Positions 1 through 48,501 of a DNA stretch of 48,501 nt are shown piece after piece. The stretch's first letter is position 1, and each line of letters starts with the position of its first letter. The position numbers were made by a program, and so were the translations under genes. The notes beneath the pieces were generated by a model. The model did not search any database and was not told where the DNA came from. It saw only the letters and a list, made by a program, of their open reading frames with translations. The DNA lies in the IMG/VR virus record IMGVR_UViG_3300036830_000038, positions 1 through 48,501 of that record. One strand, given 5' to 3'. The DNA is from a virus.

Positions 1-127
1 ACAATATCAGTTAACTGATACTGAATCTTCTGTTCCGACGCTTCTCCTCCACCTATATGAACATAATTCTTCTCTACATCATACTCCCACGGAAACTCTC
101 CAATCCCTGTTCCGTATTTAATAGCTG
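1..127. repeat. Direct terminal repeat, left copy
   Basis: Bases 1-127 are identical to 48375-48501. A repeat of exactly 127 bp inside an uninterrupted portal reading frame is what a de Bruijn assembler leaves when a circular or permuted genome is closed at k=127. It is therefore probably an assembly overlap rather than a biological terminal repeat. Removing one copy leaves 48374 bp. Confidence 0.95.
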
Positions 128-569
128 AGTTATAAAATGCAGATTCAAAACGATAAAAATCCAACGACGAAGGATCATACGCTTCGTCCATTAGAAACTT
201 CTCCAACACTCTCTTTTGATCTTCCGCGTCTTTCTCTGGGCTATCTCCTGAAAGAGAGATAGAAAACAAAGGATCATACAGATAAATACTACCCAAAACC
301 CTAGCCAACAATTCATCACAGAACGTTCCAATCAACTGAATAACAAGATTCGCAGCACCTGGCCACGGAAAGCTTGTTTCTCTGTCTTTCGGAACACCTT
401 TGTAAAGTCTCACGTACTCAGGAAGTTTTTCAGTCCTAAACGACTCCAACTTCGTATCAATCGACTTTACATTGTGTATGATATACTCATGCAAATCTTT
501 AACATCATCGGCTGTAAAACCGCTAATGCCATCGTTTGCTTTGATTTTTGTAGGCGCAGGATATGGCAC
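1..569 (-). CDS. Portal protein, N-terminal part (split by window ends)
   Basis: This is the 5' part of the portal gene; the rest is at 46982-48374 across the circular join. The start is a GTG at 567-569, preceded by AGAGGA at a good distance, just after the stop of the 592-999 gene. The joined product is 653 aa, in the usual range for podovirus portals. Residues around 65-90 contain SFPWPGAANL followed by a helical stretch, a pattern typical of P22/N4-like portals. The portal forms the dodecameric ring at the capsid vertex through which DNA is packaged and ejected and to which the tail attaches. The gene is truncated only because of where the contig was cut. The terminase lies upstream in the same operon. 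Confidence 0.85.
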   Translation of the reverse strand, partial: MPYPAPTKIKANDGISGFTADDVKDLHEYIIHNVKSIDTKLESFRTEKLPEYVRLYKGVPKDRETSFPWPGAANLVIQLIGTFCDELLARVLGSIYLYDPLFSISLSGDSPEKDAEDQKRVLEKFLMDEAYDPSSLDFYRFESAFYNSAIKYGTGIGEFPWEYDVEKNYVHIGGGEASEQKIQYQLTDI

Positions 570-591
570 TGTATGATCCTCTGTTCTTTAG

Positions 592-999
592 TTATGCAGG
601 TGAGATAGGAGCTTTCTTTTCAGTCTGCGAACCTTGTGCTCCTGTAGTATCTGGAACAGGAATCCCGGCGCCAGACGGTACTTGCTTCGGATCAGTCTTT
701 CCCATCGCATCTACTTCTGCCGCAACCTGTACTTGCGCGGTCTGAGGTTTAGCCTCAGCCACCCACGAATCAAAATGCTCCTCAATCACCCTCTCCGGCA
801 TATACCACGGACTCTGAATAACCTTAATCGTCAGAGTTTCCGTATCTTCAACAAAATTCCATTCAACATCATATCCATCTTTCTGAGTCCTCCCCGAATT
901 TCCTACCACACTCAGGTTATGACTCTGTGCTAACTTCTCCAACGCTGCAAAATGTTCTGCAGTTACCTTCTGATAAATCAACGGTTCTTTGTTATGCAT
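592..999 (-). CDS. Hypothetical protein, late operon, 135 aa
   Basis: I do not recognise this protein. The N-terminal half (residues 1-85) looks globular with mixed alpha/beta character. The C-terminal 50 residues are rich in Ala, Gln, Pro, Thr and Gly and look disordered. There is no signal peptide or membrane segment. The ATG at 997-999 abuts the stop of the Tat lipoprotein gene (TAAATG) and has a GGAGGG Shine-Dalgarno inside that gene. It lies between the lysis cassette and the portal gene, so a minor virion or packaging role is possible, but nothing in the sequence shows it. Confidence 0.7.
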   Translation of the reverse strand: MHNKEPLIYQKVTAEHFAALEKLAQSHNLSVVGNSGRTQKDGYDVEWNFVEDTETLTIKVIQSPWYMPERVIEEHFDSWVAEAKPQTAQVQVAAEVDAMGKTDPKQVPSGAGIPVPDTTGAQGSQTEKKAPISPA

Positions 1000-1656
1000 T
1001 TAAAATCCCTCCGCTTGAATTAAATTCAAACCCCTAACATAAACAACATGAGCTTGTTCAAAACTCACATCATAATGTTCCTGAATCATCTTCACACTCG
1101 CCGTAGTATATTCTTGCTTGAAAACTATCGGACGCACGGACGATGTAGAACTACTCCCGGGCGGCTTCACCGCTGCAGAAACCGTATTCCCCTTAACCTG
1201 CAAAATCAACGCGAAGATTGAATTAATCGCCGTAGCTACAGCATTCAGCCCAGCTATAATCAACTGTTGACTCTGAGGATTAACAATCTTCACCGCTGCA
1301 AGCAAGGCTGAGTTAACCTGTTGTTGCAATGTAATAACCCCAGTCTGCAAAGCCTGCAATACAGTCTGTCCCGGATTCGCAAGATACGCTTTAGCCTCAG
1401 CTACAACCAAGTTCGTAGCTGCATCAAACCCTGTCAATGCCGTTGCAATTATCGCTGCGTACATAGGTTGTAACGTCGCGACCGCCGCTGCCACCGTAGC
1501 TGCTGAAGATTGCAACGCAGGAGTCCAATTCACAATATCCTGTGCAATCGTCACTCCATTACATCCTGTAGTCATAAGTACAGGAACCCCAACAGCTCCA
1601 GCTAGTGCAAGAACTGCACTAGCTTTCAAGAAACTTCGTCTCGTTGCTTCTTTCAT
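1000..1656 (-). CDS. Tat-signal exported lipoprotein-like protein, 218 aa
   Basis: The N-terminus carries a textbook twin-arginine motif (TRRSFLK, residues 5-11). It is followed by an Ala/Val/Leu-rich hydrophobic core and MTTGC, a marginal lipobox (Cys near residue 32). This predicts folded export through the host Tat pathway and possibly lipid anchoring. The mature part is a long Ala/Gln/Leu-rich helical region (about 45-150), a Ser/Pro linker and a basic-acidic C-terminal domain. It sits directly downstream of the holin-like gene in the lysis cassette with an AAGGAGA Shine-Dalgarno. Position suggests a spanin-like or envelope-modifying role; 218 aa is long for a classical outer-membrane spanin lipoprotein. 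Tat targeting is rarely seen in phage proteins. The function is inferred only from signal and place. Confidence 0.75.
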   Translation of the reverse strand: MKEATRRSFLKASAVLALAGAVGVPVLMTTGCNGVTIAQDIVNWTPALQSSAATVAAAVATLQPMYAAIIATALTGFDAATNLVVAEAKAYLANPGQTVLQALQTGVITLQQQVNSALLAAVKIVNPQSQQLIIAGLNAVATAINSIFALILQVKGNTVSAAVKPPGSSSTSSVRPIVFKQEYTTASVKMIQEHYDVSFEQAHVVYVRGLNLIQAEGF

Positions 1657-1665
1657 CTCGTCTCC

Positions 1666-1875
1666 TTAATCCTTCTGACTCAATGCTAAAACCTGTTTAG
1701 CAACTCCTGTATACAGTGTAATCAACGCAACAGTATGAGTAGACAACACTGAACTAGGACTTGCTACAAGATAAAGTCCAACGCAAACAAGAAGAGAAAG
1801 AAATCCCTGAACTGTACTCTTCCAATTCTTAACTGCGCTCATCAAATACTGTGCCAACAACTGACTCAAAGTCAT
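1666..1875 (-). CDS. Putative holin, 69 aa
   Basis: This small protein has two predicted hydrophobic segments: about residues 22-40 (GFLSLLVCVGLYLVA) and a second, weaker one at about 46-64 with several Thr/Ser. The N-terminal 20 residues and the C-terminal end are polar. Size, two-segment topology and location next to an XhlA-like protein and a SleB-type hydrolase fit a class II-like holin that permeabilises the inner membrane at lysis. It starts at the ATG at 1873-1875. It could instead be a small membrane protein of other function. Confidence 0.6.
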   Translation of the reverse strand: MTLSQLLAQYLMSAVKNWKSTVQGFLSLLVCVGLYLVASPSSVLSTHTVALITLYTGVAKQVLALSQKD

Positions 1876-1888
1876 GGCCTTTTACCTC

Positions 1889-2095
1889 TCAATGTTTCAA
1901 AGCTGTCTTAACAATCTCAGTGAGAATCAAAAGAACAACTGCCCAGAATGTCTTATCCTGGCTCTTCGCTCTTGACTCCAGATTATGCAACCTAGCTACG
2001 ATTGACAAGTTATCTACATCCTTTCCGATAAAGACGTCTGCGTATAACTTCTTAAGATCATCCTTATCGTCTTGGGTGAACTCAACATTGCTCAA
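1889..2095 (-). CDS. XhlA-like small membrane protein, 68 aa
   Basis: Residues 1-48 are highly charged and could form a helix or coiled coil. They are followed by a single C-terminal hydrophobic segment (FWAVVLLILTEIVKTAL, about residues 50-66). This arrangement is seen in XhlA/haemolysin-type lysis accessory proteins, which work together with a holin. The start is a TTG at 2093-2095 with a very strong Shine-Dalgarno (AGGAGGAG) two bases upstream in the terminase-lysis gap; no in-frame ATG competes. It lies between the terminase and holin-like genes. Confidence 0.6.
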   Translation of the reverse strand: MSNVEFTQDDKDDLKKLYADVFIGKDVDNLSIVARLHNLESRAKSQDKTFWAVVLLILTEIVKTALKH

Positions 2096-2103
2096 GACTC
2101 CTC

Positions 2104-3966
2104 CTATGCAACAGCTTCCATACCTCTTCTAAACTTATTCAGCCGCTGCGCGAGGAATTCTGCTACAGCATCTTCATCAACCAAGTCAAAATTCCAAACT
2201 TGCAAACCGTAACCAAATACGTCTAACAGATCAATTAAACCCTTCTTCTGTCCCCAGGCTTCAGCCTCTTCTCTAAACGTCTCTACCCCATACCCAGCCG
2301 CCGGGAGCCAAACCTCATGTCTCTCAACCAACGGTATCGTAGAATCTATCCTCTCAACCTTCGCATTAGCTGCATTTGAAGTTTTCAACTCCAATATCTG
2401 TATCTGCGCCAACTCAGGACGAAGCCGCCGATTTGCATTAATATAATACCTCATATGATACAATAAATACTTTTGAGCACCGACGGCTTCGATATAAATC
2501 TTATCCAACTTCCACTTAATCGCTAGGTCAAAAATCTGTTTAACAAACTTATCAGGCCCACAAGCCTCCGCCCACATTTCGAGTAAATAAACTCTTCGTG
2601 GATCTCTATGCACCCCCGAAACAATCGCAGCATGGCGGCATCTACCACCTTCTCCTAACTTATCCTTATGCTCACCACTATGATTCGGATCGACTATTAA
2701 AAACCTATCTAAATTCCTCGGAAACACATCTTTAACCACATCTCCCTCTACCACATGATGCCTAACCACTACCCTCTTCTGATGTGGGGTCTGTCCAATT
2801 CCTAGACCCTTCGGATTAGCAATAGCTCCGGAGACTTGTTCATAATGAAAATATCTAAAATCCCCCATTTTATACTTCGCCTTTGAAGGATCAATAGGAA
2901 AATTAAGGAACTGACACGAGAAGAAATAAGAACCGAGTCTTTTCTTAAACCGTAAAAGCTTCTCAACACCAAACGCTTCAGGGAATATAGCTTTACCAAG
3001 AGGATGAAGCTTGCAACATCCTCCAAGAGCAGAATGAGTTGTACGATTAAAATACGGTTCATTCTCTCCCACCCATGAATTAAGATCTTTATGACTCCAT
3101 CTATTCCCTACAAGAATCTCATCAAAATCTCGTCCAGGATTCTTCGGGTCTGAATCCATCGCACCGACTAAGAGTTGATGATACTCAATCGTAGACTGCA
3201 TTACAGGATCAGAATTCAACGCATCTTTACCAACCAAGTCGTCTTGAATGGATAGATCATAATGTCGCGACTGTAACGCTGCGCCAACTCCGATAAAGTC
3301 AAAAGTTCCTTCTCCATGGCCTTGTCCAAGGATTGTACGCTTTTGATGTAAACTCTCGTTCGTCCACGTCTCTTTCGTCCCCGGCTGTATCTCCGGCCAG
3401 AGTTCCCTAAAATCTGCGTTGTTGACATACTGATTCGAAATTCGAACACCGAGTTTAATCGCATTTTTAATCGTCTCAGATACGATCAAGATTCTAATAT
3501 CCTGGTTGTGAGTTCTATGCATCCATTCGATGAAGAGATCAGAAAAACCAAGGCTAGTGAATAAATCCTCTTCCGGCTTTCCGAATGGAAGCGCTCTCCA
3601 TATAGGAAAACATTCACTATAAACTGTGCTCTTGTAATGATCTCTCGGAATCTCAATGATCTCTTTCAACCCATCTTTCATCACTGTCAAACACATCTGA
3701 TAGTGAAGACTTGTCTCACCTCTCTGAAACCTTGACTTTTTCAAAACTGTCGTGCTGAAGTAATATAAATCAATCAGCGAATTTACTTTATACGCGAGTT
3801 TCTTCGCCGTACCTTGTAGTCTATGAGCAGGAAATAGCTTGTAGTTAAGTATCTCACTCCGGGGAACAACTGTAGCTCCGATATCCGACACATCAAAATC
3901 CAACACACGTGCAGCGGCAGATTTTAAATTCTGTATCTGATCTCTTCCTGGAGTCTTAACTCTCAC
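2104..3966 (-). CDS. Terminase large subunit, 620 aa
   Basis: This is the DNA-packaging motor ATPase and nuclease. A Walker A-like IPRDHYKST (residues 106-114) precedes the Walker B-like YDLSIQDD (236-243) with the expected acidic pair. The C-terminal half has RNase H-like nuclease acidic residues in order: FLIVDPNH (D427), IYIEAV (E494) and GLIDLLDVF (D579/D582). Length is at the upper end of the family. The GTG start at 3964-3966 overlaps the stop of the SleB-type hydrolase gene (TAGTG). It moves DNA into the prohead through the portal encoded downstream. The match to the family is clear from the ordered motifs; I cannot assign the packaging strategy. Confidence 0.85.
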   Translation of the reverse strand: MRVKTPGRDQIQNLKSAAARVLDFDVSDIGATVVPRSEILNYKLFPAHRLQGTAKKLAYKVNSLIDLYYFSTTVLKKSRFQRGETSLHYQMCLTVMKDGLKEIIEIPRDHYKSTVYSECFPIWRALPFGKPEEDLFTSLGFSDLFIEWMHRTHNQDIRILIVSETIKNAIKLGVRISNQYVNNADFRELWPEIQPGTKETWTNESLHQKRTILGQGHGEGTFDFIGVGAALQSRHYDLSIQDDLVGKDALNSDPVMQSTIEYHQLLVGAMDSDPKNPGRDFDEILVGNRWSHKDLNSWVGENEPYFNRTTHSALGGCCKLHPLGKAIFPEAFGVEKLLRFKKRLGSYFFSCQFLNFPIDPSKAKYKMGDFRYFHYEQVSGAIANPKGLGIGQTPHQKRVVVRHHVVEGDVVKDVFPRNLDRFLIVDPNHSGEHKDKLGEGGRCRHAAIVSGVHRDPRRVYLLEMWAEACGPDKFVKQIFDLAIKWKLDKIYIEAVGAQKYLLYHMRYYINANRRLRPELAQIQILELKTSNAANAKVERIDSTIPLVERHEVWLPAAGYGVETFREEAEAWGQKKGLIDLLDVFGYGLQVWNFDLVDEDAVAEFLAQRLNKFRRGMEAVA

Positions 3967-4373
3967 TATTTGTAAAACCTCTGACTAGCTATTGTTGTGA
4001 TGTACGTCATATGACTTGCCCAACTAGGAGGGACTCCATCTTTCATACCAGCAGGTGCGTAGTAGTTGGTCGCTCCCAGTGTTATGTCAGGAAGAGTCCC
4101 ATTCATCATTTGTTGAGCCAACGTCAAAGCTTTGATCCAAATCACATCTTCTTCCATCGGCCAGAGCATTGTCTCCGGATCAGATGCAGTCATTGATGAG
4201 AACTGAAGATGTGTAGTACATATTCTATACGGAGTCTCGTGAAACTTCACTGCACGATTCCATATCACGTTGAAGACAGATTGGAGAGCTTCCTGTATTG
4301 GCTTCCCACCTCTATTCTCTCGCCATGCACAGAGTGCCGCTGTGACAAGTGATACTTGCTCCACGACTGTCAC
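3966..4373 (-). CDS. SleB-type cell wall hydrolase (endolysin), 135 aa
   Basis: The protein matches the SleB/CwlJ hydrolase pattern. An early acidic site lies in AWRENRGG (E19, the likely catalytic glutamate). VFNVIWNR follows at 33-40, then LQFS (56-59), ATNYYAP (101-107) and PSW (116-118) near the C-terminus. Family members cleave peptidoglycan glycan strands. It has no signal peptide, so release to the wall would need the holin-like protein nearby. GTG start at 4371-4373 overlaps the upstream stop (GTGA), so translation is coupled. It is unusual that the lysin sits between the HTH (small-terminase-like) protein and the terminase large subunit. Confidence 0.75.
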   Translation of the reverse strand: MTVVEQVSLVTAALCAWRENRGGKPIQEALQSVFNVIWNRAVKFHETPYRICTTHLQFSSMTASDPETMLWPMEEDVIWIKALTLAQQMMNGTLPDITLGATNYYAPAGMKDGVPPSWASHMTYITTIASQRFYK

Positions 4374-5062
4374 TGTATCTCCGTGGTAATCTTCATAGCT
4401 TCGAGAGACGCAAGAGATGCTTCCATATCTTTAACAGAAAGAGTCTCTGTATTCCCAAATGCATCATTCACTGCGATCTTATCTAAAATAATCGGAGACT
4501 TTCTCGCGTCATCTTCTTGCACCACATCTACAGAATCCAACAACTCCTGCGAAACTCCGTCCATATCTGAGAAGTTATGATCCACTCTCAAATGATTATC
4601 CGTTCGAGTAATCTTCGGCAACGTTCCTTCTCTGTCCAAAATATCCTTCGCTACATCCACCTTAAACTTCAACTCCGCTAGAGTCGTATTCGGATTAGTT
4701 GGCCGCTGCACTGCATCATATATAGTACGCAACGCTACCGGGAGCATAAGTTTCAACTGCTGCCTATGCAAAGCACTAATCTTTTCAACATCATCCGCCG
4801 CGTCTAACCCTACTCCGGAAGTAAGCTCCATGCGCTTCTTCAAATACGGAACAGTTCTCCTATACGACTCAATCGATCTAACACTTTTTCCCAGAACCTT
4901 CGCAATCTCTTTATCTGACAAAAGACTTGTCCCAAAAGCCTTAGCCATATCAAATCTAACTAATCTTTCACAAAACAAATGCATCTTAAACAAATGCTTA
5001 CCATCAGGAACTTGACTCAGCCTTCCCGACGCTAGCATTGATCCACCATAGTGTGTTGGCAT
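4370..5062 (-). CDS. HTH protein, likely terminase small subunit, 230 aa
   Basis: A helix-turn-helix is visible at residues about 49-69 (SDKEIAKVLGKSVRSIESYR), followed by a long helical region (about 85-155) and an acidic C-terminal third. A DNA-recognition HTH followed by oligomerisation helices is the plan of small terminase subunits, which bind the packaging site and hand DNA to the large subunit. Its position, two genes upstream of the large terminase and transcribed with it, agrees. The ATG start at 5060-5062 overlaps the preceding stop. A transcription factor for the late operon is the alternative. Confidence 0.6.
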   Translation of the reverse strand: MPTHYGGSMLASGRLSQVPDGKHLFKMHLFCERLVRFDMAKAFGTSLLSDKEIAKVLGKSVRSIESYRRTVPYLKKRMELTSGVGLDAADDVEKISALHRQQLKLMLPVALRTIYDAVQRPTNPNTTLAELKFKVDVAKDILDREGTLPKITRTDNHLRVDHNFSDMDGVSQELLDSVDVVQEDDARKSPIILDKIAVNDAFGNTETLSVKDMEASLASLEAMKITTEIQ

Positions 5063-5289
5063 TACAAATCCTCTCTTTGGGGAAAGTCTGCCTCGCCGCC
5101 GCGGGCTGGGCCGACCTTGACAAGATCATCAAATGAATTAAAATGACCAAAGAGAGCGTTCATAATCTTTGATCTATGCTTCTGCGGCGTTCCACACATC
5201 GTAACAACCATAGCCTCTTCCTTAACTCTAGAAGCCGCCGTCTGTTCAAATGTCGCATCAACTACATCTTGCGTGTTAAACTCAAACAT
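5062..5289 (-). CDS. Hypothetical protein, first gene of late operon, 75 aa
   Basis: I do not recognise this protein. It is a small, mostly soluble protein with acidic N-terminal residues and no clear motif. The ATG at 5287-5289 follows AGGGAG and lies about 20 bases from the -10 of a consensus sigma70 promoter at 5310-5338, so it is the first gene of the leftward late operon. Its TAA overlaps the ATG of the next gene (TAATG), so the two are translationally coupled. Confidence 0.65.
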   Translation of the reverse strand: MFEFNTQDVVDATFEQTAASRVKEEAMVVTMCGTPQKHRSKIMNALFGHFNSFDDLVKVGPARGGEADFPQREDL

Positions 5290-5309
5290 ACACGTCTCCC
5301 TTATTATCT

Positions 5310-5338
5310 AGTCTATCTCTCCTCCTCGCGTCTGTCAA
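5310..5338 (-). promoter_or_regulatory. Sigma70-type promoter, proximal late promoter
   Basis: Read on the minus strand: TTGACA (5333-5338), 17-base spacer, TAGACT (5310-5315). The predicted start is near 5303, about 15 bases before the ATG of the first late gene, with AGGGAG between them. Confidence 0.65.
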
Positions 5339-5577
5339 CGGCGTACACTGCGTAGCGAAGCCTATTTTTCACCCTAAAATTACCCTTCCTTCTTCCTCCT
5401 CTCTCCCCCATTCTAAAATACTCTTCTCTTAAGTACTACCTCAAACAAGACTATTCATAACTCTAAAACTATCCCCACTCTCAAGACTATAGATTAAGAA
5501 TGAGAAAATCCTAAAAAATTGTACCGGATGCTCCCCCCGTTTTTCATGCAAACCCTCCGTTTTTGAGGCGGCGAGGT

Positions 5578-5606
5578 ATTGTATCAGAAGAGCCTTCGAC
5601 TGTCAA
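5578..5606 (-). promoter_or_regulatory. Sigma70-type promoter, distal late promoter
   Basis: Read on the minus strand: TTGACA (5601-5606), 17-base spacer, TACAAT (5578-5583). This is a perfect -35 and a five-of-six -10. It would give a leader of roughly 280 bases before the first late gene, running through the AT-rich tract and into the proximal promoter. Confidence 0.7.
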
Positions 5607-5738
5607 TACCACTAAGGTTGTATTGCGAGCGTAGCTAGAACGCGCTAATCTGTACATGCGTTCAGGATTATACAAACGTAGCAGCCTTGAGAATCTGGTT
5701 AGTCGTCTGTAGTACGCCTTTGGCGATAGATAGACTGA

Positions 5739-5767
5739 TTGGCACACACGAGCCTCGCTTGGATATT
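5739..5767 (+). promoter_or_regulatory. Weak candidate rightward promoter
   Basis: TTGGCA (5739-5744), 17-base spacer, GATATT (5762-5767). It is the best-spaced rightward candidate upstream of the 5864 gene, but the -10 is poor. A perfect TTGACA at 5767-5772 has no acceptable -10 at 16-18 bases. Confidence 0.3.
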
Positions 5768-5863
5768 TGACAACTGAAACAAGGGTTACACCGTAAGCGA
5801 GTGACCCATGCGCGCGAGCGTACAGAGTGAACCTTACGCTGTAGCCAGAGAGAGGGTAATACA

Positions 5864-6313
5864 ATGGCTACTGATACACTGGACAACGTTGAAACGGTTC
5901 TGAGTCTCACACTGCAACAGATGCAGGCTATCGCATCGAAGTTTGCGGCACAACCAAAAGCGATCAAGAAAGCGGTTCGCGAATTGGAAGTGGATGGCGA
6001 GGAATCAGTTCAATACTCAACCTACATCCTGCGCAAGATTGCAGATGATTATATCTACAGTCAGATGCGGGATGTATGGATTCAGCGGTTGGAAATGCTG
6101 ATTCCGCGAGTGAATACCAGCGATGAAAAGCTGAAGCTTCAGACTGAGAAGTCTATCGCTGGTATCGCAGAGGAGATTACAGACGTGGATCAACGGGGAG
6201 AAGTTTTGACGATGCTGAAGAAGAGTCTCCTCCCCAAGTCTACAGACGCGTTTAATCTCCTGAAATGCTTCGAACGTACAGACGAGTTGTTCAAGTCTGT
6301 CTGGGCGAAGTAG
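5864..6313 (+). CDS. Hypothetical protein, first rightward gene, 149 aa
   Basis: I do not recognise this protein. It is charged and mostly helical with no Cys pairs, membrane segment or signal. The N-terminal 50 residues are Gln/Ala/Lys rich; the rest alternates acidic and basic heptad-like stretches. It starts at the ATG at 5864 with GAGGG upstream. It is first in the early operon and so is probably expressed soon after infection. Codon use looks more GC-rich than that of many neighbours. Confidence 0.65.
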   Translation: MATDTLDNVETVLSLTLQQMQAIASKFAAQPKAIKKAVRELEVDGEESVQYSTYILRKIADDYIYSQMRDVWIQRLEMLIPRVNTSDEKLKLQTEKSIAGIAEEITDVDQRGEVLTMLKKSLLPKSTDAFNLLKCFERTDELFKSVWAK

Positions 6314-6335
6314 AGGCTATACCTCTTTCCTAAGC

Positions 6336-6364
6336 GTACCCGATGCTAGTACATGGTCGGGTAC
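6336..6364 (+). terminator. Hairpin, possible weak terminator
   Basis: A perfect 8-base inverted repeat, GTACCCGA (6336-6343) and TCGGGTAC (6357-6364), encloses a 13-base loop and is followed by ATCTTTTA. It lies just after the 5864-6313 gene. The T-tract is short, so it may be a weak terminator or a transcript-stabilising hairpin. Confidence 0.4.
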
Positions 6365-6403
6365 ATCTTTTAACGCTGTATCAACCAAGAGAGGACAAAC
6401 CCT

Positions 6404-6544
6404 ATGTCATCCTATATGCACGTTGAAGACATACGCAACTTCGGAGATTTAACCTACTACATCCACACACACGCGTATCTGGTTCCAGTCATCGCCGCGT
6501 GTTTTGTTTTCGTTCTCATCTACACCGCACGGAGGATGAAGTAA
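6404..6544 (+). CDS. Small single-pass membrane protein, 46 aa
   Basis: This short ORF has a GAGAGG Shine-Dalgarno about nine bases before the ATG at 6404. The product has a polar N-terminus with several His/Tyr. One hydrophobic segment follows (about residues 26-41, LVPVIAACFVFVLIY), and the positive end ARRMK indicates an N-out/C-in orientation. The stop overlaps the ATG of the next ORF (TAATG). Tiny membrane proteins of this sort are common among phage early genes. The function is unknown. Confidence 0.6.
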   Translation: MSSYMHVEDIRNFGDLTYYIHTHAYLVPVIAACFVFVLIYTARRMK

Positions 6545-6633
6545 TGCATAGTATCCTAATCGCACGAGGCACGATTCTGCTTCTTCACATCATCGTCCAC
6601 ATCTCACATTACCTCGGAGGTATACCACGGTGA
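6544..6633 (+). CDS. Very small hydrophobic protein, 29 aa
   Basis: The ORF is coupled by TAATG to the gene before it and by GTGA to the gene after it. The product is mostly Ile/Leu/His with one hydrophobic helix (about residues 4-20), so it may be membrane associated. Support comes from its precise fit between two neighbours. No homology is recognised. Confidence 0.45.
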   Translation: MHSILIARGTILLLHIIVHISHYLGGIPR

Positions 6634-6989
6634 CAAAAACTCAGGCAATAGATCAAATCTGCCGCGAGGCAGATATAGCAGGAGTGGTTCTCTCTTCACA
6701 AGAGATTGTGCAGAAAGCTGGTTTTCTTCTCGAAGATTCAGTTTCGATGAATAAGAGAAGGAATGAGTTTAATGTACTTTCGTCGAGGAACTCAGGCTCT
6801 AGGCAAATGAGACCTATAACGACGTTGAATGCGTTAACTATGCCGGTTTTGAGAGATTTAACCTGTAGCTCTGCTGCAGAGTTTCTTGGGGAAGAGTTTT
6901 GGACGGGATTTACGACAAGCGCGGAGCGCATGGCTGTAAAGAGGACGTTTGAGTATATGCGTGCGAGAATTACGCGAGGGATGTGCTAG
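6630..6989 (+). CDS. Hypothetical protein, 119 aa
   Basis: I do not recognise this protein. The first 35 residues form a likely helical domain with an acidic face. The middle is Ser/Asn/Arg rich and the C-terminal third is helical with Met and Arg. There is no Cys motif or membrane segment. The GTG start at 6630 overlaps the stop of the 29-aa ORF and has CTCGGAGG upstream. It is the last gene before the large non-coding tract. Confidence 0.6.
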   Translation: MTKTQAIDQICREADIAGVVLSSQEIVQKAGFLLEDSVSMNKRRNEFNVLSSRNSGSRQMRPITTLNALTMPVLRDLTCSSAAEFLGEEFWTGFTTSAERMAVKRTFEYMRARITRGMC

Positions 6990-7569
6990 CCGACGGTGTG
7001 GGTATGAGGGGGTAAAGGCTAATGGAATCTAAGCCGGGTATACCGTCGTATCTCCTTATACATTAAAAAAGGGTCGATGGGCTTTCCTTCCGCTGGCGCG
7101 TGCGCGCGGCGAGCGTTTTAAACTCTTGTTCGATGGTTTTCTTGCTGCGCAGAGTTTCTTTTCTTTTCTAGTTATATTTTCTTTTGCTTTCTCTTTTCTC
7201 TTTGTTTTATTATTATTTTTTTTTTTTTATTTTTTTAATATATATATATATATATAGAAAGAAAAGAATAAAAATGAGCAAAAAGACAAAAAGAGAATGA
7301 GAGAATAAAAGAAAGTATAAGAAGAAAGAAAGTATAAGAAGAGGGAAAAGAAGAGAAAGAATAAAAGAAGAGAATGTAATCGCAGGCGCGAAAAAAGAAG
7401 AGAGCGTATGGGGTCGGGGTAGTTTTGATGTATAAGGGGGGAGCGGGGTAGGGTACTTGGTAGATTTCAAAGGAGTTAACCCCCCTATACCCCCTATGCG
7501 GGTATCCACCTCACTTTTCACTTGACAAAGGGCTACGCTCTGCGGTACACTTAATAGATCGAGGGTGAT
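6990..7569. other. Non-coding low-complexity tract, candidate replication origin
   Basis: No supported gene. From about 7150 the + strand is pyrimidine rich, ending in a run of 13 T (7216-7228), a second run of 7 T (7230-7236) and a 19-base alternating AT tract (7238-7256). It then switches to almost pure purine (7257-7375). Next come clusters of G runs (about 7410-7453), then two tandem 9-mers, CCCCCTATA and CCCCCTATG (7481-7498), and finally a sigma70 promoter. The easily melted AT core, strand asymmetry and short repeats would suit an origin of replication or a regulatory switch. A 102-codon minus-strand ORF here is low-complexity and is not accepted. Confidence 0.6.
7522..7551 (+). promoter_or_regulatory. 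Sigma70-type promoter upstream of the 7570 gene
   Basis: TTGACA (7522-7527), 18-base spacer, TACACT (7546-7551), with the ATG 18 bases downstream. The -35 is perfect and the -10 matches four of six. It shares its 18-base spacing with the promoters at 9207 and 14385. Confidence 0.6.
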
Positions 7570-8355
7570 ATGACAGAACCGTTTAAGATTAAGCTAAATG
7601 ATCCGGCGGCAGAGAAGACTACGGACGAGATTGACTTTGATGCGATCGAAGGGATTGAGAATGTATCTCCCGACCTAGCATCGGTACTTGATCTGGAGAG
7701 TTCAGAGAGTTTGGATTTACAGCCTGAGGCGATTGCTAAAGCTGATGAAGCGTTAACGCAGTTTGAGCAGATAAAAGGTGAGTTTAGAGGCCATATCCAA
7801 GCTGCTACGCTTGAGGCTATGTTTCCTGCAGTTTCGGAAAGAGAAGATTATCTCAAGAGATCTGCATATAGGTTGTTTGTAGATATACACAAAGCAGCGA
7901 AGTTGTTTCTTAAAGACTGGTGTTTAGTGAATGGGTTTAATCAAAAATGGTCTAATCCATTCTCTGCGTATTTTGATCTTAAGAGATTAACTTCAATGTC
8001 ACAGTTTGTGCCGAAGGTTTTTAACCTTGAGTTAGTTCAAGTGGATACAAAAGAAGTGAGAGTTTTGGCTAATAATTGTTTAACTTCAAGAGAAGCGTGT
8101 ATTGAAGGAGCTAAGACGTTGGGATTTGATTCCTCACTTTATAGATTGAAGGTATTTGCAAGATTTGATCTTTTAACAATTGAGGAGTTGAAGAGTAATC
8201 CTAAATGGTTAGCAGAACAGCGTATGTTGCATATTTTTGACGAACAGTTGAATCAAGTTGCAACGTTTAGACGCGTGCCGACTGATGTTAAAGAGAGATG
8301 GAAGAGAGAGATTGAGGAGAAGAAGAAGAGTCAGATTCCTACGAGGTTTGTATAA
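7570..8355 (+). CDS. Hypothetical protein, 261 aa
   Basis: I do not recognise this protein. The first 60 residues are acidic (many Asp/Glu/Ser) and probably flexible. Residues 70-215 look globular and helical with scattered Trp, Phe and Cys. The C-terminal 30 residues are strongly basic and helical (KERWKREIEEKKKS), which could contact nucleic acid. The ATG at 7570 has GAGGGTG just before it and lies 18 bases below a good sigma70 promoter. It is thus the first gene of its own transcript, next to the presumed origin; a replication or regulatory role is possible but only by position. Confidence 0.65.
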   Translation: MTEPFKIKLNDPAAEKTTDEIDFDAIEGIENVSPDLASVLDLESSESLDLQPEAIAKADEALTQFEQIKGEFRGHIQAATLEAMFPAVSEREDYLKRSAYRLFVDIHKAAKLFLKDWCLVNGFNQKWSNPFSAYFDLKRLTSMSQFVPKVFNLELVQVDTKEVRVLANNCLTSREACIEGAKTLGFDSSLYRLKVFARFDLLTIEELKSNPKWLAEQRMLHIFDEQLNQVATFRRVPTDVKERWKREIEEKKKSQIPTRFV

Positions 8356-8361
8356 AAACCT

Positions 8362-8375
8362 GCGGCGTGAGCCGC
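8362..8375 (+). other. Small GNRA-capped hairpin between genes
   Basis: GCGGC (8362-8366) and GCCGC (8371-8375) flank a GTGA tetraloop. It has no T-tract, so it is more likely an mRNA stability or spacing element than a terminator. Confidence 0.4.
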
Positions 8376-8421
8376 CGAGCCACCTCTTCCACTGCGGGGA
8401 AGTAAAAGAGGAGAAGAGAGA

Positions 8422-8652
8422 ATGTATAACTTTCCGTATGAAGAATTGGAGTTGAAAACGATGACAATTTACAATCCAGTTGGCTGGAATAAGTTAAGCG
8501 TGGCGAAGCCTCCTAGCGGAGTTTATATCAAATGTGAATTTCCGATTCTAGGAAATGTGAAGTTGTATTCACAGCATCTTTATCTCGGAAGAGAGACGGA
8601 TATGTTGTGGATGTTGACAGGGATTGCGAAGCATCAACTAGGTATCTGGTAA
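8422..8652 (+). CDS. Hypothetical protein, 76 aa
   Basis: I do not recognise this protein. It is small and rich in Tyr, Leu and Gly, with no membrane segment; the last third (LYLGRETDMLWMLTG) is probably a strand-helix unit. The ATG at 8422 is chosen because GGAGAAGAGAG precedes it. An internal in-frame ATG at 8461 is possible but has no clear Shine-Dalgarno. Confidence 0.55.
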   Translation: MYNFPYEELELKTMTIYNPVGWNKLSVAKPPSGVYIKCEFPILGNVKLYSQHLYLGRETDMLWMLTGIAKHQLGIW

Positions 8653-8693
8653 CTGCCCCAACTCGCCCGCGCGGGTATACAGAGAGGAGAAAC

Positions 8694-9152
8694 ATGGAGT
8701 TCGAGAACAAGTACAATCTAAGTCCTGAATCTACACAAGACGAGATTATTAAAGCTTGGGTGGATGATCTACGCGTGAATGTAGCTAAACAAGCAATAGG
8801 AAGATTGTGGAGGAAAGATAGTGGAATAGATTCTTTCTGTTGCCTAGGAAGACTCTGCGTATTAGCTATAGCAGCTAAGGTGATACCAGAGCCATCGAAA
8901 CATGTTAAATACGATGGTTCTGCTGTGATGCAGATAGAAGAACAGCTTGCATTTCTACCTTTGAAAGTAAGAGAATGGATAGGAATGAACAATAATGAAG
9001 GTCAGTTTGTAACACGCTATACTTTGGCACTTCCTTCGTCACTAACTTCGTTAAACGATAGCGGTAAATCGTTTAACGAAATCGCAGATGTAATTGAATC
9101 AAGACCTAAGAATCTTTTCCTTACTAAACTCACCGAAAGCCCCTCGGAATGA
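8694..9152 (+). CDS. Conserved phage protein of CCLG/LNDxGxSF type, 152 aa
   Basis: The protein has the signature of a widespread phage family of unknown function. An N-terminal helical part ending in FCCLGRLC (about residues 44-51) is followed by a middle containing LPLKVREWIG, and then by SLNDSGKSFNEIADVIE. The start is ATG 8694, because GAGAGGAGAA lies immediately upstream; an in-frame upstream ATG at 8607 would overlap the previous gene and lacks a Shine-Dalgarno. The paired Cys may bind metal. The family is often found in early regions of tailed phages. I cannot say what it does. Confidence 0.7.
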   Translation: MEFENKYNLSPESTQDEIIKAWVDDLRVNVAKQAIGRLWRKDSGIDSFCCLGRLCVLAIAAKVIPEPSKHVKYDGSAVMQIEEQLAFLPLKVREWIGMNNNEGQFVTRYTLALPSSLTSLNDSGKSFNEIADVIESRPKNLFLTKLTESPSE

Positions 9153-9235
9153 TCGAAAAAATCATCGAAATTGTGGAAAAACTCCTGCGGAAGCATCAAA
9201 TTCCGCTTGACACGGGCACGCCGAAAGACGTATAA
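9149..9235 (+). CDS. Micro-ORF, amphipathic 28-aa peptide
   Basis: This ORF overlaps the upstream stop by ATGA. It encodes a 28-residue peptide whose first half is an Ile/Leu/Glu/Lys amphipathic helix (IEKIIEIVEKLLRKH). No Shine-Dalgarno is seen, so translation would depend on coupling. The promoter for the next gene lies inside its last third. It could be a real small protein or chance. Confidence 0.4.
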   Translation: MIEKIIEIVEKLLRKHQIPLDTGTPKDV

Positions 9236-9236
9236 T
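9207..9236 (+). promoter_or_regulatory. Perfect consensus sigma70 promoter
   Basis: TTGACA (9207-9212), 18-base spacer, TATAAT (9231-9236): both hexamers are perfect. A 6-base inverted repeat, GCGGAA (9187-9192) and TTCCGC (9201-9206), abuts the -35 and could be an operator. The promoter position shows that the next gene starts at ATG 9263, not at the in-frame TTG at 9236. Confidence 0.8.
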
Positions 9237-9262
9237 TGAACAGTTGGGAGGAGATTTTTGAG

Positions 9263-9472
9263 ATGAGTTCAGTGAATATACCTGCTACGCAAGCTGTAGA
9301 TTTTCCAATCCAAGTCTCGAAGACGTTGGTTTTTCTAGCAAAAAGTCAAGATGACTTGGATTATCTTCAAAACAAAGATCAGAATGAAGATTTTATCGTG
9401 GATATGGTAGAGACTTCTGATATGATTGGAGTAGAACTCATATCCGTTGATGGAGAAGTAATCAAGAAGTAA
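9263..9472 (+). CDS. Hypothetical protein, 69 aa, under a strong promoter
   Basis: I do not recognise this protein. It is small and acidic (many Asp/Glu) with a likely alpha/beta fold and no Cys or membrane segment. The start is ATG 9263, since GGGAGGAG is nine bases upstream and the -10 of a perfect promoter covers the alternative TTG. With a consensus promoter and strong Shine-Dalgarno it should be one of the most abundantly made early products. A small acidic protein made early could act as an inhibitor of a host protein; that is inference only. Confidence 0.65.
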   Translation: MSSVNIPATQAVDFPIQVSKTLVFLAKSQDDLDYLQNKDQNEDFIVDMVETSDMIGVELISVDGEVIKK

Positions 9473-9477
9473 AAACC

Positions 9478-9617
9478 GAGGAATACGGTGTATTCCTCTG
9501 AAGGGTAGCACTGAGAGTGAGAGTCTCTTACATCCTCTCTTCTCTCGCTCTTATGAACAACTACCCTTCAGAGAAGTACACTCATCCCTCAGAGAGTACT
9601 TAAAAATCCTACTCGAA
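9478..9617 (+). ncRNA. Structured leader with competing hairpins
   Basis: Hairpin A: GAGGAATAC (9478-9486) pairs with GTATTCCTC (9490-9498). Hairpin B: CTCTGAAGGGTAG (9496-9508) pairs perfectly with CTACCCTTCAGAG (9561-9573). Inside B, GAGAGTGAGAG (9513-9523) pairs with CTCTCGCTCTT (9542-9552), including G-U pairs. A and B share bases 9496-9498, so the two full structures compete. Further on, AGTAC (9575-9579) can pair with GTACT (9596-9600), and AATCCT/AGGATT forms another hairpin just before the Shine-Dalgarno. This looks like a regulatory leader or a small RNA. Confidence 0.55.
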
Positions 9618-9649
9618 GAGAGAGGATTAAAAACTAAGGAGAATACAAA

Positions 9650-10243
9650 ATGGAAACGGATCAGGTATCTAACGATGTAGTTAACAGCGTTGAATCATCG
9701 AATCCTGCAATCTCAACCACCACTGTTGAATACCGTACCTACGGTGCGGTAGATGACAAGGGAGCTTTTGCAGGAACGAAGAAGAGTAAAGAAGGAGTAG
9801 TTACTCTTGAAGGTAATCCTTCGGTTCTTTCTGCAACTGCTACGGGAAAGAATTGGGATAACGCAGAGAAGAACGGCGCTACGCTTTTGAACAAGAATGA
9901 GTTTAAGTTCTACATTATTTCAGATGAAGCTGCACTTCCGTCTCTCGTCGCAGATGCAGCGCAAAGGTTGTATATCATCCAAAAAGGTTTGGATGCTATT
10001 CAAACCGCAGCAGCGAATCGTCTTCAGACTGATTTGGTTGAGAAGAAGGACAAGTCTGAAGCTGATGCGTATATGTATAATGACGATACGATTGATCTTC
10101 GTGAAGCAATCAATCGTCCGCCTGAGAAGAAGAATCTCTCTCCTGAAGAGAAGTTTTCTCGTGCGGTGTCTACTATCGCACCGGATGTATTGGCCAAGCT
10201 CTTGGCTGATCTTCAGGCAAAGATGGGACAGGCTTCGGCGTAG
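9650..10243 (+). CDS. Hypothetical protein flanked by structured RNA, 197 aa
   Basis: I do not recognise this protein. The N-terminal 60 residues are Ser/Thr/Gly rich and probably strand-forming. Residues 85-135 are helical with Ala/Asp/Gln, and the C-terminal 50 residues are charged helices (EKKNLSPEEKFSRAV). There is no Cys motif, signal or membrane segment. The ATG at 9650 has AAGGAGAA upstream. Its codons are regular and the gene is bracketed by strong RNA hairpins on both sides, as seen for highly expressed genes that need transcript stability. It is followed by a hairpin that may end its transcript. Confidence 0.6.
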   Translation: METDQVSNDVVNSVESSNPAISTTTVEYRTYGAVDDKGAFAGTKKSKEGVVTLEGNPSVLSATATGKNWDNAEKNGATLLNKNEFKFYIISDEAALPSLVADAAQRLYIIQKGLDAIQTAAANRLQTDLVEKKDKSEADAYMYNDDTIDLREAINRPPEKKNLSPEEKFSRAVSTIAPDVLAKLLADLQAKMGQASA

Positions 10244-10257
10244 TAAGACAGAAAGTA

Positions 10258-10276
10258 TGGGGACTTCAGTCCCCCT
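10258..10276 (+). terminator. Hairpin after the 9650-10243 gene
   Basis: GGGGAC and GTCCCC flank a TTCA loop; the stem can be extended by AGAAAG/CTTTCT with a small internal bulge. The 3' side reads CTGCTTTCTTT, a mixed T-rich tail. It is a plausible terminator or 3' stabiliser for the preceding gene. Confidence 0.45.
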
Positions 10277-10281
10277 GCTTT

Positions 10282-10408
10282 CTTTGAGGGGTTGAAGCTC
10301 TACTCTGAATTAGCGACATAACATTATCGCTAATTCAGAGTATCTTTTGATAGATTATAATCAGATCCGATGATTATAATCCAACCTCTCAAAGAGCTCA
10401 GGCTCTTT
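10282..10408 (+). ncRNA. Branched RNA structure, candidate ncRNA or leader
   Basis: An outer 13-base pairing of 10282-10294 with 10382-10394 (one G-U) encloses two hairpins. The first is a perfect 16-bp stem, 10301-10316 with 10327-10342 (10-base loop). The second is a 10-bp stem from two copies of GATTATAATC (10353-10362, 10372-10381). A fourth hairpin, AAAGAGC/GCTCTTT (about 10391-10408), overlaps the outer stem and would compete with it. The arrangement is that of a multi-branch RNA such as a riboswitch-like leader or a stable small RNA. It precedes the J-domain gene by about 60 bases. No known riboswitch motif is recognised. Confidence 0.55.
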
Positions 10409-10471
10409 CTAGAACTAAGAAACTAGAACTCTTTACACCTGACCTACAGGGAGAAAGAGAGAGGAGAAGAT

Positions 10472-11092
10472 GTGTTTCTATTTTACGAAAAATTCCCAGC
10501 CTCCGGTGATATTCCGCAGGTAACTCAAGTAGTTCTCTCGTCAAACGGACGAGATCATTTTATTAACTGGAAAAACAAAGCTGAAGAAGCTACGATTAAT
10601 CTCGTTCGAAATATCTTCAAACAAGTTCCGATTAAAGAAAGAGATATGGATGAAAAACTCTATATCTGGACTTTTATCGGATTTCGCGGAGATGTGTTGC
10701 TTGAGGGGATTAAGTCTTTTCAGACTCAGGGAGTTCTGCAGAATATAGAACTCAAAGAGATTTCGGATCTATCAGATAAGGTTAAGCTAGGAAGGCTTAA
10801 TGTAAAGAACTTGAGCGTAGTTAACGAAGAGAAGAAATTCCAAGACGAGGATTTCTTTCACCGCGGCGAGGCTATAAATTCCCTTGATCCTACCGGCGCG
10901 GTTCTACTCGAACGGCTTGCTCCACTCTTGAACGTATCTGTATCTTATCTCACAAACGAGAGTGATCGAGGGATACTTAAAAAGCTTTACAGAGCTGCCG
11001 CAATGAAACTGCATCCAGATAGAAACAACAACGACTCCGCTCCTATGACGGAGTTAAACTATCTCTGGAATATCTTCAACTCTGGAGTTTAG
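10472..11092 (+). CDS. Protein with C-terminal J-domain, 206 aa
   Basis: Residues about 150-203 form a J-domain-like unit: a helix, then LYRAAAMKLHPDRN with the diagnostic HPD at 181-183, and a closing helix (TELNYLWNIF). J-domains stimulate the ATPase of DnaK/Hsp70. Here the domain is C-terminal, and the first 110 residues are a novel alpha/beta domain; no G/F region or zinc finger follows. The start is the GTG at 10472, since GAGAGGAGA precedes it and the overlapping ATG at 10470 leads only to a 17-codon frame. It begins a tightly packed operon with a coiled-coil protein, a VWA protein and an FtsK-like ATPase. It may recruit host DnaK to phage or host targets. Confidence 0.7.
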   Translation: MFLFYEKFPASGDIPQVTQVVLSSNGRDHFINWKNKAEEATINLVRNIFKQVPIKERDMDEKLYIWTFIGFRGDVLLEGIKSFQTQGVLQNIELKEISDLSDKVKLGRLNVKNLSVVNEEKKFQDEDFFHRGEAINSLDPTGAVLLERLAPLLNVSVSYLTNESDRGILKKLYRAAAMKLHPDRNNNDSAPMTELNYLWNIFNSGV

Positions 11093-11095
11093 CTT

Positions 11096-11677
11096 ATGAA
11101 ACGACTTCAAACTCGAATCTCGTTTCAAGACTACTGTTCATTCTTCGAGGGAAAAGAGATTTCTAAACCTGAAGAATGGCATTTGATGTTAATAAACGCT
11201 GTAGCGGAGTTAAGGAATGAAGATGTAGAACAGTTAATGATCTCTGTTGACTGGTTCATAGCTGCGAATTTGTTTTCCGGGAAGAAGGTAGGAAAGTCTA
11301 CGATTGTGGTTGTTAAGGAGTATATTAAAAGAGTTTTAAACTTTGAGGCGGAACAAGCTAAACTAGCAGAAGCGTCTCAACGCGCTATGCGTGAGGCGTA
11401 TGTGAAGATTCAAGAAGAACGTATTAATCGGATGAATAAAATAGGGGTAGAACCTTATTTTCCTGAGTCAAATCAAGATAAGATTAATAAGTTAAATCTC
11501 TATTTAAAAGATTTAACTATTCAATTTGACGAAGCTCGGGATATGGGAGATGTAATTGAAATAAAAGATTTAATTGCGCGAATTCTTAATGTAAAAGATG
11601 AGTTAAGAATTCTCGTAACTGACGCAAAATATTTTTACTGGGACAAACCGCACAAGCCTGAACCTTGGGAATATTAA
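11096..11677 (+). CDS. Coiled-coil hypothetical protein, 193 aa
   Basis: I do not recognise this protein. Residues 1-75 look helical and globular. Residues 80-125 form a long Ala/Glu/Lys/Arg helix (EAEQAKLAEASQRAMREAYV), and 135-175 a second charged helix, so a coiled coil is likely. The C-terminus ends in a Trp/Pro segment (DKPHKPEPWEY). It starts three bases after the J-domain gene stop with GGAG upstream, and is followed closely by the VWA gene. It is probably a partner or adaptor of these proteins. Confidence 0.6.
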   Translation: MKRLQTRISFQDYCSFFEGKEISKPEEWHLMLINAVAELRNEDVEQLMISVDWFIAANLFSGKKVGKSTIVVVKEYIKRVLNFEAEQAKLAEASQRAMREAYVKIQEERINRMNKIGVEPYFPESNQDKINKLNLYLKDLTIQFDEARDMGDVIEIKDLIARILNVKDELRILVTDAKYFYWDKPHKPEPWEY

Positions 11678-11690
11678 GAGAGGAACCAAA

Positions 11691-12458
11691 ATGGGATATG
11701 CAGAAGAAGCAAAGAAGAAAGCGGATTTAATACGCGCCGCTAGAGAGAGTAAAACTGGTCCTAAACCAGATGCTCTCGCGACACTCAAAACCTACGCGAA
11801 GGCTGAAGATGTAGAGTCTAGAATTCGCGTAGTTGTAGATAACTCAGGGTCGATGAATGGTGGGAAGATTGAGGACGCGAAGAAAGGGATTATTGAATTT
11901 CTTCGTAACTGCAGGCTTAATCAAGATGCAGTAGCGATTCATCTTTTGAATGCAGGTTCGAAAGAAGAGTATTTAGGTTCAGATGAAGAATCTGCAGCTC
12001 TAACCACTCTATCCCCAAATATCTTCAATTCCACCTTACTAACCGACCTAGCCTTACTTGCGTCCAACGTAGACACGAAACACATCTACCCAACCGGAGG
12101 CACTCCACTCTTCGAAACAATCATCAACGCTCTCAAAGCTAAACCCAAGCTAACAAGAATGGTTGCTTTTAGCGATGGAGATCCTGATTTTGGAGATAGG
12201 AATCGAGAGAAAGAAGCTATTGAGTTAGCTGTAAGTATCTCCGTTCCTATAGATACAGTATTCTTCGGCCAAGCCGGTTCTACAGGAGCAGGGACTATGA
12301 AACGAGTAGCGGATGCGACAGGAGGGATTTTCCTAGTTTTCGATCCTGCTAAGGGAGTTAATTTCGCATCAGCATTTAAGTATCTAGCTCCTGGGAAACG
12401 TCTTATGCTTGCGGATAAGAGCTTTGCTGAGAAGTTACAGAGAGGAGAAGTTAAGTGA
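11691..12458 (+). CDS. VWA (von Willebrand A) domain protein, 255 aa
   Basis: A complete MIDAS metal site is visible. DNSGS (D50, S52, S54) follows a hydrophobic strand (RIRVVV). The later Thr is in PTGGTPLFE (T138) and the Asp in FSDGDPD (D162). VWA domains bind partners through a bound Mg ion and usually work with an AAA or P-loop ATPase. The next gene encodes an FtsK-like ATPase and starts inside this gene's stop codon (GTGA), a strong sign of cooperation. The N-terminal 40 residues are a basic helix. There is no signal or membrane segment, so it acts in the cytoplasm. Confidence 0.8.
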   Translation: MGYAEEAKKKADLIRAARESKTGPKPDALATLKTYAKAEDVESRIRVVVDNSGSMNGGKIEDAKKGIIEFLRNCRLNQDAVAIHLLNAGSKEEYLGSDEESAALTTLSPNIFNSTLLTDLALLASNVDTKHIYPTGGTPLFETIINALKAKPKLTRMVAFSDGDPDFGDRNREKEAIELAVSISVPIDTVFFGQAGSTGAGTMKRVADATGGIFLVFDPAKGVNFASAFKYLAPGKRLMLADKSFAEKLQRGEVK

Positions 12459-13627
12459 ACACCGAGCTTTTAAAATACATAGGCGACTACGAGCGCTATA
12501 CGCCGGAGATTCAAGTTCAGATCATATCTTTGATGCAAAAAATGATCTCTCTTGGATTTCTTGCAAAATTCCAACGTGTAGAAGAAGGGCCAATTATCCG
12601 TACTTACTACTTCGAACCTTCTCCTTCAGCACCTTTAGCCAGGATTATAGGTAAAGAAGAAGACTTGGCTCTTACTCTCCACGTTGAATCAATCATAATT
12701 TCGAGAGAACTTGGATCGGTGACTGTGGAAGTTCCAAAAACAGAGCGCCAGCTTATTCGATTTGATAAATCTCTCCACACTCTTATGACTTCAGGAGTTT
12801 CAGAAACTATGACTCTTCCGATACTCATGGGACAGGATACAAGAGGGAAGGAGTTTTATGTTGATTTGGCTACGCAGCCTCATTTACTTATCGCTGGAAG
12901 TACTAATAGTGGGAAATCTATTTTTACTAGCCAACTCATTTGTTCACTCGCCCTCTTCCACTCGGCGAGTGAACTTAAATTTCACCTTGTCGATACTAAG
13001 CAACTTGACCTTACTCTCTTTGCTGGTTTACCTCATATTGGTAAAGTGATTACAGATATACACTCTCTGCGAAAGCAGCTAGGTGAACTCTTGGATACAG
13101 TAAGGGAACGCACAGCAATGATGTCTGGGTTGTATCGAAACATTGCAGAGTGGAATCGCGTGGAGTCGAGTAAAATGCCCTACCACATCTGTATTATTGA
13201 TGAATTTGCAGACGTTTTAGACTCTGATCGTGAATACATGGCTGGGTTACATAAAGACGTGAAAAAAGAAATGCAGCCGATAGATGTTTTAGTTAAAAGA
13301 CTCGCGCAGATCTCACGTGCAGCCGGGGTACATCTCGTGATTGCAACTCAACGTCCTTCAGTGAAAGTGGTTTCAGGGGATATTAAAACAAACTTCCCAG
13401 CGCGTATTTGTTTTAAGCTTCCCTCTATGCAGGATAGTCGTGTTATTCTGGACGAGAATGGAGCGGAAAGACTGTTAGGCAAAGGAGATTATTTGTACAA
13501 AACTTCCACAAGTGAGACGATCAAACGTGCTCATAGTGCGTTTGTGTCTGCAAATGATATCGCAATGATTATCGCGCAAAGTGATATGATTCGGGAGCAA
13601 TATTTGAGTAAAAAGGAGGAAGTATAA
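12455..13627 (+). CDS. FtsK/SpoIIIE-like P-loop DNA translocase, 390 aa
   Basis: Motifs appear in FtsK order: a beta-domain-like stretch (SVTVEVPKTERQL, about 88-100), Walker A GSTNSGKS (148-155), Walker B CIIDEFAD (246-253) and the family sensor ATQRPS (297-302). Then come ARICFKLPS and a final GDYLYK segment. FtsK motors are hexameric and pump double-stranded DNA. This one has no membrane domain and seems to lack the DNA-orienting winged-helix gamma domain, so it is a soluble alpha/beta motor. The GTG start at 12455 overlaps the VWA gene stop. With packaging already served by a terminase, roles in replication, concatemer resolution or host chromosome handling are open. Confidence 0.8.
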   Translation: MNTELLKYIGDYERYTPEIQVQIISLMQKMISLGFLAKFQRVEEGPIIRTYYFEPSPSAPLARIIGKEEDLALTLHVESIIISRELGSVTVEVPKTERQLIRFDKSLHTLMTSGVSETMTLPILMGQDTRGKEFYVDLATQPHLLIAGSTNSGKSIFTSQLICSLALFHSASELKFHLVDTKQLDLTLFAGLPHIGKVITDIHSLRKQLGELLDTVRERTAMMSGLYRNIAEWNRVESSKMPYHICIIDEFADVLDSDREYMAGLHKDVKKEMQPIDVLVKRLAQISRAAGVHLVIATQRPSVKVVSGDIKTNFPARICFKLPSMQDSRVILDENGAERLLGKGDYLYKTSTSETIKRAHSAFVSANDIAMIIAQSDMIREQYLSKKEEV

Positions 13628-13845
13628 TGCCTTGCGGTGGAATCGCTGTATATTCAGATGTTTCAGCAGGAGATTGCTGGGTTTGTAATAAACCAGGAGC
13701 CAAGCATTATCTAGAAGAATGGGATGCTATGATTCATGCAAGATGTGCTGTGAAAGAATTAGCTAATCCAACTTCAGATGTAGCTTTGGTTATTAACCAT
13801 AAACATCAAGTCTTTTTAGACTTCGGTCTGGAGGAGGAGAAATGA
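13627..13845 (+). CDS. Small zinc-binding-like protein, 72 aa
   Basis: A CWVC pair (about residues 18-21), a His-containing segment (KHYLEEW) and HARC near residue 40 could together hold one zinc. The first residues also hold a Cys. There is no recognised family. The ATG overlaps the FtsK-like gene stop (TAATG) and GGAGGAAG is upstream, so it belongs to the same operon. Confidence 0.6.
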   Translation: MPCGGIAVYSDVSAGDCWVCNKPGAKHYLEEWDAMIHARCAVKELANPTSDVALVINHKHQVFLDFGLEEEK

Positions 13846-14132
13846 AAAGAATAACCTCACTTGATTTTCCAAAACATGCAGGAACTGTGGTAACAGTTGA
13901 ATCTAATTCAAAATTGTTTGAGTCTCTTCCCGGGCATGATATAATCTTAGTCGGCGGCTATCCCCCAGGAAAGTTAACAAGTAAGGCTGCGCAATGTATT
14001 GTTTGTAAATCAAACATTCTTTGTGATCTTCAAGATTATAAAAAACTCAAGAATAAAAAGATTATCGAAATATGCCCTCTTTGTTTCGATGAAATGGAAA
14101 TTTTCTACTCAAAGAAGGAGGTGTTTGAATGA
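13842..14132 (+). CDS. Small zinc-ribbon-like protein, 96 aa
   Basis: The C-terminal half contains CIVC (about 49-52) and CPLC (about 78-81), separated by a basic Lys-rich stretch (KKLKNKKI). This is a zinc-ribbon-like pair that could bind nucleic acid or protein. The N-terminal 45 residues are a beta-rich segment ending in PGHDIILVGGYPPG. The ATG overlaps the previous stop (ATGA) and has GGAGGAG upstream. It shares the two-CxxC style with several small genes in this arm. Confidence 0.6.
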   Translation: MKRITSLDFPKHAGTVVTVESNSKLFESLPGHDIILVGGYPPGKLTSKAAQCIVCKSNILCDLQDYKKLKNKKIIEICPLCFDEMEIFYSKKEVFE

Positions 14133-14287
14133 GAATCATCCTATTTCTACTCACCGCAGGTTTTATCTTCTGTAATATCTATATCCTCCACCATCCTATA
14201 CATCCAATCTATATGTCTTATCTTATCTCCGGATTCTTGGGCTTTGGAGCCGGTCTGACGGGTTACTTCGCCATAACCATCCGTTAG
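14129..14287 (+). CDS. Small membrane protein, 52 aa
   Basis: The ORF starts at an ATG that overlaps the previous stop (ATGA) and has a near-perfect Shine-Dalgarno (AAGGAGGTG). The product has two hydrophobic segments: about residues 2-20 (IILFLLTAGFIFCNIYIL) and 30-50 (LISGFLGFGAGLTGYFAI), with a His/Pro loop between. It is probably a two-pass inner-membrane protein. The function is unknown; it ends this operon. Confidence 0.6.
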   Translation: MRIILFLLTAGFIFCNIYILHHPIHPIYMSYLISGFLGFGAGLTGYFAITIR

Positions 14288-14315
14288 GGTCTAAAAGACG
14301 CTCCGACGCCTATAC

Positions 14316-14329
14316 GGGGCTCTAGCCCC
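14316..14329 (+). terminator. Short GC hairpin at end of operon
   Basis: GGGGC (14316-14320) and GCCCC (14325-14329) flank TCTA. It stands between the last gene of the FtsK operon and the next promoter. It has no T-tract, so termination here is uncertain. Confidence 0.35.
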
Positions 14330-14384
14330 TGTGGAAAACGCCCAAGTGGTCTGGAATCAGCGGTTTACCGCCCGAATTTTCCCC

Positions 14385-14414
14385 TTGACCGCGTGCGCTC
14401 CCCCCTGCTAGGAT
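14385..14414 (+). promoter_or_regulatory. Sigma70-type promoter upstream of RHH gene
   Basis: TTGACC (14385-14390), 18-base spacer, TAGGAT (14409-14414). It lies 32 bases before the ATG at 14446, has the same 18-base spacing as the promoters at 7522 and 9207, and begins a new transcript. The RHH protein made from it may regulate it. Confidence 0.5.
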
Positions 14415-14445
14415 TGGACTTAGCAACCCTAGGACAAACTCATAT

Positions 14446-14685
14446 ATGAAAGATAAAAATAAAACCTATCGTAACGCCAAAACAACAGTGCGTTCGTTTA
14501 GAATAACTCATACACAGAATGCATTGTTAGAACGAGAGCAGAAGGTAGATAATCGACGTGCCAGCGCGATTATTCGAGTTCTGCTCTCGTCTTATTTTAA
14601 TAAAAGAATTTTGGACATAGAACATTTAATTGCTCAAGAAATGTGTGAAGCGCAAGAGAGAGAGTTAAGAGGGATTGCGCAGTAA
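14446..14685 (+). CDS. Ribbon-helix-helix DNA-binding protein, 79 aa
   Basis: Residues about 14-53 follow the RHH pattern: a basic strand (TTVRSFRIT), a helix (TQNALLEREQKV) and a second helix (RRASAIIRVLLSSYF), which forms a dimer that reads DNA with the strand. The C-terminal 25 residues are an acidic helix. RHH proteins are typical small repressors. It is the first gene after a promoter and precedes the recombination-replication genes, so it may control this operon. No Shine-Dalgarno stands out near ATG 14446; the leader is short and AT-rich. Confidence 0.65.
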   Translation: MKDKNKTYRNAKTTVRSFRITHTQNALLEREQKVDNRRASAIIRVLLSSYFNKRILDIEHLIAQEMCEAQERELRGIAQ

Positions 14686-14705
14686 GAGAGAAGAGAGGGC
14701 TCAGA

Positions 14706-15329
14706 ATGGCTGAAAGTGAACTTCAAACGGCGCTTGCTAAAACATGTCGCAATTGTCAAGTTGCGAATTTAATCGAAGAAGTCCACATCAGTAGATGCGT
14801 TCAATGTAGAACCATCTACTGCACACACTTTGCGTCAAGTATTGATCCTCAATACTGCACAGAATGTCTCGCAGATGTAACTCTTCATAAGGAGATTATT
14901 GTGAAGACATACACACACGAGTCGTATGACGAGGAGACGGATACAACGACTACAACGGAGTATAGGAGACGAGCGAAGCAGTTAAAGCTCGAAGGTTCAG
15001 ATTGGCTACTCGCGCAACGGAAGATAGTAAACATGAGTGACGATGCGTTGGAGTTAGCAATAGAGTATCATAGAGAACTTTTACAAGGAATGTTACATGA
15101 GAGAGAAGATAGGAAGACGAAGTATTTACATAGATTCGCAGGGGCTAAAGGTTCTGGAACTGTTTCGATAGGAACAAGTGATGGGTTAGTGGTTAAGAAG
15201 ACTAAGACAATTTCTTCAACAAAAGCCGCTGCGACAGCTACAGGAATGATGGAAGCGTTGCTTTCGAATGGTATGACTGCGGCACAGCTTTTAGCTATGA
15301 TTGAAAAAGCTACAAAAGGAGGGAAGTGA
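14706..15329 (+). CDS. Zinc-finger protein, 207 aa
   Basis: The N-terminal 60 residues carry CRNC (14-17), CVQC (31-34), CTHF (39-42) and CTEC (51-54), a likely two-zinc module. Residues 60-100 are Thr/Tyr rich with a long acidic run. Residues 100-160 are charged helices, and the C-terminal 50 residues are a Ser/Thr/Lys-rich linker and a helix. I have the impression of a conserved phage protein but cannot name a function. The position between an RHH regulator and a nucleotide phosphohydrolase suggests an accessory role in DNA metabolism. The ATG at 14706 follows AGAGGGCTC. Confidence 0.6.
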   Translation: MAESELQTALAKTCRNCQVANLIEEVHISRCVQCRTIYCTHFASSIDPQYCTECLADVTLHKEIIVKTYTHESYDEETDTTTTTEYRRRAKQLKLEGSDWLLAQRKIVNMSDDALELAIEYHRELLQGMLHEREDRKTKYLHRFAGAKGSGTVSIGTSDGLVVKKTKTISSTKAAATATGMMEALLSNGMTAAQLLAMIEKATKGGK

Positions 15330-15814
15330 TGAGTGATATTGGAGATAGGGCTGTTTCGAGAATAGCATTTGGGCTGGATAAGCCTAGTTATAACATGACA
15401 CTAGAGAAGCAAAAGGCAGAAGAAGAAAAAGAAAAATATCGCACAGCATCTGGTGCAACTTCTTCGCGTCTAAAACTTCGCTTTGATCTAGTTCCAGAGA
15501 TATTCAATGTTCGAATTGCTCAAAGATACACTTTCGGAGCAGAAAAACATGGAGAATACAACTATCGCAAAGGTCTTACAGATCCTTCGTATCTTCAAGA
15601 GCGAATCGCACATCTCCGCTCACATCTTTCTGATTTTCTGCTTAACGGTAATACTAACGATGATAATCTTGCTGCGATAGGATGGTGTGTTTCATTTTTA
15701 ATGGAAGCGGAGCAGATTCCTGCAGGTAAGAAAGCGTTGTTACAAGCGTTGAATGTAATGAATTACGCACCGATGGAAGAGCAGATTGGGGATGGCAAGG
15801 ATGGAAAAGAATGA
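15326..15814 (+). CDS. DUF5664-type dATP/dGTP phosphohydrolase, 162 aa
   Basis: The motif set of this MazG-like all-helical family is present: YTFGAEKHGEYNY (67-79), RIAHLRSHL (92-100) and DDNLAAIGW (111-119), with His, Glu and Asp residues placed to bind Mg. Members are annotated as dATP/dGTP diphosphohydrolases and adjust nucleotide pools during phage replication. The N-terminal 50 residues are a charged extension. The ATG at 15326 overlaps the previous stop (GTGATGA region) and AGGAGGGA is upstream. No PurZ-like gene is present, so there is no direct sign of a modified-adenine genome. Confidence 0.65.
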   Translation: MMSDIGDRAVSRIAFGLDKPSYNMTLEKQKAEEEKEKYRTASGATSSRLKLRFDLVPEIFNVRIAQRYTFGAEKHGEYNYRKGLTDPSYLQERIAHLRSHLSDFLLNGNTNDDNLAAIGWCVSFLMEAEQIPAGKKALLQALNVMNYAPMEEQIGDGKDGKE

Positions 15815-16938
15815 ACCTTGACGTGTACAAAAACGCAGGTTTTACAACTCCAGAGATGCGAGCGCTTGAAGACTTACTTTCTCTCGCACAGCTTCATTGG
15901 ATTTCTCTCAATCCAGAGACAGGTATTTATGAGATAACTCTGGATAATCAAATGATGGCGACGTTTAGAAGTTGCCCGTCACACTTCGTTGAAGCGTATG
16001 TCAAAGGTATCGCCCCAAAAGGCGGAGGCAGAGCGTGGCCGTTGGATTTTGGTATAGTCTTTCATAAACTAATGGAATCGTATTATAAAGACTTTCGAAC
16101 TGGAGGATTCTCCGCGAGAGACTGGGCTATTAACCAAGCTGTAGATTACTGGAATAGTCTAGATATGGATTTTCATAAAGAACATAAAGAATATAAATCA
16201 ATCGGAGGAGTTCAAGGTTTCTGTGGGCTTCTTATGGGATATGCGATGAGATTTGGTCCGGAGAATGAACGTCTGAGAGTGATAGGGACCGAAATATCCT
16301 TCGGTAAGGCGAAAGAAGTATTACTTGGCAGTATACAATCTCAGCCCTATATGCCTTATCATGATGATACTCCATTAACTATATTCGCAGAAAATTATCT
16401 TCGTCTCTACCTCTCCGGTAGAATCGATGTGCTAGTAGATGACGGTAAGTATATCTGTCCGCTTGACCACAAAACAATGGGATCTTTTCGTAACGACCCA
16501 ACTATGCGATTCGAGATGGAAGAAGGGCCGACTGGGTATATCTTCGCGGTGTCACAGATTCTTCCAGAGTTTCTCAAAGCGATAAAAGCCGAAGACTTCA
16601 TGCTCCAGCGTTCAACTAACAAAATTATCATGAACTACATCTCTAAATCTATCCCGAAAGAAGGAGATAGATACAAACGTGCGAATATAATGAAAACAAC
16701 AGAGCAGTTGGAAGCTTATCGCAAAAGAATGCTTTGCACGGGAGAGGATATATTCAGAGCTTTGGTTAGATTTGCGAATAGTGGATTTGTTTGGAGGGAT
16801 ACGTCAAAATGCACTTCATGGTACATGCACGACTGTCAATTCCTTCCTATTCACAGGCAAAATAGCAGAGCGAATGAGTTAGCAGTGATTGATTCGTTTT
16901 ACGAGAAAATTCCAATATGGGATACGGAGGAAGTATGA
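15811..16938 (+). CDS. PD-(D/E)XK nuclease, RecB/Cas4-like, 375 aa
   Basis: The nuclease motifs are in order: FGIVFHKLME (H85), IGTE (E161), SGRIDVLV (D206) and CPLDHKT (D219, K221). This is the RecB-type exonuclease core found in Cas4/AddB and many phage exonucleases. Cys55 and two Cys near the C-terminus (TSKCTSW and MHDC) could hold an iron-sulphur cluster as in Cas4, which is inference. It would resect DNA ends to give single strands for the Sak4-like and DUF669-like proteins encoded just downstream. The ATG overlaps the stop of the preceding gene (ATGA). Confidence 0.8.
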   Translation: MNLDVYKNAGFTTPEMRALEDLLSLAQLHWISLNPETGIYEITLDNQMMATFRSCPSHFVEAYVKGIAPKGGGRAWPLDFGIVFHKLMESYYKDFRTGGFSARDWAINQAVDYWNSLDMDFHKEHKEYKSIGGVQGFCGLLMGYAMRFGPENERLRVIGTEISFGKAKEVLLGSIQSQPYMPYHDDTPLTIFAENYLRLYLSGRIDVLVDDGKYICPLDHKTMGSFRNDPTMRFEMEEGPTGYIFAVSQILPEFLKAIKAEDFMLQRSTNKIIMNYISKSIPKEGDRYKRANIMKTTEQLEAYRKRMLCTGEDIFRALVRFANSGFVWRDTSKCTSWYMHDCQFLPIHRQNSRANELAVIDSFYEKIPIWDTEEV

Positions 16939-17150
16939 CCACGATTCAAGATGCTCTGAAAGGTGTAAGAATCTTTCAGAAAGATCCAAACCCAGCAGAA
17001 CCTCCTGATGAAGTTGTTGAAGGAGAGCTTTTACCTGTAGATGATGAAGATGATTTTGAAGATGAAGATGATGATGCAATTGAAGATGCAGAGTTTGATG
17101 ATGTAGATGATAATGGCTTAGATGATGAACCAATCTCGGAGGATAAATGA
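16935..17150 (+). CDS. Very acidic small protein, 71 aa
   Basis: The second half is almost entirely Asp/Glu (from about residue 33 on), so the protein is probably disordered and DNA-mimicking or acts as a chaperone for DNA-binding partners. The ATG at 16935 is preferred over an in-frame upstream ATG at 16917, because GGAGGAAG lies just upstream and the ATG overlaps the nuclease stop (ATGA). It sits between the exonuclease and the recombination ATPase. The codons show GAT/GAA repeats, giving low-complexity DNA. Confidence 0.6.
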   Translation: MTTIQDALKGVRIFQKDPNPAEPPDEVVEGELLPVDDEDDFEDEDDDAIEDAEFDDVDDNGLDDEPISEDK

Positions 17151-17470
17151 TAACCTTTCGTAATCTCTTTCCAATTGGCCAAGTAAGGAAAAAAGAACTA
17201 ATCACCAACTGCGCTGCAATGCTTCCGAATAGAATGCAGTGTGTAAAAGGAGGAACTTGGGAAGTTACAGACGATGTGAAGAAAACTCAGCGTCAATACT
17301 GTACCTTCCACGCACGTATGCTTGAAGAAGAGCTGAAACGGAATGGAATCCCTTACGCCGCGCCAGCTATTAACTCCACAAGTGGATTCTCTGAAGCACA
17401 AGTATCCACAACCACTGAGACTAAAGAGAAACCAAATGAGCCAAACACAAACGCCAGTTCTACCAAGTGA
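17147..17470 (+). CDS. Hypothetical protein with Cys/His motif, 107 aa
   Basis: I do not recognise this protein. Residues 20-65 contain CAAMLPNRMQCVKG, then YCTFHARML, giving Cys-x7-Cys and Cys-x2-His spacings that resemble a small metal-binding domain. The C-terminal 45 residues are Thr/Ser/Pro/Asn rich and look disordered. The ATG overlaps the previous stop (ATGA). Its end overlaps the start of the Sak4-like gene by 35 bases. Confidence 0.55.
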   Translation: MITFRNLFPIGQVRKKELITNCAAMLPNRMQCVKGGTWEVTDDVKKTQRQYCTFHARMLEEELKRNGIPYAAPAINSTSGFSEAQVSTTTETKEKPNEPNTNASSTK

Positions 17471-18275
17471 TCCATTCGGAGGGCTCAAGGGTGTAGTTGC
17501 AGCGAAAGACATTCCGGAGTCGAAGTATAAAATAGCTATCATGGGCCTTCCGAAGAGTGGTAAGAGTCGATTCGCGGTTACTATCCCAGGGTCGAAGGTT
17601 GTATACGACTTTGATGATCGTGCGCAGTCGATTAGAGATACTCCGAATACTGTAGTTAGGTCAATGAAGGATACAATGACGAATCCGTTCGCTGTAAGTC
17701 AGATTGAGGCGGATTTGTCTATCTTCAAGTATCGAAAATCAAAAGGTGAACCAATTCCAGAGAATTTCATTTTCGATACAGTTTCGAACTTTGTTGAGAA
17801 TGGAATTAAGTATGCGTATCTTAAAGAGAATCCGAAGGATGGCCGCGCGCTTGCTTTAGGGGGCGGCCTGCGTATACAAATCGGTATCTCTTATGACCGC
17901 ATTAACGTAGTTACCAAGTTTTTAGACTACCTCCTAACCGAGTTTTCTTCTCTCGGAAACGTTATCTTTGTTTTCCACGAACGAGATGAGAAGGATAAGG
18001 ATAAGTCTAAAAAAGACGAGATTGTGTATACAGGACTCGTCACGATAGAACCACAGTTTGCACAGAATATCTTAACTTTCTTTAACGAAGTTTTTAGAAT
18101 GAAAGTCACAGGTAGCGCTGTAGCGAACACGCCTGCGAAATACGAAGTGTATTGTCGCCCGACAAATGAATCAATAGCTTCGACAACGCTCTTAGTCGAT
18201 ACGATAGAACCCCCAAATCTAGCGGATATGATTGAGAAGAGTAGAGTTGCGAAATTGAAACAGGTGAGCAAATGA
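17436..18275 (+). CDS. Sak4-like RecA-fold recombination ATPase, 279 aa
   Basis: Walker A GLPKSGKS is at 37-44, followed by a strand with VVYDFDDRA and a second acidic strand FIFDTVSN. The core stretch GNVIFVFHERDEK and the C-terminal VEPQ/TIEPQF region follow the plan of the phage nucleotide-binding (Sak4) family, which aids strand annealing together with an SSB-like protein. I chose ATG 17436 because the N-terminal part of the longer frame (from 17343) lies inside the previous gene and has no conserved look. It is followed by a DUF669-like gene, the usual partner. Confidence 0.65.
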   Translation: MSQTQTPVLPSDPFGGLKGVVAAKDIPESKYKIAIMGLPKSGKSRFAVTIPGSKVVYDFDDRAQSIRDTPNTVVRSMKDTMTNPFAVSQIEADLSIFKYRKSKGEPIPENFIFDTVSNFVENGIKYAYLKENPKDGRALALGGGLRIQIGISYDRINVVTKFLDYLLTEFSSLGNVIFVFHERDEKDKDKSKKDEIVYTGLVTIEPQFAQNILTFFNEVFRMKVTGSAVANTPAKYEVYCRPTNESIASTTLLVDTIEPPNLADMIEKSRVAKLKQVSK

Positions 18276-18532
18276 TTAAACCGACGATTGGAAGGGTGGT
18301 TTGGTTTTTTAATGAAACCACCAATGTGCAACCTAATGCAGCTATGGTATGTTGGGTGCATGATGATAATAAAGTGAATCTTGTCGTATTCGATGAAGAC
18401 GGAAATCCAAGAAGTGAAATTTGTGTTTATCTGGCACAAGGAGATGGTCAAACAGTACCAGTTAGACATTGCGAATGGATGCCGTATCAAATTGGGCAAG
18501 CGAAAAAAGAGTCTAAAACTGAAAACATCTAA
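18272..18532 (+). CDS. Conserved phage protein, 86 aa
   Basis: The protein has the look of a widespread small phage family: an N-terminal PTIGRVVWFF strand, then AAMVCWVHDDNKVNLVVF, and a C-terminal HCEWMPYQIG. It is probably a compact beta-barrel (SH3-like) of unknown function. It is coupled to the Sak4-like gene (ATGA) and lies between it and the DUF669-like gene, so it might take part in recombination, but it is also common in unrelated contexts. Confidence 0.6.
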   Translation: MIKPTIGRVVWFFNETTNVQPNAAMVCWVHDDNKVNLVVFDEDGNPRSEICVYLAQGDGQTVPVRHCEWMPYQIGQAKKESKTENI

Positions 18533-18555
18533 CTGAGAAAAAAGGAGAAAACAAA

Positions 18556-19074
18556 ATGGCTTTTAAAATGGGTATGTCAAAGGAAGATTTGAGTGGATTT
18601 CCCCCAGTTCCTGCTGGAGTTTATGAACTCCAAGTAACGCAGTTCAAACCGAAAGTCGCAAAGTCTGGTGAGAGTCTTAACTACAACGGAGAGTTTACGA
18701 TATTCGGAAACCCTGCGTATGAGAATCGTAAGGTTTTCCATCCGTTGAATACCAGTTTTGCAGTGGCGATTCGGGACTTTGTACATTCCTGCGGAGAGTC
18801 AATGGAGTTTATTCCTGATCCTGACAATCCGGCAGAGACGTTACAAGTTTTGCCCGGAACTTTTGAGAATTTCAAGGGTAACGAGGACGATCCTACGAAG
18901 TGGGGAAAGTATCTTGGACCGCTCACAAACAAAGTGTTTACGGTAGAACTCGCTGAGACGGAGTACCAAGGGAAGAAGAAGAATGAGATTAGGATGTTTT
19001 TCTGCGGTGTTGCAGATTGCGCAGTGAAGGAACCTGATCTGAAACATTCTACGAATCTGATTAAAGGGAGCTAG
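18556..19074 (+). CDS. DUF669-like single-strand DNA-binding protein, 172 aa
   Basis: The sequence PPVPAGVYELQVTQF near the N-terminus and the following beta-rich body (YNGEFTIFGNPAYENRKVF, then HPLNTSFAVAIRDF) fit the DUF669/SSB-like OB-fold pattern of phage recombination modules. It is expected to coat single-stranded DNA made by the exonuclease and to assist the Sak4-like ATPase. AAAGGAG sits upstream of ATG 18556. No acidic C-terminal tail of the bacterial SSB type is seen. The family call is moderate. Confidence 0.6.
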   Translation: MAFKMGMSKEDLSGFPPVPAGVYELQVTQFKPKVAKSGESLNYNGEFTIFGNPAYENRKVFHPLNTSFAVAIRDFVHSCGESMEFIPDPDNPAETLQVLPGTFENFKGNEDDPTKWGKYLGPLTNKVFTVELAETEYQGKKKNEIRMFFCGVADCAVKEPDLKHSTNLIKGS

Positions 19075-19076
19075 GG

Positions 19077-19436
19077 ATGAGAACATTTCAAGTAAAGCTC
19101 AAAACAGGCGAATTGTTTAAAATCAGCGCAGATAGTTTCTCTGCGTACAGCGATCACATACACTTCTTTAATCTTTCTCCAGGGAAAGAAGTAGCAATTG
19201 CTTACTTTCACGAGAATGATGTTAAAAGTGTGGAATCAATGGAAGAAATCGGATATTCTATTGGTCCAAGATTTGTTTTATATCCGGAACTTGAAAGATT
19301 GACTGAGAGTCTCGAAAGTCTTAGCAGACGATTAGTTTCTGTGGAAGATAGGACGAGTGAAGTTAATTCGAAGCTTTTCCCAATTAAAGCAAAGAAAAAG
19401 AAACTCGGTCGTCCGAAGGCTAAGGCTAAGAAATAA
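19077..19436 (+). CDS. Basic-tailed hypothetical protein, 119 aa
   Basis: I do not recognise this protein. Residues 1-70 are a likely beta-rich domain. A helical segment (LERLTESLESLSRRLVSVE) follows. The last 20 residues are highly basic and include KKLGRPKAK, an AT-hook-like GRP motif that could bind the minor groove of AT-rich DNA. It is the last gene before a strong terminator and probably a DNA-associated accessory of the recombination operon. Confidence 0.6.
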   Translation: MRTFQVKLKTGELFKISADSFSAYSDHIHFFNLSPGKEVAIAYFHENDVKSVESMEEIGYSIGPRFVLYPELERLTESLESLSRRLVSVEDRTSEVNSKLFPIKAKKKKLGRPKAKAKK

Positions 19437-19468
19437 CCTTTAATGGCAGAAATGGCCCTGCCATCTTA

Positions 19469-19496
19469 GAAGGAGGGAAACCTCCTTCCGTTTTTT
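19469..19496 (+). terminator. Rho-independent terminator
   Basis: GAAGGAGG (19469-19476), a GAAA tetraloop, CCTCCTTC (19481-19488), CG and six T (19491-19496). An 8-bp perfect stem with a U-tract is a textbook intrinsic terminator. A second hairpin, TGGCAG/CTGCCA (19444-19463), precedes it. Confidence 0.85.
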
Positions 19497-19510
19497 ACGT
19501 AGGAGATGAG

Positions 19511-19702
19511 ATGGTCTTTAGACTAACAGGAATTTCGAAGACGCAGAAGGATATGAATAGTCAGAGATATATCCGTATGCGTTCGCGTAGAGATGGGCAT
19601 TGTGCAGAGTGTGAGCAGGATATAGTTGAGACAGAGTTTATTATCTGGGATACGCAAGAGTTTAAGACGTATTGTCTAAGTTGTGGAGAGGATTTGAAAT
19701 AA
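19511..19702 (+). CDS. Small zinc-ribbon protein, 63 aa
   Basis: CAEC (about 32-35) and CLSC (about 56-59) form a single zinc-ribbon-like site with a beta segment between. The N-terminal 25 residues are basic. It starts at ATG 19511 with GTAGGAGATGAG upstream, directly after the terminator. It could bind DNA or RNA. No promoter is clear between the terminator and this gene, so its transcript may come from read-through. Confidence 0.55.
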   Translation: MVFRLTGISKTQKDMNSQRYIRMRSRRDGHCAECEQDIVETEFIIWDTQEFKTYCLSCGEDLK

Positions 19703-19711
19703 GGAGAATTT

Positions 19712-19954
19712 ATGTCAACTGAAATAAACGGCTCAACGTACAGCAACCATCCAACAGAAGACGTGTTTGCGAAGTTTGCAAAGACGAAAACTGGACACGT
19801 GATCTTAACCCCAGAAGGAGCGTTGGAACGAGCAAAAATAGCCCATCATCATGGACTAATGGTAGATCCAGTTACAGGAAAAGGTTTCTGGGCAACTGGA
19901 ATCTCAGTACAGTCAGGATTTAATTCTACAAAGAAAAATGGAGGAATACAGTGA
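19712..19954 (+). CDS. Hypothetical protein, 80 aa
   Basis: I do not recognise this protein. It is a small soluble protein with a Gly/Thr/His-rich centre (LERAKIAHHHGLMVDP) and no Cys or membrane segment. It starts at ATG 19712 with AAGGAGAA upstream. Its end overlaps the next gene by 17 bases. Confidence 0.55.
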   Translation: MSTEINGSTYSNHPTEDVFAKFAKTKTGHVILTPEGALERAKIAHHHGLMVDPVTGKGFWATGISVQSGFNSTKKNGGIQ

Positions 19955-20318
19955 TAAGTCTAGCACCGGGCAACTACCACCTACACCACCTACACCTTCG
20001 ACGGTTGTTCTTAACTGGACGGCGCCAGCGAATTGCACAGGATGTACTTATGTCGTGAGTGCTGTTACAGTCACAACTACAACTTGTCCGGTTCCAAACG
20101 TAACCACGCCGAATTACACTCCAATTAATCCTGCAACTCCTCTAACCGCAACAACTGTAACTGAGACGCCAAATCCAAACACGTCTGTATGTTACATCGC
20201 ACAGACTAAACAGAATGGATTAGTTTCCCAGCCCTCAAACACAGCCGGACCGTTTGTTATAGGAACTGGAACACAACCTCCTGCTGCCCCTTCTAGTCTT
20301 ACTGGCGGAGGAATTTAG
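19938..20318 (+). CDS. Fibronectin type III-like Pro/Thr-rich protein, 126 aa
   Basis: After a Pro-rich start (PPTPPTPSTVVLNWTAP, about 14-30) the protein shows an Fn3-like strand pattern with four Cys (NCTGC, TTCP, VCY) and a C-terminal PPAAPSSL linker. Fn3 domains in phages usually decorate virion surfaces, yet this gene lies among early genes. No signal peptide is visible from ATG 19938, which overlaps the previous gene and lacks a good Shine-Dalgarno. Codon choice (ACT/ACA Thr) differs a little from the neighbours. Confidence 0.5.
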   Translation: MEEYSDKSSTGQLPPTPPTPSTVVLNWTAPANCTGCTYVVSAVTVTTTTCPVPNVTTPNYTPINPATPLTATTVTETPNPNTSVCYIAQTKQNGLVSQPSNTAGPFVIGTGTQPPAAPSSLTGGGI

Positions 20319-20326
20319 TCTTAGCT

Positions 20327-20515
20327 ATGCGTTATCAATGTTCTTATCACGACTCTAGAGGATGCAGGTGTGAAAAACCTGCATCAATTAGAATCCATTT
20401 TGCGAAGGATCATCCGTTTGACTTAATGGATTTGTGCTTAGAACACTTGAAGTTCCACCCAGGATATTACTGGAGTCAAGAGATTTTGGATTCGAGGGAG
20501 GAGTTGGTGCAATGA
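20327..20515 (+). CDS. Small Cys/His protein, 62 aa
   Basis: Cys5, CRC at 13-15, and LCLEHLKFH in the middle give Cys/His ligands suited to one zinc. There is no recognised family. It starts at ATG 20327; the stop overlaps the ATG of the next gene (ATGA). Confidence 0.5.
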   Translation: MRYQCSYHDSRGCRCEKPASIRIHFAKDHPFDLMDLCLEHLKFHPGYYWSQEILDSREELVQ

Positions 20516-20772
20516 TTGTAATAAAAATTGAACTTCACAGTGCAGTAACGAAAGAGATAATTGAGTTAGGTCGTATGTATATCTCTAACAACTCCACCGG
20601 AACTGAGACTCAAGGGAATTATGATGTAAGACTTCTTCGTAAAGGTGAAATTGAGTATCATGGAAGAATACTTAGGTCTGGAGAAGTTTTGGGATATAAA
20701 CGTAAACAACATCCGGTTTGGTTTTTAATCTCACAAGCGATTAAAGCTTGTTATGGGAGACAACTTGTATGA
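20512..20772 (+). CDS. Conserved phage protein, MIVIKIELHSA type, 86 aa
   Basis: The sequence begins MIVIKIELHSA, followed by IELGRMYISNN, GNYDVRLLRKG and HPVWFLISQAIK, the pattern of a very common small phage family of unknown function (a compact beta-helix fold). The ATG at 20512 is chosen because it follows GGGAGGAG and overlaps the previous stop; the longer frame from 20434 would overlap that gene. Confidence 0.65.
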   Translation: MIVIKIELHSAVTKEIIELGRMYISNNSTGTETQGNYDVRLLRKGEIEYHGRILRSGEVLGYKRKQHPVWFLISQAIKACYGRQLV

Positions 20773-20882
20773 GCGATCATGCGGTACAATTACTAATTGA
20801 CTGTTTCAAGTGGTTCGTTGGAGTGATGTTATTCACTGGAATTTGTTTACTTTTTCTAGGCGCTTTTGATAAGGATAACTAA
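20769..20882 (+). CDS. Small membrane protein, 37 aa
   Basis: The ORF is joined to both neighbours by ATGA and TAATG overlaps. The product has one hydrophobic segment (about residues 15-31, WFVGVMLFTGICLLFL) and short polar ends, a single-pass membrane protein. Its function is unknown. Confidence 0.5.
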   Translation: MSDHAVQLLIDCFKWFVGVMLFTGICLLFLGAFDKDN

Positions 20883-21982
20883 TGCCATTCATTCATCCAA
20901 AAGGTAGTCCTTCCTCGCAGATATGGGTAATTCTTGATACCCCTATCTCTACAGACATACCCAAAGGCTTTATCCTCTCTGGTGGGATGGGGTTTATGTT
21001 TGATAAAATGATGAGTGATGCGGGGATACGAGACTACTATGTAACTTGCAGGCGGCCAGATACAGATGATCCGAAGAGTTTCCGAATCGTAGAGTCTGAG
21101 CTGAATCAGTATAAACCTCCGTTTATCATTACAGTCGGAGAAGCTGGTGAATTCTTTTGTAAGATTCTATCCAACGAAGGTAAGGGAAAGAAACTTGCGA
21201 AGTCTTCGGAGTTGTTTAAGTATTCCGGATCTCTCCTATCTTCCGATTCTTTTCTTTCTTATCCACATTATCTCATGCCTATGTTAGATTTGAGACAGAT
21301 TGTGTCTGATTGGAAGGAGAGGAATATCGTCACGTACTTCGACTTGCAGAAGTTGAGAGTTGAACTTGAGTATTTCAAAAAACACGGTAAACTTCAGCCG
21401 CTTCCACAGAGAAACATTCATTATCAAGATATGACATTGGAGGTTTTAATTGAAAAACACTTCGCACAGCTTCGCAATGCTCCTATCCTTAGTGTTGATA
21501 TTGAGAGTGTCTACACAAAAAGAGATTCGGTTTTTGCGCCGCACCCAGGTTATATCACAACCGTTGGTATTGCAGACTCTTCAAGCTACGGAATCTCTTT
21601 TAATCTGTTTAGAGACAGTTCTAAAGAATGCGTCGTCCTCTGGCGGGAATTAGATAGACTTCTTAGCTCGAAGATGATATTAGGGCAGAATTTCTACGAG
21701 TTTGATGCCCCGCGTTTACGTGCTATGGGGATTGATATTAGCAAAAAGAATATCATTGATACAAAGATTAGGCATCATATTCTATGGCCTGAGTTAAGTC
21801 ATACTTTGCAATTTATGACTAGGCAATATACGAGAGAGATTTATTATAAGGACGAGGGTAAAGCGTGGAATATGAAGAACATGGCAAAGCTTAGACGATA
21901 TAATTGTTTAGATGTTTGCGTGACTTATGAGGTTTACGCGCAGCAAGAAGAAGAATTCGCAGAACGTAAGGAGATTGCATAA
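20882..21982 (+). CDS. UDG-like domain fused to DnaQ-type 3'-5' exonuclease, 366 aa
   Basis: Residues about 13-135 resemble the uracil-DNA glycosylase superfamily fold (strand VILDTP, GGMGFMFDKMM, then PPFIITVGEAG), but the catalytic motif GEAPG is replaced by LDTP, so glycosylase activity is doubtful. Residues 200-350 are a DEDD exonuclease: SVDIES (D206, E208), GQNFYEFD (N270, D275) and YNCLD (Y340, D344). This is the proofreading half of a phage family A polymerase; the polymerase half is a separate gene at 22995. The ATG overlaps the previous stop (TAATG). Confidence 0.75.
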   Translation: MPFIHPKGSPSSQIWVILDTPISTDIPKGFILSGGMGFMFDKMMSDAGIRDYYVTCRRPDTDDPKSFRIVESELNQYKPPFIITVGEAGEFFCKILSNEGKGKKLAKSSELFKYSGSLLSSDSFLSYPHYLMPMLDLRQIVSDWKERNIVTYFDLQKLRVELEYFKKHGKLQPLPQRNIHYQDMTLEVLIEKHFAQLRNAPILSVDIESVYTKRDSVFAPHPGYITTVGIADSSSYGISFNLFRDSSKECVVLWRELDRLLSSKMILGQNFYEFDAPRLRAMGIDISKKNIIDTKIRHHILWPELSHTLQFMTRQYTREIYYKDEGKAWNMKNMAKLRRYNCLDVCVTYEVYAQQEEEFAERKEIA

Positions 21983-22338
21983 TGCCTGCATCGAGTAAAG
22001 CAAGAGAGAAAAGAAGCCTTGATTCATTCATAGACAAGCTTAGTGATCCAAATGGATGCTGGCTGTGGACTGGCGCTATTAATCAAAAAGGTTATGGAAT
22101 AACTAAGGATAATCATCGTAAAACTATAGTTGCACATCGGTTAGTATATATTACATTAGTAGGGCCAATTCCTATTGGATTACAGCTAGATCATGTAAAA
22201 GAACGTTGCAAGAATAAACATTGCGTGAATCCTGAGCACCTTGAGCCTGTTACAGGGGCGGAGAATATGCGTAGAAGATATGAGAATTATTCGTATAAAA
22301 CTGTAAGAGGAAGAAACCAAGCAAAGGAGACAAAATGA
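21982..22338 (+). CDS. HNH homing endonuclease, 118 aa
   Basis: GCWLWTGAINQKGYG (25-39), AHRLVY, LQLDHVKERC (68-76) and HCVNPEHLEPV (80-90) form the HNH-type ββα-metal site with Cys ligands of the phage free-standing class. Such enzymes cut DNA to promote their own copying. It is inserted between the exonuclease gene and the polymerase gene and overlaps the former (TAATG). Confidence 0.8.
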   Translation: MPASSKAREKRSLDSFIDKLSDPNGCWLWTGAINQKGYGITKDNHRKTIVAHRLVYITLVGPIPIGLQLDHVKERCKNKHCVNPEHLEPVTGAENMRRRYENYSYKTVRGRNQAKETK

Positions 22339-22532
22339 CCAGTATCACGATTCACGATGAGGATGTTTTGCAGCTAAAGTTTACTCTCTTTCTCGCAGAG
22401 CCGCCCTCGATCCAAGTAAGAGAGAAGATGCATAAATGGCTAGATTTTCTCTTTGACAGAAACATGACAGAATACAGCGGCACAGTTTATGTAAACAAAG
22501 TTGAAATCTTGACGGAGATTCCAGGTGAGTGA
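22335..22532 (+). CDS. Hypothetical protein, 65 aa
   Basis: I do not recognise this protein. It is a small alpha/beta protein with no Cys pairs and a C-terminal acidic end. The ATG at 22335 has AAAGGAGA upstream. Its stop overlaps the start of the next HNH gene. It lies in the HNH-bearing gap between the exonuclease and polymerase. Confidence 0.5.
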   Translation: MTSITIHDEDVLQLKFTLFLAEPPSIQVREKMHKWLDFLFDRNMTEYSGTVYVNKVEILTEIPGE

Positions 22533-22995
22533 CGTATTTGAAATGATTGCATTGTATAAAGAAAAAGCAGCTAATCTAGCTGTTGAACGGCTATTTAAGA
22601 ATAGGATAATAAATGAAAATGGCTGCTGGTTATGGACAAAAGGGAAAGATAAAGACGGTTATGGAAAAATTACTGTCGCAGATGTATCTTGGCTAGTGCA
22701 TAGATTTGCTATGGCTATATTTAAGCCAGAAGAATTTGCAGAGTATTTGAAAGTTCTTCACAATTGTGATACTCCAGCTTGTTTTAATCCGGAACATTTG
22801 TATTCTGGAACTGGCTCAGATAATAAACAAGATGAAATTCGGCGAGGTAGAAACTTTAACAACCGTAAAACACATTGTATAAATGGCCATGAGTTTACAT
22901 CTGAGAATACTATCAACACTAAAGAAGGTTGGAGAAAATGTAAGACTTGTCAGACAAAACTAACTCAGGCAAATTATGCTAGGAGAACACTTTAA
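22525..22995 (+). CDS. HNH homing endonuclease with zinc C-terminus, 156 aa
   Basis: GCWLWTKGKDKDGYG (33-47), then VLHNCDTPACFNPEHL (77-92) give the HNH metal site. The C-terminal 40 residues contain HCINGHEFTSENT and RKCKTC, a second zinc module common in phage HNH proteins. The GTG start at 22525 lies inside the previous gene, with CGGAGAT upstream. It sits directly before the DNA polymerase gene. Confidence 0.8.
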   Translation: MSDVFEMIALYKEKAANLAVERLFKNRIINENGCWLWTKGKDKDGYGKITVADVSWLVHRFAMAIFKPEEFAEYLKVLHNCDTPACFNPEHLYSGTGSDNKQDEIRRGRNFNNRKTHCINGHEFTSENTINTKEGWRKCKTCQTKLTQANYARRTL

Positions 22996-24515
22996 TGGAG
23001 AGAATCACTTCAACTTATTTGCATAATTTGCAAAGGATTTATTGTGACATAGGAGATCGTGGTATTTGTGTAGATACCCAAAGAGTAGAAGTTAATATTC
23101 AACGTATCGATGCCCTGATTCAACAGCAACTTGCGATAGCTAGTAATCAATGGGGATGTATTGTTTTTGTAGGTGCTCATAATGCCCCTTCGAAAGAGTC
23201 AGGTCTTTTAACTGATTCTGTTAATTTAAATGCAACTCAGGGTGAAAGAGCTTTACTAAACAAACTGAAAAATCTTGGATATAACATTCCAAAGATCACA
23301 GCTAAGAACAGCGAAGGAGAATATGAGCAAAGATTCAGTACTGGAGAACTTGCACTTCAACGAATGCTTGTCGAGAATAAATTTAACTATCCAGGATCAG
23401 ATCCAGCTATACGAGCTATTCTCAAGACACGAGAATTGGGAAAGATCAAATCTGTGTATTTGTGTAGCAGGTTATTCAAACGAGGAAATCTCTATTTCTT
23501 TCTCTGTGGATACAATGTCGCTGGCACACTTACAGGCAGGCGGACTTCGCGTAAGCACACTTATGGATATGGCAACAACAGTCAGAATTTTCCTAAGCAC
23601 AGCGAAACTTCTTCGTATTTTAGAGAATGCCTCGTGCCCAGACCAGGAAATATATTCTTGTTCGTTGACCAGGTACAAGCAGAAGAGTGGCCTGTTTCTG
23701 CCCTCTCAAATAACACCAGCGCCTTGGCGGAGCTTAAGAACGGAGTGGACAGACACAGTGCGCTCGCTTCGAAAATCTTTGGCGAGAACATCCCTGCAAA
23801 AGACTCACCACTTTTTGTAAAATCAATTCATGATTTTAAGAGATATTTAGGAAAAAAGCTCAAACACGCACGTAATTATGGAATGAAGAAGAAAAGAATG
23901 AGCGAAAGTCTCGCTCAGGAGGGGTTTAGTGTTAATGAAGCAATGTGTGAGATTCTTCTTAACAAAGCCGCAGCGGCAGATCCTTCTGTGGATTTTGTAT
24001 TTCATAAATACGTGCAAGAACAATTATCTAACCATCATTTGCTGGTCACTCCTTTTGGGCGTGAGCGAATGTTTCTGGCCTGCCGCCCAAATGCTGACAA
24101 CAACACTGTTTTCAACGAAGCCTACAGCTATATCCCGCAATCAGTAGTAGGCGATAACACTGGATTTACAGTGGCTTCTTTGGACGAAGGTCTGGCCGAT
24201 GGCCTCTCGTCTGATTTCATTGTACAAGAAGGACATGACTCCATTGTACAAGATATTCCAGATTCGATCGAAAGTGTATTGTTTCATCTTAGACGAATCG
24301 AGAAGGCTTTTTCTCGTAAGATTAGATTTCATAACGGTATCGAAATCGAAATACCAATCGAGCCGAGTATCGGATATGATTTTAACGAAGAGGTTGTTAT
24401 AAAGACTTTTGATGAAAGTGGAGTAAGAGCCGCGATGGAGAAATTGAGAGAGAAAAGAGAAAAGAAAAGAGAGGCGGAAGCTAATGCCGCAGCCGCGTTT
24501 AGTATTTCTGCATGA
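22995..24515 (+). CDS. DNA polymerase, family A (PolA-like), 506 aa
   Basis: This is the replicative polymerase domain. GTLTGRRTS (177-185) with the later NNSQNFP corresponds to the TGRxSS/NLQNIP region. Motif A is FVDQVQAEE (223-231, D225), motif B is KKLKHARNYG (K287 to G296), and motif C is EGHDSI (412-417). Motif C has HDS instead of the usual HDE, and motif A is unusual. There is no exonuclease domain; that is encoded at 20882-21982. The ATG at 22995 follows AGGAGAACACTTTA. The last 30 residues are a basic, Ala-rich tail. Confidence 0.8.
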   Translation: MERITSTYLHNLQRIYCDIGDRGICVDTQRVEVNIQRIDALIQQQLAIASNQWGCIVFVGAHNAPSKESGLLTDSVNLNATQGERALLNKLKNLGYNIPKITAKNSEGEYEQRFSTGELALQRMLVENKFNYPGSDPAIRAILKTRELGKIKSVYLCSRLFKRGNLYFFLCGYNVAGTLTGRRTSRKHTYGYGNNSQNFPKHSETSSYFRECLVPRPGNIFLFVDQVQAEEWPVSALSNNTSALAELKNGVDRHSALASKIFGENIPAKDSPLFVKSIHDFKRYLGKKLKHARNYGMKKKRMSESLAQEGFSVNEAMCEILLNKAAAADPSVDFVFHKYVQEQLSNHHLLVTPFGRERMFLACRPNADNNTVFNEAYSYIPQSVVGDNTGFTVASLDEGLADGLSSDFIVQEGHDSIVQDIPDSIESVLFHLRRIEKAFSRKIRFHNGIEIEIPIEPSIGYDFNEEVVIKTFDESGVRAAMEKLREKREKKREAEANAAAAFSISA

Positions 24516-24762
24516 TAACACAGGTTACAAGCAAGGATGTAGATGCGCGGAGTGTAAACACGCACATTCTTGTAGTTATGTAAACTGGAAAAGAGAGTTG
24601 AAGAGAAAAAGCCCTGCGAGATATAAGGCTTTGCTACGAAGAGATAATCTGTACAAAAGATCACGAACTGAAAAGAGAGAAGAGAAAAGAGAAGAGAAAA
24701 GAATCCAGGCTATCAAAACTGAAAAGATGATGGAGCTTGCTTTGAAGATAAAGGGGAGATAG
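24484..24762 (+). CDS. Small CRC-motif basic protein, 92 aa
   Basis: The N-terminus holds HDNTGYKQGCRCAECKHAHS, like a common small zinc-binding phage motif (H...GCRC..C). The rest is very basic, with KREEKREEKR repeats reflected as GAGAAAAGA repeats in the DNA. It probably binds nucleic acid. The ATG lies inside the polymerase end (32-base overlap), without a clear Shine-Dalgarno. Confidence 0.5.
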   Translation: MPQPRLVFLHDNTGYKQGCRCAECKHAHSCSYVNWKRELKRKSPARYKALLRRDNLYKRSRTEKREEKREEKRIQAIKTEKMMELALKIKGR

Positions 24763-24764
24763 TG

Positions 24765-25163
24765 ATGAATCTTGATAATTTTTATGTGATTGATCCAACT
24801 AATCAATGTTGGATTTGGTCTAAGACGCAGGGAAACGGAGGATATGGTTTATATTTTCCTCGTAAAGGATCAAGCATATCTGCTCATAGATATGTTTATG
24901 AATTACACAAAGGTCCAATTCCAGACGGTTTGGAATTAGATCATTTATGTAAAAATCGACTTTGTGTAAATCCAGAGCATTTGGAAGCCGTAACGCGAAC
25001 AGTAAACGTAAGGAGAAGTGCATGTACAAAACTAACACCTGAAATTGTAATAGAAATCAAGCAGAAATTGGAAAGGGGTCTGGATCAAGCATACATAGCC
25101 AGAGTCCATGGAGTATCACAATCTACTATTAGCAGGATTAACTTGGGATACGTCTGGAGATAG
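24765..25163 (+). CDS. HNH homing endonuclease with C-terminal HTH, 132 aa
   Basis: CWIWSKTQGNGGYG, SAHRYVYELHKGPIPDG, LELDHLCKNRLCVNPEHL and AVTRTVN are the HNH core. The C-terminal 35 residues (QAYIARVHGVSQSTISRIN) are a resolvase-like HTH that gives DNA specificity. Start is ATG 24765, with GGGGAGAT just upstream; a GTG at 24762 is unlikely because it overlaps the previous stop. It is a paralogue of the gene at 26415 and flanks the helicase/primase gene with it. Confidence 0.8.
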   Translation: MNLDNFYVIDPTNQCWIWSKTQGNGGYGLYFPRKGSSISAHRYVYELHKGPIPDGLELDHLCKNRLCVNPEHLEAVTRTVNVRRSACTKLTPEIVIEIKQKLERGLDQAYIARVHGVSQSTISRINLGYVWR

Positions 25164-25166
25164 TAC

Positions 25167-26405
25167 ATGGCTCGGCTTCTGCAGCGTCCCTGGTATGTTG
25201 AGTTCGTTGATTGCTGTTTGCCCCATACGGAAGCTCCTAAGAATTATTTATTCTGGAGCGCAATTAGTGTTTTATCTGGAATACTCAAAGATAAAGTGTT
25301 TTTTAACGAAGGTTTGTTCACGTTATATCCGAATCAATTCATCATACTTGCAGGACCTCCAGGTATAGGCAAAGGTACAGCTATTAACTTTGCTTGGAAA
25401 ATGACTAAGACACAGACGGGAAGACTTGCAAATGTTCTTACAGACAAGGCTACAATACCAGCAATACTGGATCTTATTGCAAAAGGCTGGACCGGACCGA
25501 TTAGAATTGTGCAAGGTGCTGTTACAGGATCTATGGAGCACTCATGTACTATTATCGCTTCTGAACTTCAGACTTTGTTGTCTTCAACAGGTGATCCTAC
25601 TACGCTTGCGACTTTCTGCCAACTATGGGACCAGCAAGAGTATGAAAACAGAACGAAGAATCAAGGAACTAATATCATTAAAGACATGTGCGTTAACGTT
25701 ATTGGAGGTACCGTACCTGATTACATTAGATCAATGGAACGAGAACTCGGTTCGTTTGTGGCAGGCGGTTTCACGGCTCGGTGTATTTTTATCTTCGAGG
25801 AAAAGAAATCAAAAGAGTTACCATTCATCAAACCGATAGACAAGAGTCCGAAGTCAAAGCTTCTTTATGACAAACTTGTTCAAGACCTCGACTACATCGC
25901 GAAGAATATCCAAGGTGAGTATGTACTCTCAACTGACGCGGAGCTTGTGTTTCAGAATGAATACTCATCGTTTAGTCCAACTTTTGACGACTCCGAGGCG
26001 ATGCAGAATTTCAAAGCTAGAATGAAAACTCATATCTACAAACTATCCATGGTTCTCATGGCGGCACATACAGATTCGATGTTAATAACAGGTCAGGTAA
26101 TGCGAGATTCGTTTTTTCTCATACGAACAGTGAGGAGACAAATTGATCGAATCTTTAGAGGCGTCGGTTCATCTCAACTCTCTGAGCCAACTGCACGAGT
26201 TCAAGCTATTATTGAAAGAAGGAGTATGTGTACACGTTCGGAGCTTATCCAAGCAACCCAACGGTACATGGATTATACAACTCTCGATAAAGTCCTTTAC
26301 GTCCTTGGGCTTATTGGGTTTTGCGAAGAAGTTAGGGTGGGATCTAAGGTTTATTTCAAACAAATCGTGCATCCTGTTGGTGGAATTAATCCAAAGAAAC
26401 CTTAG
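25167..26405 (+). CDS. DUF3987-like helicase/primase ATPase, 412 aa
   Basis: Walker A AGPPGIGKGT (62-71) follows the DUF3987-like N-terminal pattern (EFVDCCLPHTEAPKNYLFWSA, here broken at residues 12-32, and VFFNEGLFTLYPNQF). The Walker B-like region is CTIIASELQTLL. The C-terminal 130 residues are helical with a small winged-helix-like end. Such ATPases are thought to act as replication helicases or primase-helicases in phages without DnaB-like genes. It lies between two HNH genes after the polymerase, within the replication block. Confidence 0.65.
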   Translation: MARLLQRPWYVEFVDCCLPHTEAPKNYLFWSAISVLSGILKDKVFFNEGLFTLYPNQFIILAGPPGIGKGTAINFAWKMTKTQTGRLANVLTDKATIPAILDLIAKGWTGPIRIVQGAVTGSMEHSCTIIASELQTLLSSTGDPTTLATFCQLWDQQEYENRTKNQGTNIIKDMCVNVIGGTVPDYIRSMERELGSFVAGGFTARCIFIFEEKKSKELPFIKPIDKSPKSKLLYDKLVQDLDYIAKNIQGEYVLSTDAELVFQNEYSSFSPTFDDSEAMQNFKARMKTHIYKLSMVLMAAHTDSMLITGQVMRDSFFLIRTVRRQIDRIFRGVGSSQLSEPTARVQAIIERRSMCTRSELIQATQRYMDYTTLDKVLYVLGLIGFCEEVRVGSKVYFKQIVHPVGGINPKKP

Positions 26406-26414
26406 AAGAGAAAT

Positions 26415-26879
26415 ATGACAAGAACAACACGTCCTATAGATCAATGTTATGTATATGAAGATCCAAAAGATCCAAAAAGTTGTTGGCTTTGGACGCGAGG
26501 AACTAATGGTGTTGGATATGGTACTACATATTGGCGCAGTAAAACAATGAGTGCTCATGTAGTTTTATATACTATGTATAAAGGAGAGATTCCAGATGGT
26601 TGTGAATTAGATCATCTATGCCGAAATCGTTTATGCGTAAATCCAGAGCATTTGGAAGCTGTGCCACGAAGAGTTAATCTACGACGCGGTAAAAGTACGA
26701 AACTAACAGAAATTGAAGTGATTGAGATTAAGAATTTACTTCTTGAAGGAAGAACTTATCAGGAGCTAGGACGTAAATATTATGTAGCGAAATCAACTAT
26801 TCAAGCTATAGCGAATGGTACATCTTGGAGTGATATTTTGGTGGAATACAAACAAAGAAACCATGAGGGAGTGAGATGA
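26415..26879 (+). CDS. HNH homing endonuclease with C-terminal HTH, 154 aa
   Basis: SCWLWTRGTNGVGYG, then CELDHLCRNRLCVNPEHL and AVPRRVN are the HNH core. A C-terminal HTH follows (TYQELGRKYYVAKSTIQAI). The central IPDGxELDHLCxNRLCVNPEHLEAV core, here given in consensus, is shared with the gene at 24765, so the two are recent paralogues. It starts at ATG 26415 with GAAGAGAAAT upstream. It separates the helicase gene from the GroES-like gene, and its stop overlaps the latter (ATGA). Confidence 0.8.
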   Translation: MTRTTRPIDQCYVYEDPKDPKSCWLWTRGTNGVGYGTTYWRSKTMSAHVVLYTMYKGEIPDGCELDHLCRNRLCVNPEHLEAVPRRVNLRRGKSTKLTEIEVIEIKNLLLEGRTYQELGRKYYVAKSTIQAIANGTSWSDILVEYKQRNHEGVR

Positions 26880-27547
26880 GTAAGGAACTGGAAAACGCAG
26901 AGGTACTCGCAGAGCGTAGTACGAAGATGGTTAATACGAAAAACACTATCGTATTAGACGATGGATCTAACGAAGTAACGATTCCTGGGTTTCCGTACAG
27001 GTTTGAGGCAAAAGGGGAGAATGTTTTAGTCTCGGTGGATATTTTCAAATCTGGATTGGAGTGTAGGACGTGTAAAGGAATGATGAGGTTGAAGAAGGAG
27101 TGTGAGTGTGAGAGTACAGACCGGCCAGGGTTTAAATACTCAAAGACTCAAGTTGCGGACTTCGCAAATGATCTCGGAGACTCTGCTGCTGAGGGTAGAA
27201 TGAATATGATTTGTCCTTTATGTGAGGGGCATTTCGAGGAAATCCGAATGGATATAGAATGTCCGGATTGTAAAGGCAAAGGGACTCTTTTACACATCCC
27301 TGAAACCTCAAAAAGCCTTCCTACTACAGGCGTGATTGTCTCACTTGGAAACAAAGTAGATCCGTCCTATAACTACAAACGTGGACAGAGAGTTCTCTTT
27401 GGGCAGTATACAGGTGTGATGATCCCTACTAAGGCGCCGGGAGTTGTGTTCAAGGTACTGAGACAGTTAGAGGTACTTTGTGAGATTAAAGGGGGAGAAG
27501 ATTTGGCTAATTTTGATTTTGTTATTCTCGACAAACCCTTGAACTAA
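26876..27547 (+). CDS. GroES-like co-chaperonin with DnaJ-type zinc finger insert, 223 aa
   Basis: A split GroES fold can be read. The first strand is GENVLVSVD (about 47-55); after an 80-residue insert come GTLLHIPETSKSLPTTGVIV (136-155), SLGNKVD, YKRGQRVLFGQYTG (167-180) and VLRQLEVLCEI (194-204). These match the mobile loop, domed core and last strands of GroES. The insert (61-135) has eight Cys: CRTCKG (63-68), CEC (76-78), CPLCEG (113-118) and CPDCKGKG (129-136), the CxxCxGxG repeats of the DnaJ zinc domain. The finger lies just before the mobile loop that docks on GroEL. It could let one protein cap GroEL and bind clients. The N-terminal 45 residues are a charged extension. I am confident of the two modules, less of the function. 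Confidence 0.75.
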   Translation: MSKELENAEVLAERSTKMVNTKNTIVLDDGSNEVTIPGFPYRFEAKGENVLVSVDIFKSGLECRTCKGMMRLKKECECESTDRPGFKYSKTQVADFANDLGDSAAEGRMNMICPLCEGHFEEIRMDIECPDCKGKGTLLHIPETSKSLPTTGVIVSLGNKVDPSYNYKRGQRVLFGQYTGVMIPTKAPGVVFKVLRQLEVLCEIKGGEDLANFDFVILDKPLN

Positions 27548-27558
27548 GGAGATATGAT

Positions 27559-27831
27559 ATGATTTTAGTACATGTACTTAATATTTTACTATTAAGTACC
27601 CAACAACAAGCTAATCCAAATTTAACTACAGTTTGGACTGATTCTGTTCAAAGTAACCAAGAATGTCTAATGTCCATGCCAAAAGTTGATGGTATGTGTC
27701 AGTTAACAATCATTCTTGAAATAGATGAGAAAGATCATCCTGTTTATTGCAGAAATGCAACTTCTGATATACAGGGGCAACAAAAGATTATTTGTATTTG
27801 GAAGCCAAAGGAGGTACGAATGGATAAATAA
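27559..27831 (+). CDS. Hypothetical protein, 90 aa
   Basis: I do not recognise this protein. A short hydrophobic start (ILVHVLNILLLS) could be a signal or membrane segment. The rest has four Cys (ECL, MCQ, YCR, ICI) and beta-rich content, so it may be exported and disulphide bonded. ATG 27559 has AAGGAGATATGAT upstream. It is the last rightward gene before the terminator. Confidence 0.55.
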   Translation: MILVHVLNILLLSTQQQANPNLTTVWTDSVQSNQECLMSMPKVDGMCQLTIILEIDEKDHPVYCRNATSDIQGQQKIICIWKPKEVRMDK

Positions 27832-27887
27832 AACAAGCTAAGGCATGTAAGAGTGTGTATTTAGTATAAATAGGTTCCATACTCGTT

Positions 27888-27920
27888 GGGGAGAGGGTTT
27901 TACACCTCTCCCCGGTTTTT
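27888..27920 (+). terminator. Intrinsic terminator between convergent operons
   Basis: GGGGAGAGG (27888-27896), an 8-base loop, CCTCTCCCC (27905-27913), then GGTTTTTG. The 9-bp perfect stem and T-tract fit rightward termination. On the minus strand the same stem lacks a following T-tract, so it is not clearly bidirectional. Confidence 0.8.
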
Positions 27921-27922
27921 GT

Positions 27923-30532
27923 TTAATTATATCCTCTTAAGTGGCAATTAGCAGTAGATCCAGAACCATTCGCCGTAACACTAACCGTCGAACCACTTAC
28001 AAACAACGCTGCGATAGTTCTAGGATTTCCAGTTACGTCATTTGTACTATCTGCAGTACATGTCATTCCTAAGAATGTACTGACGGAGTGAGGAATAGTT
28101 ACGGTAGTTGGTACGTTATCATTCAACGCTCCAGTTTCAAAGTCTTCGTCATAGATAGTAATAGACGAACCTCCGGATAACGTTGCAGATGTCGTTTGAT
28201 AAAAACCACTTCCTGAGGATGTTAGTATAGGAGCGGTACTAGGACAGTTTGTGCCTGCGCAATCAAAACTATTACCGGAAGTATGCGTCGTATTAATCGC
28301 GATCCACTTCATTTGCATTGCGCCTTGCTTATCCCCTGAAGTTCCTCCGTTTACATCAAGAACCGCCGTAGAATCGCGCGTCAAGCTAGTATCCGCAGTC
28401 CCCTGTCCGAAACTAGAATTCCATCCCAATCCAATATTTTGCGGCATATCAATACCCGGACCTGGTTCGCCAAAAATCAGATAAGGATAAGCGTCACCAC
28501 CAGTGCAAGGATCTCCAGAATGATCATAGTAAATAGCTGGATACCATGTAGAGCCACTAAAATCCAGACGGTATCCAAAAGCCGCACACGTTCCGTCTGT
28601 TAGATTATCAACCCCCCACCACGCGTAATCTGCAGCGTGTTGGAATTGAATCATTTGCGGCGCACCATTCGCATCATTTGGCGCACTATACCAATTCGTC
28701 TGCTGCAGATTTGGGCAACCATCACCATGGCCGCACTGCGTCTTCAATTGGAGATAATTCAGCAAAGTTGCGTTCGCATCTTGTGCGATTACCTGATTGC
28801 CTTGATCTGAAAAATGAGGCGGATTAGCCGGTTGCGTCATCTGATTCAGAGAGTTAATCTGCGAAGCCGCATCTACCAGATAATCCCAATATTGATTTCG
28901 AAAATAAACCGCAACTGAAGACAATGCACTTGTTGTATTAACAGAAAGAGTTAAAGTTGTCGAACCGCTATTTGCACACGATGGAGAACAGGCTGTGATG
29001 TAAGTATTACTAGGAATACCAGCTCCAATAACTTCTTGATAAAGAGCTGAACTTGTTCCATCAGCGACAACTAATGAATTGCTACCAGATGAAGCTGTTC
29101 CGGTAGTAGCTTCAACATAACCACCTTTTCCTTGTGCTTTTGTCCAGAGATTTAGTTGTTGAAAAGCCTGGTAAAAGGAATTGTCGTTGCAAGCACCCCC
29201 GTCTGAGGCATGAGAATTGGCTGGATTAGTAAGCATTGCTGCTTGCATTCCATCTGCGTGGGTAAGAGCCCAAAGTTTTTGATACCCAACTTCTAGACTA
29301 GGGAGTGCTGAGAGAGCGCAACCTCCGTTTATAACTAGATCATCATATCCAGCAAGTAAGAATAAATAACCAGGATTGCCAGTGATAACAGTTGAAAGAG
29401 GATGAATCGTTGCGTTGTAGAAGGTAGTTAGATCAGAAATCGTTTCACCACTTGTAGTGTTGAATGCTGACACTGTTCCATGGCCACTGAAATATGGCTT
29501 GTTTGCCATGATAAGAGGCCAATTGTAAGTTGCATTGATCAGCGCACCACCTGTTCCGGTTCCCGTTACAGTAGATGCAATTTCAAATTGAGTAGAAGAT
29601 AATCCGGTCGAAAGAACTTGAGCGTAATAAGGATTTCCAACCAATGCTGAAGGATCAAATCCACTACAGCAAAATCCAACCCAATTGCCAACTTTGAAAT
29701 TATTTAGCGCCGTGATGATACAAACAGTACCGTCGCAGTTTGCAGCCGTTGCAGGAGGAATTGTGATTCCTGATGTAGTGCTCGATAATCCACGACTATC
29801 AGTTAGTACAAAGTAATTTACATTCGGAGGATTAGGAGGAACGATTCCGCCAGAGACAGATACGTTGATGTTACCAGCAGAAGGATTAGTCCAAGATGCA
29901 CTATTTGCATCTTGAAAATTAGCTGGAGAAGGTGTATGAAGATCAACTCCATTTACTTGTATAGTCGCGCCACTAGGAACTCCGTTGTAACAAGCCCAGG
30001 CAGATCCGTCATAGTATCGTTGGCACATAGATGTTACATTCCAATATGTGCCGCCGGGGACTAAGGCTGTGGTTGCTTCAGAGTCTGAATATCCATAAGA
30101 CCCAGCAGAAGCGGGGAATTTAGGCACAGGGATAATTGGAATTAGCGCGGAAGAAAGATTCAACGTCGAAAGAGTTCCAGTGCTGAAGTTATACACTCCA
30201 CAAGGTGCTGTCGCATTTGGACAGACAGAGATTCTCCACGTACTCCCCCCAGGAGACACAACTCCATTTTGATACGCAGAGAAACTTAGAGCTGCGGAAC
30301 TATTCATTAATCCTTTTTGATTCAAAACCGTAGGATCAAGAGGAGTTCCGTTGATGTTATATACATTAATGTTAGGATTGTTAGGACTTGGGATAAACTC
30401 TAACTTCCATGATCCATTATTCCAAGCTTGGCTAGAAGAATCAGTTACTGTAGCAGTAACCGCTGTTGTTTGAGCATAGGCGATGTTTAAACCAAGCCCA
30501 AGTATAAATAAAATTCCCCAAATTCTTTTCAT
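27923..30532 (-). CDS. Secreted-type SGNH/GDSL hydrolase, putative receptor-binding/host-surface protein, 869 aa
   Basis: An N-terminal signal peptide (MKRIWGILFILGLGLNIAYA, residues 1-20) precedes an N-terminal beta domain (about 25-135) and a linker. Then SGNH-hydrolase elements appear: LTDSRG (243-248, block I Ser), GYDD (395-398, block III) and PPHFSDQG (571-578, block V His). Long insertions (about 255-340, 478-545) interrupt the fold. The C-terminal 300 residues are Ser/Thr/Gly-rich beta structure. SGNH enzymes deacetylate sugars or cleave esters. It ends the late operon, the usual place of tail-fibre genes, with AGGAGAAAGAC upstream of ATG. A Sec signal on a phage tail protein is unusual; it may instead be a released enzyme. 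Confidence 0.7.
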   Translation of the reverse strand: MKRIWGILFILGLGLNIAYAQTTAVTATVTDSSSQAWNNGSWKLEFIPSPNNPNINVYNINGTPLDPTVLNQKGLMNSSAALSFSAYQNGVVSPGGSTWRISVCPNATAPCGVYNFSTGTLSTLNLSSALIPIIPVPKFPASAGSYGYSDSEATTALVPGGTYWNVTSMCQRYYDGSAWACYNGVPSGATIQVNGVDLHTPSPANFQDANSASWTNPSAGNINVSVSGGIVPPNPPNVNYFVLTDSRGLSSTTSGITIPPATAANCDGTVCIITALNNFKVGNWVGFCCSGFDPSALVGNPYYAQVLSTGLSSTQFEIASTVTGTGTGGALINATYNWPLIMANKPYFSGHGTVSAFNTTSGETISDLTTFYNATIHPLSTVITGNPGYLFLLAGYDDLVINGGCALSALPSLEVGYQKLWALTHADGMQAAMLTNPANSHASDGGACNDNSFYQAFQQLNLWTKAQGKGGYVEATTGTASSGSNSLVVADGTSSALYQEVIGAGIPSNTYITACSPSCANSGSTTLTLSVNTTSALSSVAVYFRNQYWDYLVDAASQINSLNQMTQPANPPHFSDQGNQVIAQDANATLLNYLQLKTQCGHGDGCPNLQQTNWYSAPNDANGAPQMIQFQHAADYAWWGVDNLTDGTCAAFGYRLDFSGSTWYPAIYYDHSGDPCTGGDAYPYLIFGEPGPGIDMPQNIGLGWNSSFGQGTADTSLTRDSTAVLDVNGGTSGDKQGAMQMKWIAINTTHTSGNSFDCAGTNCPSTAPILTSSGSGFYQTTSATLSGGSSITIYDEDFETGALNDNVPTTVTIPHSVSTFLGMTCTADSTNDVTGNPRTIAALFVSGSTVSVTANGSGSTANCHLRGYN

Positions 30533-30541
30533 GTCTTTCTC

Positions 30542-30643
30542 CTACAATCCAGGTAGTAAAGCTTCTGGCTGAAACCACCACGCCCATTCGAAGCATGGGA
30601 ACTGTTCCCAGGTATCAAAATGTGCATATCCCATCATTTTCAT
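30542..30643 (-). CDS. Small Trp-rich peptide, 33 aa
   Basis: The ORF overlaps the ATP-grasp gene stop by ATGA and ends eight bases before the Shine-Dalgarno of the SGNH gene. The product has four Trp and several Phe/Pro (WAWWFQPEALLP), with no homology known. Coupling supports translation; a chance ORF cannot be excluded. Confidence 0.4.
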   Translation of the reverse strand: MKMMGYAHFDTWEQFPCFEWAWWFQPEALLPGL

Positions 30644-31944
30644 AACCATCCCCATTCTTCGAGTTGTGTGTACCGCGCTAGAGTAGATTTGTGGATATCT
30701 GTACGATACTGGGCATTAGGGATTTGAATATCTAACATTCTTCCCTCAAGCTGTGCGAAAGCGGATTCGATAGAGTGCCCGGCGCTAAGTACAGCTCCGA
30801 TATATCCATAGTTTCCACTTGTCACTAACTCTTTCTTCTCTACCATCGCATCGAAAAGATACATCTCACAAAGCTGTGCTAAATCCTTCGGATCTATTCC
30901 TTGAATTGGTATACCCTTTGTCTTAGGTATCTTTATCTCCGTCGGATAAGGTGGGATAGTAATCGTAATAGCAGCCCCAAAACTACCAGAACCCCACTTA
31001 ATAGAAGGAGACTTGCCACTGGCGATGTCAAAGAGTAACTCGCCGTAGCCAGAGCCATACATAGTAGCAATAGTAGGACAGCACAAGTAGCCAAACCGCG
31101 GCGTCCATTCAAGAGCATAGACTTTACTCTCCGTTACGATCGTATTTAAATCAATGATTCCTCTGAAGCCGAATTCTTTTAACATCGGCTTAGCCTTAGC
31201 TAATCCTTCTTTGTAAATCATCATATCTTCATTCATCGCGAAGATAAGATTCCCTGCACAACCTGTATTCGGGCCTTTGTTATCGTTCATAAACTTCTTC
31301 TCTTCCAATGTTCCTGTGATGAGATAGAAGTCTTCTCCATTGAAAAAAGCCTCAGTTCCAATCTCAGTTCCTTTGACTACTTCCTGAAGAATAAACGGAG
31401 CATTCTTTGCCGCCGCCCAGACTTTATCAATAAACTTCAACATATCTTCTGCGCTTTTTGCAACGTAGGTTGTAGCTGTGTCTTGCGTCTGTCCACCTGC
31501 GGTAAAGGGTTTAAAAACATACGCACGATCAAATTTCTTAATAAAAGGCTTCGCTTCTGCTGCGGTATTAAACCTTTCATACGGTGGAACGTTAATCCCG
31601 CACTTCTCCATCATCTCTATCCCAAACTCTCGATCATCTTCGAGCATATGCTCAAGTTCACCATCTCCCAACGTAGCTGTTTGGCTCCTCGAATGATCTG
31701 CGAGTTTAGCTCGTCCTGTTAAATCAAAAAGAGACAAATCATACTTCTCGTAGTTAGGAAACCCATAACCTTGTAAATGCCTCCGTTGATCTATCGAAGT
31801 CATCTTAGGGGGCGGAATAAGCCCCCTAAGAACGTCTTCGTATTTATCATCTGAAAGAAAGTAATCCACATCATGTCCTTCAGCTAACAGCCGTAAGACC
31901 CACCATGCACCCATTGCTGTATACGAAGACAAGGCAATTTTCAT
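30640..31944 (-). CDS. PurD-like ATP-grasp ligase, 434 aa
   Basis: ATP-grasp features: the first Rossmann-like part (MKIALSSYTAMGAW), VFKP (143-146, K145 for ATP), LQEVVKGTEIGTEAF (186-200), GPNTG (224-228), IDLN (264-267) and LEWTPRFG (278-285), then YRTDI near residue 413. GPNTG, RFG and YRTDI are the hallmarks of GAR synthetase (PurD), but the Mg-binding Asn of EFNxRFG is Thr here (EWTPRFG). No other purine genes are present, so a ligase that joins an amino acid or peptide to another substrate is as likely as PurD activity. It lies in the virion operon between ejection proteins and the SGNH gene, with AAAGGAA upstream of ATG. Confidence 0.75.
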   Translation of the reverse strand: MKIALSSYTAMGAWWVLRLLAEGHDVDYFLSDDKYEDVLRGLIPPPKMTSIDQRRHLQGYGFPNYEKYDLSLFDLTGRAKLADHSRSQTATLGDGELEHMLEDDREFGIEMMEKCGINVPPYERFNTAAEAKPFIKKFDRAYVFKPFTAGGQTQDTATTYVAKSAEDMLKFIDKVWAAAKNAPFILQEVVKGTEIGTEAFFNGEDFYLITGTLEEKKFMNDNKGPNTGCAGNLIFAMNEDMMIYKEGLAKAKPMLKEFGFRGIIDLNTIVTESKVYALEWTPRFGYLCCPTIATMYGSGYGELLFDIASGKSPSIKWGSGSFGAAITITIPPYPTEIKIPKTKGIPIQGIDPKDLAQLCEMYLFDAMVEKKELVTSGNYGYIGAVLSAGHSIESAFAQLEGRMLDIQIPNAQYRTDIHKSTLARYTQLEEWGWL

Positions 31945-31971
31945 CTGAGTTCCTTTGGTTAGTTTTATTTA

Positions 31972-32133
31972 CTACTTACCTTGATGAGAAACCTTCTCGC
32001 AAATAGGATCACATTTCGAATCCCCAGACTTCATTGGACCCTGATGCATTCCTGTTCCAGCTTGTCCTGCAGAGATACGTTCCTGTTGTCTTTTCGCTTG
32101 TTCCATGGTAAGAGTTGCGTCTTGTCCTGACAT
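31972..32133 (-). CDS. Small hypothetical protein, 53 aa
   Basis: The ORF starts at an ATG directly after the stop of the 629-aa gene (TAAATG), with AAGGAG upstream. The product is Gln/Lys/Gly rich, with two Cys near the C-terminus (CDPICEK). It could be a metal-binding or small virion component. No homology is recognised. Confidence 0.5.
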   Translation of the reverse strand: MSGQDATLTMEQAKRQQERISAGQAGTGMHQGPMKSGDSKCDPICEKVSHQGK

Positions 32134-34023
32134 TTACCTTCTCCTTATTCTTGGGATTCTCCCAGTTGAGCTTCCCGATTCTTTCTTAGTCGGGAAGAAG
32201 TGATGTGAAAGTGGTTTGCCAGCCACAGGGATTAATTGAGTTAAGTCACGTCCTAAAGGAGCAAGAGACTTTCCTCTCGCTGCGTTGATTAAATCTTCAG
32301 AATCTTGCACTCCCATGCCTATCATTGGGCCAACTACAGCATTTGCGAGTCTATTACCTTTGATCGCGCTGTAGTAGTTTAGAGCTGCGCCTGTTGCGCC
32401 GATATGTGCAATCATGTCGATGTAGGTTTCGAAAAACGCACCAGCGCCATTCTGGCCAGAGAGATTTGAATAGTCTTTCTTAATCTCTGCTTCAGCTTGC
32501 TGAGGAGAGCCAGTTCTAAGCAAGAGCTCAGCACTCTTAAGCATAGGAGCTACAGCAGGAAAGAGTATTCCAAGAGTTGCGGCGTACTGCGCGATTCCTT
32601 TAATATCTCCTGCTTTGAATTGTTTAATAAGCTCTCGTCTAAGAAATGACGTTTCGGAGGAAATAAAACCATGATACATGGATGCACTTCTATGGAAAAA
32701 ATTCTTATTAGACCACATTGCCCGATCAAGACTTTTGTCGAAGAAGAATCTGTTGTTGACATAGTGATAAACTCCTTTCTGTAGCTGTTCTGGATTAAGC
32801 GTCCCGCCTTGTTGTTTTACCTCATTAAAGTCTATCCCCATCTCTGCCAACTCTGCGAGGGATCTTTTATCCCCATTCATTGCATTATGAGCCCAGAAGA
32901 TAGCAGAGTGATAGCCAACTGCACCAGCAGTTGCGAGTTGCTTTGAACGCATCCAGTTGAATCCAGGAGTGTGTATTACCTTCGAGATAATAGATGCCGC
33001 CGTGGGAGATTTCGTCCATTCGGCAACTTTTCCAGCTCTAGCTGAAAGTTCAGAGTGTAACACATCCCATTCTGTGTTAGTTAGAATCGAAGATGCTTCC
33101 ATAGTTTTCAACATGTTTGCTTTGTCCATCTGAAGCATGGCTTTGCCTACTGCTGAAAGTGGAGAAGACATTGGGATGTGAAAGTATTGTCCAATATGCG
33201 GAATTGCAACGAATGGAATCTGAACTGTGTGAAGAATTTTTAACGCCATTTGCTCAAGATCTGAAGGTTTGTGATACGTGGGATCAGTCTTGAGTCTCGG
33301 AATCTGATCAGATACTCCAGCTTTTTGCCTGAATTTATTCACAGTGTCAAAGGTTTTGTTCATATCTACCTTTGCACGGCTCTGCTCAGTCTCCGTTGAA
33401 CCTACTTTCATCAACTCTGTATCTCTAAGAGTGTTTGAGACAATATCCGAGACAACTCTTCCATTCATCTGAACTCTAGGATCAGGGTGCTCTAGCATAG
33501 AAGCTATGATAGGAGATATGTTTTGCATCTTATCTCCAACGCTTCCACTCAACGCGGCTAGGCGAGCTTGACCTTTGTTCTTCAAAGAAAGTTCTTTAAG
33601 AGTCAAATCTGCATTTCTCGAAATCCCCGTCTTAGGATCAATATCTTGATCCAAAAGCTTCTGTGTAGCCATCTGTATCGGATGTTGTCTTCCCACTGCG
33701 TGTTGGTGTATATCATCAACAGTAGAAGTTTTCAACGGTACAGCATTTCTCGCTGTATCATCTGCTTGGTGCCAATCAGTTACTGTTCTGAGATTCTTTG
33801 TATACTCATTCAAAGAAGTAGTTTTAACTCTATCATACTCCTGTAACATCGAATGCACAGCTTGTCCTTGTGGAGTGAGCTTTAACTCATTCTCTTTATT
33901 CCCTACAAGAGACAGCGCTTTTCTACCAACAGAAGAATCTTCTAGCGTTTGAGTAGTCTTGAGTCCTAGTTTCTCAAGTCCCTCCCCCGCTGCACTGGCT
34001 ATGTTATTAAGAAATCCGCCCAT
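32134..34023 (-). CDS. Putative internal virion/ejection protein, 629 aa
   Basis: A long, mostly helical, Gln/Lys-rich protein with a Gly/Ala-rich amphipathic start (MGGFLNNIASAAGEG), typical of proteins ejected with DNA. The middle has several hydrophobic helices (AQYAATLGILFPAVAPML; AYHIGATGAALNYY-like region near 560), which could insert into the host envelope. The basic C-terminus ends in RIPRIRRR. It starts at ATG 34023, overlapping the upstream stop (TAATG). It is one of three large consecutive genes that together fit the internal core of podoviruses. No peptidoglycan-hydrolase motif is clear. Confidence 0.6.
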   Translation of the reverse strand: MGGFLNNIASAAGEGLEKLGLKTTQTLEDSSVGRKALSLVGNKENELKLTPQGQAVHSMLQEYDRVKTTSLNEYTKNLRTVTDWHQADDTARNAVPLKTSTVDDIHQHAVGRQHPIQMATQKLLDQDIDPKTGISRNADLTLKELSLKNKGQARLAALSGSVGDKMQNISPIIASMLEHPDPRVQMNGRVVSDIVSNTLRDTELMKVGSTETEQSRAKVDMNKTFDTVNKFRQKAGVSDQIPRLKTDPTYHKPSDLEQMALKILHTVQIPFVAIPHIGQYFHIPMSSPLSAVGKAMLQMDKANMLKTMEASSILTNTEWDVLHSELSARAGKVAEWTKSPTAASIISKVIHTPGFNWMRSKQLATAGAVGYHSAIFWAHNAMNGDKRSLAELAEMGIDFNEVKQQGGTLNPEQLQKGVYHYVNNRFFFDKSLDRAMWSNKNFFHRSASMYHGFISSETSFLRRELIKQFKAGDIKGIAQYAATLGILFPAVAPMLKSAELLLRTGSPQQAEAEIKKDYSNLSGQNGAGAFFETYIDMIAHIGATGAALNYYSAIKGNRLANAVVGPMIGMGVQDSEDLINAARGKSLAPLGRDLTQLIPVAGKPLSHHFFPTKKESGSSTGRIPRIRRR

Positions 34024-36779
34024 TAGAATGGTATCCTTTCTCTATCGCCAGTTTGAGTCATTACTTCAGTGATGCGATCACCGATATCTTTGATGTTATG
34101 CTGAGAAGACATATCTTTCGGGCCGGTCTTGTATTCTTCCAATCTACGTTTAGAAAGAAGTGAATACGCAGTCATTGCGTTCTTCAACGCTTTCGGATTA
34201 GTAGAGAACATGTCTTTGAGATTCTTCTGCTCTTGCACCATCTTCTCACGAAGTAGTTGCATCTGCCAACGTGTGGATTGGAACATCTTCTCATTACTAC
34301 TGCGAAAGATATTTGATTCCTTCGGCCATCTTCCAGAGTCGAGGAAATTATCCATGTGGTTATACATAGCTTTCGCGAAGTATTCTAGTTGCGGTTCCGA
34401 AGGCTCTTTCCCGTTCATATACTTCTGAACCTTCATCGTAGAAACAAGCCTATTCTCTAACTCCTTCGCGAACTCCTTCGGCATCTTATCCGTGTAGTTA
34501 TACATGAACGCCAGAAAGTTAGGATCTTGTTTCCCTTCAAAACTGTTTTGAGATTCGAAGTAAATCTTGGCATCACGTAATGCCTGAGGGTAGAAGTGTT
34601 GTGAGAGGTCTGAGACAAAGTCTTTATCCTCCATATCTTCGAAGTATTCAGAAAGTTTCTGTCCATTTTCCTTAGCTTTCGAAGCTACGTTTTTGAAATA
34701 AGATTTAGTCTCCGCGGGTAAAGCCTTGAGAGAAGCGGAAGAACCGTACTTATCTTCTTTTCTTGAAGCTTGAATCTTTCCTTCATCTACTTCAGTCTTT
34801 GAAACTTTCGATCTCTTAGCTGCGTTTGTTGCTTCCCTAACCGGATCATCTCCAAGTACAGTCTCTGCCTTCTCTGCGGCTTTCTGTGCATCCTTCGCCA
34901 TCATCTTTGCAGCTATTGCATCAACCTGCTCAGGCTTTATCATCTGCAAAGCTGAGGGATTATCTTTGCTAATCTGAGCGAGGACTTTAGATCTGTAAAG
35001 ATCCATAGAACTTTTCGCAGGGAGACTCTTAGAATTCTTTACTGTGCTGCTGGCTGTAGATTCCTTCATCCCATCTGAATGGGTATTAATCTCTTTTCCC
35101 GCATCATCAATCAACTTCTCAATTCTCGAACCTAAGAACTTAGACTCTTCGTCAGTAAGATTCGAGAGTTTTTTATCCCCGATAAGACTTCGTACAAACT
35201 TAGCCGAGCTGAGAACTGGCGCCCATCTTGCAGGATCATCTTTAAGCAAAGATTGTTCATATTCTCTAACCTGATCTCTACTCCAGTTACCGTGTTCGAC
35301 ATTTTGCATGTTTTCGATGTGTCTGAGGGAGTCACTGAAGATAGCTCGCTGTCCTGTAATGCCCGCAACTGTAAGGTTGTTTGCGATTTCTTTTTTGTGA
35401 TCTTCATATATCTCCGGTCCTGTAGCAGGACGCTTGCCTTCAGCGGCTAGGTCTAGCGTGTCTTGTCTACTCTTTAACTTATCCAAGAGAGCGGAGTTTG
35501 ATTCGGGGACTACGTTTATTAACTTTTTTAAACCCAAACCTCCTACGTCAAAAAGTCCGTGAAAGACGGTAAAACCTACAGCATCTCTCCACGCTTGTGC
35601 TTTGTCATCTTGTCTACGAGTAGCTTTGCCATAAGCTAGACCTTCAGCTCCTGCCATGAGATAACCATAAGTACGTTTACCGAGAGGAGTTTTGAGTAAT
35701 TCCTCCGTTACATTTGTACTCTTAGCCGCCGCTCCAGCTCCTCCAGTGGTTAAACCCATAGCTACATATACAGGAAGCTGTGCAGCTTGTTCTGCTACGA
35801 AAGACGTAGCGTGCTCAGACCAACCTTCATGGTTTGGTAAAGCTTCAGACCAGAAGTCATTCTTATCTGATTTGTATGAAGCTCCTTGGGATACAAGTCC
35901 GCGGTCATGATGAACTCCGGAGACGAAGTTGTGAATATCTTTCGCTGTATCTATCCAACTACGATTTTGATTTTGTTTGATTTGATCTGTGGTCAGAGTC
36001 TTATCTACAGCGTGTGCGCGTTTATACAACGCCATTGAGTTATCAAGAACGTTCCCGACCATATCAGTGACATAACCATAAGCTCTATCTGTCTCTGCCG
36101 CTCCGGTATGAAATCCATTCTTCAATCCATGCATAATCGAAGAGTTGTATGAATCTTCTAGGTTATATTTCAACGCTTCACTATACGCTTGTTTATCCCA
36201 CAACTCCTTATCCATAGGAGCGATTCCCATTTTCGCGTACATCGGAGCGATCATTTTCTTATAGTAATTATCTGCAACTTTACCCATTTCTTCATTAGAA
36301 TAATGTCCATTTGCAGCCTGAGCTGCTACAGTTTTCCATCTATGCAACGAATTAGCTAATCCGTCATAAGGATTAGCTAATCTATACGGATTCAGATTCG
36401 TATCCGAAAGCGCCTTGATCTTATCTGCTTTATTCAACGAATCAATTGATTTATACCTATCCGCAATCTTCTGTTCCTTATCCAACGTATCTTTCTCGTT
36501 AAGTACAAACTTCAACGGAGAATCAGCGTTTGGACGAGAAGATCCTGTTCCAACTCCACCACCTATCGGTAATGCTGAATCATGCGTATCTGAATTAGGC
36601 CGCGCAGGAGCTAGAGGTTTCTCTATTCCCATCTCTGGGGGCGGCACATAATCTCTTGCCCAATCGTGTGAATGATCACTACTCGTCGGAATCGTCTGAG
36701 TCTGGCTCGACTTCATCGTCATTGAGCTGGTTGAGATAGGTATCTGCGCTGTCGAGGGTTCCTGATTTTCCTGTGCCAT
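34023..36779 (-). CDS. Putative internal virion protein, 918 aa
   Basis: The largest protein here; highly charged and helical, with an N-terminal disordered stretch (Ser/Thr/Pro rich, residues 1-60). A central region (about 330-380) has Gly/Ala/Val hydrophobic segments (VAMGLTTGGAGAAAKS). Long coiled-coil-like parts are at 560-900. Its size and place after the tail adaptor fit an ejection or core protein. The ATG at 36779 is 101 bases inside the upstream gene, and GGAGGAG is about 12 bases before it. A later start at residue 20 has no better Shine-Dalgarno. Confidence 0.6.
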   Translation of the reverse strand: MAQENQEPSTAQIPISTSSMTMKSSQTQTIPTSSDHSHDWARDYVPPPEMGIEKPLAPARPNSDTHDSALPIGGGVGTGSSRPNADSPLKFVLNEKDTLDKEQKIADRYKSIDSLNKADKIKALSDTNLNPYRLANPYDGLANSLHRWKTVAAQAANGHYSNEEMGKVADNYYKKMIAPMYAKMGIAPMDKELWDKQAYSEALKYNLEDSYNSSIMHGLKNGFHTGAAETDRAYGYVTDMVGNVLDNSMALYKRAHAVDKTLTTDQIKQNQNRSWIDTAKDIHNFVSGVHHDRGLVSQGASYKSDKNDFWSEALPNHEGWSEHATSFVAEQAAQLPVYVAMGLTTGGAGAAAKSTNVTEELLKTPLGKRTYGYLMAGAEGLAYGKATRRQDDKAQAWRDAVGFTVFHGLFDVGGLGLKKLINVVPESNSALLDKLKSRQDTLDLAAEGKRPATGPEIYEDHKKEIANNLTVAGITGQRAIFSDSLRHIENMQNVEHGNWSRDQVREYEQSLLKDDPARWAPVLSSAKFVRSLIGDKKLSNLTDEESKFLGSRIEKLIDDAGKEINTHSDGMKESTASSTVKNSKSLPAKSSMDLYRSKVLAQISKDNPSALQMIKPEQVDAIAAKMMAKDAQKAAEKAETVLGDDPVREATNAAKRSKVSKTEVDEGKIQASRKEDKYGSSASLKALPAETKSYFKNVASKAKENGQKLSEYFEDMEDKDFVSDLSQHFYPQALRDAKIYFESQNSFEGKQDPNFLAFMYNYTDKMPKEFAKELENRLVSTMKVQKYMNGKEPSEPQLEYFAKAMYNHMDNFLDSGRWPKESNIFRSSNEKMFQSTRWQMQLLREKMVQEQKNLKDMFSTNPKALKNAMTAYSLLSKRRLEEYKTGPKDMSSQHNIKDIGDRITEVMTQTGDRERIPF

Positions 36780-38034
36780 TTGGTTGATCTACTCCTCCGC
36801 CGATCCCAGCGTATTGCTTGTACATATCCGTGTTGGATTTAATAACATTGTTGTAGGATGAGATGGTTGATTTGACGAGATTGATTTGATCGTCAAAACT
36901 TTTCTCAATTTGATCTTTCTGCCCACCTTGAGCAGCTTTTAACGCTGCAGCTTTGTTTAACTCAAGAGTAGAAATTGTCGAAGTCAACTTTGCAATCGTT
37001 GCGGCACCTTTAGTCTGGAAGTCATTATATCCTTTCAACAACTTCATCGGGTCGTTGGCTGTAAATTGCAACTTCTCTTGATAAACTTGAAGGTCTTTAT
37101 TCCCCTCTGCTGCGATTTGCCCCAACTTGTACATGTTTTGGTCCGAAGCTAAATCCTTACGTCCATTAATCTGCGCTTGTGTTCTATCCCACGAAGCATG
37201 ATCTTTAGCCTGTTGAATAGCAATAGCTCCGACTTCTTTAATTTTCGCAGCGTCTAAAATTCCTTGCGTCCTCTTATCCGCCGAAGCAGCTTTAAGCTGT
37301 GCAGAGATCCAAGGGATAATAGCTTTCACACTCTCATTATTAACCTTCTGTTGCTCTACCGCCGCTCTATACTGCGCAATCGCTGGATCATTCGGGATCA
37401 TAGTTGTAGGAGTTTTCTCATTAAACTGCGAAGCATAGTCTTGATGCTGCTTTGCTTGTTCTTTCCCCTGCGCAACTCCTTGATGCTCCAGTGTATCATT
37501 CGCAGAAGGGTCAGTGAAGTCAATATTCATCCCTTTTGCTATCGCTTTTCTAGTCTTCTCATTCGAAAGAATCCCATTCATAACTCCCTGATTCCTCTCC
37601 ATAGCAGCTTTCGCACCTGCATCTTGAGGATTGTTTGTGTATGCAATCTTAGCTTGGTCATAGGCACTTTGAGCAGTTAAAAGCTGTTGTGTAGCAGAGG
37701 AAATCTCCGTCCTCTTCTTATTATCCAACGCATTCTTTGACGAAGCTAGAAGATTAGTCACGCCAATAACTGCATTTCCTATCCCTACATCTTTCGCATT
37801 TCCCTTTCCTACAACATCAACTCCCGGCTCATGCGGAATCATCGCACCGCCATGAAAATCTTTATCCCTAGGCTGTAGCGTCAACGGCAACTGTGTCGCA
37901 TGTCCACCGGGAATCGGAGTCAACGCTTTAGTTGCCAACGAACCTAGATCCTGTTTATTCTGACTCAGAATCTTATCAATCAATCCTGCAGTATCAATCC
38001 CACCTGCAGGAGTTTGTGCTGAAGTTTCTGCCAT
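36679..38034 (-). CDS. Putative virion coiled-coil protein, 451 aa
   Basis: An Ala/Gln/Lys-rich helical protein, with an N-terminal Thr/Pro/Gly-rich domain (about 1-85) and long helices from 105 to 400 (AATQQLLTAQSAYDQAKIA and similar stretches). A Gly/Asp-rich tail ends in EPDSDDSDE. It looks like an internal core or tail-associated protein. The tail coding sequence overlaps the start of the 918-aa gene by 101 bases. Start ATG 38034; GGAGAGAT lies upstream. Confidence 0.6.
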   Translation of the reverse strand: MAETSAQTPAGGIDTAGLIDKILSQNKQDLGSLATKALTPIPGGHATQLPLTLQPRDKDFHGGAMIPHEPGVDVVGKGNAKDVGIGNAVIGVTNLLASSKNALDNKKRTEISSATQQLLTAQSAYDQAKIAYTNNPQDAGAKAAMERNQGVMNGILSNEKTRKAIAKGMNIDFTDPSANDTLEHQGVAQGKEQAKQHQDYASQFNEKTPTTMIPNDPAIAQYRAAVEQQKVNNESVKAIIPWISAQLKAASADKRTQGILDAAKIKEVGAIAIQQAKDHASWDRTQAQINGRKDLASDQNMYKLGQIAAEGNKDLQVYQEKLQFTANDPMKLLKGYNDFQTKGAATIAKLTSTISTLELNKAAALKAAQGGQKDQIEKSFDDQINLVKSTISSYNNVIKSNTDMYKQYAGIGGGVDQPNGTGKSGTLDSADTYLNQLNDDEVEPDSDDSDE

Positions 38035-38046
38035 TTTATCTCTCCT

Positions 38047-38892
38047 TTACCACGACAACTCAGGTGGGTTGTATAGATCAGAGTTATCCACACTAATCCC
38101 ACTTCCAGAACCTCCAGGACCAGTAAGACTAGCGATAGCACTTCCTGTAGGACTTCCACCACCACTACCAGGGATAATAGAACCTAGCGCTCCCATACCT
38201 GTAGCAGCTCCTACAAATGCCCCTGCGTCTTGAGATACACTGTTCATAACGTCTCCGAAAATACTCCAATCAGAAGTAGCTACTTCTTTCGCACTCGCTC
38301 CTTCTGTACCTTCGAGGACTTGCGCAGTCAAGTCTTCTTGAGATTTAGTCAAATTCGCAGACTGTCCTGCGATCGCAGAGAATTCGTTAGATTGGAGATT
38401 CGAGTCAGCTAATGCAGCTACGGAAGAGTTGGCGGAAACGCCTCCAGCACCTAGCGCCGCGTTAACTCCAGCTTGAGCTTGTTTCTGCTGTGGCTGAAGA
38501 CTCTGAATATACTCTTGCAAAACCTGAGAATCAGTTCCACTCATGCTGTTAAGAAGAGAAAAAAGCGATCCTCCAGTTCCTTGACCATAGATATCTGTTA
38601 ACTGTTTCTGTAACGCATTCTGCCCAGCATCTTGGGAGTTGGTAATGAATCCGTTTTGAGCAGAATTTGCAGGTTGAACAGCTCCAGGTGCCGCCGGTTG
38701 TAGACCCGACGTGACTGTAGATGGCACAGCATAAGGCGTCGCGCCACCTTTCTGCGGAGCCCCCGCTACAGTCGGACTCCCAGGTATAGGATTCTTAGAT
38801 GGCATGCCCGCGCCGGGCATACTCATCTTCGACAACGGACTCATCTGATTATTCCCTGCAGGATTCGAAAAAGGTATAGTTCCAGTGGCCAT
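38047..38892 (-). CDS. Putative virion protein, Gly/Ala/Ser-rich, 281 aa
   Basis: I do not recognise this protein. The N-terminal 85 residues are Pro/Gly/Ala-rich and probably disordered. The centre (90-200) is Gln/Ser/Ala helical. Residues 205-255 are Gly/Ala-rich with hydrophobic stretches (AFVGAATGMGALGSIIPGSG), which may cross a membrane. This composition is typical of small ejection proteins in podovirus cores. It precedes the 451-aa gene by 13 bases. Start ATG 38892 with AGGAGAG upstream. Confidence 0.55.
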   Translation of the reverse strand: MATGTIPFSNPAGNNQMSPLSKMSMPGAGMPSKNPIPGSPTVAGAPQKGGATPYAVPSTVTSGLQPAAPGAVQPANSAQNGFITNSQDAGQNALQKQLTDIYGQGTGGSLFSLLNSMSGTDSQVLQEYIQSLQPQQKQAQAGVNAALGAGGVSANSSVAALADSNLQSNEFSAIAGQSANLTKSQEDLTAQVLEGTEGASAKEVATSDWSIFGDVMNSVSQDAGAFVGAATGMGALGSIIPGSGGGSPTGSAIASLTGPGGSGSGISVDNSDLYNPPELSW

Positions 38893-38900
38893 AGTCTCTC

Positions 38901-39632
38901 CTACATCACATTCATGCGAAGCCGTAATGACTTCGTGCTGGTTGTTTGATCTCTATTCTCTTGGCTGGTACGTTGGAAGATTAACCCAGGTGTACCATCT
39001 GTTCCGCCAGAGATTTGGAATTTAGAATCTCCATAGAGAGCGGTGAATAGTTCGTTTGCTTTAGACTGAAGATTTAGATCTCTTGCTGCTCGCATTGCGA
39101 TGCTGTAGGATAGAATATCCTTCCACGTGTTTGGAAAGAAGATCAAATCCGCTGCAGTATCTAGCGGAAATGGATTCTCGTGGATGTATCGCATGTAGCA
39201 AGAGTAGGCTTGGTCGGGCACACATCCAAGCCAGATGTTTCCTTCATGTCTCGTCCATTGTGTCGGAAGTCCGGGGACGTTAATCAAAACTTCGATGTTA
39301 TCAATTGTTTTAAACTTTAACTCAAACCCAGTATTCTGTTGCGTAGGAGATTGAAGCTGCGTATATCCGTTCGTGTAGATAAAGAACGAATCAACTTTGT
39401 TAACCTCAAGATTCTGATCATCAGTAGAGAGGAAGAAGTTAGGCGAATACACAGCCTGAAGAGGAGTTAACGTCACGACCGGTCCACTAGTTTGCAACCC
39501 TGGAAATTTATAATTCTCACTCAACTCCAACGCTGAATCCTGGGCATAAATCACCAACATAGCAGAAGACACAGGACGATTCTGTAACAAACTCTGAACC
39601 CTAATCTGCAACGATGCGATTGAATAAGACAT
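38901..39632 (-). CDS. Head-tail adaptor-like protein, 243 aa
   Basis: The start SYSIASLQIRVQSLL is followed by an Ala/Leu-rich helix (AMLVIYAQDSALELS) and a beta-rich middle. A helical hairpin near 170-205 (FPNTWKDILSYSIAMRAARDL) follows, and the end is an Arg-rich tail. This plan resembles P22 gp4/T7 gp11-type adaptors that attach the tail to the portal. Its neighbours (a nozzle-like protein upstream and ejection proteins downstream) agree. The call is moderate as no catalytic signature exists. Confidence 0.55.
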   Translation of the reverse strand: MSYSIASLQIRVQSLLQNRPVSSAMLVIYAQDSALELSENYKFPGLQTSGPVVTLTPLQAVYSPNFFLSTDDQNLEVNKVDSFFIYTNGYTQLQSPTQQNTGFELKFKTIDNIEVLINVPGLPTQWTRHEGNIWLGCVPDQAYSCYMRYIHENPFPLDTAADLIFFPNTWKDILSYSIAMRAARDLNLQSKANELFTALYGDSKFQISGGTDGTPGLIFQRTSQENRDQTTSTKSLRLRMNVM

Positions 39633-39641
39633 TAAACTCTC

Positions 39642-40055
39642 CTAAAAAACATACAACGTAGCATATGCAGTTGGATCGGACGGCGCCACATACACGTTTT
39701 TCGTATCCGGTGTCGTGGGTTGCCAGATACTCAACGCTTTATCTGAAGACACAAGATGTACACCAACCGGCTGACGAGGGTTTCGATTTTGATCTAACAA
39801 CCCGTGGTTAATAGGAATCGCGGTGTTAATAGCTCCCCATGAATTCTCATTATCTATCCCGCCATTAGGAGATACTCGAATAAGAATCCCATTCGAGTTT
39901 CCATCTTTAAACGTGTTAAAATTCCCTGAAGAATCCTTACTCTGCGGAACTCCTAAATCCAGCTGTCCATTAACTGCTCCATGCTGAGACTGTGCCCATT
40001 TCAACTGTCCTGACGGTAGTCCTAGGGCAAAATTAGAAGGATCTAAAGTCTTCAT
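39642..40055 (-). CDS. Hypothetical virion protein, 137 aa
   Basis: I do not recognise this protein. It is Gly/Ser/Asn/Asp rich with a likely beta-rich fold, no Cys and no membrane segment. It sits between the nozzle-like and adaptor-like genes, so it is probably a minor tail part or head-completion protein. Start ATG 40055 with AGGAGATGAG upstream. Confidence 0.55.
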   Translation of the reverse strand: MKTLDPSNFALGLPSGQLKWAQSQHGAVNGQLDLGVPQSKDSSGNFNTFKDGNSNGILIRVSPNGGIDNENSWGAINTAIPINHGLLDQNRNPRQPVGVHLVSSDKALSIWQPTTPDTKNVYVAPSDPTAYATLYVF

Positions 40056-40063
40056 CTCATCTC

Positions 40064-42169
40064 CTACTGCGGTGTTTGCTCTGGATCAAACGAGCAATAC
40101 ATCTGAATCTTTGACATTCTTAACTGATTAACTTCATTCGTTGAATTAACCGTTGGCCATTCGAGTCTCATTTGAGGACTTTTCGCAGTAACAACGTTTG
40201 TTCCACCGATGTTTGTGAAGAATAGTTGTGCTTCCGTAGGTCTTCCATCCAACGTATTCCACGGTGCACCAGGGTTAAGAACCATCACTCCTACCAATGT
40301 ATCATTGATATAACACTCAACATCCACTGCCTCTGTGATATTCGCCCAGAGTGAGATGTACAAGCTATCAATCGTTACATCGCGACCAAATAGAACTTCT
40401 TCTTGAGGAAAAGTTACCGAAGCATTTCCAGAAATTAACGCATTCTCATCTGGAAACTGCTCTACGATCTGGTAAGCTACAGGTTGGCCCGTCCCAACTT
40501 GATACGCTACGACCAGAGGAAACTTAAACATCGGAGTATTCGCGTTTCCTACAAACAACGTATCCGCTACTACAGGTCCGACGTTGTTTGGGAAATCAAT
40601 CTCAAACGTCATCCATGTTTGATTTCCAACGTTGAATAAGAAAAGCGTAGTTCCTACTAGAATCACAGCTAGAGGATAAGTATCTCCTCCTTCATTAATA
40701 GCCGGAAAAATCACAGCTTTAATAATCTGCTGGGTAGTAAGAAGTAAAGGGAGTAGCGCAGATTTAATCTTATCTCCAATCGGAGTTATCTGCCCAGAGA
40801 TTTGAAATACATTCGAATTTCCTACATACACTCCAGTTTGATCATACTGCGCAGCAAGTGCAGGAAGTGGACAACCTTCTCCTTGATCTCCAAGTCCTAT
40901 ATGTGCGAATTGATAAGGTTGTTGCCCAGATCCAAGAGCCGTTGCGTAAGAAATTCCTTGTGCCCGTAGAATCCATGCAACATTATTAGACACAATCAAT
41001 CCTGTTAACTTATCATCAATATCCGCAATCTGTGCAAACCCTGCGCCAGTTACATCTCCACTCGAATCTACAGGACTCCATTCATCTAAATCCTCTGCTG
41101 CACTCCACGAAAAGATCATGTCTTGATTCTGCAAGACATTAATAAGCTGTTGCGTAACTCCCACAGCGATAAGAGAACCTGCGAATTTCTTTAAAACCTG
41201 TGCTCCTTGGTACATTGAAGAGATTGAAAACAATCCTGGACCGCTATACTTCAAAATCCAAGGCCAGTTTCCAAACCCGCTCAAATACAGCGTTCCTCCA
41301 ACTGCTGTTGCAGATACAGCCAACGGAGCACTACTCAATGGATTCGAAATACCATCAGCGCCACCTTGTAGAAAGGTGTATTCACGGATTGGGAGATAAA
41401 ATGCAGGTGGTGTGTCAGCTGTACCTGACGCAGATACATCTTCCACACAGAGTGTATTAGTCGCGGCTCCAGCATTAACTGAGGTAAAAACAATAGACAA
41501 CCCATCTGCAGAAGGTGCAGCAGCTATCTCAGTAGTTCCTGATACCGCATTAATCGACGCAACAAGTCCAGCAACTACAGTAACTATCGTATCTCCCGGA
41601 GCATAAGCATAATTCGCATTCGATACAAGTGTCCCAGAAACTCCAAGATTAACTGATACAACACCAGAATCTACAAACGATGAAGTCTCTCCCATTACCA
41701 CTGGGATAGTTAAAGACGCTTGAGTTGGCAATGTACTAGTTGTAAACTGGAACAGAACTAAACTATCAGTACCCAAAACCTGTATCGCGCCGCCGTTATC
41801 ATAATTCCAAGCTATGATAGAAAACGCAACCTTAGCTACCGGAACTCCGTTAATCGTCTCAGGAGTAGCGTTATAACTCAACATGTAGTTAACTTGACCA
41901 AGAATTGAGTTATAAAACGTTCCTATCTTCAGTAAAACTCCTCCATGCTCAGGTAACGCAAACGGCTGCATACTAACTACAACTAATTTATTATCCACTA
42001 CCAACACAGAATTAGCATCAGTGAAACAATTCGCATCAATATACGCAGGAGGGGGACCAAGATGCAGTCCCCCGAAAGGAGATTCTTTCCCTCCATACGT
42101 GATCTCAAGTCTGGTATTACTAGTAGGGCTTTCCCCACCTTGTTGCTTGATTTGTCTTATAGCGCCCAC
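40064..42169 (-). CDS. Tail nozzle-like (P22 gp10/T7 gp12-like) protein, 701 aa
   Basis: A long all-beta protein, with a propeller-like middle that includes FSWSAAEDLDEWSPVDSSG, ILRAQGISYATALGSG and VYVGNSNVFQISGQI. The FSW..DxxxW motif is typical of podovirus tail nozzle/DNA-stabilisation proteins, which plug the portal channel and form the tail tube tip. The N-terminal 100 residues and the C-terminal 150 are also beta-rich. It follows the small late protein at 42180 and starts with GGAGATTC before the ATG at 42169. This gene and the adaptor place the phage among podoviruses. Confidence 0.65.
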   Translation of the reverse strand: MGAIRQIKQQGGESPTSNTRLEITYGGKESPFGGLHLGPPPAYIDANCFTDANSVLVVDNKLVVVSMQPFALPEHGGVLLKIGTFYNSILGQVNYMLSYNATPETINGVPVAKVAFSIIAWNYDNGGAIQVLGTDSLVLFQFTTSTLPTQASLTIPVVMGETSSFVDSGVVSVNLGVSGTLVSNANYAYAPGDTIVTVVAGLVASINAVSGTTEIAAAPSADGLSIVFTSVNAGAATNTLCVEDVSASGTADTPPAFYLPIREYTFLQGGADGISNPLSSAPLAVSATAVGGTLYLSGFGNWPWILKYSGPGLFSISSMYQGAQVLKKFAGSLIAVGVTQQLINVLQNQDMIFSWSAAEDLDEWSPVDSSGDVTGAGFAQIADIDDKLTGLIVSNNVAWILRAQGISYATALGSGQQPYQFAHIGLGDQGEGCPLPALAAQYDQTGVYVGNSNVFQISGQITPIGDKIKSALLPLLLTTQQIIKAVIFPAINEGGDTYPLAVILVGTTLFLFNVGNQTWMTFEIDFPNNVGPVVADTLFVGNANTPMFKFPLVVAYQVGTGQPVAYQIVEQFPDENALISGNASVTFPQEEVLFGRDVTIDSLYISLWANITEAVDVECYINDTLVGVMVLNPGAPWNTLDGRPTEAQLFFTNIGGTNVVTAKSPQMRLEWPTVNSTNEVNQLRMSKIQMYCSFDPEQTPQ

Positions 42170-42179
42170 GGAGAATCTC

Positions 42180-42455
42180 CTACTTCGTGCCTAGATACAG
42201 ATCAACTTCACCAGTGAATGTGCCACTAAAAGACAATGGTCCACTCAGCCAACCTAGTTCATAAAAGTTCACCGGTGCTCCAGCAGCATCAGAAGAGAAT
42301 GTATAAACTCTTCCATCAGCATCAGTGATGATAAAAGTCTCACCACCCATTGAACCTGACCAGAGTCCACCTTTAAACTTCACATTAGCTAGTCCGAATG
42401 GAGTTGTATCAGCTTCTACAATCCTCCATACTCGTCCTGTATAGTCATTTGGCAT
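42180..42455 (-). CDS. Small virion protein, 91 aa
   Basis: I do not recognise this protein. It is beta-rich, with two Gly/Ser-rich loops (WSGSMGGETFIITDADG) and a YTFSSDAAGAPVNFY strand pair, and is likely a compact barrel. Its position between capsid and nozzle genes suggests a minor capsid or tail component. Start ATG 42455, with AAGGAGGA upstream. Confidence 0.55.
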   Translation of the reverse strand: MPNDYTGRVWRIVEADTTPFGLANVKFKGGLWSGSMGGETFIITDADGRVYTFSSDAAGAPVNFYELGWLSGPLSFSGTFTGEVDLYLGTK

Positions 42456-42488
42456 ATATATCCTCCTTTCTTCGACTCACAGGTTGGG

Positions 42489-43190
42489 TTAGTTGAAGTT
42501 GAAATGTCCGTGAATCACGGCGCCGTAGAACTTAATCGTTCCTGCTGTACCACCAGTGAGATTCACATTCAGAATAACCTCCGAATCCGAATCAACAAGC
42601 ATTGCAGGAGATGCTACAGCTACATTCGTAACCTGTGGCTGTGCTCCAACTACAACTGGAAGACTATGTGCTCCCAGCGCAATCAGATTACTCACAACCG
42701 GAGCAACAAGATTCGCAAAATCTGTCTTCGTCAATCCGATCGTAGCCGCCACGGCTGTAGCATCCGCGAGGACTTGATAAATCACATCTACAGAATCAAT
42801 CTGCAAACCTTTCTTCGCCGGACCAGAGACATAACTCCCAGAGACTGTAGCCAACTGTGAAGTTGTCATCGGGGGTTGACCCTGTGGAAGTTGCAAAGGT
42901 CCGCCAGTTCCAGATACAGAACTCGGCCCAGGCTGCGCAGCCGCGGTTCCAAACTGTTCCTGATCGTAAGCAGGAGTTGCATAGACCGGGGCACGCAAAA
43001 ACTGGCCTAGATTCGCTGCAAAGATTGAAGCATCCCCTGCAGGTACAGTTTTAAAAACAAGTCCTGCAGTTGCAATCGTAGCAGGAATTGTAGCGTGTGC
43101 TGCCATATCAATAAACTCTAGCGCCGAGATAAACTTCGCAAACCCCGGAACACTTGTCCCCTGTGTCCATCTACCATCTGTGTGAGGCAT
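42489..43190 (-). CDS. Hypothetical virion protein, 233 aa
   Basis: I do not recognise this protein. Its centre is Gln/Pro/Gly-rich (about 75-110, GTAAAQPGPSSVSGTGGP), linking an N-terminal helical/beta part and a C-terminal beta domain (AMLVDSDSEVILNVNLTGG). This resembles head-decoration or tail-associated proteins with a flexible linker. Start ATG 43190. It lies downstream of the capsid gene and of the 89-aa gene. Confidence 0.55.
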   Translation of the reverse strand: MPHTDGRWTQGTSVPGFAKFISALEFIDMAAHATIPATIATAGLVFKTVPAGDASIFAANLGQFLRAPVYATPAYDQEQFGTAAAQPGPSSVSGTGGPLQLPQGQPPMTTSQLATVSGSYVSGPAKKGLQIDSVDVIYQVLADATAVAATIGLTKTDFANLVAPVVSNLIALGAHSLPVVVGAQPQVTNVAVASPAMLVDSDSEVILNVNLTGGTAGTIKFYGAVIHGHFNFN

Positions 43191-43249
43191 TTTAAACCCT
43201 TTCTAGGCTATCGCCCGCTTTTGATTCTTCTTTTTGTTGAGGGTTCGTT

Positions 43250-43519
43250 TTAAATTGGAAACTCTTCAGTCTCCGTGTACTCCACTGGTTCTTTCAACTT
43301 CTCCACTGGAGCTAACTCTTTCTCACTCTTTCCATCTTCCAAAACTTGTGCAATCTGAACTTCTCTATCTCCAAGAAGTCTCTTATCTATACAATTCGCC
43401 TTACATAAAAGCTTCCCTCTCTGCCATTCCATTTCTCCGTCAATCTTATATCTGTAATAGCATCGAGCACAAGTTCCCCAAGCGCCTTGAAGATAAGTAT
43501 GAGGAAGATAATCACCCAT
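43250..43519 (-). CDS. Small Cys-containing late protein, 89 aa
   Basis: The N-terminal half has CARCYY (about 17-22) and a later CKANC (about 39-43), suggesting one zinc. The C-terminal half is acidic (ELAPVEKLKEPVEYTETEE). GGAGTTTAAC lies before the ATG, directly after a perfect hairpin. It is downstream of the capsid gene and may be a minor structural or assembly protein. Confidence 0.55.
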   Translation of the reverse strand: MGDYLPHTYLQGAWGTCARCYYRYKIDGEMEWQRGKLLCKANCIDKRLLGDREVQIAQVLEDGKSEKELAPVEKLKEPVEYTETEEFPI

Positions 43520-43529
43520 GTTAAACTCC

Positions 43530-43555
43530 TTGGGAGGGTATTTCTACCCTCCCAA
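43530..43555 (-). other. Perfect hairpin downstream of the major capsid gene
   Basis: TTGGGAGGGTA (43530-43540) and TACCCTCCCAA (43545-43555) form an 11-bp perfect stem. The loop reads GAAA on the transcribed minus strand, a stable GNRA tetraloop. There is no T-tract, so it more likely stabilises the capsid mRNA or attenuates read-through than terminates it. Confidence 0.6.
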
Positions 43556-43564
43556 TTACAGTCT

Positions 43565-44521
43565 CTACGGACCTTGTGTTCCCCACACACCCTGCCACCG
43601 TGTTGCTCCAGCAGACATGCGAAGTCTAATCTTCTGCTTAAGAGCATCAGAGTCGAAGTCATCATCAAACGTCGTCTTCGGACGTTCGCGATGATAAACC
43701 ACAAGCGAATGATCCATCTTATCCGCGCACATAAACCAGCTTGACGCTGAATTAAGCCATGGGATTTCCATATGCTTGTAGTCTTCAGGTAGAAGAGAGT
43801 TAATCGTGTTATCCGCGGTGTACGGTTTCCCACTCGATCCAAGAACTTCTCTAACCAAGAAACGAAGTTCCGGAGGAGTTACAAGATACTTCCAACGAAG
43901 TCTAATCGGGAAACCTTGATTATCAACCATTCTAGCAGCGTGGTTTGTTGCTAACTGCAACCCAGCTACAGAAAAGTCAATATCAACATTCGGACGATTG
44001 GGCCACGTTCCAGATGCGTAAATAACATTCGCCGCACCAGGAGCAAGATTCGTTGCTGGGGTCCCGCCAAGCAAAGGATGTTCGTCGAAGAACAACGGAT
44101 TCCCATCGACTGTCGTAACATTCGAGGTAAATCCGTTATTAAACGTATACCACGCGATCATCTCTTGCGTAAACGCGGCAGAACGTGCGAGAAGTACCGG
44201 GCCTTTTTTAATCAACCCATATTTATCATCATCCATCAATTCCTTAGATGTACGAATTGCCAAGGAATAAGTCAGATGGATATACCGTTTCGTACCTCCC
44301 TGAATCATCTCGTTGTAAGCAGAAGGGGAATTTTCTGGTTTTTCCTGCAATGCAGAAAGTCCAGCCATTTCCATTTCCTGCTCGTACTCGTTATCCGATG
44401 TTTTTTCGTGAAACACTTTCGGATAATCACTTTGTTTCATCATAGAATCAATCGAATCGAAGTAAATCTTCGACTGTCCCAATGCCATCAGCTGCGGAAA
44501 CTTTGCTCTAACCTGTGCCAT
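43565..44521 (-). CDS. Major capsid protein, gpT-like HK97 fold, 318 aa
   Basis: The pattern HLTYSLAIRTSKELMDDDKYG, here spanning about residues 81-101, with a later DGNPLFFDEHPLLGG fits the Mu gpT-like group of HK97-fold major capsid proteins. The ATG at 44521 is chosen because AAAGGAGGAAAAAG is just upstream; the frame continues 28 codons further up but without a Shine-Dalgarno and with a basic, unlikely sequence. Neighbouring genes are scaffold-like, decoration-like and minor capsid types. It is probably the most abundant virion protein. A strong hairpin follows the stop. Confidence 0.7.
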   Translation of the reverse strand: MAQVRAKFPQLMALGQSKIYFDSIDSMMKQSDYPKVFHEKTSDNEYEQEMEMAGLSALQEKPENSPSAYNEMIQGGTKRYIHLTYSLAIRTSKELMDDDKYGLIKKGPVLLARSAAFTQEMIAWYTFNNGFTSNVTTVDGNPLFFDEHPLLGGTPATNLAPGAANVIYASGTWPNRPNVDIDFSVAGLQLATNHAARMVDNQGFPIRLRWKYLVTPPELRFLVREVLGSSGKPYTADNTINSLLPEDYKHMEIPWLNSASSWFMCADKMDHSLVVYHRERPKTTFDDDFDSDALKQKIRLRMSAGATRWQGVWGTQGP

Positions 44522-44540
44522 CTTTTTCCTCCTTTCTTTC

Positions 44541-45179
44541 TTACTGGTTCTGCTGCGCCGCAGCAAGGAATTGGAAACGTACACGAGCGTTGACGATAAA
44601 ACCATCGAGGGGGTTAATTCCTACGATTTGGAGAACAGCATCGCCTCCAGTTTTATCCGCATCTACATACCAGAAGTGGTTGCTATCTGCAGTCAACCCC
44701 AACTGTCCAGCACTCGTGTTAATCATAGCCTGCGTCGGAGTATAATCTGCCGCCACAGTTCCTGCTGAGTTGTCGTAGATAGCTTCGAAGATGTTATCAT
44801 TGTTCGCATAAACGAAGAGCGTACGCCCATCGCTCATTGGAGTACCTAAAGCAATGTTAACTGCCAAAGGTTCATTGATAACATATCCATAAGTCTGAAT
44901 CGCACCTGGGGCACCAATAGGTCCAAAAGGAACTCCCGGCGCTCCTAAACCATTCGAAGCTAGATTCAACCCGAAAGATTCAGAAACTCCCAAGATACCA
45001 TGAGAAACCGTAGTACCATCCCATGCTTGAACGAATCCAGAACTTGCCATCTGTACTGGAGTCCCGTTTTTAAACGTCTGGCTCGCAAGTTCAGCCAAGC
45101 CATTCGTCAACGGTGCCGTGTTTGCCCTATTCATAATCGGAAGAATAGGTGCGTGGTAAGAGATATTCGGCCCTGCCAT
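44541..45179 (-). CDS. Putative capsid decoration or minor capsid protein, 212 aa
   Basis: I do not recognise a named family. It is a Gly/Ala/Asn-rich beta protein with strings such as GAPGVPFGPIGAPG, resembling decoration or head-fibre proteins with a jelly-roll. It directly precedes the major capsid gene in the operon, with AAAGGGAT upstream of the ATG. No membrane segment is present. Confidence 0.55.
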   Translation of the reverse strand: MAGPNISYHAPILPIMNRANTAPLTNGLAELASQTFKNGTPVQMASSGFVQAWDGTTVSHGILGVSESFGLNLASNGLGAPGVPFGPIGAPGAIQTYGYVINEPLAVNIALGTPMSDGRTLFVYANNDNIFEAIYDNSAGTVAADYTPTQAMINTSAGQLGLTADSNHFWYVDADKTGGDAVLQIVGINPLDGFIVNARVRFQFLAAAQQNQ

Positions 45180-45194
45180 TGATTAATCCCTTTC

Positions 45195-45210
45195 TCCGGC
45201 AGAAGCCGGA
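45195..45210 (-). other. Hairpin between minor capsid genes
   Basis: TCCGGC and GCCGGA flank a 4-base loop in the gap between 45231-46025 and 44541-45179. It lies just before the Shine-Dalgarno of the latter. It could act as a processing or stability element for the capsid transcript. Confidence 0.45.
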
Positions 45211-45230
45211 TTTTCTATGTTTAACTCAAA

Positions 45231-46025
45231 CTAGAGTCCAACCATCTCTCTAGTATACTCTTTCTCACCCTTTGCTTCCTTGTCTCCTGGATCGAAGAAC
45301 TGAACTCTAGATGGATCAATCTGCTCTGGTTCAATACCTCCTATAATCTCCTCTCCTTGTCTATTAAGTTGCACCCCACTCTTACCTCTAGCAATAGCTG
45401 ACGCGAGAGTTTTCTTCCCATGAATAGCCATTGTTTTGAGATAATTTGCCTTAAGAGCAGGGTAATAACGACTTTTGAGAATCTTCAATCCAATCACGTC
45501 ACCGTGGGAATAGTGCCCAGATTCATCGAATTGAAGAGGACGTGGAAAGTTAGTATTCCAGTCTTCAGCTCTTACATGACTATAACCTTCAGATAAGCAA
45601 ATACCCAATCTCGCGGGCATTTTATGAACCCATCTCGCAACATAGTTTGCGTCGCTAAGATGAATTTCCATATACGAAGGTTTCTCTTGCTCGATAACTG
45701 GGATTTCGAGATCAAGATTAGTAATATCTTTCTCTGAAATCTTCGTCCAGTCAATAGGAGGTTTGGTTCGCACAATCTCCTGAGCACCTGAGAGATCCCC
45801 ACGAGCTTCTTTCTCTCTGAGACGTTGAACTTCTTGGACGAGAAGAAGAAGATCTTTTCCAGTCAATGTCGGCGTAGCTGGAGTAGCCGCGGCTGGCTGT
45901 GTTTGCTGGGCCTCTACTTTCTTCTCAACTACAGGTTGGACCGTTTCAACTGGAGCCGGAGGTGTCTTACCACTCGCCTGCGCAGCTTTCATCTGTTCAG
46001 CAAGTTTACTCAACGCATCAGACAT
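45231..46025 (-). CDS. Hypothetical virion protein, 264 aa
   Basis: I do not recognise this protein. The first 55 residues are Ala/Gln/Pro/Thr rich and flexible. A charged helix (about 58-80) follows, then a mixed alpha/beta domain with several Trp/His/Asp (90-190), ending in a charged tail. It lies between the scaffold-like gene and the decoration-like gene. It could be a head-completion or internal protein. The ATG overlaps the previous stop (TAATG). Confidence 0.55.
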   Translation of the reverse strand: MSDALSKLAEQMKAAQASGKTPPAPVETVQPVVEKKVEAQQTQPAAATPATPTLTGKDLLLLVQEVQRLREKEARGDLSGAQEIVRTKPPIDWTKISEKDITNLDLEIPVIEQEKPSYMEIHLSDANYVARWVHKMPARLGICLSEGYSHVRAEDWNTNFPRPLQFDESGHYSHGDVIGLKILKSRYYPALKANYLKTMAIHGKKTLASAIARGKSGVQLNRQGEEIIGGIEPEQIDPSRVQFFDPGDKEAKGEKEYTREMVGL

Positions 46026-46771
46026 TATACATACTCCAGTTCGCCAGCTTTAGCAGCTTTCTCGGCCATTTTCATATAATCATCAATCGGAATACCAGAA
46101 AGCCTAGCTGCTTTTCTCATCTCGTCCGTTACTTCTAACTTAAACTCCTCACCTTGATTCCCTCCCCCAGTTCCACCAGTTCCAGTAGTACCAGAAGTAG
46201 AAGCAAAACGAGATTTAATCTTCCCATCCGTAATATCTTTCTGTTTCCTTCCAATCACTGTGTAGTATGCATTAGCCACCGCAACTGGATCGTTTTGAAA
46301 TTGAAGATTCTGCTCTCCAATAACTTTATCAACTTCAGCTTTTATCTCTCCAGTGTAGTAAGGAAATTCATCTGACCGATCAGTAAACACGGAGGCTTTG
46401 ACAAGCTGTGCTGAATTACGCAGTGTTAACTCTCTCTGTCCCTGCGTAAGATAAGCCACTGCTCTCTTAGGATCAGTTTCCATTAACTTCGCAAGCTCCT
46501 CATCTGTAGGAGCATTTCCGCCAGAAGCTTTGCGTTGGCGTTCTGCTTCTGCATCTTCTTCTTTCTTCTTATTCGCTTCTCTCTCCGTCTTCATCTCAGC
46601 CGCGAGATTGGAGATCGAATCGAGTCCTTTTAACTTCTCAACGATAGGATCAGTCGCAGCCTTAACAGCCGCGGCTATCTCATCTTCACGCTGCTTCTTC
46701 GCAGCTGCTTCTTGTTTCTTCTTCTCTTCATCATCATCTGTTCCACCTAACCAACTTGGTCTGTAGCTCAT
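46025..46771 (-). CDS. Scaffold-like capsid assembly protein, 248 aa
   Basis: A strongly helical, Lys/Glu/Ala-rich protein with a long N-terminal charged helix (DDDEEKKKQEAAAKKQREDE at about 10-30), a central domain and a Gly-rich linker (TGTGGTGGGNQG). It ends in a short helical segment that could bind the coat protein. This is the plan of phage scaffolding proteins. ATG 46771 is taken because AAAGGAGA is just upstream; the in-frame TTG at 46777 overlaps the previous stop. Confidence 0.6.
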   Translation of the reverse strand: MSYRPSWLGGTDDDEEKKKQEAAAKKQREDEIAAAVKAATDPIVEKLKGLDSISNLAAEMKTEREANKKKEEDAEAERQRKASGGNAPTDEELAKLMETDPKRAVAYLTQGQRELTLRNSAQLVKASVFTDRSDEFPYYTGEIKAEVDKVIGEQNLQFQNDPVAVANAYYTVIGRKQKDITDGKIKSRFASTSGTTGTGGTGGGNQGEEFKLEVTDEMRKAARLSGIPIDDYMKMAEKAAKAGELEYV

Positions 46772-46773
46772 AT

Positions 46774-47085
46774 TCAATCTCCTTTAGCAAGAGGATCTAG
46801 CCCCTGTGCTCTCATCTCACTCATGGCCTTTTCAACTCTTGCAAATTCTTCTTTCAACGTTAAAATCATCTGGGGTAACTTCTGCAATGTACCTAGAAGA
46901 TTAATCTGTTTAATCAACCCCCAAGCTACCATTTTAAAATCCGGATCATTTTCCTTCAAAGCTAAAAGCTCTTGCTCAAGTTCAACCTGCGACTCCTTGA
47001 GGAATTGATCCAGAACTTGAAAATCCGCTGATTGGTATAGGTCCGCTACCTGATTGTGCTTGGGGACCAGATCCTTGATTTGCAT
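46774..47085 (-). CDS. Coiled-coil protein overlapping portal end, 103 aa
   Basis: The protein is helical with heptad-like Leu/Glu/Lys spacing (VELEQELLALKENDPDF, LQKLPQMILTLKEEFARVEK). Its start codon at 47085 lies 104 bases inside the portal gene and has a very strong Shine-Dalgarno (AAGGAGGGGG) there. The overlap encodes the Gly/Ser/Gln-rich portal tail in the other frame. It is probably a small assembly partner for the portal or scaffold. Confidence 0.65.
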   Translation of the reverse strand: MQIKDLVPKHNQVADLYQSADFQVLDQFLKESQVELEQELLALKENDPDFKMVAWGLIKQINLLGTLQKLPQMILTLKEEFARVEKAMSEMRAQGLDPLAKGD

Positions 47086-48501
47086 TTCCCCCTCCTTGTC
47101 CGGCCGTTAACTGTTTCAACACAGCAGATGCATCAGGAAGGATTCTATTAACATCATCTCGGTTAAAGTTCCGGAGAATGTCTTTCATCATAGCTACGTT
47201 ACCAAGAAATGCATCACTATACCATTGCTTGAGCGCAGGAGGAATCTCTTTCTGACTCAACGCTTGGATCATCTGAGCATTTTCGGTATAAAATCTCGAA
47301 AGAGTTGTAGCAAGCAGCACGTCATTCTGCCGCTCAAGTTCTTTATTGTTCGAAGCTGTAGTTGGCCGGAGACGAAATCCAAGCGTACCGGCTTTATAAT
47401 TCGCCAACGCTTTCTTCAAATTCTCCGTATTATCCCCATACTTCGCCAACCTTGTTCCAATTCCAAAATTCGCAAACTGCGAAGTTAACTTAATCGCCAT
47501 CCTCACATGAGCCGATCTCATATCACTCATGCGAAGATTATTTCTATTATTCTGCTGCATCATCACAGCACTTGTACCACCGGCGGAATATACTCCTCTT
47601 TTAGGATTAACAATCCCGCCTCCTGTTCCACCAATCGCAGGATCTACTCCCGCTCTTTCCTTCGCGCACGCCATGATAAACTGATCCGGCGCATCATTAT
47701 ACCCCACATCTGCCCCACCTTGAATCCTCTCTACATTCCCATCCTTCGCAGGAATCATCACCCCAGGGTATAGTTGAAGAACACTCGATAACTTACTATC
47801 CGGCTCAACTCTAAAAATCCCAAGCATTGCAAAGTTCCTGTTATTAGTCCTCCAGTTTGAGTTCTGAGAGAGTTCTTTCTGATAGGATCGTAGCATTTGC
47901 GCATAACCTGTACCAAAGTAAGTCTCATCATCATAACTCAGCTTTACATCCTCTACTGGATTTTCATTCTTCGGATAGATATTAAAAATCGCATAAATAA
48001 CCTGTTCACTTTTCTTATGAAACTTCGCAAAGATAGAGTAAACAGAGTTTCCTTTCCTATATCTCATATAACAGTTATAAAAATCCCACTCACTCGATCC
48101 ATTCTCCGTTGAATCAGACCAATTAAGCTTCAACTCATTCTGCATCTCTTGCTGCATCTGAGGTACTTCTGTTCGATCAGGCATGGAGAGAATCTTAGCA
48201 AGTTTATCCTCTTCTCCTTTATACAAATCATTCGAACCATAAAGTCCTTTTAACTTCCAATAATCCAAAGACTCAATCGTGTAATAAAAATCCGCATCAG
48301 CCAGAACCGGCGTGCGAGGATCAATTCCAAACTTATTCAACGGCACAAGCCTAGGCTTCGGACCATCTCTTTTTACAATATCAGTTAACTGATACTGAAT
48401 CTTCTGTTCCGACGCTTCTCCTCCACCTATATGAACATAATTCTTCTCTACATCATACTCCCACGGAAACTCTCCAATCCCTGTTCCGTATTTAATAGCT
48501 G
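46982..48501 (-). CDS. Portal protein, C-terminal part (split by window ends)
   Basis: This is the 3' part of the portal gene that continues from 1-569; it contains residues 190-653 of the joined product. The body is an alpha/beta portal core with QMLRSYQKELSQNSNW and LGFRLRPTT regions. The last 45 residues are Gly/Ser/Gln-rich (SGSGPIPISGFSSSGS) and probably flexible; they are encoded over the start of the next gene. Bases 48375-48501 duplicate 1-127. Confidence 0.85.
   Translation of the reverse strand, partial: AIKYGTGIGEFPWEYDVEKNYVHIGGGEASEQKIQYQLTDIVKRDGPKPRLVPLNKFGIDPRTPVLADADFYYTIESLDYWKLKGLYGSNDLYKGEEDKLAKILSMPDRTEVPQMQQEMQNELKLNWSDSTENGSSEWDFYNCYMRYRKGNSVYSIFAKFHKKSEQVIYAIFNIYPKNENPVEDVKLSYDDETYFGTGYAQMLRSYQKELSQNSNWRTNNRNFAMLGIFRVEPDSKLSSVLQLYPGVMIPAKDGNVERIQGGADVGYNDAPDQFIMACAKERAGVDPAIGGTGGGIVNPKRGVYSAGGTSAVMMQQNNRNNLRMSDMRSAHVRMAIKLTSQFANFGIGTRLAKYGDNTENLKKALANYKAGTLGFRLRPTTASNNKELERQNDVLLATTLSRFYTENAQMIQALSQKEIPPALKQWYSDAFLGNVAMMKDILRNFNRDDVNRILPDASAVLKQLTAGQGGGNANQGSGPQAQSGSGPIPISGFSSSGSIPQGVAG
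48375..48501. repeat. Direct terminal repeat, right copy
   Basis: This is the second copy of the 127-bp sequence found at 1-127. The portal frame continues from this copy into bases 128-569 of the left end without a stop, which shows that the two ends join. Confidence 0.95.

Follow-up and report, generated by a model that had tools for sequence, protein, structure and literature searches.

Gene organization of the locus

The stretch of viral DNA analyzed here (hereafter, the window) is a complete IMG/VR virus record of 48,501 bases, with a terminase gene (2104-3966, minus strand), a major capsid protein gene (43565-44605, minus strand) and a plus-strand replication block of Sak4-like, FtsK-like, nuclease, DNA polymerase and DUF3987 primase/helicase genes. 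The penultimate gene of this block (26876..27547, plus strand), complete and coding for 223 amino acids, specifies a co-chaperonin of GroES type whose mobile loop contains a DnaJ-type zinc domain; its boundaries are exactly those proposed in an initial annotation made by motif reading. The start codon at 26876 overlaps (ATGA) the stop codon of the HNH gene before it, and directly 5' of the ATG lies a purine-rich GAGGGAG. This HNH endonuclease gene (26415..26879, plus strand), absent from the corresponding position in the relative L007, separates the co-chaperonin gene from its conserved upstream neighbor, the DUF3987 primase/helicase (25167..26405, plus strand; synteny in 60/60 relatives).

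Two further features of the region were recorded. The family A-type DNA polymerase is apparently split into two plus-strand ORFs within 20882-24515, an exonuclease part (20882-21982) and a polymerase part (22995-24515), which are consecutive pieces of phrog_17 separated by HNH-related ORFs; the ORFs at 21982-22338, 22525-22995, 24762-25163 and 26415-26879 cluster together. On the minus strand, two large proteins (27923-30532 and 30640-31944) have a signal-like start and a repeated domain at the N-terminus (..NINVYNINGTPL..). They are probably tail fibres or surface proteins, and also stand in tandem in L007 and in 15 loci of the lineage.

A GroES barrel interrupted within its mobile loop

We explored the GroES part of the protein using family profiles, a predicted structure and alignment to solved co-chaperonins. 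PF00166 (Cpn10) matched residues 139-202 of the window protein with 24.5 bits (cut-off 21.1), and was above cut-off in all ten relatives scanned and in 38 of the 48 records of the genome search. An AlphaFold2 model of the window protein, built on a 49-member alignment (mean pLDDT 85.5), contained the GroES-like barrel on which the initial annotation depended, and in Foldseek it matched Thermus, Xanthomonas and mycobacterial Cpn10 (target-normalised TM 0.61-0.64) as well as T4 gp31 (0.63), with several alignments spanning both sides of the insert. Searched against the PDB, the family profile matched GroES structures with E-values as low as 3e-14, and its insert region retrieved BSD2 (0.012) and DnaJ (0.016).

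The N-terminal GroES strand and the first half of the mobile loop occupy residues 41-62 (YRFEAKGENVLVSVDIFKSGLE; 26996..27061, plus strand), equivalent to E. coli GroES 1-22, with a strand predicted at residues 49-54. Since the profile score of this strand alone was not significant, we do not claim it on profile grounds; its assignment rests on the alignment register, on the model and on an intermediate sequence, the relative L305, which reads AIRPIHDRVLILIDPIKT at this position and which BLAST aligned to E. coli GroES 3-19 before the finger and 23-97 after it. The remaining barrel, recognized by PF00166, Foldseek and alignment, covers residues 137-205 (27284..27490, plus strand). Thus GroES strands do flank the insert, as had been read from the sequence. 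In the alignment to GroES the roof hairpin of the window protein is shorter by ~6 residues, which is not decisive against membership of the family because gp31 also lacks this element.

Some relatives carry insertions at the roof position, which the family otherwise has in shortened form. In L040:2898-3566 (minus strand) it carries a second CxxCxGxG...CxxC pair (GTKCLQCDGTGTVEF...SLCPTCCGKG), so that zinc motifs are present in both loops, and in L032:12509-13216, L090:5140-5730, L093:9545-10090 and L292 it carries insertions of ~15-35 residues, some of them Trp/Arg-rich.

When the insert (C63-G136) was cut out, the family profile aligned with 18 bacterial GroES sequences over 87 columns (hhalign probability 98.6) without any gap at the joint: E62 fell on E. 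coli A22, T137 on G23, and L139-H140-I141 on I25-V26-L27. Because the joint aligns gaplessly there, we place the insert inside the mobile loop, between E. coli GroES residues 22 and 23. The initial annotation had set it just before the loop; it was right that the insert adjoins the GroEL-docking segment, and wrong in leaving it outside the loop. The mobile-loop anchor tripeptide (L139-H140-I141; 27290..27298, plus strand) follows straight from the last Cys motif of the insert. Across the family, its first position (GroES 25) is L or I in 49/49 members and its last (GroES 27) is I, V, L or M in 42/49, while the middle residue varies, being His in the window and Glu, Lys or Asp in single relatives.

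Similarity of the insert to the DnaJ cysteine-rich domain

The insert comprises residues 63-136 (27062..27283, plus strand), i.e. 74 residues with eight cysteines distributed over motif I (C63, C66; 27062..27073), motif II (C76-x-C78; 27101..27109), motif III (C113, C116; 27212..27223) and motif IV (C129, C132, G134, G136; 27260..27283), all on the plus strand. Four ordered Cys-pair motifs with Gly characterize the family. C63, C66, C129, C132, G134 and G136 were invariant in 49 aligned members, and although the motif-IV Cys and Gly belonged to the pattern used in one of the searches, members found through synteny have them as well. The eight cysteines announced by the initial annotation were therefore all present, but not in strict CxxCxG repeats, since the window protein has CxC as motif II and no GxG in motif I; the relatives L039 and L076 conform better to CxxCxG. 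The finger of the window protein is divergent: 35 residues, mostly helical, separate its motif II from motif III.

PF00684 (DnaJ finger) stayed below its cut-off in every member scanned (20.6 vs 32.7 bits for the window protein, 26.4 for the best relative). As this score is unspecific, UvrA reaching a similar value (about 22), we used stricter tests. Aligned with the DnaJ profile, the finger profile scored 52.2 in hhalign (probability 97.1). Thirty shuffles with the Cys columns left in place averaged 16.9, the highest of them scoring 25.7, which rules out chance clustering of cysteines, and UvrA scored 24.0. The fold was modelled on the relative L076, which has near-DnaJ spacing and a less divergent finger than the window protein; the best distinct PDB matches of this model were DnaJA2, BSD2, DnaJA3 and E. 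coli DnaJ, with modest E-values (0.004-0.02) that placed them ahead of UvrA and lambda Q. A UvrA- or lambda Q-type finger was rejected accordingly, the matches to UvrA (profile and fold) and to lambda Q (fold) being weaker than those to DnaJ. Together with the pairing inferred below, the controlled profile match and the fold matches bear out a DnaJ-style finger, and DnaJ-like geometry, on which the initial annotation had staked its reading, was found in the insert, with the fold taken from L076 rather than from the window finger. No PF00226 match, indicative of a J-domain, was detected in the co-chaperonin chain.

In L323, an extra CxxC...CxxC zinc-ribbon-like stretch precedes the GroES strand (ICIQCGGEVDFDTNKCILCGED); it is possibly a third metal site or part of an upstream frame.

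Putative nested zinc sites

The number of cysteines between motifs I and IV followed an all-or-none pattern. Among 54 members it was 0 (N = 6), 4 (N = 46) or 5 (N = 2) and never 1-3, so that each member had two or four Cys motifs and never three: motif I is invariant in all members, and motif II is lost or kept together with motif III. Synteny-found members agreed, with L192, L249 and L250 joining the two-motif forms, and the odd Cys counts in that set proved on inspection to be regular-expression misassignments, extra cysteines or a truncation at a contig edge. On a tree of the GroES part, the two-motif state required five changes, at least four of them forced by well-supported branches. Insert length ranged from 29 to 99 residues, forms with an insert of ~29-33 residues occurring in several lineages.

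Since the inner four cysteines come and go as a set, we infer a nested pairing, with motifs I and IV forming the outer zinc site and motifs II and III the inner one, as in DnaJ. With sequential pairing (I with II, III with IV), loss of the inner motifs would break both sites and leave none complete. The behavior of the inner cysteines thus argues, from the alignment, for a DnaJ topology. We take the always-kept site (I+IV) to correspond to DnaJ zinc centre I and the variable site (II+III) to centre II. According to PMC4428491 (citing Linke 2003), binding of substrate by DnaJ requires centre I, and its interaction with DnaK requires centre II.

Finger-GroES as a core gene across an uncultured lineage of phages

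The window protein used alone as a query had no match in INPHARED or IMG/VR. Its first relative, a 57%-identical copy on another contig, was reached with the neighboring helicase as query, and an alignment of these two sequences retrieved nothing further in IMG/VR and nothing in the genome collection. A fixed DNA pattern (motif IV plus the following GroES segment) identified 88 IMG/VR stretches, most of them with the same architecture. Because a DNA-pattern search carries bias, we also searched through the neighboring genes. All helicase relatives above ~30% identity with enough downstream DNA (60/60) carried finger-GroES, and the helicase loci devoid of it were cut short or had helicases of 23-26% identity. 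Likewise, GroES was in reach in 31 of the 80 best terminase relatives, with the finger in 30 of these 31 and the remaining one cut at a contig edge. Clustering at ~90% reduced the sequences with this architecture found in IMG/VR by pattern and by synteny to 77, which are homologues with both modules such as the initial annotation had proposed to look for. Dozens of independent contigs with conserved synteny rule out a sequencing or assembly artefact, and finger-GroES belongs to the core genes of an uncultured lineage of phages.

This lineage has two clades. In clade A (25 loci, including the window), the gene lies directly behind the primase/helicase and polymerase genes; in clade B (24 loci), it lies just upstream of the genes for the terminase large subunit and portal, mostly with one small gene between. 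Outside the conserved elements, the protein diverges to ~30% identity across both clades.

In INPHARED, tblastn with five whole-member queries found no member; the matches of the GroES half, where read, were plain GroES without insert (Microcystis, Bacteroides, Acinetobacter and spring-water phages), and AP013540 was a chance match. PHROGs returned generic GroES and zinc matches only, the single PHROG of the window protein at E 0.001 being phrog_3188, co-chaperonin GroES. In a collection of 84,980 genomes there was one match, a 47.7 kb phage-sized contig (L099 / G049:C7) in a Sulfuriferula MAG, which carries a clade A member, with an ordinary GroES elsewhere in the same bin. This bin is a possible hint to the host if the contig is correctly assigned; as L099 may be a misbinned phage, we claim no host. 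The open-access literature searched contained no report of a GroES with a DnaJ-type finger in its mobile loop, and among the cultured phages and named protein families that we searched, none showed this combination of two chaperone parts. We regard it as a domain architecture new to co-chaperonins, and as neither a new fold nor a new system.

A GroEL gene (PF00118) was found neither in the window record nor in the records of 48 relatives (several near 50 kb, many of them fragments). In contrast to the co-chaperonin chain, a separate protein of the window (10472..11092, plus strand) is J-domain-like at its C-terminus (YRAAAMKLHPDRNNND..MTELNYLW), with an HPD motif (LYRAAAMKLHPDRNNN) conserved in relatives, whose consensus is YRKAALxLHPDRNNGDGxKMSELNxLW; its PF00226 score was 22.7 bits, below the cut-off of 27.8. 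Large clade A records contained this HPD protein in 14/14 cases of at least 44 kb, and in 5/8 of a second set, compared with 0/6 clade B records and 0/11 unrelated records with a J-domain match.

Proposed function of the finger-GroES family

We regard the architecture itself, a GroES with a DnaJ-type finger, as practically certain. The protein quite probably docks on GroEL, and, given docking, there is somewhat better than an even chance that the finger contacts clients, its main task otherwise being to order the loop. The explanation that we favor, and consider fairly likely, is a gp31-like co-chaperonin for the GroEL of the host whose mobile loop is zinc-stapled and touches clients. A ring of its subunits, presumably a heptamer, would cap host GroEL as gp31 does, and the clients would come from the phage itself, proteins of the head and of packaging being the most plausible. 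One zinc site, made of motifs I and IV, would staple the ends of the insert exactly at the place of the GroES loop; the other, made of motifs II and III, would lie more distally and be dispensable. As the last zinc motif runs directly into the GroEL-anchoring tripeptide, each ring would place its seven fingers beside the rim of the chamber, and their DnaJ/BSD2-like surface could hold a client during closure of the cap.

The position of the clade B gene beside the terminase large subunit and portal genes, the missing GroEL gene and the kept anchor agree with client binding combined with GroEL capping. Against this explanation, the clade of the window adjoins replication genes and not head genes, the middle anchor residue is variable, PF00684 remains below cut-off, the N-terminal strand is non-significant by profile and the E-values of the finger fold are modest.

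The alternative that fares best is that the protein docks on GroEL without touching clients, the finger pre-ordering the loop or fitting it to host GroEL so as to outcompete host GroES. Such a role would account for the fact that the site never lost is the one stapling the ends of the loop, for the persistence of short inserts in several lineages and for the anchor placed directly after motif IV, but most members keep a second zinc site further out, in DnaJ-like surroundings that exceed the needs of a staple, and inserts vary in length from 29 to 99 residues. Since most members keep this second site and its sequence, client contact is somewhat likelier than mere loop ordering, which we consider rather unlikely.

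A bolder extension of the favored client-contacting cap, to be viewed as speculative, would make the mobile loop a DnaJ-derived client-binding domain in which recognition and capping are one act, with the J-domain protein of clade A feeding it clients from host DnaK in a relay for head proteins. Distinct from this, and improbable in our view, is an arrangement in which the two signature parts of DnaJ are split over two phage proteins, the finger and the J-domain protein together relaying clients between two chaperones of the host, from DnaK to GroEL. It would fit the HPD protein of the window and of most large clade A records, absent from 11/11 unrelated ones, and the report in PMC4428491 that the second zinc centre of DnaJ serves DnaK. 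However, none of six clade B records had a J-domain match, the inner, DnaK-type site is absent in some phages that do encode the J-protein (L029, L050, L090 and L093), and the J-domain has no clear first helix in the Pfam matches.

Finally, a GroES fold repurposed away from GroEL, e.g. as a replication or assembly scaffold with a zinc finger binding protein or nucleic acid, would suit the clade A position directly behind primase/helicase and DNA polymerase genes, the variable middle anchor residue and the weak similarity that some members show to zinc regions of the antitermination Q-like kind, but is very improbable in view of the hydrophobic anchor kept in both clades despite divergence to ~30% identity and of the chaperone fingers that head the fold matches, above UvrA and lambda Q.

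Finger-GroES unites in a single chain parts of Hsp40 and Hsp60, the two chaperone systems known best, through an insertion that is conserved across the lineage and lies at the point on which GroEL docking depends. In GroES, docking on GroEL is the task of the mobile loop, whose flexibility is regarded as tuning the folding cycle. A family with a putatively zinc-stapled loop is a natural test of the need for this flexibility and of client choice by the co-chaperonin, and one in which the core gene of an uncultured phage lineage had been missed by the phage family collections searched.

Comparison with known systems

Finger-GroES shares with bacterial GroES/Cpn10 (PF00166) the barrel, the position of the loop and the hydrophobic anchor, and differs in the zinc domain placed in the mobile loop, in its N- and C-terminal extensions and in the shortened roof hairpin. 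HspA of Helicobacter pylori is likewise a GroES with an additional part that contains Cys and binds metal, in that case a short C-terminal extension, unlike the DnaJ-type domain in the mobile loop described here.

Among phage proteins, T4 gp31 (PDB 1g31, 2cgt) acts as the GroEL cap in folding of the capsid protein gp23, lacks roof loops and has a mobile loop longer than that of GroES (PMC6318259). It resembles finger-GroES as a phage co-chaperonin of GroES fold, without a full roof and without a GroEL of its own, and is not a close relative in sequence; its loop is a flexible 22-residue peptide without Cys motifs, whereas here the loop holds a DnaJ-type domain of 74 residues (29-99 in relatives). 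Phage-borne J-domain proteins also have a precedent in Rki / 057w of a T4-related phage (PMC3486835), in that case without any link to a co-chaperonin.

On the finger side, the DnaJ Cys-rich domain (PF00684; PDB 1exk, 7zhs) has the four Cys-pair motifs with Gly, the nesting proposed here for the phage finger and the closest fold in the PDB. The phage finger differs from it in sitting within GroES without J-domain or C-terminal DnaJ domains, in having two-motif forms and in its sub-cut-off Pfam score. A DnaJ-type finger devoid of a J-domain is found in the Rubisco assembly chaperone BSD2 of plant chloroplasts (PDB 6ekb), the second-best distinct fold match, which, unlike the phage finger, is free-standing, eukaryotic and outside any co-chaperonin.
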